Shown: positions 1-64,000 of the stretch, in pieces
Layout of the letters: every line of letters starts with the position of its first letter
Position numbering within the stretch: position 1 is the first letter of the stretch
NCBI GenBank assembly: GCA_026125895.1
Contig: JAHCKG010000012.1
Span: 57,081-121,080 of the forward strand
From: Pseudolabrys sp.
GTDB taxonomy: Bacteria; Pseudomonadota; Alphaproteobacteria; Rhizobiales; Xanthobacteraceae
Length of the DNA: 64,000 nucleotides
Direction of reading: 5' to 3'
The notes under the pieces: generated by a model
Told to the model about the DNA's origin: nothing
The model's database searches: none
What the model saw: the letters and a program-made list of their open reading frames with translations, nothing else
Made by a program: the position numbers and the translations under genes

Positions 1-685
1 GGCGCTCGTCGACTCGCTCGGCATCAAGAAGCTGCACGCGGTGATGGGCGCTTCGATGGGCGCGCTGCAGACCTACGAATGGGCGGCGAGCTTTCCCGAG
101 GCGGTCGACCGCATCGTGCCGGTCATCGGCACGCCCGGCGGCGACGCCTTCCTCATCGAGTGGCTCAACATCTGGGCCGCGCCGATCAAGCTCGATCCGA
201 ACTGGAACGGCGGCAATTATTACGGCGGCAAGCCGCCGACCGAAGGCCTGAAGGAAGCGCTGAAGATCGTGACGCTGCAGGCCAACCACTCGGACTGGGC
301 GATCAAGACTTTCGGCAATGCGCCGGCCGATCCGGCCAAGGATCCGGCGGCGGCGATGGACAACAAGTTCAAGATCGAAGCGGCGATCGACGCGGCGGCG
401 GCGGCGCGTGCCGCGACGTCGGATGCCAATTCGCTGATCTATCTCGCCAAGGCCAACCAGCTCGCCAACGCCGATCCGGCGAAGATCAAGGCGCCGGCGC
501 TGATCCTGTATTCGCCGACCGATCTCGTTTTCTACGCGCCGCTGGTCGAGGAGGCGGCCAAGAAGATCGCCGCCGGCGGCACGGCGGTCGATACCGGGCA
601 ACTGCCGGGGCCGAATGGCCATCTCAACGGCGTGCTTGCCGTGGCGCAGCAGGGCGAGCGGATCAAGGCGTTCCTCGCCAAGTAA
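1..685 (+). CDS. Alpha/beta hydrolase, MetX-like (5' end missing)
   Basis: The reading frame is open from base 2, so the N-terminal part of this protein lies outside the window. The visible 228 residues carry the nucleophile elbow GASMGALQTYEWA, which matches the GGSMGG-x-QxxEWA signature of the homoserine O-acetyltransferase branch of alpha/beta hydrolases. Near the C-terminus are SPTDLVFYA (catalytic Asp region) and NGHLNG (catalytic His). A Ser-Asp-His triad is therefore visible. True MetX acyltransferases and unrelated hydrolases both occur in this branch, and the half seen here does not settle the substrate. The family call is firm, the reaction is not. Confidence 0.8.
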   Translation, partial: ALVDSLGIKKLHAVMGASMGALQTYEWAASFPEAVDRIVPVIGTPGGDAFLIEWLNIWAAPIKLDPNWNGGNYYGGKPPTEGLKEALKIVTLQANHSDWAIKTFGNAPADPAKDPAAAMDNKFKIEAAIDAAAAARAATSDANSLIYLAKANQLANADPAKIKAPALILYSPTDLVFYAPLVEEAAKKIAAGGTAVDTGQLPGPNGHLNGVLAVAQQGERIKAFLAK

Positions 686-731
686 CCGGCGGGCAAGTAA
701 CCGGCGTATGCGGGTTGAACGGCGCGTCGCC

Positions 732-1244
732 TCAGCGGCGCGCCGTCAGCAACGTCGCCAGGCACAGCGCGCCGAAGCCGGCAAAGGTCAGCGCCGCATT
801 GGCGGCGTGCGACACTTCCCACTGCCAGCGCAGCGCTTCCCAGTTGGCCGGCACCACCGTCCAGTTCTGCGTCGCGACATTGGCCGGATAAGTGTAAGCA
901 AAGAAGATCACGAGGCCGCCGGCGAGACAGACGACGGCGAGCAGCATCAAGCGGAACGGCAGCGGCTGCCGGCGCACGGCGATCGCCAGCACGGCATTCG
1001 CGACGAGTGCGCCAATCGAGGCGATGCCGAACAGCGCCCAGCCATTGTACACCGACTGCGCCGTGAAATAGGCCTGTTGCGTCATGTGCAGCTTGGTCAA
1101 CAGCGAGGCGGCATGCGAGCCGCCCGGCACCAGGGCGAAGGCGGTGAGGAAAAGGGCGATGAATTGCAGAGCCAGCATCGCGCCAGCCTGCCGGGGAACT
1201 GCGGCGATGGCGTGTCGGGTCTCGCATCGCGCCGCGCGCTTCAC
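732..1244 (-). CDS. DUF1772 family membrane protein
   Basis: A small integral membrane protein with about four hydrophobic segments, a conserved NW/VVPANWEALRWQWEVSHAAN block before the last one and a short basic tail. This pattern matches DUF1772 (anthrone-oxygenase-like) proteins, whose role is unknown in most bacteria. The longest frame starts at a GTG overlapping the TGA of the upstream CorC-like gene by 4 bases, which suggests translational coupling. An ATG at 1178 gives a more typical family N-terminus that begins directly at the first membrane segment, and may be the true start. Family recognition is moderate; no function is inferred. Confidence 0.7.
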   Translation of the reverse strand: MKRAARCETRHAIAAVPRQAGAMLALQFIALFLTAFALVPGGSHAASLLTKLHMTQQAYFTAQSVYNGWALFGIASIGALVANAVLAIAVRRQPLPFRLMLLAVVCLAGGLVIFFAYTYPANVATQNWTVVPANWEALRWQWEVSHAANAALTFAGFGALCLATLLTARR

Positions 1245-2539
1245 AGATTATGCCGCCTGCCCGTGCTGGTGAGCGGCATCGCGACGATGCGATCGATGCG
1301 GCGGCCGTCGAGATCGGCGACCTCGAAGCGCCATTGATGGAAGGTCGCGGTTTCGCCGATGCGCGGCAGGTGTTTCATCTGCGCCAGCAGGAACCCGGCC
1401 GCGGTGTGATAGCTGCGCCCGGGCGGCAGCGTGAAGCCGAGCAACTCGGCCATTTCGTCGGCAGGGAGCGAACCCGCCAGCGACCAGCGGCCGTCATCGA
1501 GGCGCACGGCGGACGGCTCTTCGTCCGGCGCCGGCGCACTGCCGATGATGACCTGCATCAGGTTGGCCAGCGTCACGATGCCTTCGAAGTGACCGTATTC
1601 GTCGTGCACCAGCGCCAGCGGGTTGGGCGCGTCGCGCAGCATCGGCAGCACGTCGAGCGAGTCCATGGTGTCGAGCACGACCGGCGCCTCGCGCACGAAG
1701 CGCCGCACGGTGAGATCCTCGCCGTTGAGCGCGGCGCGCAGCAGATCGTGGACGCGCACCACGCCGACCATGGCGTCGATGTCGTCGCCGGCGGGGAGGA
1801 GGGTGTGGCGGGTGTCGTCGAGGATGCGGCGGACGGCGGCGGCGTCGGCGCCGATGTCGAGCCATTCGACCTCGTGCCGCGGCGTCATGGCGCCGCGCAC
1901 GGAACGGTCGGCAAGGCGCATCACGCCGGAGATCAGCCGGCGCTCGTCGGCCTCGATGACGCCGGCGGTTTCGGCTTCCGCCATCAGGCTCTGGATTTCC
2001 TCGTCGCTGACCTTGTTTTCGCGGCGTTCGTGCTGGCCGAGCAGGCGCAGCACGGCGCGGCCCGAGACGTCGAGCAGGCTGACCAGCGGGCCAGCGATCT
2101 TGGACAACAGGGTCATGGCCGGCGCGACAAGCGTCGCGATGCGCTCGGGATCGCGCAAGGCGATCTGCTTTGGCACCAGTTCTCCGACGATCAGCGACAG
2201 GTAGGTGATGAACACGACGACGACGCCGACGCCGACCGGATCGGCGATGCTGGCGGGCATGCCGAGATCGCGCAGCGCCGCGGTGAGACGCAGGCCGAGC
2301 GTCGCGCCGGAGAAGGCGCCGGACAGGATGCCGACCAGCGTAATGCCGATCTGCACCGTGGAGAGGAAGCGCCCCGGATCGGAGGCGAGCGCCAGCGCGC
2401 GCCGCGAGCCATAGACGTTGCGCGCGATCATGGCCCGCAGGCGGCTTTGCCGGGAGGAGACGATTGCCAGTTCGGACATGGCAAGGCCGCCATTGACGAC
2501 GGTCAGGGCGACGACGATCGCGAGTTCGAGATAGAGCAT
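1241..2539 (-). CDS. CorC/HlyC-type DUF21-CBS membrane protein
   Basis: A 432-residue protein with the order DUF21 transmembrane domain (about residues 1-170, three to four helices, with the conserved stretch GELVPKQIAL), a pair of CBS domains (about 195-335) and a C-terminal CorC_HlyC domain (about 345-425). The family is annotated as haemolysin-like but is better known for links to Mg2+/Co2+ efflux or resistance and membrane ion homeostasis. It is likely in the inner membrane with the CBS pair in the cytosol sensing nucleotides or ions. The DUF1772 gene follows with a 4-base overlap. Confidence 0.88.
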   Translation of the reverse strand: MLYLELAIVVALTVVNGGLAMSELAIVSSRQSRLRAMIARNVYGSRRALALASDPGRFLSTVQIGITLVGILSGAFSGATLGLRLTAALRDLGMPASIADPVGVGVVVVFITYLSLIVGELVPKQIALRDPERIATLVAPAMTLLSKIAGPLVSLLDVSGRAVLRLLGQHERRENKVSDEEIQSLMAEAETAGVIEADERRLISGVMRLADRSVRGAMTPRHEVEWLDIGADAAAVRRILDDTRHTLLPAGDDIDAMVGVVRVHDLLRAALNGEDLTVRRFVREAPVVLDTMDSLDVLPMLRDAPNPLALVHDEYGHFEGIVTLANLMQVIIGSAPAPDEEPSAVRLDDGRWSLAGSLPADEMAELLGFTLPPGRSYHTAAGFLLAQMKHLPRIGETATFHQWRFEVADLDGRRIDRIVAMPLTSTGRRHNL

Positions 2540-2617
2540 GGCACGCTTCTACCTGCTTCCGGGCGTGGCTGCGGGCGAGGGCGCCATTTTGGCGTCACTT
2601 GGTCGCGCGGCGGAATG

Positions 2618-3268
2618 CTACGCCCCGATCGCCACTTTGACGCCGTCAATGACGAATTGCACCGCCAGCGCGGCGAGCAGCACGCCGAGCAGACGCGACA
2701 TCACCATGTTGGCGGTGCTGCCGAGCAAGTTGCCGATGCGCGTCGCCAGCAAGAACACGATCAGACATACGAGCATGATGGCCGCGATGACCGCGAACAG
2801 CATGCCGAGCTTGACCGGGTCGCCTTCGCTGCGGCCCGACAACAGCACAGACGCGGTGATGGCGCCGGGGCCGGCCATCAGCGGGATGGCGAGCGGAAAG
2901 GCGGCGATGTTGCGTACGCGCTCCTCGATGGCCTGTTCGGCGGCTTCGGTCTGGCGCGTGACGCGGACGCCGAACACCATTTCCGAGGCGATCGAGAACA
3001 GCAGCAGGCCGCCGGCGATGCGGAACGCAGGCAGGGTGATCGACAGCGCATGCAGCAGCCAGTTCCCGATCAGGGCGCTGCCGGCCAGGATGATCGTGGC
3101 GATCACACAGGCGCGGATCGCGACCTGCGGCCGGTTCTTCTCCGGCAGGCCATGGGTGACGGCGAGAAAGGCGGGCACCAGCCCGACGGGATCGACCACC
3201 ACGAGGATGGTGACGAAGGCCGAAACCAGAAATTCGATGGGCAGCGAAGCGAGCGTCATGGCCGCCAT
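2618..3268 (-). CDS. MarC family integral membrane protein
   Basis: About 216 residues with six predicted membrane helices and the MarC signatures DPVGLVPAFLAVTHGLP near the N-terminus and PLAIPLMAGPGAI in the middle. MarC proteins were once linked to multiple antibiotic resistance, but that link was later rejected, so the function is unknown. A longer frame begins at a TTG at 3301; the ATG at 3268 (or 3259) is a better start because the protein then begins just before its first helix. It lies 79 bases upstream of the CorC-like gene on the same strand. Confidence 0.85.
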   Translation of the reverse strand: MAAMTLASLPIEFLVSAFVTILVVVDPVGLVPAFLAVTHGLPEKNRPQVAIRACVIATIILAGSALIGNWLLHALSITLPAFRIAGGLLLFSIASEMVFGVRVTRQTEAAEQAIEERVRNIAAFPLAIPLMAGPGAITASVLLSGRSEGDPVKLGMLFAVIAAIMLVCLIVFLLATRIGNLLGSTANMVMSRLLGVLLAALAVQFVIDGVKVAIGA

Positions 3269-3420
3269 CGTACCGGGTTGGCGGGGTTGCGGCGCGCGCA
3301 AAAGCAGGCGTGCGGCGAGTTATCCTGAGACCTTTGCAGCGGCCCTCGCCGGCGCCGTTTATCCCCCTGTAAGATATTGAAATAAAAGAAGATTAATAGG
3401 GTGCCGTGCGGGGTTTAAAA

Positions 3421-3449
3421 TTGGCTTTGCGCCCCCAAATCAGCTACAC
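3421..3449 (+). promoter_or_regulatory. Possible sigma70-type promoter of gyrA
   Basis: TTGGCT (3421-3426) and CTACAC (3444-3449) are separated by 17 bases and sit in an AT-richer stretch about 36 bases upstream of the gyrA start. The -35 resembles the alphaproteobacterial TTGAC-like box and the -10 is weak. This is a motif match only. Confidence 0.3.
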
Positions 3450-3484
3450 AGTCCGATAGATTCTTCACCGTCAGGAAGCCTTCT

Positions 3485-6238
3485 TTGTCCGACACCGATA
3501 CCCCGAAATCGGGGGGCGATCACCCCTCCGACGTCCGCCCCATTTCGATCACCGAGGAGATGAAGCGCAGCTATCTCGATTACGCCATGAGCGTGATCGT
3601 GTCGCGCGCGCTGCCCGATGTGCGCGACGGCTTGAAGCCCGTGCACCGCCGCATTCTCTATTCGATGCACGAGCAGGGCCATACGCCCGACAAAAAATAC
3701 GTGAAGTCGGCGCGCGTCGTCGGCGACGTGATGGGTAAGTATCACCCGCACGGCGACAGCGCGATCTATGACGCGCTGGTGCGCATGGCGCAGGATTTCT
3801 CCATGCGCCTGATGCTGATCGACGGGCAGGGCAATTTCGGCTCGGTCGACGGCGATCCGGCGGCGGCGATGCGTTACACCGAGTGCCGTCTCGCCAAGCC
3901 GGCGATGGCGCTGCTCGACGACATCGACAAGAACACCGTCGATTTCCAGGACAATTACGACGGCAACGAGCGCGAGCCGGCGGTGCTTCCGGCGCGCTAC
4001 CCGAACCTATTGGTCAATGGCGCCGGCGGCATCGCTGTCGGCATGGCGACGAACATTCCGCCGCACAATCTCGGCGAGGTGATCGACGCCTGCATGGCGA
4101 TGATCGACAATCCGGCGATCACGGCGGACGAGCTGATCAACATCGTGCCAGGCCCGGATTTCCCGACCGGCGGCATCATCCTCGGCCGCTCCGGAATCTA
4201 CTCGGCATTCACGACGGGCCGCGGCTCGGTGGTGATGCGCGGCAAGGTCGCGTTCGAGCAGTTCGGCAAGGACCGCGAAGCGATCATCATTTCGGAAATC
4301 CCGTACCAGGTGAACAAGGCCACCATGGTCGAGCGCATCGCCGAACTGGTGCGCGACAAGAAGATCGAGGGCATCTCCGACCTGCGCGACGAGAGCGACC
4401 GCGACGGCTATCGCGTCGTCATCGAGCTCAAGCGCGACGCCGAGCGCGAGGTCGTGCTCAACCAGCTCTATCGCTTCACGCCGCTGCAGACCTCGTTCGG
4501 CGTCAACATGGTGGCGCTCGACGGCGGCCGTCCGCTTTTGATGACCTTGCGCGACATGCTGACCGCCTTCGTCGCCTTCCGCGAAGAGGTGGTGTCACGC
4601 CGCACCAAGTTCCTGCTCGGCAAGGCGCGCGACCGCGCCCATATCCTCGTCGGCCTCGCCATCGCGGTGGCCAATATCGACGAGGTGATCAAGCTGATCC
4701 GCGGCTCGAAGGATGCCAAGGAAGCGCGCGAAGCGTTGATGGCACGCGACTGGCCGGCCAAGGACATGATCAACATGGTGCTGCTGATCGACGATCCGCG
4801 GCACCGCGTTTCGGATGCCGGCACGACCCGGCTGTCGGCCGAACAGGCCCAGGCGATCCTCGATCTGCGCCTGCAGCGCCTGACCGCTCTGGGCCGCGAC
4901 GAGATCAAGGACGAACTCGACAAGCTCGCCGCCGAGATCGCCGACTATCTCGACATCCTGCGTTCGCGCGCCCGCATCCAGGGCATCATCAAGGACGACC
5001 TCGCGGCGCTGAAGGCGCAGTTCGCGACGCCGCGCCGCACCGAGATCTCGGAAGCCGCCGGCGACATGGACGACGAGGACCTGATCCAGCGCGAAGACAT
5101 GGTCGTGACCGTGTCGCATCTCGGTTACGTCAAGCGCGTGCCGCTCTCGACCTACCGGGCGCAGCGGCGCGGCGGCAAGGGCCGCGGCGGCATGCAAGTG
5201 CGCGACGAGGATTTCGTGGCGCGGCTGTTCGTCGCCTCGACGCATACGCCGGTGCTGTTCTTCTCCTCGGCCGGCAAGGTGTACAAGGAAAAGGTGTGGC
5301 GGCTGCCGCTCGCGGCGCCGCAGGCGCGCGGCAAGGCGATGATCAACATCCTGCCGCTCGACACCGGCGAGACCATCACCTCGCTGATGCCGTTGCCGGA
5401 GGACGAGAAGACCTGGGGCGATCTCGACGTCATGTTCGCCACGACCAAGGGCACGGTCCGCCGCAACAAGCTGTCGGACTTCGTCGAGGTGCGCCGCTCC
5501 GGCATCATCGCTATGAAGCTCGCGGACGGCGAGGGTATCGTCGGCGTGCAGATCTGCACCGAGAAGGACGACGTGCTGCTGACCTCGTCGGGCGGCCAGT
5601 GCATCCGCTTCGCGGTGCCGGAAGTGCGCGTGTTCACCGGCCGCACATCCATGGGCGTGCGCGGCATTGCGCTCGAGAGCGACGACCGGCTGATCTCGAT
5701 GACCATCCTGCGCCACAGCGAGGCGAGTTCGGAAGAGCGCGCGGCTTACTTGAAGAAGGCGAGCGCGGTGCGCCGCGGCGGCAATGGCGACGACGAAGCG
5801 GTCGCGGCGATGCAGACCGAGGCGGAGGAGAATGTCGCCGCCATCGAGCTCAGCGAGGAGCGCTACGTCCAGATGTCGGCGGCCGAGCAGTTCGTGCTCA
5901 CGCTGTCGGAGCGCGGCTACGGCAAGCGGACCTCGTCTTATGAGTACCGCATCACCGGGCGCGGCGGCAAAGGCATCGTCGCCATGGACATCTGGCAGAA
6001 GGCCAAGGGCGGCGGCTTCGAACTCAAGCCGAAGATCGGCCGCCTGGTCGCCTCGTTCCCGATCGAGGAAGACGACCAGGTGATGCTGGTCACCAACGCC
6101 GGCAAGCTGATCCGCACGCCGGTGTCGGGCATCCGCATCGCCGGGCGCTCGACGCAGGGCGTCATCGTGCTTGATACGGCCGACGACGAGCGCGTCGTGT
6201 CGGTCGAGCGTTTGAGCGAGGACGAGGGCGGGGAGTGA
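3485..6238 (+). CDS. gyrA: DNA gyrase subunit A
   Basis: GyrA forms the A2B2 gyrase that introduces negative supercoils using ATP hydrolysis in GyrB. The catalytic tyrosine is Tyr131 in [10 protein letters not shown], and the GyrA box QRRGGKG at 560-566, needed for DNA wrapping, is intact. The quinolone-determining region reads [10 protein letters not shown], with Ser92 and Asp96 in place of E. coli Ser83 and Asp87, so it looks quinolone-sensitive. The protein has 917 residues against 875 in E. coli; the extra length is mostly an acidic insert in the C-terminal beta-pinwheel near 760-785. The start is a TTG preceded by AGGAAG at a good distance. Confidence 0.98.
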
Positions 6239-6320
6239 CATCTCTCCGCTAGACAATCTGGTTCAGGCAGGGATTACTCGCATCGTCCGGTTTCGCGGAC
6301 GATGACAGTGAGAATTCCCC

Positions 6321-6935
6321 ATGAACTGGCAGTTATTTTCGGCCTTCTTCGTCATTACAACGATCCTCATCGCCGTCCCGGGCCCGGTGGTCACGCTGGT
6401 GATCGCGACCGGGGCGCAGCGCGGTATTCGTCCGGCGCTGGCGACCGTGGCCGGCACCATGGCCGGCACCGCCGTGCTGCTCGCCGGCATCGGTTTCGGT
6501 CTCGACTGGCTGCTCAAGATGTCGTCGGCCTTGTTCGAGGTGATGCGCTGGGCCGGCGCCGCCTATCTGTTCTGGCTCGGCATCCAGGCCTGGCGCCACG
6601 CCGGCGATCCGGTGCCGAAGCTCGAGCCGCGCGGCCATGTTTTCGCGACGCGCGGCTTCCTCGTCGCCGTGACCAACCCGAAGACCATCGCCTTCTTCAC
6701 GGCGTTCCTGCCGCAGTTCATCGACCCGACGCTGCCGGTCGGCTTCCAGATCCTGGTGATGTCGCTGACGTCGCTGCTGATCGCGCTGGTGCTGGACTCG
6801 TGCTGGGCGGTCGCCGCCGGTCTCGGCCGCGCCTGGTTCCTCAAGCCGCACCACAACAAGCTGCTCGGCCGCGTCTCCGGTCTGGTGCTGATGGGCGGCG
6901 GCGTATGGCTGAGCCTGACAAGAAGGCCGGGCTAG
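6321..6935 (+). CDS. LysE family exporter (translocator)
   Basis: A 204-residue inner-membrane protein with six predicted helices. It has the LysE/RhtB signature VPGPVVTLVIATGAQRG near residues 19-35 and the NPKTIAFFTAFLPQFID block near 115-131. The family exports amino acids or small metabolites; the substrate cannot be read from the sequence. It follows gyrA by 82 bases but is probably independent. A double-hairpin repeat lies directly after the stop codon. Confidence 0.9.
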   Translation: MNWQLFSAFFVITTILIAVPGPVVTLVIATGAQRGIRPALATVAGTMAGTAVLLAGIGFGLDWLLKMSSALFEVMRWAGAAYLFWLGIQAWRHAGDPVPKLEPRGHVFATRGFLVAVTNPKTIAFFTAFLPQFIDPTLPVGFQILVMSLTSLLIALVLDSCWAVAAGLGRAWFLKPHHNKLLGRVSGLVLMGGGVWLSLTRRPG

Positions 6936-6942
6936 CAACAAA

Positions 6943-7018
6943 CTCCGCTCATTCCCGCGCAAGCGGGAATCCGGCGCTTTAACACTGGGTCCCCGCTTTC
7001 GCGGGGACGAGCGGGGAG
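6943..7018 (-). repeat. Double-hairpin palindromic repeat, family A, copy 1
   Basis: About 76 bases holding two hairpins: GATTCCCGC paired with GCGGGAAT, and GTCCCCGC paired with GCGGGGAC. The reverse complement aligns along its whole length with the copy at 58226-58300, with the same outer ends (CTCCGCTC and GAGCGGAG) and a variable centre of about 15 bases. It lies between the convergent LysE and ankyrin genes and may also act as a bidirectional terminator. The copy inside queA (9759-9851) belongs to the same family. Confidence 0.85.
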
Positions 7019-7019
7019 T

Positions 7020-7700
7020 CTAGCGCGCGCCGGCCTTCTCCAGGATCGCGACCATCTCGGCATAGCCGCGTCCTTTCGCCAGGGTCAGCGGCGTCGCGCC
7101 GCTGCGCTCGGCTATGTTGACGTTGGCGCCGGCCTCGACCAGCGCCTTGAGCGTCGCGGTGTGACGCGTGCCGCCATTGCCGAGCACGATCGACTCGATC
7201 AGCGCGGTCCAGCCGAGATTGTTGACGTGGTCGAGCGGCGCCCTGGCGGCGATCAGCATGCGCACCACCTCGTCGTGGCCGAGATGCGCGGCGGCGATCA
7301 GCGCCGTGCCGTGATAGGGGCTGGTGATGTTGGTCGCCTTGCAGCCGCCGTCCAACGACAGCTTGAGCATGGCGACATCGTCGGCGACCGCGGCGATGGT
7401 GACGATGTCATAGGCCTGCGCGTCGAGCGCATTGGCGTCGGCGCCGAGGCGGATGAGGGCGCGGGCGGCGTCAGCCTTCTTCAGGTGGACGGCGACGTGC
7501 AGCGGCGTGCGGCCGCCGCCATCGCGCGCCTCCAGCGCCGCCCCGTCCTTGACCAGTCTGTCGATGGCCGCGGCGTCGCCTGCGGCGGCCGCGGCATGCA
7601 GGCCGCGGTAGGCGGCAATGTCGGCCGGGCCGGGCGCGATCTGGGCGAAGGCGGCGGACGCCGAGAGCAGGACGGCGGCGGCGACGGAGCGGAACAGCAT
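7020..7700 (-). CDS. Secreted ankyrin-repeat protein
   Basis: A 226-residue protein with a signal peptide (MLFRSVAAAVLLSASAAFAQ) followed by about five ankyrin repeats. Typical repeat cores are DGGGRTPLHVAVHLKKADAA, YHGTALIAAAHLGHDEVVRM and SGATPLTLAKGRGYAEMVAI. Ankyrin repeats are protein-binding scaffolds, and the signal peptide points to the periplasm or outside of the cell. The stop codon abuts the family A repeat, which leaves only one base between repeat and gene. No partner can be named. Confidence 0.88.
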   Translation of the reverse strand: MLFRSVAAAVLLSASAAFAQIAPGPADIAAYRGLHAAAAAGDAAAIDRLVKDGAALEARDGGGRTPLHVAVHLKKADAARALIRLGADANALDAQAYDIVTIAAVADDVAMLKLSLDGGCKATNITSPYHGTALIAAAHLGHDEVVRMLIAARAPLDHVNNLGWTALIESIVLGNGGTRHTATLKALVEAGANVNIAERSGATPLTLAKGRGYAEMVAILEKAGAR

Positions 7701-7815
7701 GGGCGCTTCCTAAGGGTTGGTGGCCGGCAAGGTGGCCGGCAAGACTAACCCCGATGGCAGCGGGTTCATCCTGCGCAGCCTTGCCGCAGGCCGAAGGCCG
7801 GGGTAGACGGAACCC

Positions 7816-8322
7816 ATGTCACGGACCGCCCTTTACGCCGGATCGTTCGACCCGGTGACCAACGGCCACATCGATGTGGTGCGCCAGGCCGTCCGGCTGG
7901 CGGATCGGCTCGTCCTTGCGATCGGCATCCACCCCGGCAAGGCGCCGCTGTTTCCGACCGAGGATCGCCTGGCGATGCTGGAGGAGACCTGCGGGCCCAT
8001 CGCCCGTGAGGCGAAATGCGAGTTCTCCTGCATCACATTTGACGGTCTCGTCGTGACGGCGGCCGCGAAGGCGGGCGCCAGCCTGCTGATCCGCGGCCTG
8101 CGTGACGGCACCGATTTCGACTATGAGATGCAGATGGTCGGCATGAACGCCGCCATGGCCCCGGAATTGCTCACGGTTTTCCTGCCGGCCTCGCCGATGG
8201 TGCGCCCGATCACCGCCACATTGGTCCGGCAGATCGCGGCCATGGGCGGCGACGTATCGAGCTTCGTACCGAAGAGCGTGGTCGGGCGCCTGAAGCAGCG
8301 CTTCGCCGATAAAGGCGCCTGA
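7816..8322 (+). CDS. coaD: Phosphopantetheine adenylyltransferase
   Basis: CoaD transfers AMP from ATP to 4'-phosphopantetheine, the penultimate step of coenzyme A synthesis. The nucleotidyltransferase motif T-x-G-H is seen as TNGH at residues 15-18, after the conserved YAGSFDPV, and the C-terminal block [12 protein letters not shown] is typical. Length 168 agrees with the family (about 160). Two peptidyl-prolyl isomerase genes follow closely on the same strand, an order common in related alphaproteobacteria. Confidence 0.97.
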
Positions 8323-8346
8323 GTTCTCTCAATCCGAGGAGCCGAT

Positions 8347-8994
8347 ATGACCTCTCGCCGACTTGTCCTGTCGCTCGCCTGCGCCCTGTTCGCGGCGGCG
8401 GCGACACCGGCCTTGGCCCAGAGCGGCAAGCTCGCCAACCCGGCCGCGCTCACCGAGCAGGCGCCGGCCACCTACAAGGCGAAATTCGAGACCAGCAAGG
8501 GCGCCTTCGTCGTCCAGGTGACGCGCGCCTGGGCGCCCAACGGCGCCGACCGCTTCTACAACCTCGTCAAGAACGGCTACTTCGACAATGTGCGGTTTTT
8601 CCGCGCCATCTCCGGCTTCATGGTGCAGTTCGGCATCAACGGCGATCCCGGCCTGAACGCCAAGTGGCGCGTCGCGCGCATCCAGGACGACAAGGTCGGC
8701 CAGAGCAACACGCGCGGCATGATCACCTTCGCGACCTCCGGCCCGAACGCGCGGACCACGCAGGTGTTCATCAATTTCGACGACAACAGCAATCTCGACG
8801 GCATGGGCTTTGCGCCGTTCGGCAAGGTCGTGTCGGGCATGGATGTCGTCGACAAGCTCTACACCGGCTACGGCGAGGGCGCGCCGAACGGCCGCGGCCC
8901 CGACCAGAACCGCATCCAGAGCGAAGGCAACGCCTATCTGAACCAGAGCTTCCCCAAGCTCGATCACGTCACCAAGGCGACGATCGAGAAGTGA
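8347..8994 (+). CDS. Periplasmic cyclophilin-type peptidyl-prolyl isomerase
   Basis: A 215-residue cyclophilin that speeds cis-trans isomerisation of proline peptide bonds. It starts with a clear Sec signal peptide ending in TPALAQ, so it acts in the periplasm. The core is recognised by FYNLVKNGYFDNVRFFRAISGFMVQFG, GMITFATSGPNARTTQVFINFDDN and GFAPFGKVVSGMDVVD. The catalytic Arg of the FHR motif is present as FFR. GAGGAG upstream of ATG supports the start. The downstream gene encodes a cytoplasmic paralogue. Confidence 0.94.
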   Translation: MTSRRLVLSLACALFAAAATPALAQSGKLANPAALTEQAPATYKAKFETSKGAFVVQVTRAWAPNGADRFYNLVKNGYFDNVRFFRAISGFMVQFGINGDPGLNAKWRVARIQDDKVGQSNTRGMITFATSGPNARTTQVFINFDDNSNLDGMGFAPFGKVVSGMDVVDKLYTGYGEGAPNGRGPDQNRIQSEGNAYLNQSFPKLDHVTKATIEK

Positions 8995-9058
8995 CAGCGC
9001 CGCTGTCTTCACCAAGCCGTCGCGACAGCGGCGCCGAAAGTTTTCAAAGGAGATCGTA

Positions 9059-9514
9059 ATGGCCAAGCCGGAAGACACGCTGACGCTGGAAACCACCAAG
9101 GGCAACGTCGTGATCGAGATGCGTCCCGATCTCGCGCCCGGCCACGTCGCGCGCATCAAGGAACTGGTCAAGGAAGGCTTCTATGACGGCATCGTCTTTC
9201 ACCGCGTGATCGACGGCTTCATGGCGCAGACCGGTTGCCCGCAGGGCACCGGCATGGGCGGCTCGGGCAAGAAGCTGAAGGCCGAGTTCAACAAGGAGCC
9301 GCATGTGCGCGGCACGGTGTCGATGGCGCGCGCCTCGAACCCGGATTCCGGCGACAGCCAGTTCTTCATCGTGTTCGACGACGCCACCTTCCTCGACAAC
9401 CAGTACACGGTCTGGGGCAAGGTCATCGAGGGCATGGAGAACGTCGACAAGATCAAGCGCGGCGAGCCCGTGCAGAACCCCGACAAGATCGTCAAGGCGA
9501 CGATGGGGGCATAA
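9059..9514 (+). CDS. Cytoplasmic cyclophilin-type peptidyl-prolyl isomerase
   Basis: A 151-residue single-domain cyclophilin without a signal peptide, so it is cytoplasmic. It has the complete active-site pattern: FHRVIDGFMAQTG, the GMGGSG loop, SMARASNPDSGDSQFFI and VWGKVIEGMENVD. A strong AAAGGAGA ribosome-binding site lies before the ATG. With the upstream secreted paralogue it forms a tandem pair, one enzyme for each compartment. A large inverted repeat begins 26 bases after its stop codon. Confidence 0.96.
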   Translation: MAKPEDTLTLETTKGNVVIEMRPDLAPGHVARIKELVKEGFYDGIVFHRVIDGFMAQTGCPQGTGMGGSGKKLKAEFNKEPHVRGTVSMARASNPDSGDSQFFIVFDDATFLDNQYTVWGKVIEGMENVDKIKRGEPVQNPDKIVKATMGA

Positions 9515-9539
9515 GGCCTCCACGAAGCGTCAATTTCTG

Positions 9540-9628
9540 CGTCATGGCCGGGCTTGTCCCGGCCATCCACGTCTTTAATGCTGACGGCAAGGAAGACGTG
9601 GATGCCCGGCACAAGGCCGGGCATGACG
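9540..9628. repeat. Inverted repeat with two internally paired arms, family B
   Basis: Two 36-base arms (9540-9575 and 9593-9628) are near-perfect inverted repeats, separated by 17 bases. Each arm also folds on itself: the left as GGCCGGG-CTTGT-CCCGGCC, the right as GCCCGGC-ACAAG-GCCGGGC. The arms differ at only four positions, and these form two compensatory pairs within the arm hairpins. The element ends 10 bases before the queA start, next to its AAGGA ribosome-binding site. A single-arm relative lies at 38629-38665. Confidence 0.88.
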
Positions 9629-9638
9629 AAGGATAGCC

Positions 9639-10859
9639 ATGCGCACCGACCTCTTCGACTTCGACCTGCCGGCCGAGCGCATTGCGCTACGGCCCGCTCA
9701 TCCGCGCGAGAGCGCGCGGCTCATGGTGGTGCGGCCGGGCGGGGCGCGGCCGCAAGCACCGCTCGTCCCCGCGCAGGCGGGGACCCAGAAGGCGACAGGC
9801 GAGGTTGGCGCGCGGGGATCCTGGACCCCCGCCTTCGCGGGGGGGAGCGGAGAACAGGGGCCAGTTCCCGAATGGGAAGACCGCACGGTTGCCAACCTGC
9901 CGGACCTGCTCGAGCCGGGCGACTGCCTGGTGGTCAACGACAGCAAGGTCATCGCCGCGCGGCTCAAGGGCCGGCGTATCGGGCGCGGGGAGGCGGAACC
10001 CTCGATCGAGGCGACCCTGCACAAGCGCATCGACGGCTCGACCTGGCGGGCCTTTATCCTCGGCGCCAAGAAGGTCCAGGTCGGCGATATCCTGCGCTTC
10101 GGCACCGAGGGACGGGTCTGTTTTCTCGGTCAGCTCGATGCTGAAGTTTTACATAAAGATGAGGGTGGCGATGTAACCCTCTCATTTTCCTTCACAGGTC
10201 CGGTTCTCGATCAAGCGATCGAGGAGCGGGGCGAGATGCCCCTGCCGCCCTACATCGCCTCGAAGCGGCCGACCGACGACCAGGACAAGACCGACTACCA
10301 GACCGTGTTCGCCCACGAAGAAGGGTCCGTGGCGGCTCCGACCGCCGGGCTGCACTTCACCCCGGCGCTGCTGGAGCGGCTCAAGGCCCGCGGCGTCGCC
10401 CTGCACAAGGTCACCCTGCATGTCGGCGCCGGCACCTTCCTGCCGGTGAAGGCGGACGACACCGAAGGCCACAAGATGCACGCCGAGTTCGGCATCCTGA
10501 CCGCGGAGACGGCGGAGGCGCTCAACGCGGCCCGCGCCAAGGGCGGCCGCATCGTCGCCGTCGGCTCGACCGCCATGCGCACGCTGGAGACGGCCGCGGG
10601 CGACGATGGCAGGCTCAAGGAGTTCGCCGGCGACACCGCGATCTTCATCACGCCCGGCTACCGCTTCAAGGCGGTGGACCTGATGATGACCAACTTCCAC
10701 CTGCCGCGCTCGACCTTGTTCATGCTGGTGTCGGCCTTTTCCGGGCTGGCGACCATGCAGCGGGCCTACCGCCATGCCATCGACACCGGCTACCGGTTTT
10801 ACTCCTACGGCGATGCGTGTTTGCTGTTTCCTCAGAGTCATTCCGGGACAGCCCGTTAG
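9639..10859 (+). CDS. queA: tRNA preQ1(34) S-adenosylmethionine ribosyltransferase-isomerase, with repeat-derived insert
   Basis: QueA moves the ribosyl group of S-adenosylmethionine to 7-aminomethyl-7-deazaguanine in tRNA, giving epoxyqueuosine. Family blocks are present: [23 protein letters not shown] at the N-terminus, [56 protein letters not shown] and [18 protein letters not shown]. The protein has 406 residues against about 350-360. The excess comes from an in-frame insert of about 40 residues near 41-74, encoded by a family A palindrome, and from a C-terminal SHSGTAR tail encoded by a second palindrome. Every catalytic block is intact, so a working enzyme is likely. tgt follows. Confidence 0.96.
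9759..9851 (+). repeat. Family A palindromic element inserted in frame in queA
   Basis: Inverted arms 9759-9788 (CCGCTCGTCCCCGCGCAG and onward) and 9821-9851 (ending GGGGGGAGCGGA) match the arms of the intergenic copy at 58226-58300. Translated in the queA frame the element gives [12 protein letters not shown], a variable centre, then [10 protein letters not shown]. The intergenic copy in the corresponding frame gives PLVPAKAGTQKA then WIPAFAGMSG. The insertion keeps the queA frame open, and the surrounding QueA sequence is uninterrupted. Confidence 0.85.
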
Positions 10860-10938
10860 GGCTGGACCCGGAATCCATAACCCCTGTAAGTGATTATGGA
10901 TTCCGGGCTCGCTCGTTTCACTCGCGCCCCGGAATGAC
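10837..10938. repeat. Palindromic element overlapping the queA stop codon, family C
   Basis: Left arm 10837-10880 and right arm 10894-10938 share outer sequences in inverted orientation: GTCATTCCGGG at the ends and CCCGGAATCCATAA inside. The arm centres differ: the left has a hairpin CAGCCC-GTTA-GGGCTG, the right an unrelated CGAG-rich stretch. The queA stop (10857-10859) lies in the left arm hairpin. The tgt start codon is 10 bases beyond the right arm. Confidence 0.85.
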
Positions 10939-10948
10939 AGAGAGATAA

Positions 10949-12085
10949 ATGTCCGAACCCTTCTCCTTCACTCTGCGCAAGACCGACGGCATGGCCCGCC
11001 GCGGCGAGATCGTGACGCCGCATGGCCCGATCGCGACGCCAGCCTTCATGCCGGTCGGCACCGCGGCGACGGTAAAGGGCCTGCATCCGGAGGCTGTCGC
11101 CGACACCGGCGCGCAGATCCTGCTCGGCAACACCTATCACCTGATGCTGCGGCCCGGCGCCGAGCGCATCGCCGCGCTCGGCGGGCTGCACAGGTTCATG
11201 AACTGGGACAAGCCGATCCTCACCGACAGCGGCGGCTTCCAGGTCATGTCGCTTGCCACCTTGCGGAAGCTGACGGAGCAGGGCGTCACCTTCCGCTCGC
11301 ATATCGACGGCACCAAATACGAGCTGACGCCGGAGCGTTCGATCGAAATCCAGGCGCTGCTCGGCACCGACATCACCATGCAACTCGATGAGTGCCTCAA
11401 GCTGCCGGCCTCGCGCGAGGAGATCGAGCGCGCTATGCGGCTGTCGCTGCGGTGGGCGGAGCGCTCCAAGCGCGCCTTCGAGGCCCGCGCCCGCGAGGGC
11501 TACGCGTTATTCGGCATCGTGCAGGGCGGCGACGACATTCCGCTGCGGCAGGCCAGCGCCCGCGCGCTCACCGAGATCGGATTCCACGGCTACGCCGTGG
11601 GCGGCCTCGCGGTCGGCGAGCCGCAGGAGGTCATGCTCAAGGTGGTCGAGGAAACGACGCCGGTACTGCCCGCCGATGCGCCGCGCTACCTGATGGGGGT
11701 CGGCACGCCGCACGACATCCTTGAGGCGGTGGCGCGCGGCATCGACATGTTCGACTGCGTCATGCCGACCCGCAACGGCCGCCACGGCATGGCCTTCACC
11801 CGCTTCGGCCAGCTCAATCTCTCGAACGCGCGGCACGCCGACGATCCGCGGCCGCTCGACGAGGAAAGCCCGCATCCGGCGGCGCGGACCTATTCGCGCG
11901 CCTACCTGCATCACCTGACCAAGGCCAATGAAATGCTCGGCCAGGTGCTGCTCTCGACCGTCAACATCGCCTACTACCAGGCGCTGACCGCCGGCATGCG
12001 CGCCGCGATCGAGGAGGGGCGGTTCGAGGACTTCCGCATGGCGACGATCGAGGGCTGGGCCAGGGGCGACATCCCGGCCCGATAG
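10949..12085 (+). CDS. tgt: Queuine tRNA-ribosyltransferase (tRNA-guanine transglycosylase), zinc cysteines missing
   Basis: Tgt exchanges guanine-34 of GUN tRNAs for preQ1, the step before QueA. The substrate block [11 protein letters not shown] with the catalytic Asp93, the GGLAVGE region and the [17 protein letters not shown] block with the nucleophilic Asp are all intact. Length 378 is normal. The C-x-C-x2-C zinc ligands found in E. coli and Zymomonas Tgt before YSRAYL are replaced by Ser307, His309 and Ala312, so the structural zinc site appears lost or remodelled. The following helix, [17 protein letters not shown], is conserved. It probably shares a transcript with queA. Confidence 0.96.
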
Positions 12086-12089
12086 GCCG

Positions 12090-13031
12090 TCACTTCCGTT
12101 TCGCCAGCGGTTTGGCGAGTTCGCGCGCGCAATCGATGAAAAGCTCGGCGGCCGGATTCAAGGTCCGGTTTGTGGGCGTGACGATGCCGTTGGCCACCGG
12201 AGCGATCGGCAGGCGAACCGGCAACGCCTTGATCTCCGAATGCTGCGGCGACATTTTCAGGGCGTCGTCGTGGAAGAAAGTGAGAAACCGCCCCGTCGCC
12301 AGAAGACTCATGCGCACTTCGGACGACATCGTCACCACGGTCGTGTGAGGGTAAGCGAGGCCGCTCTTGCGGAACGCTTCGGCATAGATCGGCCCCAGCG
12401 CGTGTTCCGGGGGCGGCAGCACCCACAACTCGTTCGCCAATTCGGCAAGCTCGATCTTTCGCCGCCGGACCAGCGGGTTCTGCGCGCCCGCAACCACGAC
12501 ATAGGACGTGTCGTACAGCGTTTCGAAGGCGAAGAGGTCCTCGGGGAAGAGCTCGAGCCGCGGCACGATCAGCAGGTCGAGTTTGCGTTCGGTCAGTTCG
12601 CGATGCAGCGTTTCGACCTGGGCCGACACGACACGGAACACCATGCGCGGATGATGCCGCAACAGGCGGTTGATGATTTCCGGAATGAAGCCGGCCGCCA
12701 GCGGCGCGATGCTGCCGACGCGCACTTCGCCTGCGCTGGGATCGGCCAGAAACTCGATCCTTTTGACGGCCTGATAGAGTTCGTCGAACGCCGCTTCGCC
12801 GCCGTCGAGGAGGGCCCGGCCATAGTCGGTCGGCTCGATGCCGTGCGGGCTGCGGTCGAGCAGGCGAACGCCGATCGCCGCCTCCAGTTCGCCGATCGAC
12901 CGCGATACGGCGGGCTGCGTCGTATTGAGCAGCGTCGCGGCCCTTCGCATGCTGCCGGCCTGCACCACGGTCATCAGGATGTGCAGGTCCTGTAGCTTCA
13001 GGCGGCGGCCGATGCGATCGCTGAGCTGCAT
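12090..13031 (-). CDS. LysR family transcriptional regulator
   Basis: A 313-residue LysR regulator with the N-terminal winged helix-turn-helix LQDLHILMTVVQAGSMRRAATLLNTTQPAVSRSIGELEAAIGVRLLDR and a C-terminal effector-binding domain. The ATG at 13031 is preferred over an upstream one at 13067 because AGGA lies at the right distance. It is transcribed away from the amidohydrolase gene across 235 bases containing an AT-rich stretch (13050-13080), the usual arrangement for LysR control of a divergent target. The ligand is unknown; an aromatic acid or lactone would suit the neighbours. Confidence 0.93.
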   Translation of the reverse strand: MQLSDRIGRRLKLQDLHILMTVVQAGSMRRAATLLNTTQPAVSRSIGELEAAIGVRLLDRSPHGIEPTDYGRALLDGGEAAFDELYQAVKRIEFLADPSAGEVRVGSIAPLAAGFIPEIINRLLRHHPRMVFRVVSAQVETLHRELTERKLDLLIVPRLELFPEDLFAFETLYDTSYVVVAGAQNPLVRRRKIELAELANELWVLPPPEHALGPIYAEAFRKSGLAYPHTTVVTMSSEVRMSLLATGRFLTFFHDDALKMSPQHSEIKALPVRLPIAPVANGIVTPTNRTLNPAAELFIDCARELAKPLAKRK

Positions 13032-13266
13032 CACGATCCTATTGCGAAAATGGTATAGGTATATCACAATTTAGCATTGTCTTGGCATAACCGCATCCGC
13101 TATTTGTCGCCCTCGGCCGGCGGACATCCGCATGGTCCGTTTGGCGGTTTGGGACGTTGCGGACAGCCGTTGCGCGCGCCTACCGTGATTGCCGGCTGCT
13201 GCCGGCATCGTTTGTCCCACGAGAAACGGTGCGATAGCGAAGCACCCGAGCTTGAGGAATTGCCGT

Positions 13267-14121
13267 ATGAGCGCCGATCCGGAGTTTCTCGCCACGCGGC
13301 GCAAGCCGAACTTCAAGCTGCCGGCGGGCGCCATCGACGCGCATTGCCACGTCTTCGGGCCCGGCGCGGTATTCCCCTATGCGCCGAACCGGCGCTACAC
13401 GCCGAACGATGCGCCGAAAGAAATGCTGCGCGCGCTGCACGATCACCTCGGCGTGTCGCGCGCCGTCATCGTGCAGGCGAGCTGTCACGGCACCGACAAC
13501 CGCGCCATGATGGATTGCCTGGCGTGGGACCCGAATCGCTATCGCGGCGTCGCCATCGTCGATGACACCTTCACCGATGCCGACTACGACAGACTGCATG
13601 CCGGCGGCGTGCGCGGCGTGCGCTTCAACTTCATCAAGCATCTCGGCGGCACGCCCGACATGGACGTGTTCTACAAGGTGATCGACCGCATCAAGGGCCG
13701 CGGCTGGCACGTCGTGCTGCATCTCGGCGGACCGGACATCATTCCGAACATGGAGACGATCAAAAAGCTGCCGCTGACCTTCGTCATCGATCACATGGGC
13801 CGCGTGCCGGCCAAGGACGGTCTCGACCAGCCGCCGTTCAAGGCGCTGATGGAACTCGCCAAGCTCGACAACTGCTGGATCAAGGTCTGCGGCGCCGAGC
13901 GCATCGACTTCCCGCCTTACGACAAGGCGGTGCCGATCGCGCGGCGCATTCTCGAGACCATTCCCGACAAGGTGATGTGGGGCACCGACTTCCCGCATCC
14001 CAACGCCAGCCACGAAGCCGACGAGGCCGACCTTGTCGATCTGGTTCCGCAATTCGCGCCGGAGACGGATTTGCAGCGCCGCGTGCTTATTGATAACCCG
14101 GCGCGGCTCTACGATTTCTGA
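13267..14121 (+). CDS. Amidohydrolase family protein, 2-pyrone-4,6-dicarboxylate lactonase-like
   Basis: A 284-residue TIM-barrel hydrolase. It has the metal-binding HxH pattern in GAIDAHCHVFGP near residue 20, VIQASCHGTDN, GVRGVRFNF, VIDHMGR near 175-180, WIKVCGAERID and the late WGTDFPHPNA with the catalytic Asp. This pattern is that of the LigI branch (2-pyrone-4,6-dicarboxylate hydrolysis in protocatechuate 4,5-cleavage) and its relatives. GAGGAA upstream of the ATG at 13267 decides the start. Next to a LysR regulator and a solute-binding protein it probably serves breakdown of an imported carboxylate. Confidence 0.87.
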   Translation: MSADPEFLATRRKPNFKLPAGAIDAHCHVFGPGAVFPYAPNRRYTPNDAPKEMLRALHDHLGVSRAVIVQASCHGTDNRAMMDCLAWDPNRYRGVAIVDDTFTDADYDRLHAGGVRGVRFNFIKHLGGTPDMDVFYKVIDRIKGRGWHVVLHLGGPDIIPNMETIKKLPLTFVIDHMGRVPAKDGLDQPPFKALMELAKLDNCWIKVCGAERIDFPPYDKAVPIARRILETIPDKVMWGTDFPHPNASHEADEADLVDLVPQFAPETDLQRRVLIDNPARLYDF

Positions 14122-14179
14122 GCGCCGGCGATCACTTCACCCATTCGACAATACGAAACTGTACCGGAGGATGCTTCCA

Positions 14180-15169
14180 ATGACCTTTAAGTTTTTCAAC
14201 TATACGCGCCGCGCCATGTTGCTGGCGCTGCCGATGGCGGTGGCCTTTGCGGCCGTGCCGCAGGCGCAGGCCGCCTGGCCGGAGAAGCCGGTGCGCATCG
14301 TGCTGCCATTCGGCGCCGGCGGCGTCGGCGACGTCACCGCGCGTATCGTCGCGGAGAAGCTCTCCACCATTCTCGGCCAGCGCTTCAACATCGAAAACAT
14401 GCCGGGCCCGGCCGGCATCACCGCGGCGCGCGCGGTCATCACCGCCGAGCCCGATGGCTACACGCTCGGTCTGTTGAGCAACGGCACGGCGGCCGCGGTC
14501 GCGACCTTCAAGAAGCTGCCGTTCGACCCGCTCAAGGACTTCCAGATGGTCTCGACCATGGGGCAGTTCGACGCCGTGCTCGCAGTGTCGTCGAAATCCG
14601 AGTTCAAGACCCTCGGCGATTTCATCAAGGCCGCGAAGGAGAAGCCCGGCACGCTTAATGTCGGCACCATCGCCGCCGGTTCGACGCAGAATCTCGGCGC
14701 CGAGTTCTTCAAGTCGGTCGCCGACATCAACGTCATCATCGTGCCGTACAAGAACTCGCCGGACATTGTCGTCGGCCTTTTGCGCAACGACGTGCAGATG
14801 ATGCTCGACTTCCCGCCGGCCGTGATGGGCCAGGTGACGTCGGGCGATCTCAAGCTGCTGGCGACCGCCGCCGAAAAGCGCTCGCAGATCTATCCGAACG
14901 TGCCGACCGGCGCCGAGCAGGGCCTCAAGGGCTTCAAGGTCTATTCGTGGAACGCCATCTTCGCGCCGAAGGGTACGCCGAAGGAGATCGTCGACAAGCT
15001 CAACAAGGCGATCCGTGAAGCGGTGGCGATGAAGGACGTGCAGGAACAATTCGCCAAGCTCGGCATCGAGGCCTATCCCTCGTCGCCGGAAGAACTGACC
15101 AAGCGCCTCACCGACGACATCGCCAACCTCAACGCGGTCGTCGACAAGGCCGGCATTCAGCGCAAGTAA
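14180..15169 (+). CDS. Tripartite tricarboxylate transporter (TctC/Bug) substrate-binding protein
   Basis: A 329-residue periplasmic binding protein. It has a signal peptide (YTRRAMLLALPMAVAFAAVPQAQA) and then WPEKPVRIVLPFGAGGVGDVTARIVAEKL, the hallmark Bug start. Further family blocks are MPGPAGITAARAV and KPGTLNVGTIAAGSTQNLGAEFF. Bug proteins bind carboxylates such as citrate, glutamate or aromatic acids. No TctA/TctB membrane genes are next to it, so it is an orphan receptor that must use a transporter encoded elsewhere. GGAGG at 14166-14170 fits the ATG at 14180 and is too close for the one at 14171. Confidence 0.95.
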   Translation: MTFKFFNYTRRAMLLALPMAVAFAAVPQAQAAWPEKPVRIVLPFGAGGVGDVTARIVAEKLSTILGQRFNIENMPGPAGITAARAVITAEPDGYTLGLLSNGTAAAVATFKKLPFDPLKDFQMVSTMGQFDAVLAVSSKSEFKTLGDFIKAAKEKPGTLNVGTIAAGSTQNLGAEFFKSVADINVIIVPYKNSPDIVVGLLRNDVQMMLDFPPAVMGQVTSGDLKLLATAAEKRSQIYPNVPTGAEQGLKGFKVYSWNAIFAPKGTPKEIVDKLNKAIREAVAMKDVQEQFAKLGIEAYPSSPEELTKRLTDDIANLNAVVDKAGIQRK

Positions 15170-15194
15170 GGAAAGCCGACGGGGGCGACGGCCG

Positions 15195-15845
15195 ATGAAC
15201 TGGTCTCAACCCGTCGATCTCTACTGCGAGCGGCTCGACCCGTCGTTCTGGGCCGAGCCGCTCAATGCCTTGACGAACCTGTCCTTCGTGATTGCTGCGG
15301 CGATCGCGTTCGCGCAGTGGAAGCGCGCCGGCGGCCGCGACTGGCCGGCCCTGGTCCTGATTGCCGTCACCCTCGCCATCGGCATAGGCTCCTTCATCTT
15401 TCACACCGTGGCGACGCGCGGCGCTGCGCTGTTCGACACCGTGCCGATCGCGGTTTTCATCTACGGTTATTTACTGCTGGCGCTGCGGCGCTTTCTCGGC
15501 CTGTCCACCCTGGTGGCATTGGCGACCTTGGCCGCCTTCGTGGTCCTGAGCGCGCTGGAAGCGCGCCTGGTGCCGGCCGGCACGCTCAACGGCTCGCATG
15601 CCTATCTGCCGGCCTGGGCGGCGTTGTTGATCGTCGGCTGGCTGACACCGGACAAGCGGCCGCGCCGTCTGCTGCTGGCAGCGGCGTTGGTGCTGGCGCT
15701 GTCGCTCGCATTCCGCAGCATCGATCAGGCGGTCTGCGCCACGCTGGCGATCGGCACGCATTTCCTCTGGCACACGCTCAACGGCGTCGTGCTGTATCTG
15801 ACGTTGCGCGCGGCGCTGCCGGCGGCTTCGGCGCGCCCGGCTTAA
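15195..15845 (+). CDS. Ceramidase-fold (alkaline ceramidase-like) membrane hydrolase
   Basis: A 216-residue protein with about seven membrane helices. Its polar residues match the catalytic zinc site of the alkaline ceramidase/PAQR-like superfamily: YCE at 10-12, Ser66 and His70 in GIGSFIFHTVATR, Asp81, and His189 and His193 in GTHFLWHTLNG. In human ACER3 the equivalent Ser, Asp and three His bind zinc and cleave the amide of ceramide. The bacterial substrate is unknown; it may be another N-acyl lipid. It starts 26 bases after the TctC gene on the same strand. Confidence 0.85.
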   Translation: MNWSQPVDLYCERLDPSFWAEPLNALTNLSFVIAAAIAFAQWKRAGGRDWPALVLIAVTLAIGIGSFIFHTVATRGAALFDTVPIAVFIYGYLLLALRRFLGLSTLVALATLAAFVVLSALEARLVPAGTLNGSHAYLPAWAALLIVGWLTPDKRPRRLLLAAALVLALSLAFRSIDQAVCATLAIGTHFLWHTLNGVVLYLTLRAALPAASARPA

Positions 15846-15905
15846 CGAAGAGAGCCCGCCCGGCGGCGAGGGGCAATCGGGGAAAGCCGCCGGGCGGGAT
15901 CATGC

Positions 15906-16424
15906 TCAGTCGTTCGAAGCCGCGCGCGCCTTGCGATGGAAGGCGTAGTCGGCGGCATAAGGCACGCTGAGCAAGCTGCCGGCGGCCGGGCAGGCGCCTT
16001 CGGCGACGCCGCCACGGGTGGCAAGCCGCTGCACCGTGGTCACGCCCTCGAGCATGCCGGCGCCGCGACGTGCGGTGACCGTCAGCTTGAGCAGCGGGAT
16101 GTCGGCCGCCGTTGCCCCCGGCGCGCGGCCGGCGACCCTGGCGGTGATCACGCTGCCGTCCTGCCATTCCCAGTTCGGACCGGCATAGTGGCGGCCGACG
16201 GTCTTGCCATTCACCAGCAGGCTGGCGATCGGCTCGCGGAAACTCCAGGCCAGCTTGCCGGAGGCGTCGGACTTGCATTCGTAGATTTGCGCATCTTCGG
16301 CATGAACGGTGACGACGTGGCTTTCGCCGGCCGCCGCGATGGCATCCGGCAGTTCGCTCGCCTGCGCCGCCGGCGGCAGGCAGAACGGCGCAACCGCCAG
16401 ACGCAGTAATTGAAGCAGTCTCAT
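15906..16424 (-). CDS. DUF3455 domain secreted protein
   Basis: A 172-residue protein with a signal peptide ending near AAQASEL. DUF3455 features are present: QIYECKSDASGKLAWSFREPIASL, then VGRHYAGPNWEWQDGSVITARV and a late GVAEGACP. The family is secreted, found in bacteria and fungi, and has no established function. The ATG overlaps the stop of the DUF1127 gene by 4 bases (ATGA), so it is the third gene of a likely operon with the methyltransferase and DUF1127 genes. Confidence 0.85.
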   Translation of the reverse strand: MRLLQLLRLAVAPFCLPPAAQASELPDAIAAAGESHVVTVHAEDAQIYECKSDASGKLAWSFREPIASLLVNGKTVGRHYAGPNWEWQDGSVITARVAGRAPGATAADIPLLKLTVTARRGAGMLEGVTTVQRLATRGGVAEGACPAAGSLLSVPYAADYAFHRKARAASND

Positions 16425-16699
16425 GGCATGGTCCTTTGCTGTCTCCTGGTCTCGTCGACCATGTTGCGGCCGGTGACGACGAGATAAGGGATCTCGCTGC
16501 GGCCGATGCCGATGTCCTTGAGCACGTGGTTGTCGAGGGCGGCGAGCGCCGCCATCATACGTTTTCTGCGGCGATGCTCGGCGATCTTGACGAGCAGGTG
16601 CCAGAGGGTGCGGCCGGCGGCGCGCGGGCCGCCGGCAACTGCGTCGAGCCAGCCGAAGCGGCGGCCAGGCTCGATCGCGATGGTAAGCGCGTCGGTCAT
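16421..16699 (-). CDS. DUF1127 (YjiS-like) small protein
   Basis: A 92-residue basic protein. The DUF1127 core lies near residues 38-72: HRRRKRMMAALAALDNHVLKD followed by IGIGRSEIPYLV. Short DUF1127 proteins of alphaproteobacteria have been linked to RNA turnover and phosphate or stress responses; this one has an N-terminal extension of about 35 residues. It sits one base after the methyltransferase gene and overlaps the DUF3455 gene. Confidence 0.85.
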   Translation of the reverse strand: MTDALTIAIEPGRRFGWLDAVAGGPRAAGRTLWHLLVKIAEHRRRKRMMAALAALDNHVLKDIGIGRSEIPYLVVTGRNMVDETRRQQRTMP

Positions 16700-16700
16700 C

Positions 16701-17558
16701 TCAACGCCGCGTGATGACGACTTCGAGGTAATCGCCCGGCACCACCATGGTGCTGTCGCCCGACACGTTGAAACGCTCGATCAGCTTGATCAGGTCGGCG
16801 TTGAACGCGGTCTGCTTGGCGGCATCGAGCGCGGCGAAGGTCTTCAGCATCGGGCCGTAGAACGTGCGGAAGACGTCGATAAAGGTCTGCGGCGACTTGT
16901 AGCGGAAGTTGAACTGCCGCACGGTCGTTTTGATCGACGAGGCCTGCGCGCCGAACATCTCGCGCAGCCGTGCCTCAGTGCCCCACAGCGCCGGCGACTT
17001 GGCGCCGGCCGGCGGCGCGATGTAGCCGCCGATGGTCTTGAACATCTGGCCGATGAAACCTTCCGGCGTCCAGTTGGCCATGCCGATCTTGCCGCCGGAG
17101 CGCACGACGCGGATCAGTTCGGCCGCGGCGCGATCGTGGTCGGCGGTGAACATGATGCCGAAGGTTGAGATCGCGGCATCGAAGCTGCGGTCGTCGAAGG
17201 GCAGCGCTTCCGCATCGGCGGTACGGAAATCGATGGCGTAGCCGTCGGCTTCGGCGCGCTTGCGGCCGTGCTCGAGGAGCGAGGGCACATAGTCGGTCGA
17301 GACGACCGCGGCGCCGCGGCGGGCGGCCGCGAGCGTCGCATTGCCGTTGCCGGCGGCGACGTCGAGAACCTTCTGGCCGGCGCGGATGTCGAGAGCTTCG
17401 CAGAGCGTCTCGCCGACGATCTGCAGCGTCGTGCCGACGACAGCGTAATTGCCGGACGACCATGCGGCCTGCTGACGCGTCTTCAGGGCGCCGAGGTCGA
17501 TCGCGTCGGCGTTCGGATTCTTCATTGAAACAGCGGCTTGGCTCATAGTGTGCTCCAT
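16701..17558 (-). CDS. SAM-dependent class I methyltransferase
   Basis: A 285-residue methyltransferase with motif I VLDVAAGNGNATLAAARRG near 65-83, the acidic end of strand beta2 in STDYVPS, the motif DAEALPFDDRSFDAAISTFGIMF near 115-137, and SGGKIGMANWTPEGF. This matches the UbiE/Methyltransf_11 type. The substrate is not evident. It is the first gene of a probable three-gene operon and is transcribed away from the AraC gene across 143 bases, so the AraC protein is a likely regulator. An internal ATG five codons downstream is an alternative start. Confidence 0.92.
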   Translation of the reverse strand: MEHTMSQAAVSMKNPNADAIDLGALKTRQQAAWSSGNYAVVGTTLQIVGETLCEALDIRAGQKVLDVAAGNGNATLAAARRGAAVVSTDYVPSLLEHGRKRAEADGYAIDFRTADAEALPFDDRSFDAAISTFGIMFTADHDRAAAELIRVVRSGGKIGMANWTPEGFIGQMFKTIGGYIAPPAGAKSPALWGTEARLREMFGAQASSIKTTVRQFNFRYKSPQTFIDVFRTFYGPMLKTFAALDAAKQTAFNADLIKLIERFNVSGDSTMVVPGDYLEVVITRR

Positions 17559-17701
17559 TGTTTGTTGACGTGCGCGGCCGTGGCCCGGTCAGCGGGCAAA
17601 CAGGCCGGATTGCTGGAAATCGCCGGTTTGGGCTAGTGTGCGCGCCGCCCGGCAGACCCTGCTTTCGGGGCGCTGAATACGGGCAAGGGCCGAGCCGCTC
17701 A

Positions 17702-18721
17702 ATGACTGGGACAACGCGTTCATTTGCAGCGACGCCGGACCGCGCCGCCGGCTCCGATATTCTCACCGATGCCTTGCGCGCGATCCGGCTGCACGGATCT
17801 GTTTTCTTGAATGCGTGTTTCAAAACACCGTTCGGGGTCGTCACGCCGCGGCGTTTCGATCCTGGCTCACCGCTGGCGCATTTCCGTCACGTCAGCATCT
17901 TTCATCTCATTGCAGCCGGGTCGTGCGTCGTTGAAGTGGACGGCGCCGAGCCGACGCAAATATCGGCCGGCGATATTCTGCTCGTGCCGTTTGCCGACGA
18001 GCATCGCTTCTGGAATGGCGACGGCGTCGAGATGGTCAGGGCCGATACGCTGCTCCGCGCCAGCAACACGCCCGGCCTGTCGCAGATCAATTACGGCGGC
18101 GATGGCGAAGCCTTGCGCATGGTGTGCGGCATCATCGAGTCGTCGGAATTCCTGATTGCGCCGGTGTTTCGCACGCTGCCGCCGCTGCTGATCGATCGCA
18201 CCGGCGACGACAAGGTCAGCGCGCTGCTGGCCTCAACCGTGCAACAGATCATCACGTTGACGGAGGAGGCGGCGCCCGGCACCGAGATCGTACTCGGCCG
18301 CCTCATGGAAATCCTGTTCATCGAGGTGCTGCGCCGCTACACGATGCAACTGCCGCCGAACGCCAAAGGCTGGTTCGCGGCGGTCAACGACCCGATGTTG
18401 AGCCGTGCGTTGCAGGTCGTGCATGGCGACCCGGCGCGACGCTGGACGGTTGACGACATCGCCCGCGAAGCCGGTTCGTCGCGTACCGTGCTCGCCGAGC
18501 GCTTCAATGCCGTGCTCGGACAGAGCCCGATCGAATACGTCACGCACTGGCGGATGCAAATCGCCGCCGAACGGCTGCGCTCGAGCCGCGACAGCCTGGC
18601 CGAGATTGCCGCCGGCGTCGGTTATGAATCGGAAGCGGCCTTCAACCGCGCGTTCAAGCGCGTCACGGGCGAGACGCCCGGACGCTGGCGTGACAGCGCG
18701 CCGGTGTCGGTCCTGCTTTAG
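17702..18721 (+). CDS. AraC family regulator with N-terminal cupin
   Basis: A 339-residue regulator (start at the ATG 17702; an upstream in-frame start at 17558 adds a non-conserved tail). The N-terminal half is an AraC-type cupin with FHLIAAGSCVVEVDG and ISAGDILLVPFADEHRFW. The C-terminal half has two helix-turn-helix motifs: WTVDDIAREAGSSRTVLAERFNAVLG and LAEIAAGVGYESEAAFNRAFKRVTGETPGRWR. It probably controls the divergent methyltransferase operon. Its stop overlaps the stop of the convergent coiled-coil gene by 4 bases. Confidence 0.93.
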   Translation: MTGTTRSFAATPDRAAGSDILTDALRAIRLHGSVFLNACFKTPFGVVTPRRFDPGSPLAHFRHVSIFHLIAAGSCVVEVDGAEPTQISAGDILLVPFADEHRFWNGDGVEMVRADTLLRASNTPGLSQINYGGDGEALRMVCGIIESSEFLIAPVFRTLPPLLIDRTGDDKVSALLASTVQQIITLTEEAAPGTEIVLGRLMEILFIEVLRRYTMQLPPNAKGWFAAVNDPMLSRALQVVHGDPARRWTVDDIAREAGSSRTVLAERFNAVLGQSPIEYVTHWRMQIAAERLRSSRDSLAEIAAGVGYESEAAFNRAFKRVTGETPGRWRDSAPVSVLL

Positions 18722-19929
18722 GCGGCCGGCGCGGCCTGGAAGGGCGGCAGGTCGTTCTTGCCGGTGCGGCGCTCGAGCAGTCGCGGCAGCAGGCGCACGA
18801 TGTCGTGTTGCAGGGCGCTGGCCGCCTGAGCCTTGGCGGCGTATTCGGCGCGTTCGCGGTCGAATTCGGCGACCAGCTCGCGCATCGTCGCTTCGGCGTT
18901 GTCGCGCGTCACCTTGAGGACGGTGTCGAGAAACGCGATGTGCTTGTCCTTGGCCGCCACGGTTTCAAGGGCCGCATCGAGATCGGCCCGCGTGGCGTGC
19001 AGCACGGCCGACAAAGTCTCGTTGGATTCGACGAGCGCCGCCTTGTCGGCCTCGAGTTCGGCGACGTGGCCGTCGCGTTCATTGACCAGCGCTTGCAATT
19101 CAACGAGCCGCCGTTCGCCGGCGTCGGTATGCACCTTGAGCTCGGCATCGAAGCGGCGCTGCAGGCGGCTCTCGGCCTGGGCAAGCCCAAAGGCGTTGGC
19201 GGTCAGCGCCTTTTCAAGCTGGGCGCGCAGGTCCTCGATCAGCGCTTTGGATTCGGCAAGATCGGTGCTCTGGTCGTTCAGCGTGCTCTGGCTGTTCACC
19301 AGGCGCACCATCGAATGGTTGGCATCGCGCAAGGCCGTGGCCAGCCGGGATTCCAGCGCGGCCTTGTCGCTTTCCGATTCCAACAGGCGGCGAGTCAGTT
19401 CGGCGACTTCGCCGTCGCGCGATTGCGCCAGTTCGTGCAGCGAACCGAGCGTCAGCGCATTTGCCGCCATCTGTTCGCGGGCGCGCTGCAGATCCTGGGT
19501 CTGCTGGTCGCGCTGTCCGGTCAGGTTGGCGATGCGCTGGTCGCGCTCGCGCAGCATCGCCTCGAGTTCGGCGACGCGCTCGCGCGGATCGGCGGCGGGG
19601 ATGTCCTGCGGCGCGGGAATGCGCGGCCACAGCCGGCCGTCCGGATCGCGCTGCGGCGAGGGCGGGGTGGCATCGGTCTGGCGGCGGGGCCCCTGGCCGG
19701 AGGACGACTTCGGCTCCGGCTTGGGGGTGACCAGCGCCTTGATCAGGGTCGTAGGCTTCGGCGCGGCCTGGCGAGTCGGCCGGCGACCCCCATTGAGGGT
19801 GTCGATCCGCGTGGCGAGCGCCGACAGGCGTTCCGACAGCTCGTCGATGCCGGGCGGCTCCGCGCTGGGAATAGGGTTTCGACGACCGGATTGCATGCGC
19901 CTCAGGTCGCCCTCGGCGGGGCGACTCAT
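18718..19929 (-). CDS. Long coiled-coil protein of unknown function
   Basis: A 403-residue cytoplasmic protein with no signal peptide. Residues 1-110 are basic, proline-rich and probably disordered. From about 115 to 385 it is a long heptad-rich coiled coil, with stretches such as RVAELEAMLRERDQRIANLTGQRDQQ and ELQALVNERDGHVAELEADKAALVES. I do not recognise a named family. Such proteins often act in chromosome, division or polar organisation, but nothing here proves it. Several rho-independent-like or convergent signals isolate it from its neighbours. Confidence 0.75.
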   Translation of the reverse strand: MSRPAEGDLRRMQSGRRNPIPSAEPPGIDELSERLSALATRIDTLNGGRRPTRQAAPKPTTLIKALVTPKPEPKSSSGQGPRRQTDATPPSPQRDPDGRLWPRIPAPQDIPAADPRERVAELEAMLRERDQRIANLTGQRDQQTQDLQRAREQMAANALTLGSLHELAQSRDGEVAELTRRLLESESDKAALESRLATALRDANHSMVRLVNSQSTLNDQSTDLAESKALIEDLRAQLEKALTANAFGLAQAESRLQRRFDAELKVHTDAGERRLVELQALVNERDGHVAELEADKAALVESNETLSAVLHATRADLDAALETVAAKDKHIAFLDTVLKVTRDNAEATMRELVAEFDRERAEYAAKAQAASALQHDIVRLLPRLLERRTGKNDLPPFQAAPAA

Positions 19930-20001
19930 CTCTTAATGACGGATTAACCATCGATCCGTCGTGATTAACGACCGGTTAACGACGGCTTTCCCGCGCAAAG
20001 C

Positions 20002-20032
20002 AAAGCCCGCCGTCCGAGGGGCGGCGGGCTTT
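20002..20032 (-). terminator. Hairpin terminator after the CHRD gene
   Basis: A perfect 11-base stem, AAAGCCCGCCG (20002-20012) with CGGCGGGCTTT (20022-20032), and a 9-base loop. It starts 24 bases past the stop of the CHRD gene on the minus strand. The A/T ends make it usable in both directions, although no long T-run follows. Confidence 0.8.
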
Positions 20033-20055
20033 AGACGATCAGTTGCGACGTCGGC

Positions 20056-20499
20056 CTATTTGGTGACCTGACCGCGGATCTCGCCGGCCTTGTGCGCGGC
20101 GGTGTGGATGTTGACGTAGAGCTTGCCGGCCATCAGATCGGCGGCTTGGGCATCCGTCAGGGTCGCCTTGCCCTCGAATGGGCTGCCGGCCTTGTCGGCG
20201 CTGGTAAAGATCGGCACCGCGACGCCACCGTTCTTGCCGGGATCGCCGCTGTGGAAATGCGCGGCGACGGCCGGGCCGGTGAGGCCGCTATAGGTGCCTT
20301 TCCAGGTCAAGGTCTTGCTGTCGGTATCGTAGGTCGCGGTCACCGCGCCTTTGCCGGCGCTGTCGTTGGCCGGGACTTCACTCGCGCCGGATAGATCGGC
20401 CTTGAGGTTCACGGTCGCCGCAATGGCGGGCACCGCAAGCGACAGGCCGGCAATCAGGGCCGCGCCGGCCAGCGCGTGGCGCATAAATCGGTAGGTCAT
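20056..20499 (-). CDS. Secreted CHRD domain protein
   Basis: A 147-residue protein with a signal peptide (ending VPAIAA) and one CHRD domain. The domain shows LSGASEVPANDSAGKGAVTATYD, GLTGPAVAAHFHSG and the late LYVNIHTAAHKAGEIRGQV. CHRD domains, first seen in chordin, fold as beta-sandwiches and are secreted in bacteria; the function is unknown, and the conserved His residues hint at metal or ligand binding. AGGAGG before the ATG supports the start. Confidence 0.93.
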   Translation of the reverse strand: MTYRFMRHALAGAALIAGLSLAVPAIAATVNLKADLSGASEVPANDSAGKGAVTATYDTDSKTLTWKGTYSGLTGPAVAAHFHSGDPGKNGGVAVPIFTSADKAGSPFEGKATLTDAQAADLMAGKLYVNIHTAAHKAGEIRGQVTK

Positions 20500-20586
20500 G
20501 GCTGCCTCCTCGTTCGTGTCGATGAGCGGCCGCGATTGAAGCCGCTCACACCCAACACCGCAAGGCCGCCAATATTCCGGCGGCGA

Positions 20587-20802
20587 TCAGGCCAGTTGTT
20601 CGTGCGCCAGGCTGTCGACGTCGATCGACGTGCATGAGGTCGTGCCGCAGGAGTCGCATTCCCAGTAGTGACGGATCTCGCCGCCATCGACGAACTCCGA
20701 GGCGACCGGCGCGATGAGCTGGTCGCCGCATTGGGTGCAGCGCAATGCGGTGCCGAAGATGCGGAGCATCGAGAACGTCGCCGGATAGCAGTGGAGCTGC
20801 AT
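20587..20802 (-). CDS. Small zinc-ribbon-like protein
   Basis: A 71-residue protein whose ATG at 20802 has a strong ACAGGAGG ribosome-binding site, which rules out the longer frame from 20859. Two CxxC knuckles, RCTQCGD and CDSCGTTSC, are about 28 residues apart and should bind one zinc ion as a rubredoxin-like or zinc-ribbon fold. I recognise no named family. It may be a regulator or an assembly factor. Confidence 0.75.
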   Translation of the reverse strand: MQLHCYPATFSMLRIFGTALRCTQCGDQLIAPVASEFVDGGEIRHYWECDSCGTTSCTSIDVDSLAHEQLA

Positions 20803-21055
20803 GGTGGCCTCCTGTGGCACCTTGAGTCGTCCGTGAGGGCGAAGCTGAAGGCCAACCATGGCGGCCGCGCGACAGATTGGTGGAACTGTGGTGGCCGCGA
20901 GGGCAAAGTTTTATGACGCTTTGGAATGCTTCGCGTTCGAAATTGCGGCGCAGCAAACGTGCAAGCATCAACACGCTCAAGACAATTCGCGCCGGCGCAG
21001 GGTCGGCGCGCGGTGTCACGGCCGCGTCACAAGTCCGGCAAGGCCGCGTGATCGG

Positions 21056-21412
21056 CTAGCTATCGAGCTCGTCTTCGAGCGGCGGCAGCTGGCGGATCGG
21101 CCCGGTGGACAGGCTGATCTTCTTGCGCTGCGACGGCAGGCTTTCCGCGATCCGCGGCGACTTGCGTGACTTCTCGAACAGGTCCGAGCCGAGATTGCCG
21201 CCGTGCTCGGCGAGATCGTCTTCCTCGCAGCTGGCGGCGATCGCCAGACCGAGCGGCGCCAGATGCGCGCGGCGATAGCAGTAGACCGCGAGCAGGGCGC
21301 GGGTGTTGGGCGGCACGGCATCGATCAGGGCGGGCAGGCCCTGGGGCGTGACGCGATAGAGTTGGCCGAGCAGGCTCTCCGGTACGGGACAGGCTTCTTC
21401 ATTGAGGCGCAT
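21056..21412 (-). CDS. Conserved hypothetical protein
   Basis: A 118-residue acidic protein with no signal peptide or membrane segment. The ATG at 21412 has GGAGG seven bases before it, which decides against the longer frame from 21511. The first 75 residues look globular (LLGQLYRVTPQGLPALIDAVPPNTRALLAVYCYRRAHLAPLGLAIAASC); the rest is polar and probably flexible. No family is recognised. The coding frame and ribosome-binding site support a real gene. Confidence 0.65.
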   Translation of the reverse strand: MRLNEEACPVPESLLGQLYRVTPQGLPALIDAVPPNTRALLAVYCYRRAHLAPLGLAIAASCEEDDLAEHGGNLGSDLFEKSRKSPRIAESLPSQRKKISLSTGPIRQLPPLEDELDS

Positions 21413-21585
21413 ACAGAATCCTCCAACCCCGAAGATTCCCATGTGCCCTGATTTGGTTAACAAGAAGGAAACGGCGCCGCTGCTTTGAGGTCGGGGCCGG
21501 CTTTGACGCACGTCAAGGGCGCGCCGGCCGCACTGAGGCTTGATCTCTGCCGGCCGACTTTTCGGTCGCGCGGGAGGACCTGTCG

Positions 21586-21990
21586 ATGAGCGAATGTGCG
21601 GGACGACGAACCATCGTCGCGCTTGCCGTGGCCGCGGTTGCTGCGGGTCTGGCGCCGGCGGCGCGGGCCGATGATGCGGCCGCCGGCGCGGCCGAGTTCA
21701 AGGCGCGCTGCGCAGCGTGTCACGGTGAAACCGGCGCCGGCGATGGTCCTGCGGCGGCGGCCTTGCGCAGCCCGCCGCCAGACCTGCGGCAGCTCGCCAG
21801 GAACAACGACGGCGTCTTTCCGGAGAAGGTGCTCGAGACCGTGATCGACGGCCGCAAGACCATTCGCGCTCACGGCAATTTCGAGATGCCGGTGTGGGGT
21901 CGCGAGCTGTCGCAAGCGTCCGGCGATGCGGATGCCGCCAGACGCGTGAGCGCCGTCGTCCGCTTTCTGCGCGACATCCAGCAGAAATAG
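21586..21990 (+). CDS. Periplasmic class I cytochrome c
   Basis: A 134-residue protein with a signal peptide ending APAARAD and one haem-binding motif CAACH (Cys42, Cys45, His46). The distal axial ligand is probably Met101 in NFEMPVWG. It is a small soluble or periplasmic monohaem electron carrier of the cytochrome c family. The neighbours give no clear partner. A tRNA gene follows on the opposite strand. Confidence 0.92.
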   Translation: MSECAGRRTIVALAVAAVAAGLAPAARADDAAAGAAEFKARCAACHGETGAGDGPAAAALRSPPPDLRQLARNNDGVFPEKVLETVIDGRKTIRAHGNFEMPVWGRELSQASGDADAARRVSAVVRFLRDIQQK

Positions 21991-22042
21991 CCAGCCATGC
22001 ACCGCAAGCCGGTGGGGGCGCAGCCGAGGGCGAAAGGGGGCG

Positions 22043-22117
22043 TGGTGAGCGCGCTGGGATTCGAACCCAGGACCTCGCGATTAAAAGTCGTGTGCTCTAC
22101 CGCTGAGCTACGCGCCC
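22043..22117 (-). tRNA. tRNA-Lys (TTT)
   Basis: Read on the minus strand it starts GGGCGCGTAGCTCAGCGG, has the anticodon loop CTTTTAA (anticodon TTT, lysine), the T-loop GGTTCGAATCC, and ends CGCGCTC-A-CCA. The acceptor stem pairs with one G-U, and the CCA end is encoded in the genome. The length is 75 bases including CCA. Confidence 0.97.
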
Positions 22118-22444
22118 GTCACCATGCGATGATCTCATCCGGTTGGCCCGCCGTGACGGGATAAACGAACGCGGGTCGGCCCCGAACCGGACCAAAACGA
22201 CAGTCCAGACTCCAGTTGGATCATGCGCGACCGGCTGTTTAGGGGGGCATGCCGTCCGGGTCAATAGCCGCCCGGAACCGCGCCCGGCGCCTGTTGACGG
22301 GCAAAATCGGGTGAAAATTCCGCCTTTTCTGCCGATATCTTGAACTCGCGCGGCAGGCGCGGCGTTTGCTACACTTGAGGGCACGGCGAATCCCGCCTGC
22401 CACCATCCGGTCCCGAAAGTCGCCCCGAGGAGCCAGTTGCCGTC
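22118..22444. other. 327-base gap, no gene seen
   Basis: This stretch holds the promoter side of the minus-strand tRNA-Lys gene and the upstream region of the M20 hydrolase gene. No ORF with plausible coding character, no strong hairpin and no recognised regulatory motif was seen. A CCCCGAGGAG sequence at its right end is the probable ribosome-binding site of the next gene. Confidence 0.6.
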
Positions 22445-23611
22445 ATGCCGATTATCAACCGCGTCGCCGACCTGCATCCCGAAATCACCGCCTGGCGGCG
22501 CGACATGCACGCGCATCCCGAACTCCTCTATGACGTGCAGCGGACGGCGGCCTCCGTCTCCGAAAAGCTGAAGGCCTTCGGTTGCGACGAAGTCGTGCCC
22601 GGTATCGGCCGCACCGGCGTCATTGGCGTCATCCGCGGGCGCAAGTCGAATTCCGGCAAGACCATCGGCCTGCGCGCCGACATGGACGCGCTGCCGATTA
22701 CCGAGCTCAACGACCTGCCGTACAAGTCCACCAACCCCGGCAAGATGCACGCCTGCGGTCATGACGGACACACCGCCATGCTGCTCGGCGCGGCGCGCTA
22801 TCTTGCCGAGACGCGCAACTTCGATGGCACCGCCGTCGTTATCTTCCAGCCCGCGGAAGAGGGCGGCGCCGGCGCCAAGGCGATGCTGGACGACGGCATC
22901 ATCAACCGCTTCGGCATCGACGAATTCTACGGCATGCACAACTACCCCGGCATGCCGGTCGGCGAATTCGGCATCAACAGCGGCGCCATCATGGCGGCGA
23001 CCGATACGCTGGAAATCGAAGTCGAGGGCGTCGGCGGTCACGCCGCGCGGCCGCATCTGGCGGTCGATGCCGTGCTGACCGCGGCGCAGATCATCACCAA
23101 CCTGCAGTCGATCGTGTCGCGCAATGTCGATCCGCTCAAATCGGCGGTGATCTCGATCTGCGCGGTCGAAGCGGGCAACGCCTTCAACGTCCTGCCGGAG
23201 ACCGTGCAACTGCGCGGCACGGCGCGCACGCTCGATCCCGAGGTGCAGGATTTGCTCGAGGCCAACATGCACCGCGTCGTCGAGCACACGGCGGCGGCCA
23301 TGGGCGCCAAGGCCAAGCTCACTTATGCGCGCAACTATCCGATGCTGATCAACCACGACCGCGAAACCGGCTTTGCCGCCTCGGTGGCGCAGGAAGTCGC
23401 GGGCTCGAACCGCGTCAACACCGCGCTGCCGCCGATGATGGGCGGCGAAGATTTCTCCTTCATGCTGCAGAAGCGGCCGGGCGCCTTCATCTGGGTCGGC
23501 AACGGCGACAGCGCCGGGCTGCACCACCCGCGCTACAACTTCAACGACGACGTCATTCCGGTCGGCACGTCATACTGGGTCAAGCTGGTCGAAACCGCGC
23601 TGCCGGCTTGA
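22445..23611 (+). CDS. M20 family metallopeptidase/amidohydrolase (hippurate hydrolase-like)
   Basis: A 388-residue di-metal hydrolase of the M20D (hippuricase/IAA-amino acid hydrolase) type. Metal ligands lie in MHACGHDGHTAML near 101-113 and in the EEGGAGAK block near 137-144 (catalytic Glu). Later blocks are EVEGVGGHAARPHLAVDAV (dimer/lid domain), NVLPETVQLRGTART and MMGGEDFSFML. It removes acyl groups from N-acyl amino acids; the exact substrate is unknown. No signal peptide is seen, so it is cytoplasmic. Confidence 0.93.
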   Translation: MPIINRVADLHPEITAWRRDMHAHPELLYDVQRTAASVSEKLKAFGCDEVVPGIGRTGVIGVIRGRKSNSGKTIGLRADMDALPITELNDLPYKSTNPGKMHACGHDGHTAMLLGAARYLAETRNFDGTAVVIFQPAEEGGAGAKAMLDDGIINRFGIDEFYGMHNYPGMPVGEFGINSGAIMAATDTLEIEVEGVGGHAARPHLAVDAVLTAAQIITNLQSIVSRNVDPLKSAVISICAVEAGNAFNVLPETVQLRGTARTLDPEVQDLLEANMHRVVEHTAAAMGAKAKLTYARNYPMLINHDRETGFAASVAQEVAGSNRVNTALPPMMGGEDFSFMLQKRPGAFIWVGNGDSAGLHHPRYNFNDDVIPVGTSYWVKLVETALPA

Positions 23612-23625
23612 GGCTTGCCCGCTTC

Positions 23626-23740
23626 ACCTCTCCCATGGGGAAAGGTCGCCCGCGCAATGGCGCGGGCGGGTGAGGGGTTACGACTAACGGGCGCACTTTC
23701 CCCCTCACCCCAACCCTCTCCCCAGCGGGGAGAGGGGGCG
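23626..23740. repeat. Palindromic intergenic repeat, family D
   Basis: Two arms in inverted orientation share CCTCTCCC...GGGGA-AGG and GGGTGAGGGG. The right arm has a perfect 10-base stem, CCCTCTCCCC (23714-23723) with GGGGAGAGGG (23727-23736). The left arm contains a further hairpin, GCCCGCGC-AAT-GGCGCGGGC. It fills the space between two convergent genes and could end transcription from both sides. Confidence 0.8.
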
Positions 23741-23769
23741 CGCCGAGTTCGCCGCCGCGTCATCGTCTT

Positions 23770-24228
23770 TTAGCCCGCCGCCTTCATCAGGTTGTCCCGC
23801 AGGCGGACGATCTCGCCGCGCAGCGCCGCCGCAGTGTCGCCCGTCAGGCCGGTCGCCGGACCGATGCAGGCGCTCACCTCGCGCGACTGCTTGCGCAAGG
23901 CGTCGCCCTTGTCGGTGAGGCGCAGCCGCACCTGGCGTTCGTCGTCCGGGTCGCGCCGGCGGGTGAGGAGGCCGAGTCCCTCGAGCCGCTTCAGCAAGGG
24001 CGTCAGCGTGCTCGACTCCAGAAACAGCTTGTAGCCGATCTGCCCGACGGTCTGATCGTTCTCCGCCCACAGCGCCACCATCACCAGATACTGCGGATAG
24101 GTGAGGCCGAGCTTGTCGAGCAGCGGCTTGTAGACGCGATTGAAGGCGTGGCCGGCCGAATAGATGGCGAAGCACAAGAGGTCGGCGACGTCGGGCCGGC
24201 TCGCGGCGTCGGGCTTGGCGGATTTCAT
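23770..24228 (-). CDS. ohrR: OhrR-type MarR family regulator
   Basis: A 152-residue MarR repressor that senses organic hydroperoxides by oxidation of one N-terminal cysteine. Here that is Cys19 in DLLCFAIYSAGHAFNRVYK, the expected OhrR context. The winged helix is seen in TVGQIGYKLFLESSTLTPLLKRLEGLGLLTRRRDPDDERQVRLRLT. The ATG at 24228 (GGGAG upstream) is preferred to 24264. It faces the ohr gene, and its own promoter contains a perfect operator, so autorepression is expected. Confidence 0.92.
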   Translation of the reverse strand: MKSAKPDAASRPDVADLLCFAIYSAGHAFNRVYKPLLDKLGLTYPQYLVMVALWAENDQTVGQIGYKLFLESSTLTPLLKRLEGLGLLTRRRDPDDERQVRLRLTDKGDALRKQSREVSACIGPATGLTGDTAAALRGEIVRLRDNLMKAAG

Positions 24229-24273
24229 GGCTGGCGCTCCCGGGGCGGTCCGTCCGCCCCACACGGTTTCGTG

Positions 24274-24302
24274 AATATAGATCGCGCGCGATCTAATCGC
24301 AA
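24274..24302 (-). promoter_or_regulatory. ohrR promoter
   Basis: On the minus strand TTGCGA (24302-24297) and TATATT (24279-24274) are separated by exactly 17 bases. The 18-base operator lies between and over them. This is a close match to a sigma70-type promoter and gives a direct mechanism for autorepression. Confidence 0.65.
24278..24295. promoter_or_regulatory. OhrR operator 1
   Basis: A perfect 18-base palindrome, TAGATCGCGCGCGATCTA, lies between the -35 and -10 boxes of the ohrR promoter. It is the expected size for a MarR dimer site. A second, less perfect copy is at 24335-24350. Confidence 0.75.
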
Positions 24303-24334
24303 GCTATTGACCCGCCGGCGGAGAGACCCTAAAA

Positions 24335-24350
24335 AGATCGTGCGCGATAT
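24335..24350. promoter_or_regulatory. OhrR operator 2
   Basis: AGATCGTGCGCGATAT matches operator 1 (AGATCGCGCGCGATCT) at 14 of 16 positions. It lies just after a possible ohr promoter (TTGACC at 24307-24312, TAAAAA at 24330-24335, 17-base spacing), where a bound repressor would block ohr transcription. Confidence 0.65.
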
Positions 24351-24413
24351 AAACGCAAACGATTAATCAGGGTCGCCCGGACGAGGGTGCGCTCCCACAA
24401 CAGGAGAAGAACC

Positions 24414-24839
<426 letters not shown>

Positions 24840-24914
24840 GCACGGCGACGGCAAAAGCAAAGGGCGCCGGTGTTCCCGGCGCCCGTTGTATTTGAACGGC
24901 GTGGTCGCCAAGCC

Positions 24915-27698
24915 TTACTGGGTCAGTTCCGGCTGCTTGGCGGCGATCTGCTGCGGCGCCACCGATTGCGTGACCTTGGCGAGGCGGGCGCGGCGCGCCA
25001 GCGTCACAACGGCCGTGCGGTAGCCCTCCAGCACCACGAAGTCGTTGATCCGCGAGCGCTCCCACAGCGCGATGATGACGGCCGCCGCGAAGGGCAGGGC
25101 CTGCACCATCAGCACGAAGGCGAAGATGTAGATCTCGCGCACTTCCTTGTTGTTGGTCTCGATCAGCGTGATCGCGCCGATCAGCAGCAGCGCCGCCATG
25201 ATCGACTCCCAGAAGGCGTGGAAATCGGTCTTGCGCCGGGCGCCGCCCTTGTCGGTACGCACGAAGGGCAGGTGATCCTTGATCAGGCCCATCGCCACGG
25301 CGCGGGCCACCGTCCACTGCACCGACATCGCGGCGACCGCGGCCACCGCCATTTCGATACGCGAGGTCTTCACGCGCAGGCGATACAGCGCCACGAAGTG
25401 GATCAGCGACACCAGGAAACTCGCGACGATCGGCACGGTGAGGATGCGATCCGGCACCGAGATGTCGAGGAAGGCGATGACCGGCACCCAGAGGATATTG
25501 AGCACGGCGACGACGACGCCGACACTTTCCGCGCCAAGCCAGTTCAGCCAGCCGAGGGCAAATTCGCGCTTCTGGTCGCCGTTAAGGCGGCTCGCGCCTG
25601 GCATGAAGCGGCGCCAGTGCTTCTTGACGATCTGGAAGCCGCCATAGGCCCAGCGGTCGCGCTGCTTCTTGAACGCGTCGTAGGTGTCGGGCAGCAGGCC
25701 GTAGCCGTAGCGCTTGTTGGTGTAATGCGCCTGCCAGCCGTGCTCGAGCATGCAGAGGCCGAGATCGGTGTCCTCGCAGATCGTGTCGCTCGACCAGCCG
25801 CCGCATTCCTCGATGGCCTTGCGGCGCATCAGCACCATGGTGCCGTGGGTGACGATGGCGTTGTGCTCGTTCCGCTGCACCATGCCGATATCGAAGAAGC
25901 CGGCATATTCGGCGTTCATCGCGGTGTGCAGCGGGCTGCGGGCGCCGTCGCGGTGATCCTGCGGCGCCTGCACCATGCCGACGGTCGGGTCGTTGAACAG
26001 CGGCACCAGATCGCGCAGCCAGTCCGGCGTCACGACATAGTCGGCGTCGATGATGCCGATGACCTCGGCGTCGTCGGCGGTATGCAGGGCGGCAAGCCGC
26101 AGCGCGCCGGCCTTGAAGCCTTGCAGGTTGTTGGCCAATACGAACTTGAAGCGTTCTCCGAGCACCTTGCAGTGCTCCTCGATCGGCATCCACATCGCCG
26201 GATCGGGCGTGTTGTTGACGACGACGATGCATTCGACGTTCGGGTAGTCGAGCGCGGCCACCGCATCGAGCGTCTGCTTCAGCATCTCCGGCGGCTCGCG
26301 ATAGGCCGGAATGTGGATCGACACCTTCGGCAGCGGCAGACCGCCAGCCGACATGTCGGGGGCGAGCGGCGGCGCCACGGGCACCAGGCGCGACGGCTTG
26401 CGGCCGAAGGCGATGGCGGCGATTTCCTCGATGCGCGCCAGCGCAATGACGATCAGCGGGATCAGCAGCACGGTGCCGAGGCCGAGCGCGAACGCTGCGC
26501 CGGGCACGAAGTAGTGGCCATACCAGTAGCCGAACAACGCGGCCGCCCAGGCGCCGACCGCGTTGGCAGCGGCGGCGAGCACGGTGGCCTGCCAGAACGA
26601 GGCGCCGGCAACCGTCAGGATCGGCAGTGACAAGAGGACGCTGATGAGCAAAGCGATGGCGCCGAGCTTCCAGTAATCCGGATTGGTGATCGGACCGGTC
26701 CAGGCGAACTTGGGCTGGCGATCGGCATTGAAGATGCCCCAGTACGGACCGACGCCGCCTTCGAAAATCTTCCAGGGCTGGTCGATGGCTTCGACGATGT
26801 TGTAGTCGATGCCGTAGGCCTGGGCGCGGGTGACGAAGTCGCGCAGGATCACCGCCTGCTCGATGCGGCCCGGATAAGCGTTATGGAAGTTATAGCCGGC
26901 GCTCGGCCAGCCGAACTCGGCGATGACCACGCGCTTGCCCGGATAGGCGCGGCGCAGCTTGTCGTAGATGATGATAGCCTGATCGACGACCTGCTTGTCG
27001 GAGAAGCCTTCCCAGTAGGGCAGGATGTGCGCGGCGATGTAATCGACCGACGACACCAGCTCGGGATGGTCGAGCCAGACGCTGTAGATTTCGCCGGTGG
27101 TCACCGGCACGTTCACCTGGCGCTTGACCTGCCGGATCATCTTGATGAGCCGGGCGACGCCGATGTCCTCGCGGACCTTGGCGTCCTGCTGCTTGGTCTT
27201 GGCGCCCTTGAGGCGTTCGGCTTCCTCGGCGCTGAGCGTGTCGCCGGCCTTCGGCTCGAGTTCGCCGCGATAGATTGTTTCGTTGCCGACGAAGATGCCG
27301 TTGACGTTGCTGTGGCGCTTGGCGAGATCGACGACCGAACGCATTTCGCGTTCGTTGCGCTTCTGATCCTTGTCGATCCAGGCGCCGATCGTGACGCGCA
27401 TGCCGAACTCGGACGCGATGCCGGGCACCAGCTCGACGCCTGCGGTCGATGAGTACGTGCGCAGCGACTTCGCCACCGGCGACAGCAGCGTCAAGTCGTG
27501 ACGGATCTGCGCCGCTTCGGCTTTGCCGCCGTCGTCGGGATTAACGTTGCCCTGGAAGGGTGCGTAGGAAACGCTGGCCAATTGGCCTTCGAAATTCGGA
27601 GCGGCCACATTCTCACGGCCGAGCAGCCACAAGCCGGCATGCACGCACGCCACGAGGGCGACGACAGCAGCGACGGTGCGCATAGACTTTACAACCAA
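24915..27698 (-). CDS. ndvB: Beta-1,3-glucan synthase with GH17 domain fused to GT2 glycosyltransferase
   Basis: A 927-residue membrane protein. Residues 1-25 form a membrane anchor. Residues 38-335 are a GH17-type domain with SYAPFQG, Glu140 (GNETIYR) and Glu261 (EFGWPS) at the two catalytic positions. Helices at about 345-420 lead to a GT2 domain with DADYVV (551-556), CEDTDLG (641-647) and QRDRW (679-683), the D,D,D,QxxRW set of processive synthases; more helices follow. This order is that of Pseudomonas NdvB, which makes cyclic beta-1,3-glucan. The GH17 part may cyclise or transfer the product. It lies near a second GH17 protein (28722). Confidence 0.88.
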
Positions 27699-27889
27699 GT
27701 GGGGCTGGATGACCGGCCGACGAACTCGTCCCCTAAGTTCGGCCGGGGCCTTTCATGCTGTACTGCAGCATAGCGTAGCTTCAGGCGCGTTTTCAAGTAG
27801 ATACTGGTCATGGCAAATCCAAGACGTACAGATGGCGCGCGTATGTTCGACGCTGGGATTTATTATTTTTAACCCCATCGCCAACGCGG

Positions 27890-28393
27890 TCAGCGCGCAG
27901 TCGTTCCGTCAGAGCTTTGCGCATTTGGCTCCGCCGAGGCAGCCGCCGGCGTCGGCGGTAGTCCCGGATTGAGCCAGCAGGCATGGACCCGGCCGTTGAG
28001 CGTTTCCGGGGCCTTCGGATCGATATTTCCCTGTCGGACGATGCAGCGGAAGGTCGCCTGGATGTGGGCGCTCGGGCAGCCGAAGCGATCGTACAGGTCG
28101 AGGTGGCGGAATGCGGTGTCGAGGTCGTCGCGCCAGAGCAGGCTGACCACCCGGCGGCCGAGCCAGACGCATTCGGGATTCCCGGCGGCGCCGGTCAGGA
28201 CGCGGCTTGCTTCGGCGATTTCGTCGATCTTCTTCTGGCCTTCCTTGGTGGCCGCGGCGTCCGCAGGGGCCGTGGCGGCCGGCTTCTGCGGCTCCGCCGG
28301 CTTCGCGCCGCCGCTTTGGGCCAGCGCGGCGGTCGTGGACGCGCACATCGAGACCACGCAGAGCATGGCAGCAAGCAGACGCAGCGAAGGCAT
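27890..28393 (-). CDS. Small secreted protein of the beta-glucan locus
   Basis: A 167-residue protein with a signal peptide ending AALAQ, then an Ala/Pro/Lys-rich linker and a globular part with four cysteines: GNPECVWLG, RFGCPSAH, TFRCIVRQG and HACWLNPG. These probably form disulfides in the periplasm. It stands between ndvB and the divergent GH17 gene. Similar small proteins accompany beta-(1,3),(1,6)-glucan genes in Bradyrhizobium; I cannot assign a role beyond that context. Confidence 0.72.
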   Translation of the reverse strand: MPSLRLLAAMLCVVSMCASTTAALAQSGGAKPAEPQKPAATAPADAAATKEGQKKIDEIAEASRVLTGAAGNPECVWLGRRVVSLLWRDDLDTAFRHLDLYDRFGCPSAHIQATFRCIVRQGNIDPKAPETLNGRVHACWLNPGLPPTPAAASAEPNAQSSDGTTAR

Positions 28394-28721
28394 GGACGGT
28401 TAGTTCCCGACGTTATTGTTGACGCGCTAAACCCTGGCCAGCTTCCTGTGAAGGCGGATTGAGACGCTTATGCGGCGTCTTAGCTGAACCCGTGCTGAAT
28501 AGCCGAAGCCCATTGGGCCCCCCGGCCCAGCGTTCCTCATCCCCCAGGCGCAATGTCCGATGCCCGACGGGCGTCCAGATTTGCGCGGGCGAAACTTGGC
28601 CTCAGAGGAGGACATTTGTCCAGTGCTTCCGCGGCTTGCCGTCGCGGGGCGGCTTGGCAGGCTTCCGCGACCGGCTATAAGCCGTTAACGCCGCCTGCTG
28701 CCGGCCCGGACGGACTTCTCC
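28394..28721. other. 328-base divergent intergenic region
   Basis: The gap lies between the divergent small secreted protein and the GH17 membrane protein and must hold both promoters. A small inverted repeat AGACGC (28462-28467) with GCGTCT (28475-28480) is visible. A strong ribosome-binding-like AGAGGAGG at 28604-28611 has no convincing gene after it. No promoter is clear enough to annotate. Confidence 0.5.
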
Positions 28722-30317
28722 ATGCGCCTTGCTCTGACCTGTATTGCCGTAACGCTGGCCGCGATCGCCGCGGTCTGGGTCTGGCTCGGCACGCCGATCC
28801 CGATGCCGAATGCGCCGCTGAAGCCGGGCGAGAAGCTCTGGTGCCTGTCCTATGCCCCCTTCCAAGGCAGCCAGACACCGCACGACCCCAACATCGTCAT
28901 CCCGGCGGCCCAGATCGAGGCCGATATCGCGCAGCTGTCGCAGATGACCGGCTGCGTCCGGGTCTATGCGACCGATCAGGGTCTCGACCAGGTGGTCCCG
29001 ATCGCCAAGCGCTACGGCATGCAGGTGCTGCAGGGAGCCTGGGTATCGAACGACCCGGTCAAGACCCGGATCCAGGTTGACGGCGCGCTCGCCCTGGCCG
29101 AGCGCTACCCGGAGACGGTGCGGGCGATCATCGTCGGCAACGAGGCCTTGCTCAGGGGCGACATCTCCGCGCCCGATCTGGCGGCGCTGATCCGGGACGT
29201 CAAAGCCCGAGCCAAGGTGCCGGTTACCTACGCCGACGTCTGGGAGTTCTGGCTGCGCAGCCCTGAAGTGGCTTCCGCCGTCGATTTCGTCACCATCCAT
29301 ATCCTGCCGTATTGGGAGGATTTCCCGATCCCGGCCAGCCAGGCGGCGGCGCATGTCGATGCCATCCGCAAGCGGGTCGCCGCGACCTTCGCCCCGAAGG
29401 ACGTGATCATCGGCGAGGTCGGCTGGCCCAGTCAGGGCCGCATGCGCGAAGGCGCGCTGCCGTCTCCGGCCAATCAGGCCGAGGTGATCCAGGACGTGCT
29501 GGCGCTTGCGGCCCGCGAGAATTACCGGGTCAATGTCATCGAGGCTTACGACGCCACCTGGAAGCGCGCCCAGGAAGGGGTGGTTGGCGGCTACTGGGGT
29601 CTGTTCGATGCCCAGCATCGGCAGATGAAGTTCGTTTGGGGCGCACCGGTGTCCAACCATCCCGATTGGCAGTGGCAGGCCGGCGCCGGCATCATCTTCG
29701 CGCTGCTGGTGTTCGGCGTCGCCTTCTGGGCGGCGCGGCCCGAGACACCGTCCTGGCTGTGGCCGGTGGTGTCATTGAATGCGCTGGCCGGCGGCCTGAC
29801 CGTCGGCATGACGATCGCCAGCGTCCCGGTCGAAAGCATCGGCGCCGGCGGGTGGGTGCGGCTGCTGGGTCTGGCGGCGGTCGCCGTGTGTTCGCCGCTG
29901 GCACTGAGCGCGGCAATGATGCGCGGCGTCGCCGTCCCGCCGCTGTCGCGCGTGCTCGGCCCGGCCGACGAACGAACCCGCGACCCCGTCGCCCTGGCGG
30001 TCGGCCTCGTCGCCATCGCGACCTTGCTGCTCGCCATCGTGACGGCGCTCGGGCTGGTGTTCGACCCGCGCTACCGCGATTTTCCGTTCGCGCCGCTGAC
30101 GGCGGCAATCGCGCCGTTCTTCGTCCACAGCATCTTCACGCCGCGACCGATGGGTGAGCGCGGCGTCGCGGAGATCGGCGGCGCGCTGATCCTGGCGGCC
30201 TCGGCGGTCTATATCGGCTTCAACGAGAGCGTCGCGAACTGGCAGTCGCTGTGGCTGTGCAGCTTATTTGCCGTGTTCGTGCTCAGTCTTTCTCGGGTTC
30301 GCGGCGCGCAAAGCTGA
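28722..30317 (+). CDS. ndvC: GH17-domain membrane protein, NdvC-like beta-glucan synthesis protein
   Basis: A 531-residue protein with an N-terminal membrane anchor, a GH17-type domain (about 35-310) and about six C-terminal helices (310-530). SYAPFQG, Glu141 (VGNEALLR) and Glu232 (GEVGWPS) match the GH17 domain of the ndvB product, so the two domains are clear relatives. It has no glycosyltransferase domain. Bradyrhizobium NdvC is needed for the 1,6-linkages of the periplasmic glucan, and a transglycosylase role fits. The 3' end overlaps a convergent gene by 35 bases. Confidence 0.8.
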   Translation: MRLALTCIAVTLAAIAAVWVWLGTPIPMPNAPLKPGEKLWCLSYAPFQGSQTPHDPNIVIPAAQIEADIAQLSQMTGCVRVYATDQGLDQVVPIAKRYGMQVLQGAWVSNDPVKTRIQVDGALALAERYPETVRAIIVGNEALLRGDISAPDLAALIRDVKARAKVPVTYADVWEFWLRSPEVASAVDFVTIHILPYWEDFPIPASQAAAHVDAIRKRVAATFAPKDVIIGEVGWPSQGRMREGALPSPANQAEVIQDVLALAARENYRVNVIEAYDATWKRAQEGVVGGYWGLFDAQHRQMKFVWGAPVSNHPDWQWQAGAGIIFALLVFGVAFWAARPETPSWLWPVVSLNALAGGLTVGMTIASVPVESIGAGGWVRLLGLAAVAVCSPLALSAAMMRGVAVPPLSRVLGPADERTRDPVALAVGLVAIATLLLAIVTALGLVFDPRYRDFPFAPLTAAIAPFFVHSIFTPRPMGERGVAEIGGALILAASAVYIGFNESVANWQSLWLCSLFAVFVLSLSRVRGAQS

Positions 30318-30672
30318 GCAGCAACAGCCCGATCGCCAGCGCCGACAGCATGACGTTGTAGAGCACGACGCCGAGGCAGGCGACCGCGAGGCCGAGCGCG
30401 AAGACGACGAGCGTCGGCCGCATCAGGTTGACCAGGGCGATGACGACGGCGGCCCAGCCGATGATGGCGCGGTCGAACAGCGCGGCCCAGACCTTGCGCT
30501 GTAGGCACATCCAGGTGTCGAGCCCGGCATTGCAGGCCAGCCCGACACCCGATTGCTCGATGCCGAGATATCGGACGTAGAGCGCATATCCCAGCGCGCC
30601 AAACCCCACGATCAGCAGGAGGTTGGTCTGCCGCGGCGTCGGCAGGAAGAGGCGGTTCGATCTGGGTTCCAT
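30283..30672 (-). CDS. Small four-helix membrane protein
   Basis: A 129-residue protein with four predicted membrane helices and short polar ends. Two cysteines (GLACNAGLDTWMC) flank a likely periplasmic loop. I recognise no named family. Its last 35 bases overlap the 3' end of the convergent GH17 gene, which would make antisense contact between the two messages. It probably belongs to the same envelope locus, but this is inferred from position only. Confidence 0.68.
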   Translation of the reverse strand: MEPRSNRLFLPTPRQTNLLLIVGFGALGYALYVRYLGIEQSGVGLACNAGLDTWMCLQRKVWAALFDRAIIGWAAVVIALVNLMRPTLVVFALGLAVACLGVVLYNVMLSALAIGLLLLSFARREPEKD

Positions 30673-30738
30673 CAGGCGGTCCAGGAGGCGATCTTTGCGC
30701 GGCGGACTATGCCGCCGCGGCGCCGGCCGCGCAAATCG

Positions 30739-31734
30739 CTATTGCTGGGCGAATTTATCGCCGGTGAAGGTGGTCGTGCGACATGCGACCTTCGAGGCGT
30801 GCAGCCGGCTGCACAGTTCGGCCGCGGCGGCGCCGTTCGGCAGCGGCCCGACGATGAGCCGGTAGGGCACGATGCCCGGCCGATTGTCGTGGCGCACCAG
30901 CGGGCTCATGCCTTCAATCAGCGGACCGAAATTCGCCTTCACCGCCGCCCAGCGGGCATTGAGGATCTCCATGCTGCGCGCGCCGCCGATCTCGACGGCT
31001 ATCTGCTGCTTGCGCGCGGCGTCCGGCGTGGCCTCGCTGGCCTGTGGCGCCAGAGCGGCGACGCGGGCCGGCGGCATTGGTACTGCGGCGGTCGGAGCGG
31101 GCGTATCGGCGGCGGATTCCTTTGCCGCGTCGGGTTTGACGTCAGGCTTGACGTCCGGCCTGGCCTCCGGCTTGGCGGCTGGTTTGGCCTCGACCTTGGC
31201 TTCAACCTTGGCCTCCGCCTTTGGCTCGGGCTTCGGTTCGATTTTGGCTTCGGGCTTGGGCGCCGCCGGCTGCGCCTCGCTCGGCGTGGCGGTCGGCGGC
31301 GGTGACAGCACCGGCGCCGCGGTGCGCGGCTCCTGTACCGGCCTGGCGCTGGGCCCGGTCGCGGCGACGATCGCCAAATCGCGTTTGATCGTGCCGGTGA
31401 TGTCGGTGAAGTTCTGCTCCAGCGAGGCAAGGCGCTGATTGAGCCGGTCGCGGTCCGCGGTCAATTCGCGGATGCGGGCTTCCAGCCGGCGATTTTCCTC
31501 GACGCGCTGGGCCTCGACCTTCTTGAGCAGGTCGTCATTGGCCGCCAGCTGCTCCGGCGCCGGTTTGGGCTGCGACAGCGCCGTCACGAGCCGGCCGGCG
31601 CCGATATCGGTCTGGGTGATCAGGATGGCGGCAGCGACGGCGACGGTCGCGGCGCCACCCCACATGCTGACACGCCACATCACGCTGTTATCACGCAACG
31701 GACCGAGTTCCGGCGGATCAAACTCGTCGGCCAT
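30739..31734 (-). CDS. SPOR-like membrane-anchored protein
   Basis: A 331-residue protein with a cytoplasmic N-terminus (MADEFDPPELGPLRDNSVMW), one membrane segment near 28-46, a coiled coil near 60-115, a long Lys/Pro/Ala/Glu linker (about 140-225, with repeats of the type KPEAK and KVEAK) and a C-terminal globular part (about 240-325). That part, with EIGGARSMEILNARWAAVKANFGPLIEG and YRLIVGPLPNGAAAAELCSRL, resembles a SPOR domain. SPOR domains bind denuded peptidoglycan at division sites. The domain call is moderate. Confidence 0.75.
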   Translation of the reverse strand: MADEFDPPELGPLRDNSVMWRVSMWGGAATVAVAAAILITQTDIGAGRLVTALSQPKPAPEQLAANDDLLKKVEAQRVEENRRLEARIRELTADRDRLNQRLASLEQNFTDITGTIKRDLAIVAATGPSARPVQEPRTAAPVLSPPPTATPSEAQPAAPKPEAKIEPKPEPKAEAKVEAKVEAKPAAKPEARPDVKPDVKPDAAKESAADTPAPTAAVPMPPARVAALAPQASEATPDAARKQQIAVEIGGARSMEILNARWAAVKANFGPLIEGMSPLVRHDNRPGIVPYRLIVGPLPNGAAAAELCSRLHASKVACRTTTFTGDKFAQQ

Positions 31735-31879
31735 GGCACCCTCAAAAGCGGCGAATCAGGTCATTGAAAACATTAGCAGAATCCGGCATTGCTGGCTGCG
31801 TCCGAACAGCGGGCCCGCCGCCCGATCTTTGCTGATGTTTCGCTTGCTCTGTTCCCGCTAACGCATTGAGTTCAAACGC

Positions 31880-33250
31880 ATGACGCCGCCGAAGGCTGCC
31901 GACCGCTCCTGTCTCGCCATCGTGCTCGCCGCCGGCGAAGGCACGCGCATGCGCTCCAGCTTGCCGAAGGTTCTGCATCAGGTCGGCCACAAGACGCTGG
32001 TGGCGCATGTGCTGGCCGCGGCCGCGCAGGCAGGGGGCGCCCAGATCGCCGTCGTCGTCGGACCAGGCCGCGATGACGTAGCCAAGGAGGCGAAGCGCGT
32101 GGCGCCGCAGGCGGGCGTCTTCGAGCAGCGCGAGCGCCTCGGCACCGCGCATGCCGTGCTCGCAGCGCGTGAGGCCATAGAGGCCGGCGCCGACGACATC
32201 CTGGTCATGTTCGCCGATACGCCGCTGGTGCGGGCAGAGACCTTGCTGCGGCTGCGCGCGGCCATCGCCGGCGGCGCGGCGGTGACGGCGCTCGGTTTCC
32301 GGCCGAAGGACCCGGCCGGCTATGGCCGCCTGGTGATGAAGGGGGACGAACTGATCGCCATCCGCGAGGACAAGGACGCCAGCGACGAGGAGCGCAAGAT
32401 CACGCTCTGCAATGGCGGGCTGATGGCGCTCGCCGGCGGCACGGCGCTGAAAATTCTGGAGCGCATCGGTAATGGCAATGCCAAGGGCGAATATTATCTC
32501 ACCGACGCAGTGGCCATCGCCCGCGACCTGGGCCTGAAAGCCACCGTGATCGAAACCGACGAGGACGACGTGCGCGGCATCAACAACAAGGCGCAACTGG
32601 CCGAAGCCGAGGCGGTGCTGCAGCAGCGGCTGCGCGCCAAGGCGATGGAAGCGGGCGTCACCATGGTCGCCCCCGAGACGGTGTTCCTCTCGAGCGATAC
32701 GACGTTCGGCAAGGACGTCACCATCGAGCCGAACGTCGTGTTCGGCCCCGGCGTCACCGTCGAGGACGGCGCGGTGATCCGCTCCTTCTCGCATCTCGAA
32801 GGCGCGGTGGTCGGCAAGGGGGCGCGCGTCGGCCCGTTCGCACGACTGCGGCCCGGCGCCAAGCTCGGCGTCGACGTCCACATCGGTAACTTCGTCGAGG
32901 TCAAAGCCGCTACCATCGAAGACGGCGCCAAGGCCAATCACCTGGCCTATATCGGCGACGCCCGTGTCGGGGCGAAAGCCAATGTCGGCGCCGGCACCAT
33001 CACCTGCAATTACGACGGCACCAACAAATTCCACACCGACATCGGCGCCGGCGCCTTCATCGGCACCAATTCGTCGCTGGTGGCACCGGTCAAGATCGGC
33101 GACGGCGCCTATATCGGCTCGGGCTCGGTGATCACCGACGACGTGCCGGCGGATGCGCTGGCCATCGGCCGCGGCCGGCAGGTTAACAAGGAAGGCGGCG
33201 CCGCGCGTTTGCGCGAAATAAACGCAAAGAAGAAGAAAGACCGGGGCTGA
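31880..33250 (+). CDS. glmU: Bifunctional GlcNAc-1-P uridyltransferase / glucosamine-1-P acetyltransferase
   Basis: GlmU makes UDP-GlcNAc, the precursor of peptidoglycan and lipid A. The N-terminal pyrophosphorylase signature [12 protein letters not shown] is at 19-30. The C-terminal half is a left-handed beta-helix of hexapeptide repeats ([24 protein letters not shown] and following) with the acetyltransferase His region in [14 protein letters not shown] and TCNYDG. Length 456 is identical to that of E. coli. glmS follows in the same direction after about 120 bases, giving a UDP-GlcNAc supply pair. Confidence 0.98.
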
Positions 33251-33373
33251 TTAATCATTTCCTCGGGCCGGCCCGGTATCCTGCCTGATACACGGCGAAA
33301 CAGGTTTTGATTTCGCCGCCGCCTTGGCGGCCGTTACAGCATTCATTCATCACTCGGGGGCGGTCTCAAGCCA

Positions 33374-35200
33374 ATGTGCGGAATCATCGGAATTCTCGGG
33401 TCCGAACCGGTCGCCGACCATCTGGTCGATGCGCTGAAGCGGCTCGAATATCGCGGCTATGACTCGGCCGGCATCGCCACGCTCGACCACGGCCACATGG
33501 GCCGGCGCCGCGCCGAGGGCAAGCTGAAGGGCCTGGAAAACAAGCTGCGCGAGGAACCGTTGCCCGGCAATGTCGGCATCGGCCATACGCGCTGGGCAAC
33601 GCACGGCAAGCCGACTGAAAGCAACGCGCATCCGCATGCGACCGACAAGGTCGCCGTGGTGCACAACGGCATCATCGAAAACTTCCGCGAATTGCGCGAG
33701 CGGCTCGTTGCCGGTGGCCACAAATTCGCCAGCGAAACCGACACCGAGGTCGTGGCGCATCTGGTCACCGATTACATGCAGAAGGGCAAGTCGCCGGTCG
33801 ATGCCGTGGCCGCGACGCTGAAAGAGCTGCGCGGGGCTTTCGCGCTCGGCTTCCTGTTCGCCGGCGAGGACGATCTCCTGATCGGCGCGCGCAAGGGCTC
33901 GCCGCTCGCGGTCGGCTACGGCAAGGGCGAGATGTTTCTCGGCTCCGACGCCATCGCGCTGTCGCCGTTCACCGACACGATCAGCTATCTCGAGGACGGC
34001 GACTGGGTGGTGCTGACGCGCAAGGGCGCGACGGTGCGCGACGCGCAGGACCACGAAGTCAAGCGCATGGTCATCAAGTCGGCAGTCAATGCCCAGCTCG
34101 TGGACAAGGGCAACCACAAGCACTTCATGGCCAAGGAGATCCACGAACAGCCGGAAGTGGTCGGTCATACTCTGGCGCATTACATCGACATGGTCGGCGA
34201 GCGCGTGCGGCTGCCGGGCAAGCTACCCTTCGAGTGGACCAAGTTGAAGCGGCTGTCGATCTCGGCCTGCGGCACCGCTTATTACGCCGGTCTCGTCGCC
34301 AAATACTGGTTCGAGCGTTTCGCCAAGCTGCCGGTGGAGATCGATATCGCGTCGGAATTCCGCTATCGCGGCGCGCCGCTGGAGGAGGGCGACCTCGCCA
34401 TCTTCATCTCGCAATCGGGCGAGACCGCCGACACCCTGGCGACGTTGCGTTACGCCAAGGAGCACAAGCAGCACATCCTGTCCGTCGTCAACGTGCCGAC
34501 ATCGACAATCGCGCGCGAGAGCGACGTGGTGATGCCGACGCTCGCCGGCCCCGAGATCGGCGTCGCCTCGACCAAGGCCTTCACTTGCCAGCTCAGCGTG
34601 CTCGCCTGTCTGGCGCTCGCCGCCGGCCGCGCCCGCGGCCATCTGTCGGAGGACGACGAGAAGAAGCTGGTGCAGGCGCTGGTCGCCGTGCCGCGTCTGA
34701 TGTCGCAGGCGCTCAAGCTGGAGCCGCAGATCGAGAAGCTGTCGCACGATCTGGCCAAGGTGCACGACGTGCTTTATCTCGGCCGCGGCACCTCGTTCCC
34801 AATCGCGCTCGAGGGCGCGCTCAAGCTCAAGGAAATCTCCTACATTCACGCCGAAGGCTATGCCGCCGGCGAACTCAAGCACGGACCGATCGCGCTGATC
34901 GACGAGACCATGCCGGTCATCGTCATCGCACCGCACGACCGGGTGTTCGAGAAGACGGTGTCGAACATGCAGGAAGTCGCGGCGCGAGGCGGCAAGATCA
35001 TTCTCATCACCGATCCGAAAGGCGCGACCGAAGCGACCATCGAGTCGCTCGAGACTCTGACCCTGCCGGAGATGGCCTCGACGGTGACGCCGCTGGTCTA
35101 TTCGATCCCGGTGCAGCTCATGGCCTACCACACCGCTGCGGCGATCGGCACCGACGTCGACCAGCCGCGCAACCTCGCGAAATCCGTCACGGTGGAGTAG
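33374..35200 (+). CDS. glmS: Glutamine-fructose-6-phosphate aminotransferase (isomerising)
   Basis: GlmS makes glucosamine-6-phosphate from fructose-6-phosphate and glutamine. The nucleophile Cys2 begins the mature protein (MCGIIGILG), and the glutaminase domain fills residues 1-240 with GHTRWATHGKP and HNGIIEN. Two SIS sugar-isomerase domains follow (ISACGTAYYAG and SQSGETADTLATL; LGRGTSFPIALEGALKLKEISY), ending in the conserved LAKSVTVE. Length is 608. No glmS riboswitch-type ribozyme is seen upstream, as expected for this group. Confidence 0.98.
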   Translation: MCGIIGILGSEPVADHLVDALKRLEYRGYDSAGIATLDHGHMGRRRAEGKLKGLENKLREEPLPGNVGIGHTRWATHGKPTESNAHPHATDKVAVVHNGIIENFRELRERLVAGGHKFASETDTEVVAHLVTDYMQKGKSPVDAVAATLKELRGAFALGFLFAGEDDLLIGARKGSPLAVGYGKGEMFLGSDAIALSPFTDTISYLEDGDWVVLTRKGATVRDAQDHEVKRMVIKSAVNAQLVDKGNHKHFMAKEIHEQPEVVGHTLAHYIDMVGERVRLPGKLPFEWTKLKRLSISACGTAYYAGLVAKYWFERFAKLPVEIDIASEFRYRGAPLEEGDLAIFISQSGETADTLATLRYAKEHKQHILSVVNVPTSTIARESDVVMPTLAGPEIGVASTKAFTCQLSVLACLALAAGRARGHLSEDDEKKLVQALVAVPRLMSQALKLEPQIEKLSHDLAKVHDVLYLGRGTSFPIALEGALKLKEISYIHAEGYAAGELKHGPIALIDETMPVIVIAPHDRVFEKTVSNMQEVAARGGKIILITDPKGATEATIESLETLTLPEMASTVTPLVYSIPVQLMAYHTAAAIGTDVDQPRNLAKSVTVE

Positions 35201-35278
35201 GATGCCGTTTCGCGCCGGCGGCGATGGTGCCGCGGCCGGGCGGGGGCGCTGAGCCGGGGTAAGGACGGAATTCGAGGA

Positions 35279-36046
35279 ATGACTGAATTGGACAAGAAGC
35301 CGGGCGAGGAATTGTCCGCCGACGTCACGCAATTGGCGGCGTCGCACACCAGCTTCGCCGGCCGGTTGCGCAATTATTTCCTCACCGGACTGGTGGTCGC
35401 CGGGCCGGTTTTCATCACCGTCTATCTGACCTGGTCGTTCATCACCTGGGTTGACGACTGGGTGCGGCCGTTCATCCCGCCCGCTTATCGCCCGGAGACC
35501 TATCTGCCTTGGCCGATCCCCGGCACGGGTCTCGTCATCGCCATCATCGCGCTGACGCTGCTTGGTTTCCTCACCGCCAATCTGGTCGGCCGGTCGCTGG
35601 TCGAACTGGGCGAGGGCATCCTCAACCGCATGCCGATCGTGCGGCCGGTCTACAAGACCATGAAGCAGATCTTCGAGACCCTGTTCTCGAAGTCCGGCTC
35701 GAGCTTCCGCAAGGTGGCGCTGGTGGAATTTCCGGCGCCGGGCATGTGGTCGATCGTCTTCATTTCGCAGCCGCCGGCCGATCAGATCGCGCAACGCCTG
35801 CCGGAAAGCGACAATGTCTCCGTGTTTCTGCCCTGTACGCCGAACCCGACCACCGGATTCTTCTTCTTTGTGCCGCGCAACAAACTGATCGAGCTGGATA
35901 TCGGCGTCGAGACCGGCATGACGCTGATCATGTCGGCGGGCATGGTGCAGCCGGCCGCCGACAAGGACGCGCAGAAGAAGCTCGCCGATCTGGCGGCGAC
36001 GGCACGCGCGGCGCAGATCGCGCGGGCGCCCGCCGACGCGCAATAG
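35279..36046 (+). CDS. DUF502 family membrane protein
   Basis: A 255-residue protein with two membrane helices, LRNYFLTGLVVAGPVFITVYL near residue 30 and GLVIAIIALTLLGFLTANLVG near 85. A soluble domain follows with GEGILNRMPIVRPVYKTMKQIFETLF and the late VFLPCTPNPTTGFFFFVPRNKLIELD. These are DUF502 signatures; the family is widespread and its function unknown. It follows glmS by 78 bases and may share its transcript. Confidence 0.9.
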   Translation: MTELDKKPGEELSADVTQLAASHTSFAGRLRNYFLTGLVVAGPVFITVYLTWSFITWVDDWVRPFIPPAYRPETYLPWPIPGTGLVIAIIALTLLGFLTANLVGRSLVELGEGILNRMPIVRPVYKTMKQIFETLFSKSGSSFRKVALVEFPAPGMWSIVFISQPPADQIAQRLPESDNVSVFLPCTPNPTTGFFFFVPRNKLIELDIGVETGMTLIMSAGMVQPAADKDAQKKLADLAATARAAQIARAPADAQ

Positions 36047-36139
36047 CAGCGGACAACTCCGGTATTTGCCGGGATATTTATACGCGCCGGTGTTTATAAT
36101 GGCGGCCTCGCGTCGGTCGCGACGCCAGGGGGCAACGCC

Positions 36140-36487
36140 ATGAACTTCACGCAGGCCGTTCAATCCGGATTCAATAACTATGTGACCTTTTCGGGCCGCG
36201 CGCCGCGCTCGGAATATTGGTACTGGGCGCTGTTCTCCTTCATCGTCCAGATCGTCGCCAACATGCTCGACATGGCCATGGGCATGGGGCTGATCAGCGG
36301 CCTCTTGTCGCTGGCGTTGCTGCTGCCGTCGATTGCCGTCGGCGTGCGCCGCCTCCACGACATCGACCGCACCGGCTGGTGGCTGCTGATCGCCTTCACC
36401 GGCATCGGCATCATCCTGCTGATCGTCTGGGCCTGCATCAAGGGCACCGACGGCCCGAACCAGTACGGGCCCGATCCGCTCGGCTAG
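36140..36487 (+). CDS. DUF805 family membrane protein
   Basis: A 115-residue inner-membrane protein of the DUF805 (YhaH/YhaI) family. It has the typical start FTQAVQSGFNNYVTFSGRAPRSEYWYWALF, a middle SIAVGVRRLHDIDRTGWWLLIAF and the end KGTDGPNQYGPDPLG. Three to four helices are predicted. The function of the family is unknown; it converges on recG. Confidence 0.94.
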   Translation: MNFTQAVQSGFNNYVTFSGRAPRSEYWYWALFSFIVQIVANMLDMAMGMGLISGLLSLALLLPSIAVGVRRLHDIDRTGWWLLIAFTGIGIILLIVWACIKGTDGPNQYGPDPLG

Positions 36488-36498
36488 CCGGGCTACGA

Positions 36499-38598
36499 TT
36501 ACCCCGCCCTCGTCAGCTTGATCGCCTCATCCTTGCCGAACAGATAGAGCAGGTGGCGCAGCGCCTTGCCGCGCTCGCTCTGCAATTGCGGATCGCGCTC
36601 GAGGATCAGCTTGGCGTCGTCGCGGGCGGCGCCGAGGTATTTGCCGTGCGTCTCGAGCCGCGCCACGTGGAAGCCGGGATCGCCGCTCTGCCGCGTGCCG
36701 AGCACGTCGCCTTCGCCGCGCAGCCGCAGATCTTCTTCGGCGATGCGGAAGCCGTCTTCGCTTTCGCGCAGGATGCGTAAGCGCGCCTCGGCGGTTTCGC
36801 CGAGCGGGCCCTTGTAGAGCAGGAGGCACGTCGAGCGACCGGAGCCGCGGCCGACGCGGCCGCGCAGCTGGTGCAGCTGGGCGAGGCCGAAGCGCTCGGC
36901 GTGCTCGATCACCATGATGGTCGCTTCGGGCACATCGACGCCGACCTCGATCACCGTGGTGGCGATCAGCAACTGGCTCTTGCCGGAGGCGAAACGCGCC
37001 ATCGCCGCATCCTTGTCGGCGGCCTTCATCTTGCCGTGCACCAGATCGACCTTGACGCCGAAGCGCTGGCGCAAATCCTCGTAGCGCGCTTCCGCCGCGG
37101 CGAGGTCGATCTTCTCCGACTCTTCGACCAGCGGGCACACCCAGTAAGCGCGTTTGCCTTCCGCAATGGCGCGGCCGATGGCGTCCTCGACCTCGGCGAC
37201 GCGGTCGAGCGGAATGGTGCGGGTGTCGATCGGCTGCCGGCCCGGCGGCTTCTCGCGCAATTCGGAGATGTCCATGTCGCCGAAAAAGGTCAGCACCAAA
37301 GTGCGCGGGATCGGCGTCGCCGTCAGCACCAGCACATCGACGGCCTCGCCCTTCTGCGTCAGCGCCAGGCGTTGGTGAACGCCGAAGCGGTGCTGCTCAT
37401 CGACGATGGCGAGCGCGAGATCGTGAAACAGCACCTCGTCCTGGAACAGCGCATGGGTGCCGACAATGATGTCGATGTCGCCGAGCGCCAGCCGGTCGAG
37501 GATCGCCTTGCGCTCGCCGCCGCGGTCGCGGCCGGTGAGGAGGGCGACGTTGATGCCGGCGGCCTTGGCCAGCGGCTCGATGGTGGCGAAGTGCTGCCGC
37601 GCCAGAATTTCGGTCGGCGCCATCAGCGCCGCCTGCCGGCCGGCCTCGATCACCGTCGCCGCGGCGATCAGCGCCACCACGGTCTTGCCGGAGCCGACGT
37701 CGCCTTGCACCAGGCGCAACATGCGCTGCGGCAGCGCCAGATCGTTGACGATATCGTTGACCGCCTGCTGCTGCGAATGCGTCAGCGTATAGGGCAGGGC
37801 CTTGAGGATTTTGGCGCGCAGCTGGCCTTCGCTCGAGGTGCCGCGTCCGGCCTGACGGCGCATATGCGCGCGCATCAGCGCGAGCGCCAACTGACCGGCG
37901 AGCATCTCGTCAAAGGCGAGCCGCGTCCAGGCAGGACCGTCCGGCGCGATGTCGTGCGGCTCCGCCGGCTTGTGCAGGCTGCGCAGCGCTTCCGCGAACC
38001 CGGGAAAGCGCTCGCGCGACGCCCACGCCTCGTCCTGCCATTCCGGCAGTTCCGGCAGGCGTCCGAGCGCCCCATCCATGGCGCGGCGAACGTTTCCAAG
38101 ATTGAGGCCCTCGGTGAGCGGATACACCGGCTCGACCAGCGGCAGGTCGGCAAAGCCCTTCTCGTCGACGACGCGGTCCGGGTGCACCATTTGCAGGTTG
38201 CCGTCGTACAGCTCGGCGATGCCGGATACGTAGCGCTTCTCGCCAACCGGCAAGAGCTTCTCCAGATAATCGGCTTTGGCGTGGAAGAAGGTCAGCGTCA
38301 GCGTCATATTGGTGTCGTCATAGGTGACGACGCGGTACGGCGCGCGCGGCCGGTTCGGCGGCGCCGGCTTGTGGTAATCGACCGTCACCGACACCGTGAC
38401 CACCTGCCCGGGAACCACTTCGTTGAGCTTGGGCCGGGCGCGTCGGTCGATGGTGCCGGACGGCATGTGCAGCAGCAGGTCGATGACGCGCGGCTCGTCG
38501 CGGCCGGTAAGCTTGCCATAGAGCAGCGCCAGCTTCGGCCCGACGCCGGGCAGGCTGGTGATGGCGGCGAACAGGGGGTTGAGAACCGGCGGGCGCAT
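36499..38598 (-). CDS. recG: ATP-dependent DNA helicase RecG
   Basis: A 699-residue branch-migration helicase that regresses stalled forks. The N-terminal wedge domain (about 1-200) precedes the helicase core, with Walker A GDVGSGKTVVA near 302-312, the DEQH box in VDEQHRFG near 397-404, LTATPIPRTL, and the RecG-specific TLVLTF...EKPPGRQPIDT and C-terminal RGRVGRGSGRSTCLLLY. Length is normal (E. coli 693). A single-arm family B repeat lies just upstream. Confidence 0.97.
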   Translation of the reverse strand: MRPPVLNPLFAAITSLPGVGPKLALLYGKLTGRDEPRVIDLLLHMPSGTIDRRARPKLNEVVPGQVVTVSVTVDYHKPAPPNRPRAPYRVVTYDDTNMTLTLTFFHAKADYLEKLLPVGEKRYVSGIAELYDGNLQMVHPDRVVDEKGFADLPLVEPVYPLTEGLNLGNVRRAMDGALGRLPELPEWQDEAWASRERFPGFAEALRSLHKPAEPHDIAPDGPAWTRLAFDEMLAGQLALALMRAHMRRQAGRGTSSEGQLRAKILKALPYTLTHSQQQAVNDIVNDLALPQRMLRLVQGDVGSGKTVVALIAAATVIEAGRQAALMAPTEILARQHFATIEPLAKAAGINVALLTGRDRGGERKAILDRLALGDIDIIVGTHALFQDEVLFHDLALAIVDEQHRFGVHQRLALTQKGEAVDVLVLTATPIPRTLVLTFFGDMDISELREKPPGRQPIDTRTIPLDRVAEVEDAIGRAIAEGKRAYWVCPLVEESEKIDLAAAEARYEDLRQRFGVKVDLVHGKMKAADKDAAMARFASGKSQLLIATTVIEVGVDVPEATIMVIEHAERFGLAQLHQLRGRVGRGSGRSTCLLLYKGPLGETAEARLRILRESEDGFRIAEEDLRLRGEGDVLGTRQSGDPGFHVARLETHGKYLGAARDDAKLILERDPQLQSERGKALRHLLYLFGKDEAIKLTRAG

Positions 38599-38628
38599 CG
38601 AAGTACACTACGCCAAATGCGGCGCGGT

Positions 38629-38665
38629 GCCCGGCCGAACGGGCCGGGCATCCACGTATTTTTGA
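38629..38665 (+). repeat. Single-arm copy of repeat family B
   Basis: A hairpin of GCCCGGCC (38629-38636) and GGCCGGGC (38642-38649) with a five-base loop, followed by ATCCACGTATTTTTGACG. The hairpin plus ATCCACG tail matches one arm of the 9540-9628 element; no opposite arm is seen nearby. It lies between recG and the decarboxylase-family gene. Confidence 0.65.
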
Positions 38666-38688
38666 CGCACGAGAGGATGCGGCGATCG

Positions 38689-39105
38689 CTACGCAGGAAC
38701 CGGCCCGGCCGACGGCGTGGCGGCGAAGACTTCCTTGGCTGCGAACAGTCCGTTCAGCGCTGCCGGGAATCCTGCATAGACCGCCATCTGCATCATGACC
38801 TCGATTATTTCCTGCCGGGTCACTCCGACGTTCAAACCCGCTTCGATATGAACCTTCAGTTGCGGGGTCGCATTGCCCATCGCCGTCAATGCAGCGATGG
38901 TGGCGATTTCGCGCGCCCGCAGATCGAGGCCAGGCCGGCTGTAGATGTCGCCGAAGGAAAATTCGAGAATGTAGCGGCCGAAGTCGGGGGCGATGTCGGC
39001 CAAAGCCGCGATGACCCTGCTGCCGGCCTCACCGTCGATTTTGGCGAGCGCCAGCTTGCCGCGTTCGAGTCGATTGTCGCTGCGGTCGGAATCCTGTTGC
39101 GTCAC
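38689..39105 (-). CDS. Carboxymuconolactone decarboxylase family protein
   Basis: A 138-residue all-helical protein with the gamma-CMD signature LDLRAREIATIAALTAMGNATPQLKVHIEAGLNVGVTRQEIIEVMMQMAVYAGFPAALNGL. The CxxC of AhpD-type peroxidases is absent, which favours the decarboxylase-like branch, though many such proteins have other roles. The GTG at 39105, with AGAGGA upstream, is chosen over the longer frame from 39255. The gene overlaps the 3' end of the MerR gene by 77 bases in another frame. Confidence 0.88.
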   Translation of the reverse strand: MTQQDSDRSDNRLERGKLALAKIDGEAGSRVIAALADIAPDFGRYILEFSFGDIYSRPGLDLRAREIATIAALTAMGNATPQLKVHIEAGLNVGVTRQEIIEVMMQMAVYAGFPAALNGLFAAKEVFAATPSAGPVPA

Positions 39106-39475
39106 TTGTATTCGTCCTCTGATTGGGGCCGGTGTAGCCGGCAATTTTCGTGTCGAGAACGAGCAGACAGGCTTGCAGTTCGGCAACATGGGCACGGACA
39201 CGCTCGCGGTGCTGTTCGAGAAGTGCACGACGCGCCGCTTCGGTGCTGACGCCACCGTCCCGCAGGGCGGCGTAACGCAGCATCTCCCGGATAGGCATCC
39301 CGGTCGTCTTCAGACGATCAAGAAATTCAGTCCAGTTCAGAATCGATGCGCCGTAGTCACGCTGGCCCGATGAGTCCCGGTGCGCTCGTGGAAGCAGCCC
39401 GATCCGCTCATAGTAGCGGATCGTGTAAGCCGACAATCCAGATCGTTTTGCCAGTTCGCCAATCTTCACGAGCAC
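39029..39475 (-). CDS. MerR family transcriptional regulator
   Basis: A 148-residue regulator with the MerR helix-turn-helix at the N-terminus (VKIGELAKRSGLSAYTIRYYERIGLLPRAHRD) and a coiled dimerisation helix (about 75-115). There is no cysteine cluster, so it is not a metal sensor of the classic type. The last 25 residues are basic and lie inside the downstream gene. It is co-transcribed with the CMD-family gene and the most likely target is that gene or the divergent region; this is inferred. Confidence 0.9.
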   Translation of the reverse strand: MLVKIGELAKRSGLSAYTIRYYERIGLLPRAHRDSSGQRDYGASILNWTEFLDRLKTTGMPIREMLRYAALRDGGVSTEAARRALLEQHRERVRAHVAELQACLLVLDTKIAGYTGPNQRTNTSDATGFRPQRQSTRTRQAGARQNRR

Positions 39476-39582
39476 GTTCTCTCAACACGACGCTGTCGAG
39501 GCTAGGGGTTAGAGCGCGCTCTAAGTCAAGGAGAAATTGGCTGCGGCAGGCGGGTGACTTGGTCTGCGCCGCACCGTTGCTC

Positions 39583-41181
39583 TCACGCGGGCCTGATCTG
39601 CTGGGGAAACGCGAACAGGTTGCCCGGGTCGTGCTGCGCCTTGATCCGGCGCAGGCGGGCGAGGTTCGCGCCATAATAGGCGCTCTCGTAGTCCTTTCGC
39701 ATCGGATCGGCGAAGTTCTGGTAGGCGTGCCGGTTGCAGGCCGTCAGCTTCAGGAGTTCCTCGTACAGGCCGTTCATCCATCTGACGTTGGCGGCGAGCC
39801 GCGCCTGACCGTCGCGCGCCGTCCATGGCAGGCCGATGTCGGCGAGCCAGACATTGTCGCGGTGGACGTATGCGGTTTCGTCGGCGCGCATGTCGTTGAT
39901 GGCGCCGCCGGTCTGGAAGAAACGGATGTCGGCATTGATGTGATGGCTGCCGCGATCGTCGCTACCGCGCCAGCCTTCCATCAGCCGGGTGATGTGATCG
40001 AACGTATCGGCGTCGAACGAGTGCGTCAGGAAGGTCGAGCGTTCGTGGAATGCGAACGGCCCGTCGAGCTCGATCAGGTCCCTGGTCTGCGCCGCCCAGT
40101 AGTCGCGGAATGCGATCTGGTAGACGCAGGGACCGGGGTGCTCCGGCCAGCTCTCGACGCGCTGTGACGCCGGCACGGCGCGGAGGGCCGGCCCGAGGAG
40201 GTCCAGAACGGCCTGCGTCATGTCGTCGTCGCTCTGGTATTGACCGAGAATATTGACGCCGAATTGCTTCGTCTGGCCGATCGGGTTCGGCGCGGTGATG
40301 GCAAAGCGCGAACCGACCTCGCGCGGCGCTTTCTCAAATGACGTCATTAGTTCATGAGCGACCTTGGCCATCTCGGTGCGCGTGCCTGACCATGCCGCCT
40401 TGAAGTAGGTGATCCTGCGTGTCGGGAACGTGTTCAGCGTGAACGACGTGTTGATGCCGAAATTACCGCCGCCGCCACCGCGGCACGCCCAGAACAGATC
40501 CTCGTTCTCGGTCGCGGAGAGCTGCTTCACGGTGCCATCGGCGGTGACGATTTCACTCGCGGTCATGGCGTCGCTGCCGATGCCGTGCAGGCGCATGTTG
40601 AAGCCGATGCCGCCGCCGAGCAGAAAACCGGCGGCGCCGACGGTCGGGCAGCGCCCATGCGTCGTCGTGCGATTGGCGGACTTGAGAAGATCATAGAGAT
40701 CGCCATTGCGCGATCCGGCGCCAAAGGTCACTTCCTCCGGCTTGCTCCAGTGGCCGCCGCGGATCATCGACACATCGATCATCAGGCCGGTGGTCGAGGA
40801 GTATCCCGCGTAAGAATGGCCCCCGCAGCGGGCCACCAACGGCACCTTGTTGTCGCGCGCCCAGTTGATGCAGAGCGCGACGTCGGCGGTGCTGGCGCAC
40901 AGCGCGATGCCTTGCGCACGGCGTTCCTGACGGATGTAAGCGAGGTTGTAGCCGTCCGCGAAGCGCGTGAACGCGGAGTCGCCCGGGCGGATCAGCGGAC
41001 CGGTCAGGCTGTTGGCCAGGCGCGTCCAGTTGGCGCGCCCGACACTGGCGAGAGCCCGCGCCTCAGCCTCGGCCGCCCATTTGAAGCCGTCGCCGCTCGG
41101 GGCCGCTGCCGCCAGACCGAGCGCCGCCGCGCCGGTCAGAAAGCCGCGGCGATGCAGTTGCGGTTGTTGGCCGAGGCTCAT
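39583..41181 (-). CDS. Berberine bridge enzyme-like FAD oxidase, probably bicovalent and Tat-exported
   Basis: A 532-residue FAD-linked oxidase (start ATG 41181). It has an RRGFLTGAAALGLA twin-arginine signal, an FAD-binding domain 4 (about 60-240) and a C-terminal BBE segment (about 480-525, CNRHAYQNFADPMRKDYESAYYG). His122 in RCGGHSYAGYS and Cys178 in GRCPTVGAAGFLLGGG are at the two positions that carry bicovalent FAD in this family. It should oxidise a sugar, alcohol or alkaloid-like substrate with oxygen outside the cytoplasm. The substrate is unknown. Confidence 0.9.
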   Translation of the reverse strand: MSLGQQPQLHRRGFLTGAAALGLAAAAPSGDGFKWAAEAEARALASVGRANWTRLANSLTGPLIRPGDSAFTRFADGYNLAYIRQERRAQGIALCASTADVALCINWARDNKVPLVARCGGHSYAGYSSTTGLMIDVSMIRGGHWSKPEEVTFGAGSRNGDLYDLLKSANRTTTHGRCPTVGAAGFLLGGGIGFNMRLHGIGSDAMTASEIVTADGTVKQLSATENEDLFWACRGGGGGNFGINTSFTLNTFPTRRITYFKAAWSGTRTEMAKVAHELMTSFEKAPREVGSRFAITAPNPIGQTKQFGVNILGQYQSDDDMTQAVLDLLGPALRAVPASQRVESWPEHPGPCVYQIAFRDYWAAQTRDLIELDGPFAFHERSTFLTHSFDADTFDHITRLMEGWRGSDDRGSHHINADIRFFQTGGAINDMRADETAYVHRDNVWLADIGLPWTARDGQARLAANVRWMNGLYEELLKLTACNRHAYQNFADPMRKDYESAYYGANLARLRRIKAQHDPGNLFAFPQQIRPA

Positions 41182-41421
41182 TGGGCACCTGTGTTGGAGT
41201 TGTATGTCGTTCCCGACGTACACAGATTCGGTGATGTCTGATATGACCGGCCGCGGGGAGCTTTGACCCGCGCTGACCTGTCGTCCGCCGCGTTAAGGCC
41301 ATGCGGCCATGCGGAATTGAGCTGACGCGGCTGACGAATAAGCCGCTGACTTGCGCGGCGGCTCAGGCTAAGAGACCCGACACCCGGCTCCGTCCGGGCT
41401 TTTGGCGTTGGAGAAGACGAC

Positions 41422-41706
41422 GTGAGCGGCACTCAGGTTTCGAGCGAGGGCATGGACCTGCGGCGGCGCAAGCTCAAGTTCCGGCTGTGGCACCGCGGCA
41501 TCCGCGAAATGGACTTCGTCATGGGCGGCTTTGCGGACGCCGAGCTGTCGGCCTTGTCCGATGCGCAACTGACCGAGGTCGAAAGCTGGCTCGATATCCC
41601 GGACCAGCAGATGTTCGCCTTCATCAACGGCTCGGAGCAGGCTCCCGCCGATCTCGACACCCCCTTGTTCCGCAAGCTGCGCACCTTCCACGGCACGCGC
41701 CCCTGA
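41422..41706 (+). CDS. sdhE: Succinate dehydrogenase flavinylation/assembly factor SdhE
   Basis: A 94-residue all-helical protein that helps attach FAD to the SdhA flavoprotein. The RGxxE motif is seen as WHRGIREMDFVMGGF, and the LTEVESWLDIPDQQMFAFINGSEQ block is typical of the alphaproteobacterial family. A GTG start is used here; an ATG at 41452 (MDLRRRK) is an alternative. mfd follows by 23 bases in the same direction, an order that is common in Rhizobiales. Confidence 0.92.
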   Translation: MSGTQVSSEGMDLRRRKLKFRLWHRGIREMDFVMGGFADAELSALSDAQLTEVESWLDIPDQQMFAFINGSEQAPADLDTPLFRKLRTFHGTRP

Positions 41707-41729
41707 CCCTGACGACAAGAAGCCCCGGA

Positions 41730-44700
41730 ATGCCCGTATCTCCCGCTCAATCCCTCAAAGCCGGCCGCCCGCTGACCCTCGCGCAGGTGGTCGATGGCGC
41801 CGAAGGCCTGGTGCTCGCCGATCTCGCGCGCGCCATTGCCGCGCGCCCCAACGCTCCGGCGATATCGCTCGCGGTGATCTGCCGCGACGGCCAGCGCATG
41901 GCGCAGCTCTCGCGCGCGCTCTCCTTCTTCGGGCCCGACATCGAGGTGATGGAATTCCCGGCCTGGGACGTGCTGCCCTATGACCGCGTTTCGCCCAATG
42001 CCGCGATCGTCGCCCAGCGCATGACGACCCTGTCGCGGCTCTCCCGCGTCAAGGGGCGCGACAAGCCGTCGATCCTGGTCACCACCGCCAACGCCGCGAC
42101 GCAGCGGGTGCCGGCGCGCGAATTCACCGCGACGCATGCGCTGTCGGTCGCGCCGGGCAACGTGCTGGGCATGCAGAGTGTCGTCGAGTGGCTGGAGCTC
42201 AACGGCTATCTGCGCTCCTCGACCGTACGCGAGCCGGGCGAATATGCGGTGCGCGGCGGCATCCTCGATCTGTTCCCGCCGGGGCTCGATCTGCCGGTGC
42301 GCTTCGACTACTTCGGCGACTCCGTCGAGAGCATCAAGACCTTCGATCCGCAGACCCAGCGCAGCGAACTGCCGATGTCGAAGCTCGACCTCGTGCCGGT
42401 CGCCGAATTCCAGCTCATCACCGAAACCATTCGCAAGTTCCGCACCGGCTATGTCGCGCAGTTCGGCGTCGCCACGCCCGACGACATGCTCTACCAGGCC
42501 GTGAGCGAAGGCCGCCGCCATCCCGGCATGGAGCACTGGCTGCCGCTGTTCCATGAGGGCATGGACACGCTGTTCGACTACCTGCCGGGATCGCCCACCG
42601 TCCTCGAGGCGCTGGCCGACGACGCCATCGAGCAGCGCTTCGCCCAGATCAAGGACTACTACGACGCCCGCGTCGAGGCGCTGAAGGACGGCGTGACGCC
42701 GGCCTACAAGCCGATGCCGCCCGACAAGCTCTATCTGACGGACAAGGAATGGAAGGAACGGCTGGCGAAGACCGCCGTCGCCACCATGACGCCGTTCGAC
42801 GTGCCGGCGGGCAGCGACATCGTCGAGATCGGCGCCCGTCCGGGCCACAACTTCGTCGCCGAGCGCGCCGAGCCCGGCGCCAATGTGTTCGAGGCGGTCG
42901 CCAAACACGTCGGCGCGCTCCAGAGCGACGGCAAGCGCGTCGTCATCGCGCTGTGGAGCGACGGCGCTCGCGAGCGCATGGCGCACGTGCTCACCGACCA
43001 CAAGCTGGTCAATCTCAAGAATGTCGGCTCCTGGCAGCAGGTCACGAGCGCGCCCAAGCACAACATCTCGCTCGCCGTGCTCGGCATCGAATCCGGTTTC
43101 GTCACCGACGACGCCGCCGTCATCAGCGAGCAGGACATTCTCGGCGACCGCCTGGTGCGCACGCGCAAGGCGGCGCGCCGCGCCGACAACTTCATCCAGG
43201 AAGCAACCTCGCTGTCGGCCGGCGATCTCGTCGTCCATGTCGATCACGGCATCGGCCGCTTTGTCGGCCTCCAGGCGATCACGGTGACCGGCGCGCCGCA
43301 TGACTGCCTGGAGATCCATTACGCCGACAGCGCCAAGCTGTTCCTGCCGGTCGAGAACGTCGAACTGTTGTCGCGTTACGGCTCCGAGCAGACCAATGTC
43401 GAACTGGACCGTCTCGGCAGCGGCAACTGGCAGGCCCGTAAAGCCAGAATGAAGAGCCGCATCCGCGAAATCGCGGGTGAGCTCATCAAGATCGCCGCCG
43501 AGCGGCAACTGCGCGAAGCGCCGAAGCTGACGGTCGGGCCGGGGGCCTATGACGAATTTGCCGCCGGCTTCCCCTACGAGGAGACCGAGGACCAGCTCAC
43601 CGCGATCGACGCCACGCTCAAGGACCTCGCCTCGGGCCGGCCGATGGACCGTCTGGTGTGCGGCGACGTCGGTTTCGGCAAGACCGAGATCGCGCTGCGC
43701 GCCACCTTCGATGCGGTGATGAACGGCAAGCAGGTTGCCGTGGTGGTGCCGACGACGCTTCTGGCGCGTCAGCACTTCAAGAACTTCTCCGAGCGTTTCC
43801 GCGGCTTCCCGGTCAATGTCGCGCAACTGTCGCGGCTGGTGCCGGCGGCGCAGCAAACCGCCAACAAGAAGGGGCTGGCCGACGGTTCGGTCGATATCGT
43901 CGTCGGCACCCATGCGGTGCTCGGCAAGGCCATCAAGTTCAAGGATTTAGGCCTCGTCGTGGTGGACGAGGAGCAGCATTTCGGCGTGTCGCACAAGGAA
44001 CGGCTCAAGACGTTGCGCGCCGAAGTGCACGTGCTGACGCTGACGGCGACGCCCATCCCGCGCACCCTGCAACTGGCGCTCACCGGCGTGCGCGACCTGT
44101 CGATCATCGCGTCGCCGCCGGTCGATCGCCTCGCTGTGCGCACCTTCGTGACGCCGTTCGATCCGCTGGTGGTGCGCGAGGCGCTGCTGCGCGAGAAATA
44201 TCGCGGCGGCCAGGCCTTCTATGTCTGTCCGCGCATCGAGGATCTCGCCGGCGCCAAGGACTTCCTCGACAAGCACGTGCCGGAAGTGCGCGTCGTCGTC
44301 GCCCACGGCCAGATGCCGCCGACCGTGCTCGACGACATCATGACCGCGTTCTACGACGGCAAATACGATGTGCTGCTGTCCACCACCATCGTCGAGAGCG
44401 GTCTCGATATTCCGACCGCCAACACGCTGATCGTGCACCGCGCCGACATGTTCGGCCTGGCGCAGCTCTACCAGTTGCGCGGCCGCGTCGGCCGTTCCAA
44501 GCTGCGCGCTTATGCGCTGCTGACGCTGCCGGCCAACCGCACCATCACGCCGCAGGCCGAGCGCCGCCTGAAAGTTCTGCAATCGCTCGACACCTTGGGC
44601 GCCGGCTTCCAGCTCGCCTCGCATGATCTCGATATCCGCGGCGCCGGCAACCTGCTCGGCGAGGAGCAGTCCGGCCACATCAAGGAAGTCGGCTTCGAAC

Positions 44701-45242
44701 TGTATCAGCAGATGCTGGAAGAGGCCGTCACCAGCGCCAAGGCCGGCATCACCGACGTCGTGCAGGATCGCTGGTCGCCGCAGATCACCATCGGCATGCC
44801 GATCCTCATCCCGGAAGATTACGTCGCCGACCTGTCGGTGCGTCTCGCGCTCTATCGGCGCCTCGCCGACATGGAGGAGGAGCGCGACATCGACTCATTT
44901 GCCGCCGAGATGGTGGACCGCTTCGGCCCGTTGCCGCAGGAGGTCGAGCACCTCATGCAGATCGTCCAGATCAAGGCGCTATGCCGCAAGGCCAATATCG
45001 AGAAACTGGAGGCCGGGCCGAAGGGTGCCGTGCTGGCGTTCCGCGACAATGCCTTCGCCAACCCGGAAGGGCTGATGATCTTCATCCGGGATCACGCCGC
45101 CAGCGTGAAGGTGCGCAACGACAAGAACGGCCAACGCCTGGTCTTCCTCGACGAATGGGACAAACCCGAGGACCGCCTCAAGGGCGCCATGGCCATCGTG
45201 CGGCGGCTGTCCTCGATCGCCACCAAGGCCAAGGCGGCGTAG
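41730..45242 (+). CDS. mfd: Transcription-repair coupling factor
   Basis: Mfd removes stalled RNA polymerase from damaged DNA and recruits UvrA. The ATG at 41730 gives 1170 residues (E. coli 1148). The N-terminal UvrB-homology region starts at about residue 15. The RNA-polymerase-interacting CarD-like domain is near 490-555 (SAGDLVVHVDHGIGRFVGLQ), and the helicase core has CGDVGFGKTEIALRA (Walker A), VVDEEQHFGVSHKERLK and TATPIPRTLQLALTGVRDLS. The GAGNLLGEEQSGHIKEVGFELY block and a C-terminal Mfd domain follow. Confidence 0.97.
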   Translation: MPVSPAQSLKAGRPLTLAQVVDGAEGLVLADLARAIAARPNAPAISLAVICRDGQRMAQLSRALSFFGPDIEVMEFPAWDVLPYDRVSPNAAIVAQRMTTLSRLSRVKGRDKPSILVTTANAATQRVPAREFTATHALSVAPGNVLGMQSVVEWLELNGYLRSSTVREPGEYAVRGGILDLFPPGLDLPVRFDYFGDSVESIKTFDPQTQRSELPMSKLDLVPVAEFQLITETIRKFRTGYVAQFGVATPDDMLYQAVSEGRRHPGMEHWLPLFHEGMDTLFDYLPGSPTVLEALADDAIEQRFAQIKDYYDARVEALKDGVTPAYKPMPPDKLYLTDKEWKERLAKTAVATMTPFDVPAGSDIVEIGARPGHNFVAERAEPGANVFEAVAKHVGALQSDGKRVVIALWSDGARERMAHVLTDHKLVNLKNVGSWQQVTSAPKHNISLAVLGIESGFVTDDAAVISEQDILGDRLVRTRKAARRADNFIQEATSLSAGDLVVHVDHGIGRFVGLQAITVTGAPHDCLEIHYADSAKLFLPVENVELLSRYGSEQTNVELDRLGSGNWQARKARMKSRIREIAGELIKIAAERQLREAPKLTVGPGAYDEFAAGFPYEETEDQLTAIDATLKDLASGRPMDRLVCGDVGFGKTEIALRATFDAVMNGKQVAVVVPTTLLARQHFKNFSERFRGFPVNVAQLSRLVPAAQQTANKKGLADGSVDIVVGTHAVLGKAIKFKDLGLVVVDEEQHFGVSHKERLKTLRAEVHVLTLTATPIPRTLQLALTGVRDLSIIASPPVDRLAVRTFVTPFDPLVVREALLREKYRGGQAFYVCPRIEDLAGAKDFLDKHVPEVRVVVAHGQMPPTVLDDIMTAFYDGKYDVLLSTTIVESGLDIPTANTLIVHRADMFGLAQLYQLRGRVGRSKLRAYALLTLPANRTITPQAERRLKVLQSLDTLGAGFQLASHDLDIRGAGNLLGEEQSGHIKEVGFELYQQMLEEAVTSAKAGITDVVQDRWSPQITIGMPILIPEDYVADLSVRLALYRRLADMEEERDIDSFAAEMVDRFGPLPQEVEHLMQIVQIKALCRKANIEKLEAGPKGAVLAFRDNAFANPEGLMIFIRDHAASVKVRNDKNGQRLVFLDEWDKPEDRLKGAMAIVRRLSSIATKAKAA

Positions 45243-45254
45243 CGACAGCGGCGC

Positions 45255-46472
45255 TCAGGCCGGCTTTGTCAAAGGCGGCCAGACGCAGTTGCGCTGGTGC
45301 TGCTTGGCCGCGTACATCGCTGCATCGGCCGCGGCGATGCCCGGCGCCGAGGTTTCGGTATCGTCCGGCCGTACGACAGCGGCGCCGATGCTCACGGTGA
45401 CGACATCGCCCGTTGCCGCCAGCGGCCGCGCGATGGCGCGGCTTTCGATGGAAGCGCGAATGCCCTCGGCGATGCCGATGGCTTCGGTCAGATCGGTGTC
45501 GGGCAGCACCACCAGAAACTCCTCACCGCCATAGCGAACGCCGAGATCGCGTCCGGGCCGCAGTTGCTGCTGGATCAGCGCCGCCACCGCCTTCAGGCAT
45601 TCGTCGCCGGCTTGATGACCGAACTCGTCATTGAAGCTTTTGAAGAAGTCTATGTCGATCATCAGGAAGCCGACCGGACCGTGGCGTCCGCGGCCCGCCA
45701 GCCATAGCGCATCGACGAACTGGTCGAGGCGCCGCCGGTTGCCCAGCCCCGTCAACGGATCCAGCACGGAGGCTGCGCTGAGCTCGCGGTTGATGCCGGC
45801 GAGTTGTTCGCCGATGAGTATTTCGCGCAGGTGCTCGAGATAACGGCGGCGTTCGTCCTGCTCGAATCTCCAGTTGGCATGCAGGCTGAGGATTGCCGCC
45901 GTCGCCAGCGTCAGGATGGCGAAGAACGCCGCCGCGGCGGGCATCCCGTGTATCCGCGGAACGGCTGCTGCGCACAACACAATCACCGCCGCCGAACAGG
46001 CGACGGCGTAAGGAAAGCGCAGCCGCTGGATGATGTTGGGAAAGATCAGAACGAGCACGACTGCGTAGTGCGCGTGTACCACCAGCGGACTGTGGCTGGC
46101 GAGATACAGCCCGAGAAACCCGGCGGCGGCGAGGACAATGGTGCCGGCATCGAGCGCTTCGCGCAACCAGGGCCGCGGGTTGCGCCACACCACGGCACAA
46201 GCGGTAAAGCCGAGCAGATCAACGATCCCCAGGCGGACAAGGATGGCGAGCTTGAAAACATCCGGAAGCACGAAATAGTCGGCCACCAGAAAGAGTACGT
46301 TCATCGACAGCGCGATCGCGCCCGACGTGGCCAGATAGCGAGAACGGGCCGCGCCGGTGTCGCGCTCGAAGCGGGCCTCGAGCGCGGGCGGAAAACGTAA
46401 GCTCCAGTGGGGCGCCGACAGCACCTGATCGATGGCCGCGGTCGATATCTGGTTGGTGGCGCCGTTGGTCAT
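45255..46472 (-). CDS. Membrane-bound diguanylate cyclase (GGDEF), copy 2
   Basis: A 405-residue enzyme that makes cyclic di-GMP from two GTP. The N-terminal half has about six membrane helices (45-200) of a MASE-like sensor, then a short coiled linker and a GGDEF domain with GGEEF at 315-319 and the metal-binding MIDIDFFKSFND. The RxxD inhibitory site expected just upstream is absent, so product feedback may be weak. It is a tandem paralogue of the next gene upstream, from which it is separated by 3 bases; RFPPALEARFE-DTGA is shared. Confidence 0.94.
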   Translation of the reverse strand: MTNGATNQISTAAIDQVLSAPHWSLRFPPALEARFERDTGAARSRYLATSGAIALSMNVLFLVADYFVLPDVFKLAILVRLGIVDLLGFTACAVVWRNPRPWLREALDAGTIVLAAAGFLGLYLASHSPLVVHAHYAVVLVLIFPNIIQRLRFPYAVACSAAVIVLCAAAVPRIHGMPAAAAFFAILTLATAAILSLHANWRFEQDERRRYLEHLREILIGEQLAGINRELSAASVLDPLTGLGNRRRLDQFVDALWLAGRGRHGPVGFLMIDIDFFKSFNDEFGHQAGDECLKAVAALIQQQLRPGRDLGVRYGGEEFLVVLPDTDLTEAIGIAEGIRASIESRAIARPLAATGDVVTVSIGAAVVRPDDTETSAPGIAAADAAMYAAKQHQRNCVWPPLTKPA

Positions 46473-46475
46473 GTT

Positions 46476-47717
46476 TCAGACGGCGTGGCGCACGGGATGG
46501 CGTTCGTCGTCCTCCGAACCGGTCAGGGGCGGCCAGACCCGGTTGCGGCCCTGCTGTTTGGCGATATAGAGCGCTTCGTCCGCCGCCATGGTGGCTTCAG
46601 AAAAGCTCAGCCGGCCGTCCGGCTTCACCACGGCAACGCCGATGCTGACGGTTACGACAGGCGCCGTTGGCGAATTGGCGTGCTCGGTGCCATGCCGTTC
46701 GACGCCGGCGCGAATGCGCTCGGCGACCTGAACGCCGTCGAACAAGGTGCTTTCCGGCAGCACCGCCAGAAATTCCTCGCCGCCCAGTCGCACCGCCAGA
46801 TCGGACCCGGCGCGCAGGTTCTGCTCAAGCGTCTCGGCGACCATCTTCAGGCAATCGTCGCCGGCCTGGTGACCGTAATGGTCGTTGAAGCGCTTGAAGT
46901 GATCGATATCGAGCATCATGAACACGATCGGCTTCGTCGCGTCGCGTCCCGAGCCGACCAGCGTATCGACGAACTGTTCGAGGCGGCGGCGATTGGCCAA
47001 GCCGGTCAATGGATCGAGCATCGAGATGGCGCTCAGCGCCTCGTTGGCGACCATAAGATTCTGCGCCCGCAGCTTGTCGCGAAGGCCCAGCAGGTATTCG
47101 CGCCGTTCGTCGCGCTCCAGCATCCAGTTGGCGATGAGGCTCAACATGGTCGTCGTCGTCAGCAGCAGCACGGCGCCGAAGACGATGGGCGCCTGCATGA
47201 GATGGATATGCGGAATGCCGAAGGCGTACATGGTGATGACGACGGCCGACGCCGACAGCGCGTACCAGAAGCGCACGCGCTGGATGATGTTAGGGAACAC
47301 CAGGATCAGCAGCATCGAATAGTGGGCGTGCATCGCCATCGGGCTGCGGCTCGTGGTGACGAGGTAGAGCAGCCCTGCCGCGATCAGCACCGTCAGCACC
47401 GCTTCCATGGATTCCCGGATCCAGGGCCGCGGATTGGTCCACAGCACGACGAAGGAGGCGAGCGCCAGCGGCGTGATGATGCCGAGGCGATAGATCAGCG
47501 CCGTCTCGAAGATGTCGCTCAGCTGCAGGCGATCGCGAAAGATGAACAGATCGAAGATGCCGAAGGTGATGATGCCGCTGAACAGCAGAAAGCGGGAGCG
47601 CTTGGCTCCGGTGTCGGCCTCGAAACGGGCTTCGAGCGCCGGCGGAAAGCGGAGCAGACGAAAGCCGCCTTCGAGGACGCGGTCGATGTCGGCGATTGAT
47701 ATGCCCGTGGCCGGCAT
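46476..47717 (-). CDS. Membrane-bound diguanylate cyclase (GGDEF), copy 1
   Basis: A 413-residue paralogue of the downstream gene with the same layout: about six membrane helices (45-200), then LSAISMLDPLTGLANRRRLEQ and a GGDEF domain with GGEEF at 312-316 and LDIDHFKRFNDHYGHQAGD. The RxxD inhibitory site is absent here as well. Both proteins share the N-terminal motif RFPPALEARFE and the FPNIIQR-RF segment between helices, so the pair arose by duplication. A shared transcript is likely. Confidence 0.94.
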   Translation of the reverse strand: MPATGISIADIDRVLEGGFRLLRFPPALEARFEADTGAKRSRFLLFSGIITFGIFDLFIFRDRLQLSDIFETALIYRLGIITPLALASFVVLWTNPRPWIRESMEAVLTVLIAAGLLYLVTTSRSPMAMHAHYSMLLILVFPNIIQRVRFWYALSASAVVITMYAFGIPHIHLMQAPIVFGAVLLLTTTTMLSLIANWMLERDERREYLLGLRDKLRAQNLMVANEALSAISMLDPLTGLANRRRLEQFVDTLVGSGRDATKPIVFMMLDIDHFKRFNDHYGHQAGDDCLKMVAETLEQNLRAGSDLAVRLGGEEFLAVLPESTLFDGVQVAERIRAGVERHGTEHANSPTAPVVTVSIGVAVVKPDGRLSFSEATMAADEALYIAKQQGRNRVWPPLTGSEDDERHPVRHAV

Positions 47718-47857
47718 GGCGCGTGCGATCCGAAGCGCCGCTCGGGGGGAGAGGCGGCGTCACGCGTCAGACCATAAAGTCAGCGGCCTTCAGGTCGTTG
47801 ACCTAGATCATTCGGTACAATGCTACGGGAGCACGGTTACGGGTTCTCAAGGAACCG

Positions 47858-48511
47858 CTATTCGGCGGCTTCGCCGGCCTGCGCAGCACGCTGGATCGCC
47901 TCGGCGAGATACTCCGGCGCCTGCGCGCCCGAGACGGCGAACTTGCCGCCGAAAATGAACATCGGCACGCCCTGGATGCCGGCTTCCTTGGCGGCTTCGG
48001 CTTCCTGCGTCACTTCGGCGACGTCCTGGTCGCTGGCAAGCGCGGCGCGCACGTCTTCGGGATCGAGACCGATATCGGTCGCCGCCTGCACCAGAACGGC
48101 CTCGTTGGTGAGGTCGGCGCCCTCGGTGAAATAGAGATCCATCAGGCGCTGCTTCATCTCCGCCGCCTTGCCGATGCCCTCGGCCCAGCGGATCAGGCGA
48201 TGCGCGTCGATGGTGTTCGGCTGATTGCTGATCTTGTCCATCGCATAGACAAGGCCTTCCTGCGCCGCGGCGTCACGCACACGCGTCGCGATCTCGCCGT
48301 AGCGCTCCGGCGAACCGAACTTGGCGGTGAGATACTGGTTTCGCGAAATGCCTTCGCGCGGGATCCAGTCGTTGAGGAAATAGGGGCGGAAGTGAACCTC
48401 GACCGGAACGCCGGGGTTCATGGCGATCGCCTGTTCCAGCCGGCGCTTGCCGATGAAGCACCAGGGGCAGACCACGTCGGAGACGACGTCGATGCGGACA
48501 GGCTGGGTCAT
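47858..48511 (-). CDS. DsbA family oxidoreductase (FrnE-like)
   Basis: A 217-residue thioredoxin-fold protein without a signal peptide, so it is cytoplasmic. The redox motif CPWC lies at 15-18 after IDVVSDVV, followed by IGKRRLEQAI. The helical insert and the C-terminal EAGIQGVPMFIFGGKFAVSGAQ (cis-proline loop VP) match FrnE/YwbO-type proteins, which also resemble 2-hydroxychromene-2-carboxylate isomerase. It probably reduces or isomerises thiols. Confidence 0.92.
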   Translation of the reverse strand: MTQPVRIDVVSDVVCPWCFIGKRRLEQAIAMNPGVPVEVHFRPYFLNDWIPREGISRNQYLTAKFGSPERYGEIATRVRDAAAQEGLVYAMDKISNQPNTIDAHRLIRWAEGIGKAAEMKQRLMDLYFTEGADLTNEAVLVQAATDIGLDPEDVRAALASDQDVAEVTQEAEAAKEAGIQGVPMFIFGGKFAVSGAQAPEYLAEAIQRAAQAGEAAE

Positions 48512-48550
48512 GAGGGCTATCTCCCGTTCGGAGATAACCTAGTCATCCCG

Positions 48551-49816
48551 CTACTCGGCCGCAACCATCGGGCTCGCCAGAACGCGCTGCAGCAGGCTCT
48601 GCAAGGTATCGCCGTTTTTGAACGAGGCCAAAGTGACATTGGCGGTAATACGGTCGCTGGGATTGGTCGGCGCCCGCATGATGTGCTTGATGGCGGCGGC
48701 GACGCGGCGGGCGACGATATGGGCGCTGCGCAGGTCCGTCTGCGTGAAGGCAACGAGCAGGGAGCCGTCGTCGTCACCGCAGGCGAAATCAATCGCCCGC
48801 ATCAGCTTGACGGCGAGCCGTGCGCCGTCGCGCCGTGAGCGGTCGTCATGGACGCCGTCGAAGGAGAAGCGGGCCAGCGTCAGAGCGTGGCTGCGGTCGG
48901 TGGCCTCGGCAACCGCCTTGTCGAGTTCGCGCCAGAACGCCTCCGCCGTCAGCAGCCCGGTATCCGGATCGTACAGGCCGTCGGTGTCGAGCGTGTGCAG
49001 CATGCGCTTGAGCCGCGATTCCAGCGCATGCAGCCGCACCAGCGGCACCATGCGCGCGGCCAGTCGCTCCGGCGCGCCGTTGACGCAATCGAGATTGGGC
49101 AGATCGCCCTCGAATGCCTCCGGGATATCGCCGGTGACGGCGACCGGGATTTCGTGGAACCGGCTTTCGTGGCCGAGCACATTGAGGAACGTTTCGATCA
49201 TGCGCGGCGAGAAGCCGTCGCCGATGATGATGCCGTCGATGTCGCGTTCTTCGAGATGCTTGGCGGCGGCCTCGACGCTGAGCGCGCCGACCATCTTGGC
49301 GTGCTCGCCCATGGCGACGGCAAGCGCGGGATAAAGCGGGCCGCGGCCGGCGACGAGAACGGTCGCGTCGTCGAGCGGATCGCCGATCGGCAGCGCCGGC
49401 ATCGTGCCGCCTTGCGCGGCGAAGGTTTCGATCCGCCGCAGCACGGTCGAGTGCAGCGCGCGCACGCGCAGGGCGGTGCGCAGGCGGCCGATCAGACGTT
49501 CGGTCGGCTGGTCGGCATCGGCGGTCAGGGCGGTCGGGATGGCGGCTTCGCGCTCGGCATCGGCCATGGCGACGATCGGCACGGTGGCGCCCTGCGAGGT
49601 CGCGACCTGCAGCGCCAGCATGCGGCCGGCGGCTTCGCTCTTCGGCGCGCCGGGTTCGGCGATCACCACGGCAGCGGGCTTGACCGACACGAAGGCGGTC
49701 GGCGCATCGGCCCAGTTTGTTTCAACGATGGGGAAGGCGCCGGCGGCGCCGAGGGCATCGACGAGAGAGGTGGCCGGCGCATCGGCGACCACCAGCAGCG
49801 GACCTTGCAGCGACAT
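48551..49816 (-). CDS. Degenerate PleD-like protein (REC-REC-GGDEF without catalytic motif)
   Basis: A 421-residue cytoplasmic protein. Two receiver-like regions (about 1-125 and 150-270) lead into a GGDEF-like domain whose start is recognised by DGLYDPDTGLLTAEAFWRELDKAV near 279-302. The active-site loop reads DDDGSLLVAF (348-357) where GGDEF should be, and neither receiver has the usual acidic pocket. It is thus unlikely to make c-di-GMP or to be phosphorylated; a GTP- or protein-binding role is possible. The ATG at 49816 is preferred over a TTG at 49849. Confidence 0.75.
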   Translation of the reverse strand: MSLQGPLLVVADAPATSLVDALGAAGAFPIVETNWADAPTAFVSVKPAAVVIAEPGAPKSEAAGRMLALQVATSQGATVPIVAMADAEREAAIPTALTADADQPTERLIGRLRTALRVRALHSTVLRRIETFAAQGGTMPALPIGDPLDDATVLVAGRGPLYPALAVAMGEHAKMVGALSVEAAAKHLEERDIDGIIIGDGFSPRMIETFLNVLGHESRFHEIPVAVTGDIPEAFEGDLPNLDCVNGAPERLAARMVPLVRLHALESRLKRMLHTLDTDGLYDPDTGLLTAEAFWRELDKAVAEATDRSHALTLARFSFDGVHDDRSRRDGARLAVKLMRAIDFACGDDDGSLLVAFTQTDLRSAHIVARRVAAAIKHIMRAPTNPSDRITANVTLASFKNGDTLQSLLQRVLASPMVAAE

Positions 49817-49979
49817 GACACACAACGCGTTACTGGTTACGCAAAACAATGCCGGCCGGGCGGCCGGTTGAACCTTCGCTAACCTAAGCCGAGGGCCGTT
49901 AACGCCGCGTCAACGACGAATAGCGATTAGAAACAATAAATAAAATGCCTGTTCCGCCGGGAAAAGAGTGTCAGACGGG

Positions 49980-51515
49980 TCAGGCCGCGATGCCCCGCGG
50001 CCGGAAGGCGCCGGCCACGAGCGGACTGCCGCCCTGGCGCTTCACGAGGTCGGCGACCGTGGCGTTGTCGAGGGCGCTGCCGGCCAGCTTCTGCGCCAGC
50101 AGGCCGCCGGGCAAAGCGACGATGGTCGCGGCCGGATCGGCGAGCGAGACCTGCGCTTCCATGTCGGCGGTGCGGAAGCGATAGCCGCCGACGACGGCGA
50201 TGCCGGCCGGCGGCCCGGTGACCGTCAGACTACGAGCCGATTCATCGACCTTGCAAGTGAAGGCAGTATCGACGAAGCCGTCCTTGTCGATGGCAAGGTA
50301 GGGCGCCTGCGTCCGTTCGGCGCCGGGCGGAAAGGCGGCCTGCGGCACCATGGCGCCGCGCACCATCAGCGTGCCGGATTTGCCGCGCGCCGTCTCGATA
50401 TCATGCGGCGTGCCGACATGACCCAGCGGCAGCGCGGCCGGCAGTCCATCGACCTCTCGCGCCACGGCAACAACGCCGAGTTCGCCGAAAGCGGAAACGT
50501 CGATGAGCCTGGTCGTGCCGGTGAACGTCGGCGCCGTCGCCAGTTGCTCGGGCGAGCGCCACAGCGCCACCGCACTGCGCAGGCCGTCGAGATATCCAAC
50601 CTTTGCGAGCGGCGCGAGCGCCGGGCCGGGCACGACAACGGTGTTCACGGTGCCGAGGGTTTGCTCGGCGAAGGTCCTCGCATCAAAGCCGTGATGCAGC
50701 GACAGGCAGCCGCCGCCGAACAACCACGGCACCGTCGCAACGGCGAGTCCCGCAAAGGACGACGGAGGGATCGCGGCGAGCAGCGACATGTCCGGACCGA
50801 CGCCGATCTCCTGCGCCAGCGCCAGGCCGCCGGCGATGAGTTCGCTATGGCTGCGCGCGATCGGCGTGAGACCCGATGCCGCGACATCGAAGGTGATGAC
50901 GGCGACATGTTCGGATGCCTGACCGCCGCGCATGGTGCGCGGCACGGTCGGCGTCGCGGCTGCTTCGAACACGTCGTTGAGCGGTACGACGCCGTCCGGC
51001 AGCTTGTCGCCGAAGGCGCCGATGAGGCGCACCGGAAAAAGCTCGGCGCCGACATCGGCGGCGAGTTCGGCGTGGTCGAAGCCGCCGACACGTGACGTGG
51101 TGATGATCGCCTTCACGCCAAGGTGGCGCAATGCGCCGGCGATTTCCTTGCGCCGCCACAGCAGCGGCAGCGGCACCGCGATCATTCCGGCGCGCAGCAC
51201 CGCGAGCAGGGTGATGACGGCCTCGACCGTGTTCGGCAGTTGGATGGCGACCAGGGTGTCGGCCTGCAGGCCGGCGCGGCAGAGCCTGGCAGCGAGAGTG
51301 GAAATCGCCCGGTCGGCCTCGGCATAAGTCAGGCGGCGCGGCGCGCCGTCGGTGAAGCTGGAGCGGTTCGGCGCATCGCGCAGCGCCACCGCCGAGGAGT
51401 CGTGCACGGCCGCGCGGCGAAACAGATCATCGAGCGTCGGGCCGGATGGCGCGGCAGCGGCGCCGATCAGTTCCGATCCGCCAAGTTCGCTCAAATGGCC
51501 GCCGCGCAGGATCAT
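49980..51515 (-). CDS. Degenerate AMP-dependent synthetase/ligase-like protein
   Basis: A 511-residue protein of the ANL (acyl-CoA synthetase) fold, with LTYAEADRAISTLAARLCRAGLQADTLVAIQLPNTVEAVITLLAVLRAGMIAVPLPLL at 62-118. The nucleotide loop that should read TSGTTG-PKG is VITFDVAASGLTPIARSH (206-223), so the phosphate-binding Ser/Thr/Gly pattern is gone, and the C-terminus lacks the GK lysine. It is probably not an active adenylating enzyme. Relatives with the same change may exist, but I cannot check this. Confidence 0.78.
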   Translation of the reverse strand: MILRGGHLSELGGSELIGAAAAPSGPTLDDLFRRAAVHDSSAVALRDAPNRSSFTDGAPRRLTYAEADRAISTLAARLCRAGLQADTLVAIQLPNTVEAVITLLAVLRAGMIAVPLPLLWRRKEIAGALRHLGVKAIITTSRVGGFDHAELAADVGAELFPVRLIGAFGDKLPDGVVPLNDVFEAAATPTVPRTMRGGQASEHVAVITFDVAASGLTPIARSHSELIAGGLALAQEIGVGPDMSLLAAIPPSSFAGLAVATVPWLFGGGCLSLHHGFDARTFAEQTLGTVNTVVVPGPALAPLAKVGYLDGLRSAVALWRSPEQLATAPTFTGTTRLIDVSAFGELGVVAVAREVDGLPAALPLGHVGTPHDIETARGKSGTLMVRGAMVPQAAFPPGAERTQAPYLAIDKDGFVDTAFTCKVDESARSLTVTGPPAGIAVVGGYRFRTADMEAQVSLADPAATIVALPGGLLAQKLAGSALDNATVADLVKRQGGSPLVAGAFRPRGIAA

Positions 51516-51544
51516 CGGGAATCCCTATGGGGTTTCCGGGTCCA

Positions 51545-53380
51545 TTATCGGGCGTCCCGGTGCCACCAGGTCTCAGGCAGGTAGCCATACAACGAGGTTT
51601 GCGATGGATGCGCGATTCGGGTCCAGCGCGCCACCCATTGCACCGGCGGGAAGTACAGCGGCACCACGTAGAAGCCCGACAGCAACACCCGGTCGAGGGC
51701 GCGCGTGGCGGCGACGAAGGCGTCGCGTTCGGTCGCGGCCAGCATGGCGGCGATCATGGCGTCCACGGCCTTCGACCTGACGCCCATGTAGTTGCGGCTG
51801 CCGTTCTGGTCGGCCGCTTCCGAACTCCAGTAGAACAATTGCTCGTTGCCGGGCGACAGCGACTGGTCCCAGCGGTACTGCATCATGTCGAAGTCGAAGG
51901 CGATGCGCCGGCGCTCGAACTGCGTGGCGTCAACCGTGCGCACCAGCGCCGCGATGCCGACGCGCTTGAGGCTGTTGCTGTAGGCGAGCGCCAGCCGCTC
52001 CTGGTCGCGCGTGGTGCACAGCATCTCGAAGGCAAAGGGCGCGCCGGTCGCCTTGTTGACCATCCGCTCGGCCTGAAGGATGTAGCCGGCTTCCGCGAAC
52101 AGTTGCAGCGCCTGGCGCATGACCTTGCGGTCGCGCCCCGAGCCGTCGGTCACCGGCGGCGCCCACTGGCCCGCCAGGACGTCGGGCCGCACTGCATCCG
52201 GGAACGGCGCCAGCAATTCCTTCTCGCGCGCGTTGGCGGCGACGCCATGCGCCGACAGATCGCAGCCGTCGAAATAGGACGCCGTCCGCTTGTAGAGATC
52301 GAAGAAATAGGTGTGGTTGATCCATTCGAAGTCGAACATGTGGATCAGCGCCTCGCGCACGCGGATGTCGGCGAAGATGCCGCGGCGCGTGTTGAAGACG
52401 AGGCCGTCCATGCCCTTGGGCAGGCCGTAGGAGAAGTTCTCCTTGACCACCTTGCCGTCGCGCAAGGCGGGAAAATCGTAGGCCGTCTGCCAGCGGCCCG
52501 GATCGGTCTCGAGCCGCAGATCGTAAAGTCCGGTTTTGAACGCTTCGAAATGGGTGTTGCCGTCGCGGAAATAGTCGAACTTGACGGTGTCGAAATTCCA
52601 GAGGCCGCGATTGATCGCCAGATCGCGGCCCCAATAGTCCTTGTTGCGCGTGAAGGTGACGCTGTCGCCCGGACGCACGGCGCTGACACGATAGGGACCG
52701 CTGCCGATCAGCGGCTCGAAGCTCGTGTCCTCGAACTTGTCTGGATCGATGCTGTGTTTGGCGAGCACCGGCATCAGACCGAGGATCAGTGGCAGTTCAC
52801 GATCGTTGGCACCGGCGAGATCGAAGCGCACGGTGCGCGCGTCGACCGCCTCGACCTTGGCGACTTTGCCGTAATAGATGCCGAACAGCGGCCGGCCATG
52901 GTCGCGCAGCAGGTTGAACGAGAACACGACATCGTCGGCCGTCACCTTGCGGCCATCGGAGAACGTCGCCTTGTCGTTGATGGTGAAGGTGACGAAGCTG
53001 CGCGCCGCGTCCGTGGTGACGCTGTCGGCGAGCAGGCCGTACAGCGTGAACGGTTCGTCGTAGCCGCGCGCCAGCAGGCTCTCGATGACGTAGCCGCGGA
53101 TCTTCTCGGCCGGCAGACCCTTGACGATGAAGGGATTGAGGCTGTCGAAGGTGCCGAGCACGCCTTGCGTCAACTGGCCGCCCTTGGGCGCGTCGGGATT
53201 GGAATAGGTCGGCGCGGCGAAATCGGCCGGCCACGCCGGAGCCCCGTGCATGGTCAGCGCATGGCTCGTCGTCGCGGTCTGCGCCCGTGCGGGCTGCGAG
53301 CCGGCTGCGCCGAAGGCGAGGGCGCCAAACATCGCAGCGCGGCGCGACAGGCGGATGCCAGTCGCGACGGGCAGGCTCAC
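51545..53380 (-). CDS. YejA-like oligopeptide ABC transporter substrate-binding protein
   Basis: A 611-residue extracellular solute-binding protein family 5 member. It has a twin-arginine-like signal (SRRAAMFGALAFGAAG), then MHGAPAWPADFAAPTYSNPDAPKGGQL, which is the start typical of YejA (microcin C/oligopeptide or muropeptide uptake). Other blocks are FNLLRDHGRPLFGIYYGKVAKVEA and GLPKGMDGLVFNTRRGIFADIRVREAL. No permease or ATPase gene is adjacent. A GTG start is used. Confidence 0.92.
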   Translation of the reverse strand: MSLPVATGIRLSRRAAMFGALAFGAAGSQPARAQTATTSHALTMHGAPAWPADFAAPTYSNPDAPKGGQLTQGVLGTFDSLNPFIVKGLPAEKIRGYVIESLLARGYDEPFTLYGLLADSVTTDAARSFVTFTINDKATFSDGRKVTADDVVFSFNLLRDHGRPLFGIYYGKVAKVEAVDARTVRFDLAGANDRELPLILGLMPVLAKHSIDPDKFEDTSFEPLIGSGPYRVSAVRPGDSVTFTRNKDYWGRDLAINRGLWNFDTVKFDYFRDGNTHFEAFKTGLYDLRLETDPGRWQTAYDFPALRDGKVVKENFSYGLPKGMDGLVFNTRRGIFADIRVREALIHMFDFEWINHTYFFDLYKRTASYFDGCDLSAHGVAANAREKELLAPFPDAVRPDVLAGQWAPPVTDGSGRDRKVMRQALQLFAEAGYILQAERMVNKATGAPFAFEMLCTTRDQERLALAYSNSLKRVGIAALVRTVDATQFERRRIAFDFDMMQYRWDQSLSPGNEQLFYWSSEAADQNGSRNYMGVRSKAVDAMIAAMLAATERDAFVAATRALDRVLLSGFYVVPLYFPPVQWVARWTRIAHPSQTSLYGYLPETWWHRDAR

Positions 53381-53668
53381 GGGCTGGTCGGTGCGGTGTG
53401 CGATGCGATTCGTGTCCTAAGGCTAGCGGCCTTTTACCACAGGGCAAAGAATGCGGCGTCCGCCAATTTTCGGCGTATTGGTGCCTTTATCGTCGGGGCA
53501 ATATCGGCTATCAGGCTGCGGTCGAATGTCACGCTCCCGCCGTATTTCGCAACGACAGAGCCGCTCGCCATTGCGCGGTGCGTTCGGGACGCGCCGACCG
53601 GAAGCAGCCGGTCGCTAACGATAGCCGGTCGAACGCTACTCCGGTTCTTAACAAGGGACGAGTTTCAA

Positions 53669-54415
53669 ATGGATCAACGGATTGCTCCTGCCCGGCCACT
53701 GGCCCGCCTGATGGCCGTGGCGATGGGCGCAGGCCTTCTCGGCGCGACGCTCGTTGCTTATCCGGCTTTCGCGCAAGCGCCGAAGCCGGCGGCGCCGAAG
53801 CCGGCGCCGGCAGCACCGGCGGCACCGGCGGCACCGGCTCAACCGCAGACGGGCGCGGCGCCGCAACTGCCGGCGCTGATGTATTCGTCCTGGGTCAAGC
53901 TGTGCCAGCAGGGCCAGGAGACCGAGAACAAGAAGGTCTGCGTCGTCCATCGCGACGGCCGCATGGAAAACGGCATGCCGGTCATCATGGCCGAGCTGCT
54001 GCAGGTCGAAGGCGCCAATGAGCGCCTGCGCGTCACCGTGCCGATGTCGATCATCGTGCATCTGGCCGAAGGCACGCATCTCGTGCTCGATGGTCAGGAC
54101 ATGGGCAGCGCGCCCTATGTCGTCTGCACGCAGATCGGCTGCCTGTCGGATTACGAGATCAACGCCGACACGTTGAAGAAGCTGAAGGCCGGCAAGCAAC
54201 TCATCGTCCAGACCTATCTGATGAACCGCCAGGTGCTCAGCATCCCGGTGTCGCTGGCGGATTTCGCCAAGGCTTATGACGGCCCGGCGACCGATCCGAA
54301 GGTGGTCGAGGAGCAGCAGCGCAAGCTCCAGGAAGAGATGCAGAAGAAGGCCGAAGAGGCGCGCAAGAAGCTCGAGGCGCAGCAACCGGCGGCCGCGGCG
54401 CAGCCGAAGAAGTAA
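53669..54415 (+). CDS. Invasion-associated locus B (IalB) family protein
   Basis: A 248-residue secreted protein with a signal peptide (ending AYPAFAQ), an Ala/Pro-rich linker (APKPAAPKPAPAAPAA and onward, to about 60), an IalB domain (about 70-195) with SSWVKLCQQGQETENKKVCVVHRDGRM and GSAPYVVCTQIGCLSDYEINADTLKKLK, and a charged C-terminal helix (KVVEEQQRKLQEEMQKKAEEARKKLEAQ). Four cysteines suggest two disulfides. In Bartonella IalB aids invasion of red cells; in free-living relatives the role is unknown. ATG 53669 has AAGGGA upstream. Confidence 0.9.
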   Translation: MDQRIAPARPLARLMAVAMGAGLLGATLVAYPAFAQAPKPAAPKPAPAAPAAPAAPAQPQTGAAPQLPALMYSSWVKLCQQGQETENKKVCVVHRDGRMENGMPVIMAELLQVEGANERLRVTVPMSIIVHLAEGTHLVLDGQDMGSAPYVVCTQIGCLSDYEINADTLKKLKAGKQLIVQTYLMNRQVLSIPVSLADFAKAYDGPATDPKVVEEQQRKLQEEMQKKAEEARKKLEAQQPAAAAQPKK

Positions 54416-54444
54416 CGGCGCGTCACACGCATCAAATGATAAAG

Positions 54445-54470
54445 GCGCGGCTTCGGCCGCGCTTTTTTTT
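54445..54470 (+). terminator. Rho-independent terminator after the IalB gene
   Basis: A 7-base GC stem (GCGCGGC, 54445-54451, with GCCGCGC, 54456-54462) closed by a TTCG tetraloop and followed by eight T residues (54463-54470). An A-run on the other side extends the stem. It is a textbook intrinsic terminator, 30 bases past the stop codon. Confidence 0.92.
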
Positions 54471-54490
54471 GTTGACCAGGGTAAGAACCC

Positions 54491-54608
54491 GTCGTCCCCG
54501 CGAAGGCGGGGACCCATACGCCGCAGCATTGGCGATACATGCGAGCGATGCCGTTCGGAGTGCCACACACCGTCAGGGGATATGGGTCCCCGCCTTCGCG
54601 GGGACGAC
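54491..54608. repeat. Perfect 28-base inverted repeat, family A-related
   Basis: Arms 54491-54518 and 54581-54608 are exact reverse complements (outer GTCGTCCCCGCGAAGG, inner ACCCATA) with a 62-base spacer. Each arm also contains a hairpin GTCCCCGC-GAAG-GCGGGGAC, the same stem as family A. The element lies between the IalB terminator and the convergent hspQ gene, whose stop is five bases from its end. Confidence 0.88.
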
Positions 54609-54612
54609 AACG

Positions 54613-54945
54613 TCAATTCAACAGATCGTCGAGCGGCTTGTAGTTGCCGTTCTCGTCGAACTCGAACACTTCCTCGACCTGCGGGTGCCGGATCGGCTTG
54701 CCGGAGGTGTCAGGCAGAAGGTTCTGCTCGGAGACGTAGGCGACGTATTCGGTTTCTTCGTTCTCGGCGAACAGGTGATAGAACGGCTGATCCTTGCGCG
54801 GCCGCACGTCGGCCGGGATCGCCTCCCACCATTCCTCGGTGTTGCTGAACTCCGGATCGATATCGAAGATCACGCCACGGAACGAGAACAGGCGGTGCTT
54901 GACCACCTGGCCGATCTTGTATTTCGCAATGTGCATCTTCGCCAT
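54613..54945 (-). CDS. hspQ: Heat shock protein HspQ
   Basis: A 110-residue protein of the HspQ/YccV family, with AKYKIGQVVKHRLFSFRGVIFDIDPEFSNTEEWW and DQPFYHLFAENEETEYVAYVSEQNLLPDTSG. In E. coli HspQ binds hemimethylated DNA and acts as a specificity factor and substrate of Lon protease. Length is normal (about 105). No heat-shock promoter could be identified with confidence. Confidence 0.95.
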   Translation of the reverse strand: MAKMHIAKYKIGQVVKHRLFSFRGVIFDIDPEFSNTEEWWEAIPADVRPRKDQPFYHLFAENEETEYVAYVSEQNLLPDTSGKPIRHPQVEEVFEFDENGNYKPLDDLLN

Positions 54946-55007
54946 AAGGTCGAGTTAGTGCTTCGCGCTCGCCTTGGCTAGTCCCAAATTCGGCGCATCC
55001 TGCCGCG

Positions 55008-56048
55008 TCACAGGCCGTATTTGACAGCCATCTCGGGGTCTTTGGCCGCGACCAGTTTTGCCAGATCGATCAATACCTTAGCCTGCTTCCAGGTGGCGTC
55101 GTCCTGCATCTTGCCGTCGATCATGACAGCGCCGGCGCCGTCGGGCATGGCCGCGACGATCTTCTTGGCGAAGGCGACCTCGCCCGGATCGGGCGAAAAA
55201 ACAGTCTTCGCGATGCCGATTTGCGTCGGATGCAGCGACCACGCCCCCAGGCAGCCCATCAGGAAGGCGTTGCGGAACTGGGTCTCGCAGGCGGCCAGAT
55301 CGGAGAAATCGCCGAACGGGCCGTAGAACGGTTTGATGCCGGCAGCGGCGCAGGCATCGACCATGCGGCCCACGGTGTAGTGCCAGAGATCCTGCTGATA
55401 GGCGGCACGCGGCGCATCGCCGGCGGCGTCGGCAAGCACCTTGTATTCCGGATGACCGCCGCCGACGCGCGTCGTCTTCATCGCGCGCGAGGCGGCGAGA
55501 TCGGCCGGACCGAGGCTCATGCCGTGCATGCGCGGCGAAGCCGAGGCGATCGCCTCGACATTGTTGACGCCCTGCGCCGTCTCGAGAATGGCGTGGATCA
55601 GGATCGGCTTGGCGATCTTGTGGCGGGCCTCGAGCTGGGCGAGCAGCTGATCGAGGTAGTGGATGTCCCACGGGCCGTCGACCTTCGGCAGCATGATGAC
55701 GTCCAATTTGTTGCCGATGGTGCCGACGATTTCGGTGATGTCGTCGAGCGCCCACGGCGAGTTCAGCGCGTTGATGCGCGTCCACAGTCCGGTCGGGCCG
55801 AAATCGACGGACTTGCCCATCTCGATGAAGCCCTGGCGCGCGGCCTCCTTGGCCTCGACGGGAATGGCGTCCTCGAGGTTGCCGAGTACGACATCGACCT
55901 GCCTGGCCAGCTCCGGCACCTTGGCGCGCATCTTCTCCATGTGCGGCGGCACGAAATGGATCATGCGCTCGAGGCGGACCGGGAGTTCGCGCATAGGCGC
56001 CGGCGCGCCGATGGCCAGAGGCTGAAAGAACTGACGGGGCAATTTCAC
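55008..56048 (-). CDS. L-malyl-CoA/beta-methylmalyl-CoA lyase (HpcH/HpaI family)
   Basis: A 346-residue citrate-lyase-beta-like aldolase. It has FHRVP-like start blocks [26 protein letters not shown], then [50 protein letters not shown] (metal and substrate region), [17 protein letters not shown] (Glu ligand) and [16 protein letters not shown]. This is the malyl-CoA lyase pattern (ethylmalonyl-CoA or methylaspartate-type acetate assimilation). GTG start with AAGGA upstream. The CaiB-type CoA transferase downstream on the other strand may be related. Confidence 0.9.
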
Positions 56049-56175
56049 GGGCCAAATCCTTTTAAAGCAAGTCCTTCCAAAACCGGCGTTCGGCGTTTAG
56101 AGCATTGCAAAGGCCGCGCCAAGTCGGGAATCCACGGAGGATCTCCGAACCGAGAGCAGGGCGCCGCCGGAGCCC

Positions 56176-57138
56176 ATGATCGACGTCCTCAACCTTGCGC
56201 TGCCTTTCTTCGGCCTGATCATCATTGGTTTTGCCTGCGGCAAGATCAAGCAGATCCCCGATACCGCGCTCGGCTGGATGAATTTCTTCATCGTCTACGT
56301 GTCGCTGCCGGCGCTGTTTTACCGCATCCTGGCACAGACGCCGCTCGAGCAATTGGCGCAGGTCGATTTCATCGTCGCGACGACGCTCTCGACCTTCTGG
56401 GTGTTCGCCATCGCCTTCGCCATCGGCATGTTCGTCAACAAGGGCCGCATCGATCAGTCGACCATCGCGGGTCTTGCCGGCGGCTACGGCAATATCGGCT
56501 ATATGGGCCCGGGCCTGGCGCTATCGACTTTGGGGCCGAGCGCGGCGGTGCCGGTGGCTCTGATATTCTGCTTCGACACGCTGCTGCTGTTCTCGCTGGT
56601 ACCGTTCATGATGGCGATCGCCAGTCCGCAGAAGAAGAGCGTGGCCGCGATCGCGCTCGAAGTGGTCAAGCGCATCGGCACCAACCCGCTGGTGATCGCC
56701 AGCGCGCTCGGCATTGCCTCGGCGGCGATCCATTTCCAGCCGCCGGTCGCGGCGGAAAAGCTGATGCTGTTCCTGTCGAACGCCTCGGCGCCGTGCGCGC
56801 TGTTCACCCTTGGCGTCACCGTGGCGCTGCGGCCGCTCAAGCGCATTCCGTGGGAAATGCCGGGCCTGACGGCGGTGAAGCTGGTCATCCATCCGCTTGT
56901 GGTGTTCCTGCTGTTGTCGGCGTTCGGGCCGTTCGATCAGATGTGGGTCGATACCGCGGTGCTGATGGCGGCGCTGCCGCCGGCGCTCAACGTCTTCGTG
57001 TTTGCCCGGCAATACGACACCTGGGTCGAGCAGGCCTCGACCGCGGTGCTGGTGGGCACCGTCGTATCCGTGGTGACGCTGACCACGGTGATGTGGATGG
57101 TGAAGAGCGGCGCGCTGCCGCATCTTTTATTCAGGTAA
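56176..57138 (+). CDS. AEC family transporter (auxin efflux carrier-like)
   Basis: A 320-residue protein with about ten membrane helices. The start LALPFFGLIIIGFACGKIKQIP and LNFFIVYVSLPALFYRILAQTPLEQ match bacterial AEC permeases, which in some species carry malonate or other carboxylates out of or into the cell. Proximity to malyl-CoA lyase and a CoA transferase suggests a carboxylate substrate; this is inference only. The next gene begins 7 bases after the stop. Confidence 0.9.
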   Translation: MIDVLNLALPFFGLIIIGFACGKIKQIPDTALGWMNFFIVYVSLPALFYRILAQTPLEQLAQVDFIVATTLSTFWVFAIAFAIGMFVNKGRIDQSTIAGLAGGYGNIGYMGPGLALSTLGPSAAVPVALIFCFDTLLLFSLVPFMMAIASPQKKSVAAIALEVVKRIGTNPLVIASALGIASAAIHFQPPVAAEKLMLFLSNASAPCALFTLGVTVALRPLKRIPWEMPGLTAVKLVIHPLVVFLLLSAFGPFDQMWVDTAVLMAALPPALNVFVFARQYDTWVEQASTAVLVGTVVSVVTLTTVMWMVKSGALPHLLFR

Positions 57139-57145
57139 CACTTCA

Positions 57146-58225
57146 ATGCAGCCCTTGAAGGGATTGCTGGTTCTCGATTTCACGACGCTGCTGCCGGGGC
57201 CGCTGGCGGCGCTGATGCTGGCGGAAGCCGGCGCCGAGGTGATCAAGATCGAGCGCCCGGGCGGCGAGGACATGGCGCGCTTTCCGCCCATCGTGGACGG
57301 CGAGAGCGCGGTCTACGCCATGCTCAATCGCGGCAAGCAGGTCCTGACGCTCGACCTCAAGAACGAAGCCGACCGCGAGAAACTCAAGCCGCTGATCGCT
57401 AAGGCCGACATCGTCATCGAGCAGTTCCGCCCCGGCGTCATGGCGCGGCTGGGGCTCGGCTATGACGACATGCGCGCGATCAATCCGAAGATCATTTACT
57501 GCGCCATTTCCGGCTACGGCCAGAGCGGGGCGCGCGCCGGCGAAGCCGGCCACGACGTCAATTACATCGGCGCGACCGGGCTGCTCGATCTGCAGCCGGG
57601 TTCGATCGAGGCGCCGGTGCTGCCGCCGGCGCTGATCGCCGATATTGCCGGCGGCACGTTTCCGGCCGTGATCAACATCCTGCTGGCGCTGCGGGCGCGC
57701 GACCTGAGCGGCGCGGGCACCTTCATCGACATCGCCATGACCGACGCGATGTTCACCTTCGGCTGGTACGCGCTGGCGCTCGGCGTTGCCGGCGGCCGCT
57801 TTCCGAGGCCCGGCGAATTGCCGCTGGTCGGTTCGTCGCCGCGCTATCAGCTCTATGCGACGCGCGATCGCAAGCTCGTCGCCTGCGGCGCGCTGGAGCA
57901 GAAGTTCTGGGAGGCGTTCTGCGCGGCAATCGGACTGGCGCCGGAGTTCATCGACGATCGGCGCGATGCGAAGGCGACGCGCGAGGCGGTGGCGAAGATC
58001 ATGGCCACACGTACCGGCGATGAATGGGCGCCGGTGTTCGCCAGGGCCGATTGCTGCGTGACGATTGTGGCGCCGCTCGAGGACGCGCTGCGCGATCCGC
58101 ATTTTATCGAGCGCGGCCTGTTCGCGCATCGCATGACCGTCGGCGGCAAGGACATCATGGCGCTGCCGCTGCCGGTCGATCCGCAGTTTCGCGAAGCACC
58201 AATGTCGAAGAAAGTGGCCGAGTAA
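57146..58225 (+). CDS. CaiB/BaiF family CoA transferase
   Basis: A 359-residue protein of the type III CoA transferase family. The start LLVLDFTTLLPGPLAALMLAEAGAEVIKIERPGGEDMAR is typical, as is the Asp near GHDVNYIGATGLLDL that carries the acyl-CoA intermediate. Members transfer CoA between acyl groups or racemise 2-methylacyl-CoA. The short spacing to the AEC gene suggests one transcript. Confidence 0.92.
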   Translation: MQPLKGLLVLDFTTLLPGPLAALMLAEAGAEVIKIERPGGEDMARFPPIVDGESAVYAMLNRGKQVLTLDLKNEADREKLKPLIAKADIVIEQFRPGVMARLGLGYDDMRAINPKIIYCAISGYGQSGARAGEAGHDVNYIGATGLLDLQPGSIEAPVLPPALIADIAGGTFPAVINILLALRARDLSGAGTFIDIAMTDAMFTFGWYALALGVAGGRFPRPGELPLVGSSPRYQLYATRDRKLVACGALEQKFWEAFCAAIGLAPEFIDDRRDAKATREAVAKIMATRTGDEWAPVFARADCCVTIVAPLEDALRDPHFIERGLFAHRMTVGGKDIMALPLPVDPQFREAPMSKKVAE

Positions 58226-58300
58226 CTCCGCTCGTCCCCGCGAAGGCGGGGACCCAGAAAGCCAAGAACTGGATTCCCGCTTTCGCGGGAATGAGCGGAG
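58226..58300 (+). repeat. Double-hairpin palindromic repeat, family A, copy 2
   Basis: 75 bases: CTCCGCTC, hairpin GTCCCCGC-GAAG-GCGGGGAC, a short centre, hairpin GATTCCCGC-TTTC-GCGGGAAT, then GAGCGGAG. It is nearly identical in layout to the copy at 6943-7018 (other strand) and shares its first arm and reading frame with the queA insert. It begins one base past the CoA transferase stop codon. Confidence 0.87.
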
Positions 58301-58317
58301 ACTGGTGCGCCGTTTGG

Positions 58318-59523
58318 CTAAATTAAGCTATTCCGCAGCGGTCTCTTCGCCCGCGGCGCCACGCCCTCGCGCATCACGGCGCGGCGCAGCGGCCCGATCT
58401 TGTCGAGCGCGTAAAGGCCGAGGCCGCGCAGGCCCTGCAATGGCAGGAAATCGGACAGCAGGGTGCGGTTGGCGATGTCGATGACGAGGCCGCGCGAGGC
58501 GACGTCGCCGCGCCGGGCGCGGTCATAGGCGATCAGTACATCGTCGGCGCCGATGTCACGGCCGGCGTCACGTGCGCGGCCAGCCATCTCGGCGATGGTG
58601 ACGGCGTCGCGCAGGCCGAGATTGAGGCCCTGCGCGCCGATCGGCGGAATGACGTGCGCCGCTTCGCCGACGAGTGAGATACGCTGCGCGCCGAAGCGCG
58701 CCGCCGTCTTCGTGCTCAGCGGGAACAGGGCGCGGCCCGGCTCCAAAGTCATCTTGCCGAGGATCGAATGCGCGGCGCGTTCGATCTCCAGTGCCAGTTC
58801 GTCGTCACTGAGGGCATGCAGTTCTTCCGCCTCGTGCGGCCGCAGCACCCAGACCAGGCTCGAGCGGTTGCCCGGCAGCGGCACCAAAGTGAACGGGCCG
58901 GTCGTGGTGTGGAATTCCGTTGAAGTGTCGCGGTGCGGCCGCGTGTGCTTCAGGCAGACCGTGAGCGCGACCTGATGATATTTGTGCTCGCTGGTCTCGA
59001 TGTGAGCGGCGGCGCGGCACATCGAGTTGCGGCCATCGGCGCCGACGGCAAGCGGCGCGGAAAGGCGCGCGCCGCTCCTGAGCGTAACGGTCACGTCGTC
59101 TTCGCCCGGCTCAACGGCGATTACCTCGTCGTCGATGGTGCGCAGGTTCGGCAGCGCGCGAGCGCGCGCTTCCAGCGCATCGATCAGCACGGGGTTCTCG
59201 ATATTGTAGCCGAAAGCATCGAGGTCGATTTCGTGCGCCTCGAACTTCACCTCCGGCGCCCGCCACAGTCGGCCGGTGTCGTCCACCAGCCGCATGGTGA
59301 TCAGCGGCGCGGCGTTGCCAGCACATAGTTCCCAGACGCCGAGCGTCTCCAGCGCGGCAATGGAACCGGCCAGCAGGGCGGTGGTGCGGTTGTCGGCCCG
59401 TGGCGGCCGCCTGCCGGCGAGCACGGTGCCGATGCCGGCCTGCGCCAGTGCGACGGCGGCGGTTAAGGCGGCCGGGCCGCCGCCGACCACCAAGGCCTCG
59501 GATGTCTCGGTTTTGTCCGGCAT
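58318..59523 (-). CDS. UbiH/UbiF-type FAD-dependent hydroxylase
   Basis: A 401-residue flavoprotein monooxygenase (ATG 59523 with AGGAAGG upstream). It has the N-terminal FAD fold EALVVGGGPAALTAAVALAQAG, the ADNRTTALLAGSIAALETLGVW block of UbiH-like enzymes, VGADGRNSMCR and the second FAD motif LVGEAAHVIPPIGAQGLNLGLRDA near 290-315. It probably hydroxylates a ring carbon in ubiquinone synthesis, though which of the alphaproteobacterial Ubi enzymes it is cannot be said. It starts divergently from the DUF2182 gene. Confidence 0.9.
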   Translation of the reverse strand: MPDKTETSEALVVGGGPAALTAAVALAQAGIGTVLAGRRPPRADNRTTALLAGSIAALETLGVWELCAGNAAPLITMRLVDDTGRLWRAPEVKFEAHEIDLDAFGYNIENPVLIDALEARARALPNLRTIDDEVIAVEPGEDDVTVTLRSGARLSAPLAVGADGRNSMCRAAAHIETSEHKYHQVALTVCLKHTRPHRDTSTEFHTTTGPFTLVPLPGNRSSLVWVLRPHEAEELHALSDDELALEIERAAHSILGKMTLEPGRALFPLSTKTAARFGAQRISLVGEAAHVIPPIGAQGLNLGLRDAVTIAEMAGRARDAGRDIGADDVLIAYDRARRGDVASRGLVIDIANRTLLSDFLPLQGLRGLGLYALDKIGPLRRAVMREGVAPRAKRPLRNSLI

Positions 59524-59635
59524 CAATGCGCCTTCCTGTGGTTCGGCGCGGAATACCATGCCTTTGCGGCGGAAACCATGCGGGACTGCCCGTATATCGC
59601 CCATGGCGGCGTTGCGCTAAGGAGGGCAGGCGACC

Positions 59636-60490
59636 ATGACCGACGCCACTCGCCACCGCCTCGACCACCTGACGCCCGCCGCCAGCCGGCTTGGCGCGGT
59701 GTTCGCGCGGCCGAAGCATATCGCGGTGATCTGCGTCGTCGCCCTGACGGGGCTCGGCTGGCTCTACCTCGCGCTGGCGATCGGCGGCATGGCCAATCCG
59801 GCCGGCCTCCTGTCGGCCTTGTGTAGCCCGACCTTCGGCGCCGGCGGCTGGGATCCGAGCGGCTTCCTGCTGGTGGCGCTGATGTGGGGCGCGATGACGC
59901 TCGCCATGATGCTGCCGAGCGCCGCGCCGATGATCTTAACTTATGCCGAGATCGCCGACACCGCGGCGCAGAAGCATGAGTCCGTGGTGTCGCCCTTCGC
60001 GCTCACCGCCGGCTATGCCGCGGTCTGGTTCGGCTTCGCCGCCACCGCGACGATCGCGCAATATGCCTTGACCCGCGCGGCGCTGCTCAATCCGAGCATG
60101 GCCTCGGCCAGCGGGCTCTTCTCCGGCGCGATTTTCATCGCCGCGGGGCTCTACCAGTTTTCGGCGCTCAAACATGCCTGCCTGCGGCAGTGCCGCGCGC
60201 CGTTCCAATTCTTCTTTACCAACTGGCAGACGACGGCGCGCGGCGTGTTCCGACTTGGCGTCAAGCAGGGCCTGTTCTGCCTCGGCTGCTGCTGGGCCAT
60301 GATGCTGGTGATGTTCGCCGTGGGCATCATGAACGTCGTATGGATGGCGGCGCTCGGCGTGCTGATGACCGTCGAGAAGATGACCGTCACCAACCGGCTG
60401 ACCTATGCCATTGGCGTCGCCGCCATCGCCGCCGGGCTGGCGCTGGTTGTCCTCGCCGTTCTGGCGCATTTACCTGTCGCTGCGATCTGA
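59636..60490 (+). CDS. DUF2182 family metal-binding membrane protein
   Basis: A 284-residue membrane protein with about seven helices and the family signatures MMLPSAAPMILTYAEIAD, LYQFSALKHACLRQCRAPFQFF and GLFCLGCCWAMMLVMFAVGIMNVVWM. The conserved Met, His and Cys residues suggest metal binding, probably copper or another soft metal. DUF2182 genes often stand next to DUF1326 genes, as here (39 bases apart). Function unknown. Confidence 0.92.
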   Translation: MTDATRHRLDHLTPAASRLGAVFARPKHIAVICVVALTGLGWLYLALAIGGMANPAGLLSALCSPTFGAGGWDPSGFLLVALMWGAMTLAMMLPSAAPMILTYAEIADTAAQKHESVVSPFALTAGYAAVWFGFAATATIAQYALTRAALLNPSMASASGLFSGAIFIAAGLYQFSALKHACLRQCRAPFQFFFTNWQTTARGVFRLGVKQGLFCLGCCWAMMLVMFAVGIMNVVWMAALGVLMTVEKMTVTNRLTYAIGVAAIAAGLALVVLAVLAHLPVAAI

Positions 60491-60528
60491 GCTAACAATC
60501 GGCGTAAGCCGTAGCCGGGAGTGAAACC

Positions 60529-61143
60529 GTGACCGAAGCCTGGACCCTCAAGGGCGAGATGACGCTGTCGTGCAATTGCACGGTGTTCTGTCCATGCGTG
60601 CTGTCGCTCGGCGAACATCCGCCGACCGAAGGGCGCTGCCAGACCTGGGCCGGCGTTCGCATCGACGAGGGGCAGTTCGACAATGTCGATCTGTCCGGCA
60701 TCAATGTCGGCCTGATGATGGATCTGCCGGGCATCATGGCGCGCGGCAACTGGACCGCAGCGCTGTTCGTTGACGACACGGCGCCGATCCAGGCGGTCAA
60801 GGGTTTGACGCGCATCTTCACCGGCCGCGTCGGCGGCACCACGCATTTGCTGTCGATTTTGGTCGGCCAGTTCCTCGGCGTGCATCAGGTGCCGATCAGC
60901 TACGAGACCCACGGCAACACCCGCATCGTCAGCCTCGACAAGTATGGCGGCGGCGCCATCACCCCGGTGCGCGGCAGCGACCGCGGCGACAACGTCATGA
61001 TCCGGAACTCGGAGTACTGGATCGGCGCCGACGTCATGGTGGCCAAGTCCGACAAGTCGCGCTTTCGCGGCTTCGGCCGCAACTGGAATCTCGGCGGCCG
61101 CTCGGCCGAGATCGTCAAGCTCGACTGGGGCAACCAGAAATAA
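60529..61143 (+). CDS. DUF1326 family protein
   Basis: A 204-residue soluble protein with the cysteine cluster SCNCTVFCPCVL (Cys15, 17, 21, 23) followed by GRCQTW and WTAALFVDD, the DUF1326 pattern. The cluster is likely a metal site, and the partner DUF2182 protein in the membrane may receive or donate the metal. GTG start after the DUF2182 stop. Its stop codon TAA shares one base with the ATG of pcs. Confidence 0.92.
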   Translation: MTEAWTLKGEMTLSCNCTVFCPCVLSLGEHPPTEGRCQTWAGVRIDEGQFDNVDLSGINVGLMMDLPGIMARGNWTAALFVDDTAPIQAVKGLTRIFTGRVGGTTHLLSILVGQFLGVHQVPISYETHGNTRIVSLDKYGGGAITPVRGSDRGDNVMIRNSEYWIGADVMVAKSDKSRFRGFGRNWNLGGRSAEIVKLDWGNQK

Positions 61144-61826
61144 TGGACCTCAAGCGCGTCGCCGCGTTCGCGATCCACCTCCTGACCGCGAGCGGCGCCG
61201 GCTTCGCGCTCCTGGCGCTGATCCTGGCGACCGGCGGCCACTGGGCGATGATGTTCTTCTGCCTCGGGCTGGCGCTGATCGTCGATGGCATCGACGGCCC
61301 GCTGGCGCGCGTCTGTAACGTCAAGGACCGGCTGCCGCGCTGGGATGGCGCCGGGCTCGATTTCGTCGTCGATTTCACCACCTACGTCTTCGTGCCGGCC
61401 TACGCTATCGCGGCGAGCGGCTACCTGCCGGCCGGCCTCGGCGTGCCGGCGGCGATCCTCATCGTCGTCACCGGCGCTCTGTATTTCGCCGACCGCACCA
61501 TGAAGACCGACGACAATTACTTCCGCGGCTTTCCCGCGATGTGGAACGTCGTCGCCTTCTATCTCTATATCCTGCCGCCGATGCCGTGGCTGGCGCTGGC
61601 GGTGATCGTCGTGCTCTGCGCGCTGACCTTCGTACCCGTCGTTTTCATCCATCCGCTGCGGGTGCGCCGGCTGCGCGGCGTCAATATCGCGATGATGGCG
61701 CTGTGGGCATTGCTGGCGGCCGTCGCCGTTGTCAGCAACCTCGAGCCGGGTCCGGTCGCGGTCGGCGCGCTGTCGGCGATCGCGCTTTACTTTCTGGCCG
61801 CCGGTTTGTTACGCCGGGCCGGTTGA
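61143..61826 (+). CDS. pcs: Phosphatidylcholine synthase
   Basis: A 227-residue membrane enzyme that joins choline to CDP-diacylglycerol in one step. The CDP-alcohol phosphatidyltransferase motif is seen in the longer form typical of Pcs: DGPLAR (51-56), then G69, D73 and D77 in WDGAGLDFVVD. About seven helices follow, with FRGFPAMWNVVAFYLY conserved. Pcs is a marker of Rhizobiales and plant or animal associated alphaproteobacteria. It follows DUF1326 with a one-base overlap. Confidence 0.93.
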   Translation: MDLKRVAAFAIHLLTASGAGFALLALILATGGHWAMMFFCLGLALIVDGIDGPLARVCNVKDRLPRWDGAGLDFVVDFTTYVFVPAYAIAASGYLPAGLGVPAAILIVVTGALYFADRTMKTDDNYFRGFPAMWNVVAFYLYILPPMPWLALAVIVVLCALTFVPVVFIHPLRVRRLRGVNIAMMALWALLAAVAVVSNLEPGPVAVGALSAIALYFLAAGLLRRAG

Positions 61827-61853
61827 ACGAACATATGCTGGGGGAGTGAACCG

Positions 61854-62588
61854 ATGTCTCGTCCTGTCCTTCTCGTCGCCGGCGGCAGCCGCGGCATCGG
61901 CGCCGCGGTCGCGAAACTCGCCGGCAAGTCCGGTTATGACGTCGCCGTCAACTACAACAGCAACGCCAATGCCGCCGCTGCCGTGGTCAAGGACATCGAG
62001 GCGTTCGGCGGCCGCGCCATCGCGCTCAAGGGCGACATGGGCCGCGAAGCCGATATCGAGCGCGTCTTCGCCGAGACCGACAAGTTCGGCCGGCTCACGC
62101 ATTTCGTGCATTCCTCCGGCATCATCGGACCGATGTCGCGGCTCGACGAGGCCTCGACCGAGACCATCCGCGCCGCGCTCGATGTCGATACCTTCGGCGC
62201 GCTCTTGTGCCTGCGCGCCTCGATCCGCCGCATGTCCACCAAGCACGGCGGACAGGGCGGCTCGGTCGTCATGATCTCGTCGATGGCGGCCGTGATCGGC
62301 GGCGCCACCGAGTGCATCTGGTACGCCGCCGCCAAGGGCGCAGTCGATTCCATGGTGATCGGCGCCGGCCGCGAACTGGCGCGCGAGGGCATCCGCGTCA
62401 ACGGCGTCAGCCCCGGGATGATCGACACCGACATCCAGCCGCCGGGCCGCATCGAGAAGCACATGGGCGGCGTGCCGATCGGCCGCGCCGGCTCACCCGA
62501 CGAAGTGGCGGATGGCGTGCTGTATCTCTTGTCGGACAAGGCGTCCTACGTCACCGGCGCGAATTTGCGCATCTCCGGCGGCCGCTGA
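61854..62588 (+). CDS. Short-chain dehydrogenase/reductase, YgfF-like, copy 1
   Basis: A 244-residue SDR with the nucleotide motif GGSRGIGAAVAKLA, catalytic Ser in MISSMAAV, and YAAAK in WYAAAKGAVDSM. The usual NNAG motif reads HSSG and the neighbouring Asn is replaced by VDTFG. Overall it resembles E. coli YgfF (RRMSTKHGGQGGSVVMISS, LYLLSDKASYVTG). The substrate is unknown. It is a close paralogue of the next gene; the pair follows pcs by 27 bases. Confidence 0.93.
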   Translation: MSRPVLLVAGGSRGIGAAVAKLAGKSGYDVAVNYNSNANAAAAVVKDIEAFGGRAIALKGDMGREADIERVFAETDKFGRLTHFVHSSGIIGPMSRLDEASTETIRAALDVDTFGALLCLRASIRRMSTKHGGQGGSVVMISSMAAVIGGATECIWYAAAKGAVDSMVIGAGRELAREGIRVNGVSPGMIDTDIQPPGRIEKHMGGVPIGRAGSPDEVADGVLYLLSDKASYVTGANLRISGGR

Positions 62589-62695
62589 TCATCAAACGCG
62601 GCGAACGTTTCATGCGCTGCCGCTCATGATGCAGCGCGCATAGCTTTTGCCGAACAAATGATGATGGAGTGCGCCTCTGGAATGCGGGGGCGCTC

Positions 62696-63445
62696 ATGAC
62701 CAAACATCACTCTCGACCTGTGCTGCTCATTGCCGGCGGCGGCCGCGGTATCGGCGCCGCCACAGCGCGGCTGGCGGCGGCGCATGGCTATGCCGTTGCC
62801 GTGAACTACCGCAGCAATGCCAAGGCCGCACAGGCCCTGGTCGACGAACTCAATTCGGCCGGCGCACGGGCCATCGCCATCGGCGCCAATGCCGCCGATG
62901 AGGCCGACATCGAGCGCATGTTCGAGGAGACCGCGCGGGCGCTGGGTCCAGTCACCCATTTCGTGCACAGCGCCGGCATCACCGGCCGCAATTCCCGGCT
63001 CGACGACGCGAGCGCGGACACGATCCGCGAGGTGCTCGACGTCAATCTCTACGGCGCCATCCTGTGTGCCCGCGCCGCGGTGCGCCGCATGTCCACGAGG
63101 CATGGCGGGCAGGGCGGCGCCATCGTGCTGCTGTCGTCGATCGCCGCCGTCGTCGGCGCGGCGAATGAATACGTCTTCTATGCCGCGGCCAAAGGCGGGG
63201 TGGACTCACTCGTGGTCGGGCTGGCGCGCGAGGTGGCGAAGGAGGGCGTCCGCGTCAACGGAATCCGTCCGGGCACCACGCGCACCGACATCCATGAGCC
63301 CGGACGTCTGGAACGCGTGACGCCGGGGCTGCCGATGGGCCGGCCGGCCGAGCCCGAGGAAATTGCCGATGCAGTCCTCTATCTGCTGTCCGATGCCGCT
63401 TCCTACGTCACCGGCAGCATTCTGAACGTCGCGGGTGCGCGCTGA
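62696..63445 (+). CDS. Short-chain dehydrogenase/reductase, YgfF-like, copy 2
   Basis: A 249-residue SDR with GGGRGIGAATARLA, SSIAAVVG and YAAAKGGVDSL. HSAG stands in for NNAG, as in copy 1 (HSSG), but LDVNLYG keeps the active-site Asn. Shared stretches with copy 1 include IRRMST-HGGQGG-type blocks and LYLLSD-ASYVTG. The ATG at 62696 is preferred over a GTG at 62669. It probably arose by tandem duplication. Confidence 0.93.
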   Translation: MTKHHSRPVLLIAGGGRGIGAATARLAAAHGYAVAVNYRSNAKAAQALVDELNSAGARAIAIGANAADEADIERMFEETARALGPVTHFVHSAGITGRNSRLDDASADTIREVLDVNLYGAILCARAAVRRMSTRHGGQGGAIVLLSSIAAVVGAANEYVFYAAAKGGVDSLVVGLAREVAKEGVRVNGIRPGTTRTDIHEPGRLERVTPGLPMGRPAEPEEIADAVLYLLSDAASYVTGSILNVAGAR

Positions 63446-63568
63446 CGGTCACGTTGGCGCGAGCCGGGCGGCCAGCGCTTGCCCAACCTTGCGCTTGGGC
63501 CCGTGGCCCCTATGATCCCGCCCGACAGTCGCCACGGCGACAAACCAATCTGCCCAGGGAGTGAAACG

Positions 63569-64000
63569 ATGGTTGCTGCAATCCGTGTCCACAAGGTCGG
63601 CGGTCCCGAAGTCCTCACCTTCGAGGAGATCGACATCCCGGCGCCCGGGCAGGGCCAGGTCAAGATCAAGCAGCATGCCTGCGGCGTGAATTTCATCGAC
63701 ACCTATTTCCGCAGCGGCCTCTATCCGTCGCCGACCGGCATGCCTTTCGTCGCCGGCAATGAGGGCGCCGGCGAGGTGATCGCCGTCGGTCCGGGCGTGT
63801 CCGACCTCAAGGTCGGCGACCGCGTCGCCTATGTCGTGGCGCTGGGCGGCTATGCGCAGGAGCGGCTGCTGCCGGCCGAGCGCGCCGTGAAGATGCCGGA
63901 CAACATCAGCTACGAGCAGGCGGCGGCCATGATGCTCAAGGGCATGACCGCCGAATACCTGCTGCACCGGACCTTCAAGGTCGAGAAGGGCTCGACCATC
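63569..64000 (+). CDS. NADPH:quinone oxidoreductase, MDR superfamily (3' end missing)
   Basis: Only the first 144 residues are in the window; the reading frame runs to the last base. MVAAIRVHKVGGPEVLTFEEIDIPAP, the GQVKIKQHACGVNFIDTYFRSGLYP block and GNEGAGEVIAVGPGVSDLKVGDRVAYV match quinone oxidoreductase (QOR, crystallin-zeta-like) members of the medium-chain dehydrogenase superfamily. The end YLLHRTFKVEKGSTI is where the nucleotide-binding domain begins. AGGGAG upstream of ATG supports the start. Confidence 0.9.
   Translation, partial: MVAAIRVHKVGGPEVLTFEEIDIPAPGQGQVKIKQHACGVNFIDTYFRSGLYPSPTGMPFVAGNEGAGEVIAVGPGVSDLKVGDRVAYVVALGGYAQERLLPAERAVKMPDNISYEQAAAMMLKGMTAEYLLHRTFKVEKGSTI

Follow-up and report, generated by a model that had tools for sequence, protein, structure and literature searches.

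Palindromic repeats of the CGTC type are found mostly in Alphaproteobacteria, where these REPs have 8–9-bp stems, 4–5-nt loops and CCA tails and are mostly arranged as head-to-head (HH) dimers (Di Nocera 2013, PMC3733652). CGTC-1 repeats have a terminal CGTC tag, replaced in many by TGTC or CCTC, and A-T is almost invariable at the first two stem positions. The excerpts of that survey on which we draw link no transposase to CGTC REPs, so how these repeats move is an open question. The same excerpts report intragenic copies in several species, class RPE-4 and RPE-6 of R. conorii as CGTC-4 and CGTC-1, and describe different REPs at about one site in recB of two Xanthomonas species, which is the nearest parallel to the case presented here (PMC3733652). 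Inverted REP doublets are also the units of the REPIN/RAYT (TnpA-REP) system, as described in excerpts of PMC3116915 and PMC8266576. In the mitochondrial coding palindromes of Nematomorpha, according to part of PMC6649704, palindrome and protein coding are kept together, but there the arms encode conserved protein regions, whereas the element studied here is a loop insert.

Rickettsia palindromic elements (RPE-1, RPE-4 and RPE-6) are palindromic repeats lying in frame within genes. They occur in another host group, in other genes and presumably with other sequence, and in our case a single genus contains full inserts, leftovers and empty sites that can be traced from genome to genome. Abergel in 2006 reportedly examined how such an element is excised from the guanylate kinase of Rickettsia.

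We analysed a window of 64,000 nucleotides from Pseudolabrys sp. that contains queA (9639..10859, + strand; Pfam PF02547; PDB relatives 1yy3, 1vky and 1wdi), encoding an S-adenosylmethionine:tRNA ribosyltransferase-isomerase of 406 aa including an insert. The original prediction, that a palindromic repeat lies in frame inside this gene, was borne out. After RLMVVRPGG, positions 9759-9852 form an inverted hairpin pair, or REP dimer, in frame with queA. It consists of a left arm (9759..9788, + strand; stem 9765-9784 of 8 bp with loop GCAG, and CCAG after the stem), a spacer of 32 nt (9789..9820, + strand) and an inverted right arm (9821..9852, + strand), and both arms are translated in frame. 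The predicted RNA fold of 9757-9852 has an energy of −62.2 kcal/mol (z −4.6), and no Rfam family matched the queA region at 9400-11000. QueA had been described as unusually long with an intact core, and this holds: relatives without the insert have about 350–374 aa, and the Queuosine_synth domain (PF02547) is found with 392 bits in two stretches, the best spanning residues 78-396. By these matches the enzyme is still recognisable around the insert, as are genes that carry an in-frame RPE. Other palindromic stretches flank the gene. One lies immediately 5′ of queA at 9537-9631, with arms of 39 nt that are 87% complementary, and another lies at its 3′ end at about 10838-10945 (arms 10867-10907). 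The final residues (SHSGTAR) and the stop seem to lie at the edge of this 3′ stretch, and the end of the gene in genome G032 is alike. The QueA tails of G002, G010 and G013 differ (SFRDGA, SFRDSA) and may be repeat-derived.

The insert belongs to a short hairpin-forming repeat family that is scattered through the genome of this soil bacterium, a MAG of 4.52 Mb in 50 contigs that is 82% complete and 5% contaminated. A strict dimer pattern gave 59 matches, and the reversed pattern, used as a control, gave 0. BLAST with the queA insert found at least 46 places (40 of 156 first-look candidates were scored), and the CCCC-type arm alone matched 154 times with at most one mismatch allowed. The intergenic element to which the queA arms had been likened (58226..58300, unstranded; RNA fold z −9.5) has the same design and is of the same family; the reading frames proposed for both copies were correct, with 58227-58299 reading TPLVPAKAGTQKAKNWIPAFAGMSG. 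The window holds a further dimer of this family (6934..7026 with flanks, unstranded), one arm of which has CCG, and a related dimer of another subfamily with CGTC before its stems and a longer spacer (54477..54623 with flanks, unstranded).

We surveyed 55 dimers of this genome, taken from stretches around the repeats and from the window; the survey is incomplete, with 9 of the 59 strict dimers unlisted. The search pattern fixes five of the stem pairs, the loop length and the CCA tail, so the 4-nt loop and CCA tail of all 110 arms are no test of the family. The three outer stem pairs, which were free in the pattern, are all Watson-Crick in 100 of 110 arms, so that all 8 pairs (five of them set by the pattern) are formed in these arms, as in the 8-bp stem of CGTC-1. 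The tag before the stem is GCTC in 103 of the 110, which departs from CGTC-1, CGTC itself being found in the subfamily at 54477-54623. The first two stem bases are AT in 50 arms, GT in 34 and AC in 21, in contrast with the almost invariable A-T start. All 59 pattern matches are HH dimers with the tags outside; the search gave no separate figures for single arms or TT dimers. Given a similar build (8-bp stem, an alphaproteobacterial host and some intragenic copies, and in the copies retrieved by the pattern a 4-nt loop, CCA tail and HH arrangement) with a GCTC tag in 103 and an A-T start in 50 of 110 arms, we call the family CGTC-1-like and not a member of CGTC-1, as far as that family is defined in the excerpts of PMC3733652. 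Spacer lengths were 2 mod 3 in 27 of the 49 listed dimers other than queA, and we dropped this genome-wide bias as a signal, lengths 29 and 32 making up 15 of the 27.

We found no target-site duplication that was convincing in the compared flanks of six queA inserts; the best case, G011, was equalled in 91 of 2,000 shuffles. Y1 transposase (PF01797), the sole transposase family searched, was absent from the window's own MAG (82% complete) and from G010, a carrier of the insert assembled as a single contig of 5.6 Mb, and was present in 2 of 26 other genomes of the genus searched. In this, and in having no GTAG tag, the family differs from the REPIN/RAYT system with its cognate RAYT transposase.

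To place the insert in its lineage, we sought QueA in the own genome and 79 others, with a match in 78 of the 80, and in 80 named loci besides. The genus (Pseudolabrys type) is represented by 43 genomes, of which QueA was judged in 40, with G007, G012 and G036 left out. Thirty linkers were read (28 as DNA, 2 as protein), and ten more were judged from the coordinates of the match pieces, an uninserted linker being one with a gap of at most 6 bases, or an overlap, between two QueA pieces. A REP dimer is present in 6 of the 40 genomes (the own genome, G028, G011, G010, G039 and G016), another insert in two (G032 and G038) and neither in 32. The 40 residues are thus not a feature common to all relatives and unlike the repeats, which would have spoken against the original prediction. 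Outside the genus no REP insert in queA was seen in the 100 of 110 loci parsed, a set in which genomes and named loci overlap; of the 37 genomes outside it, and leaving the named loci aside, only G070 was inspected at the level of single bases. Its QueA linker (L299, G070:C1337), from another family of the order, contains an 18-nt tandem repeat coding PHAKSG-like units. Carrier genomes hold more REP dimers (median 29.5) than the 34 genomes without the insert (median 6.5; Mann-Whitney p 1.9e-4, in a test that ignores shared descent and uneven completeness).

The host genome is a MAG of the limited completeness and contamination given above, and the insert might be an artefact of assembly or binning, or a chance look-alike. 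We consider this very improbable, since five other assemblies, one of them a single contig, have corresponding inserts and the dimer pattern matched 59 times against 0 in the control.

Its position in the protein was examined in an AlphaFold2 model built from 24 sequences (the window's QueA and 23 named loci; mean pLDDT 71, pTM 0.72). Residues 39-73 have pLDDT below 50 and lie between strands 27-31 and 79-83, so that the original prediction's question of where these residues fall in the structure has an answer: the insert is modelled as a disordered loop connecting two strands. In solved QueA sequences (1yy3, 1vky and 1wdi) 6 to 8 residues stand between the aligned parts at this place, which indicates that the insertion site is a short connection able to lengthen.

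We searched the genome for further copies within open reading frames, as had been suggested, and found in-frame dimers in two more genes. For three of the 55 own dimers the surrounding gene encodes domains that could be recognised; these genes are queA and those of a P-type ATPase (L164) and a 2-oxoacid dehydrogenase E2 (L161). The ATPase has E1-E2_ATPase and hydrolase domains, with the dimer in the hydrolase domain; the E2 protein has lipoyl, E3-binding and catalytic domains, with the dimer in a linker. The ATPase gene has two REP dimers, at own C23:221577 and about 222275, one of them internal and the other at the C-terminal end. Open frames across four other own dimers (L142, L141, L148 and L004) were not counted; they have no Pfam match and are antisense-like, though they pass the coding filter. 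Among 56 dimers of four other genomes (28 in G010, 22 in G004, 5 in G026 and 1 in G033, with four dimers in the ATPase and E2 genes left out), none lies in a gene interior that passes the coding filter.

The ATPase was read in 28 of the 43 genus genomes, in G030 and G002 from partial sequence and coordinates; those of G001, G015 and G018 are more distant, at 45–52% identity. A full dimer is present in 6 of the 28 (the own genome, G037, G022, G027, G010 and G036). In G026, G028, G033 and G004 the end of the right arm alone remains, for example GGGGGTGAGCGGAGAG in G026, and these pieces in four sister genomes look like remnants left after deletion. G029 and G032 have possible traces, and the remaining 16 have a plain linker or no clear trace. 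In E2, a dimer between the lipoyl and E3-binding domains was found in 18 of 34 genomes read (of the 43 in the genus), the copy in G012 being a decayed form, and was absent in 16. As judged by sequence, then, the same spot in queA, and spots in two other genes, have inserts in some species only.

We next considered whether queA received one insertion or several. A tree was built from the QueA core with the linker removed (36 rows), and on it the distribution of carriers requires 5 changes, of which well-supported branches force 4; on a tree of QueA core and Tgt (28 rows) it requires 5, all forced. Carriers as one clade were rejected (p-AU 3e-4 for the QueA core and 8e-54 with Tgt), and the own genome and G028 as sister carriers were not (p-AU 0.08). 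Rejection of a single clade means that losses or transfers are needed and nothing more; it does not separate losses from gains. As a reference for spacer likeness we used 400 randomly paired genomic spacers, whose z scores had a 99th percentile of 4.57 and a maximum of 5.52. The likeness of the own spacer to those of G028 (z 5.7) and G011 (z 5.9) exceeds this maximum, and its likeness to that of G010 is at about the 99th percentile (z 4.0–4.6). The spacers of G028 and G010 are not close (z 2.2–2.3), and those of G039 and G016 have no clear kinship to any. At the insert edges, the own genome and G028 differ from the other four carriers by a few codons.

These data bear on two histories. A single old insertion early in the genus may have been followed by many losses, through deletion or recombination with uninserted alleles, a course to which we give somewhat less than an even chance. 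The spacer likeness of the own genome to G028 and G011, and at the margin to G010, fits common origin; the lack of any other domain-bearing gene interior among the 55 own and 56 other dimers is expected if insertions are old and few; and partial deletion does happen, as seen in the ATPase. However, many losses would be required, the carriers do not form a single clade, several non-carriers retain linkers of outgroup length and look, the spacers of G028 and G010 are not close to each other, and those of G039 and G016 have no clear kinship to any. Alternatively, the linker may be a preferred or permissive site at which REP dimers were gained about four times with little or no loss, and the likelihood of this we put just short of one half. 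The scattered carriers with their forced changes, the edges differing by a few codons between the own genome and G028 and the other four, the dissimilar arm types (V-T, A-A and T-V) and the richness of carrier genomes in dimer copies all agree with repeated gain. So do the absence of kinship among ATPase spacers (0 of 10 pairs at z ≥3) and the presence of unrelated DNA in the same linker, namely tRNA-Val pieces in G032 and G038 and the 18-nt tandem repeat of G070. Against repeated gain, distant carriers have similar spacers, and recombination may distort the gene trees.

The inserts of G032 and G038 contain CACCCTTCACACGGGYGGGGTC. A reading of these as repeats was replaced after ARAGORN identified the one further match in each genome as tRNA-Val(CAC). 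In G038 the linker matches the genome's own tRNA gene at 39 of 40 bases, over a stretch that covers the 3′ half of the D-arm, the anticodon arm and the variable loop. In G032 it matches at 32 of 34 bases, and before a gap ten more bases match the start of the tRNA stretch. Both pieces translate in frame as TLHTGGV (L181 G032:C14 and L182 G038:C300), and on the QueA tree the two genomes do not sit next to each other. We know of no report of tRNA pieces inside the queA linker, and a literature search, narrow enough that a report may exist, found none. In the own genome, on contig C26 at about 12416-14016 (L179), a second copy of the 3′ half of tRNA-Val(CAC) lies some 1.6 kb away from the complete gene, an arrangement that resembles the edges of an integrated element. 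The queA linker might be a recurrent capture site for unrelated hairpin-forming DNA, taking up REP dimers in several lineages and, in two others, the D-arm to variable loop of tRNA-Val(CAC), with the palindromes then maintained within the gene by matched changes in the two strands of the stem; we regard this as a tentative and rather doubtful proposal. If true, it would suggest that such inserts enter genes through template switching at hairpins, a copying error of a general kind, and not through a REP-specific transposase.

Spacer length follows the gene in which the dimer sits: the six queA inserts and five of five ATPase inserts have spacers of 2 mod 3, and 13 of 13 E2 inserts have spacers of 0 mod 3 (this count omits five E2 genomes and the ATPase of G036, whose spacer has 2 bases). 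The left arm encodes the peptide P-x-X-P-A-x-A-G-X, in which residues 3 and 9 covary because their codons pair as DNA, the pairs seen being V-T, A-A, T-V and I-I. Pairing within the left-arm stems was compared with permutations, which ignore shared descent. For E2, 120 of 128 pairs are Watson-Crick in 16 of the 18 inserts (G012 and G022 were unfit for the arm expression and left out), a level reached in 2 of 20,000 permutations. For queA, 47 of 48 pairs are Watson-Crick, reached in 302 of 20,000. The ATPase has 48 of 48, but 3,397 of 20,000 permutations are as good, which gives no evidence of upkeep there. Eight of the 16 E2 left arms have one broken pair each, so that upkeep of the palindrome is incomplete. 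On the sequences compared, the pairing pattern could have arisen by coupled change in steps, by exchange with other copies or by correction templated on the hairpin.

Such pairing, kept better than permutation expectation in E2 and queA, together with a stable predicted RNA fold, might also mean that the hairpin is selected, either regulating queA mRNA or adding a useful peptide. We think this improbable, given that the REP insert is missing from 34 of 40 judged genomes of the genus, is disordered in the model and is eroded in the ATPase, and that no Rfam family was matched in the queA region.

Our preferred reading, which is very probably correct, is that QueA tolerates extra residues in the connection between two of its N-terminal strands and that a REP dimer in head-to-head arrangement, from an abundant CGTC-1-like family, was copied into that connection. 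Comparison of the sequences shows that the insert belongs to the family, that it is read in frame in six genomes and missing from most relatives, that the enzyme is otherwise recognisable, that two further genes hold inserts of this kind, and that sister genomes retain apparent deletion leftovers of the ATPase insert. After copying into queA, the insert would have been a nearly neutral passenger, presumably retained since its length is divisible by three, the used frame has no stop and it lies in a loop. In-frame deletions would later erode it. With less certainty, coupled changes may keep up the DNA palindrome inside the gene, whether by correction templated on the hairpin, by exchange with other copies or because the hairpin is under selection.

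The kind of insert is already known, CGTC-type REPs and Rickettsia palindromic elements both having been reported inside genes, and the original prediction's comparison with the latter, as elements that enter genes in frame, is supported. The prediction also knew of no case named for this group. That stands for Pseudolabrys and for queA, for neither of which we found a report of intragenic palindromic repeats in the open-access literature searched (without the supplementary gene list of PMC3733652); it does not stand more broadly, intragenic CGTC-type REPs, mostly of Alphaproteobacteria, being reported in the excerpts of that survey. New, as far as we found, are the group, the genes, the lineage-resolved history, the residue pairs that record the palindrome and the tRNA pieces at the queA site.

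We conclude that the in-frame REP dimer in queA is real and well supported, and that the comparative material for it is unusually good. The tRNA pieces and the covarying residue pairs are most worth following, the former offering a test of a transposase-free route. Through inserts of this kind conserved enzymes gain new peptide segments, and the same inserts can lead to misannotation or misalignment. Three gene loops with full inserts, leftovers and empty sites in one genus provide a natural series for dating the gain, loss and upkeep of coding palindromes.
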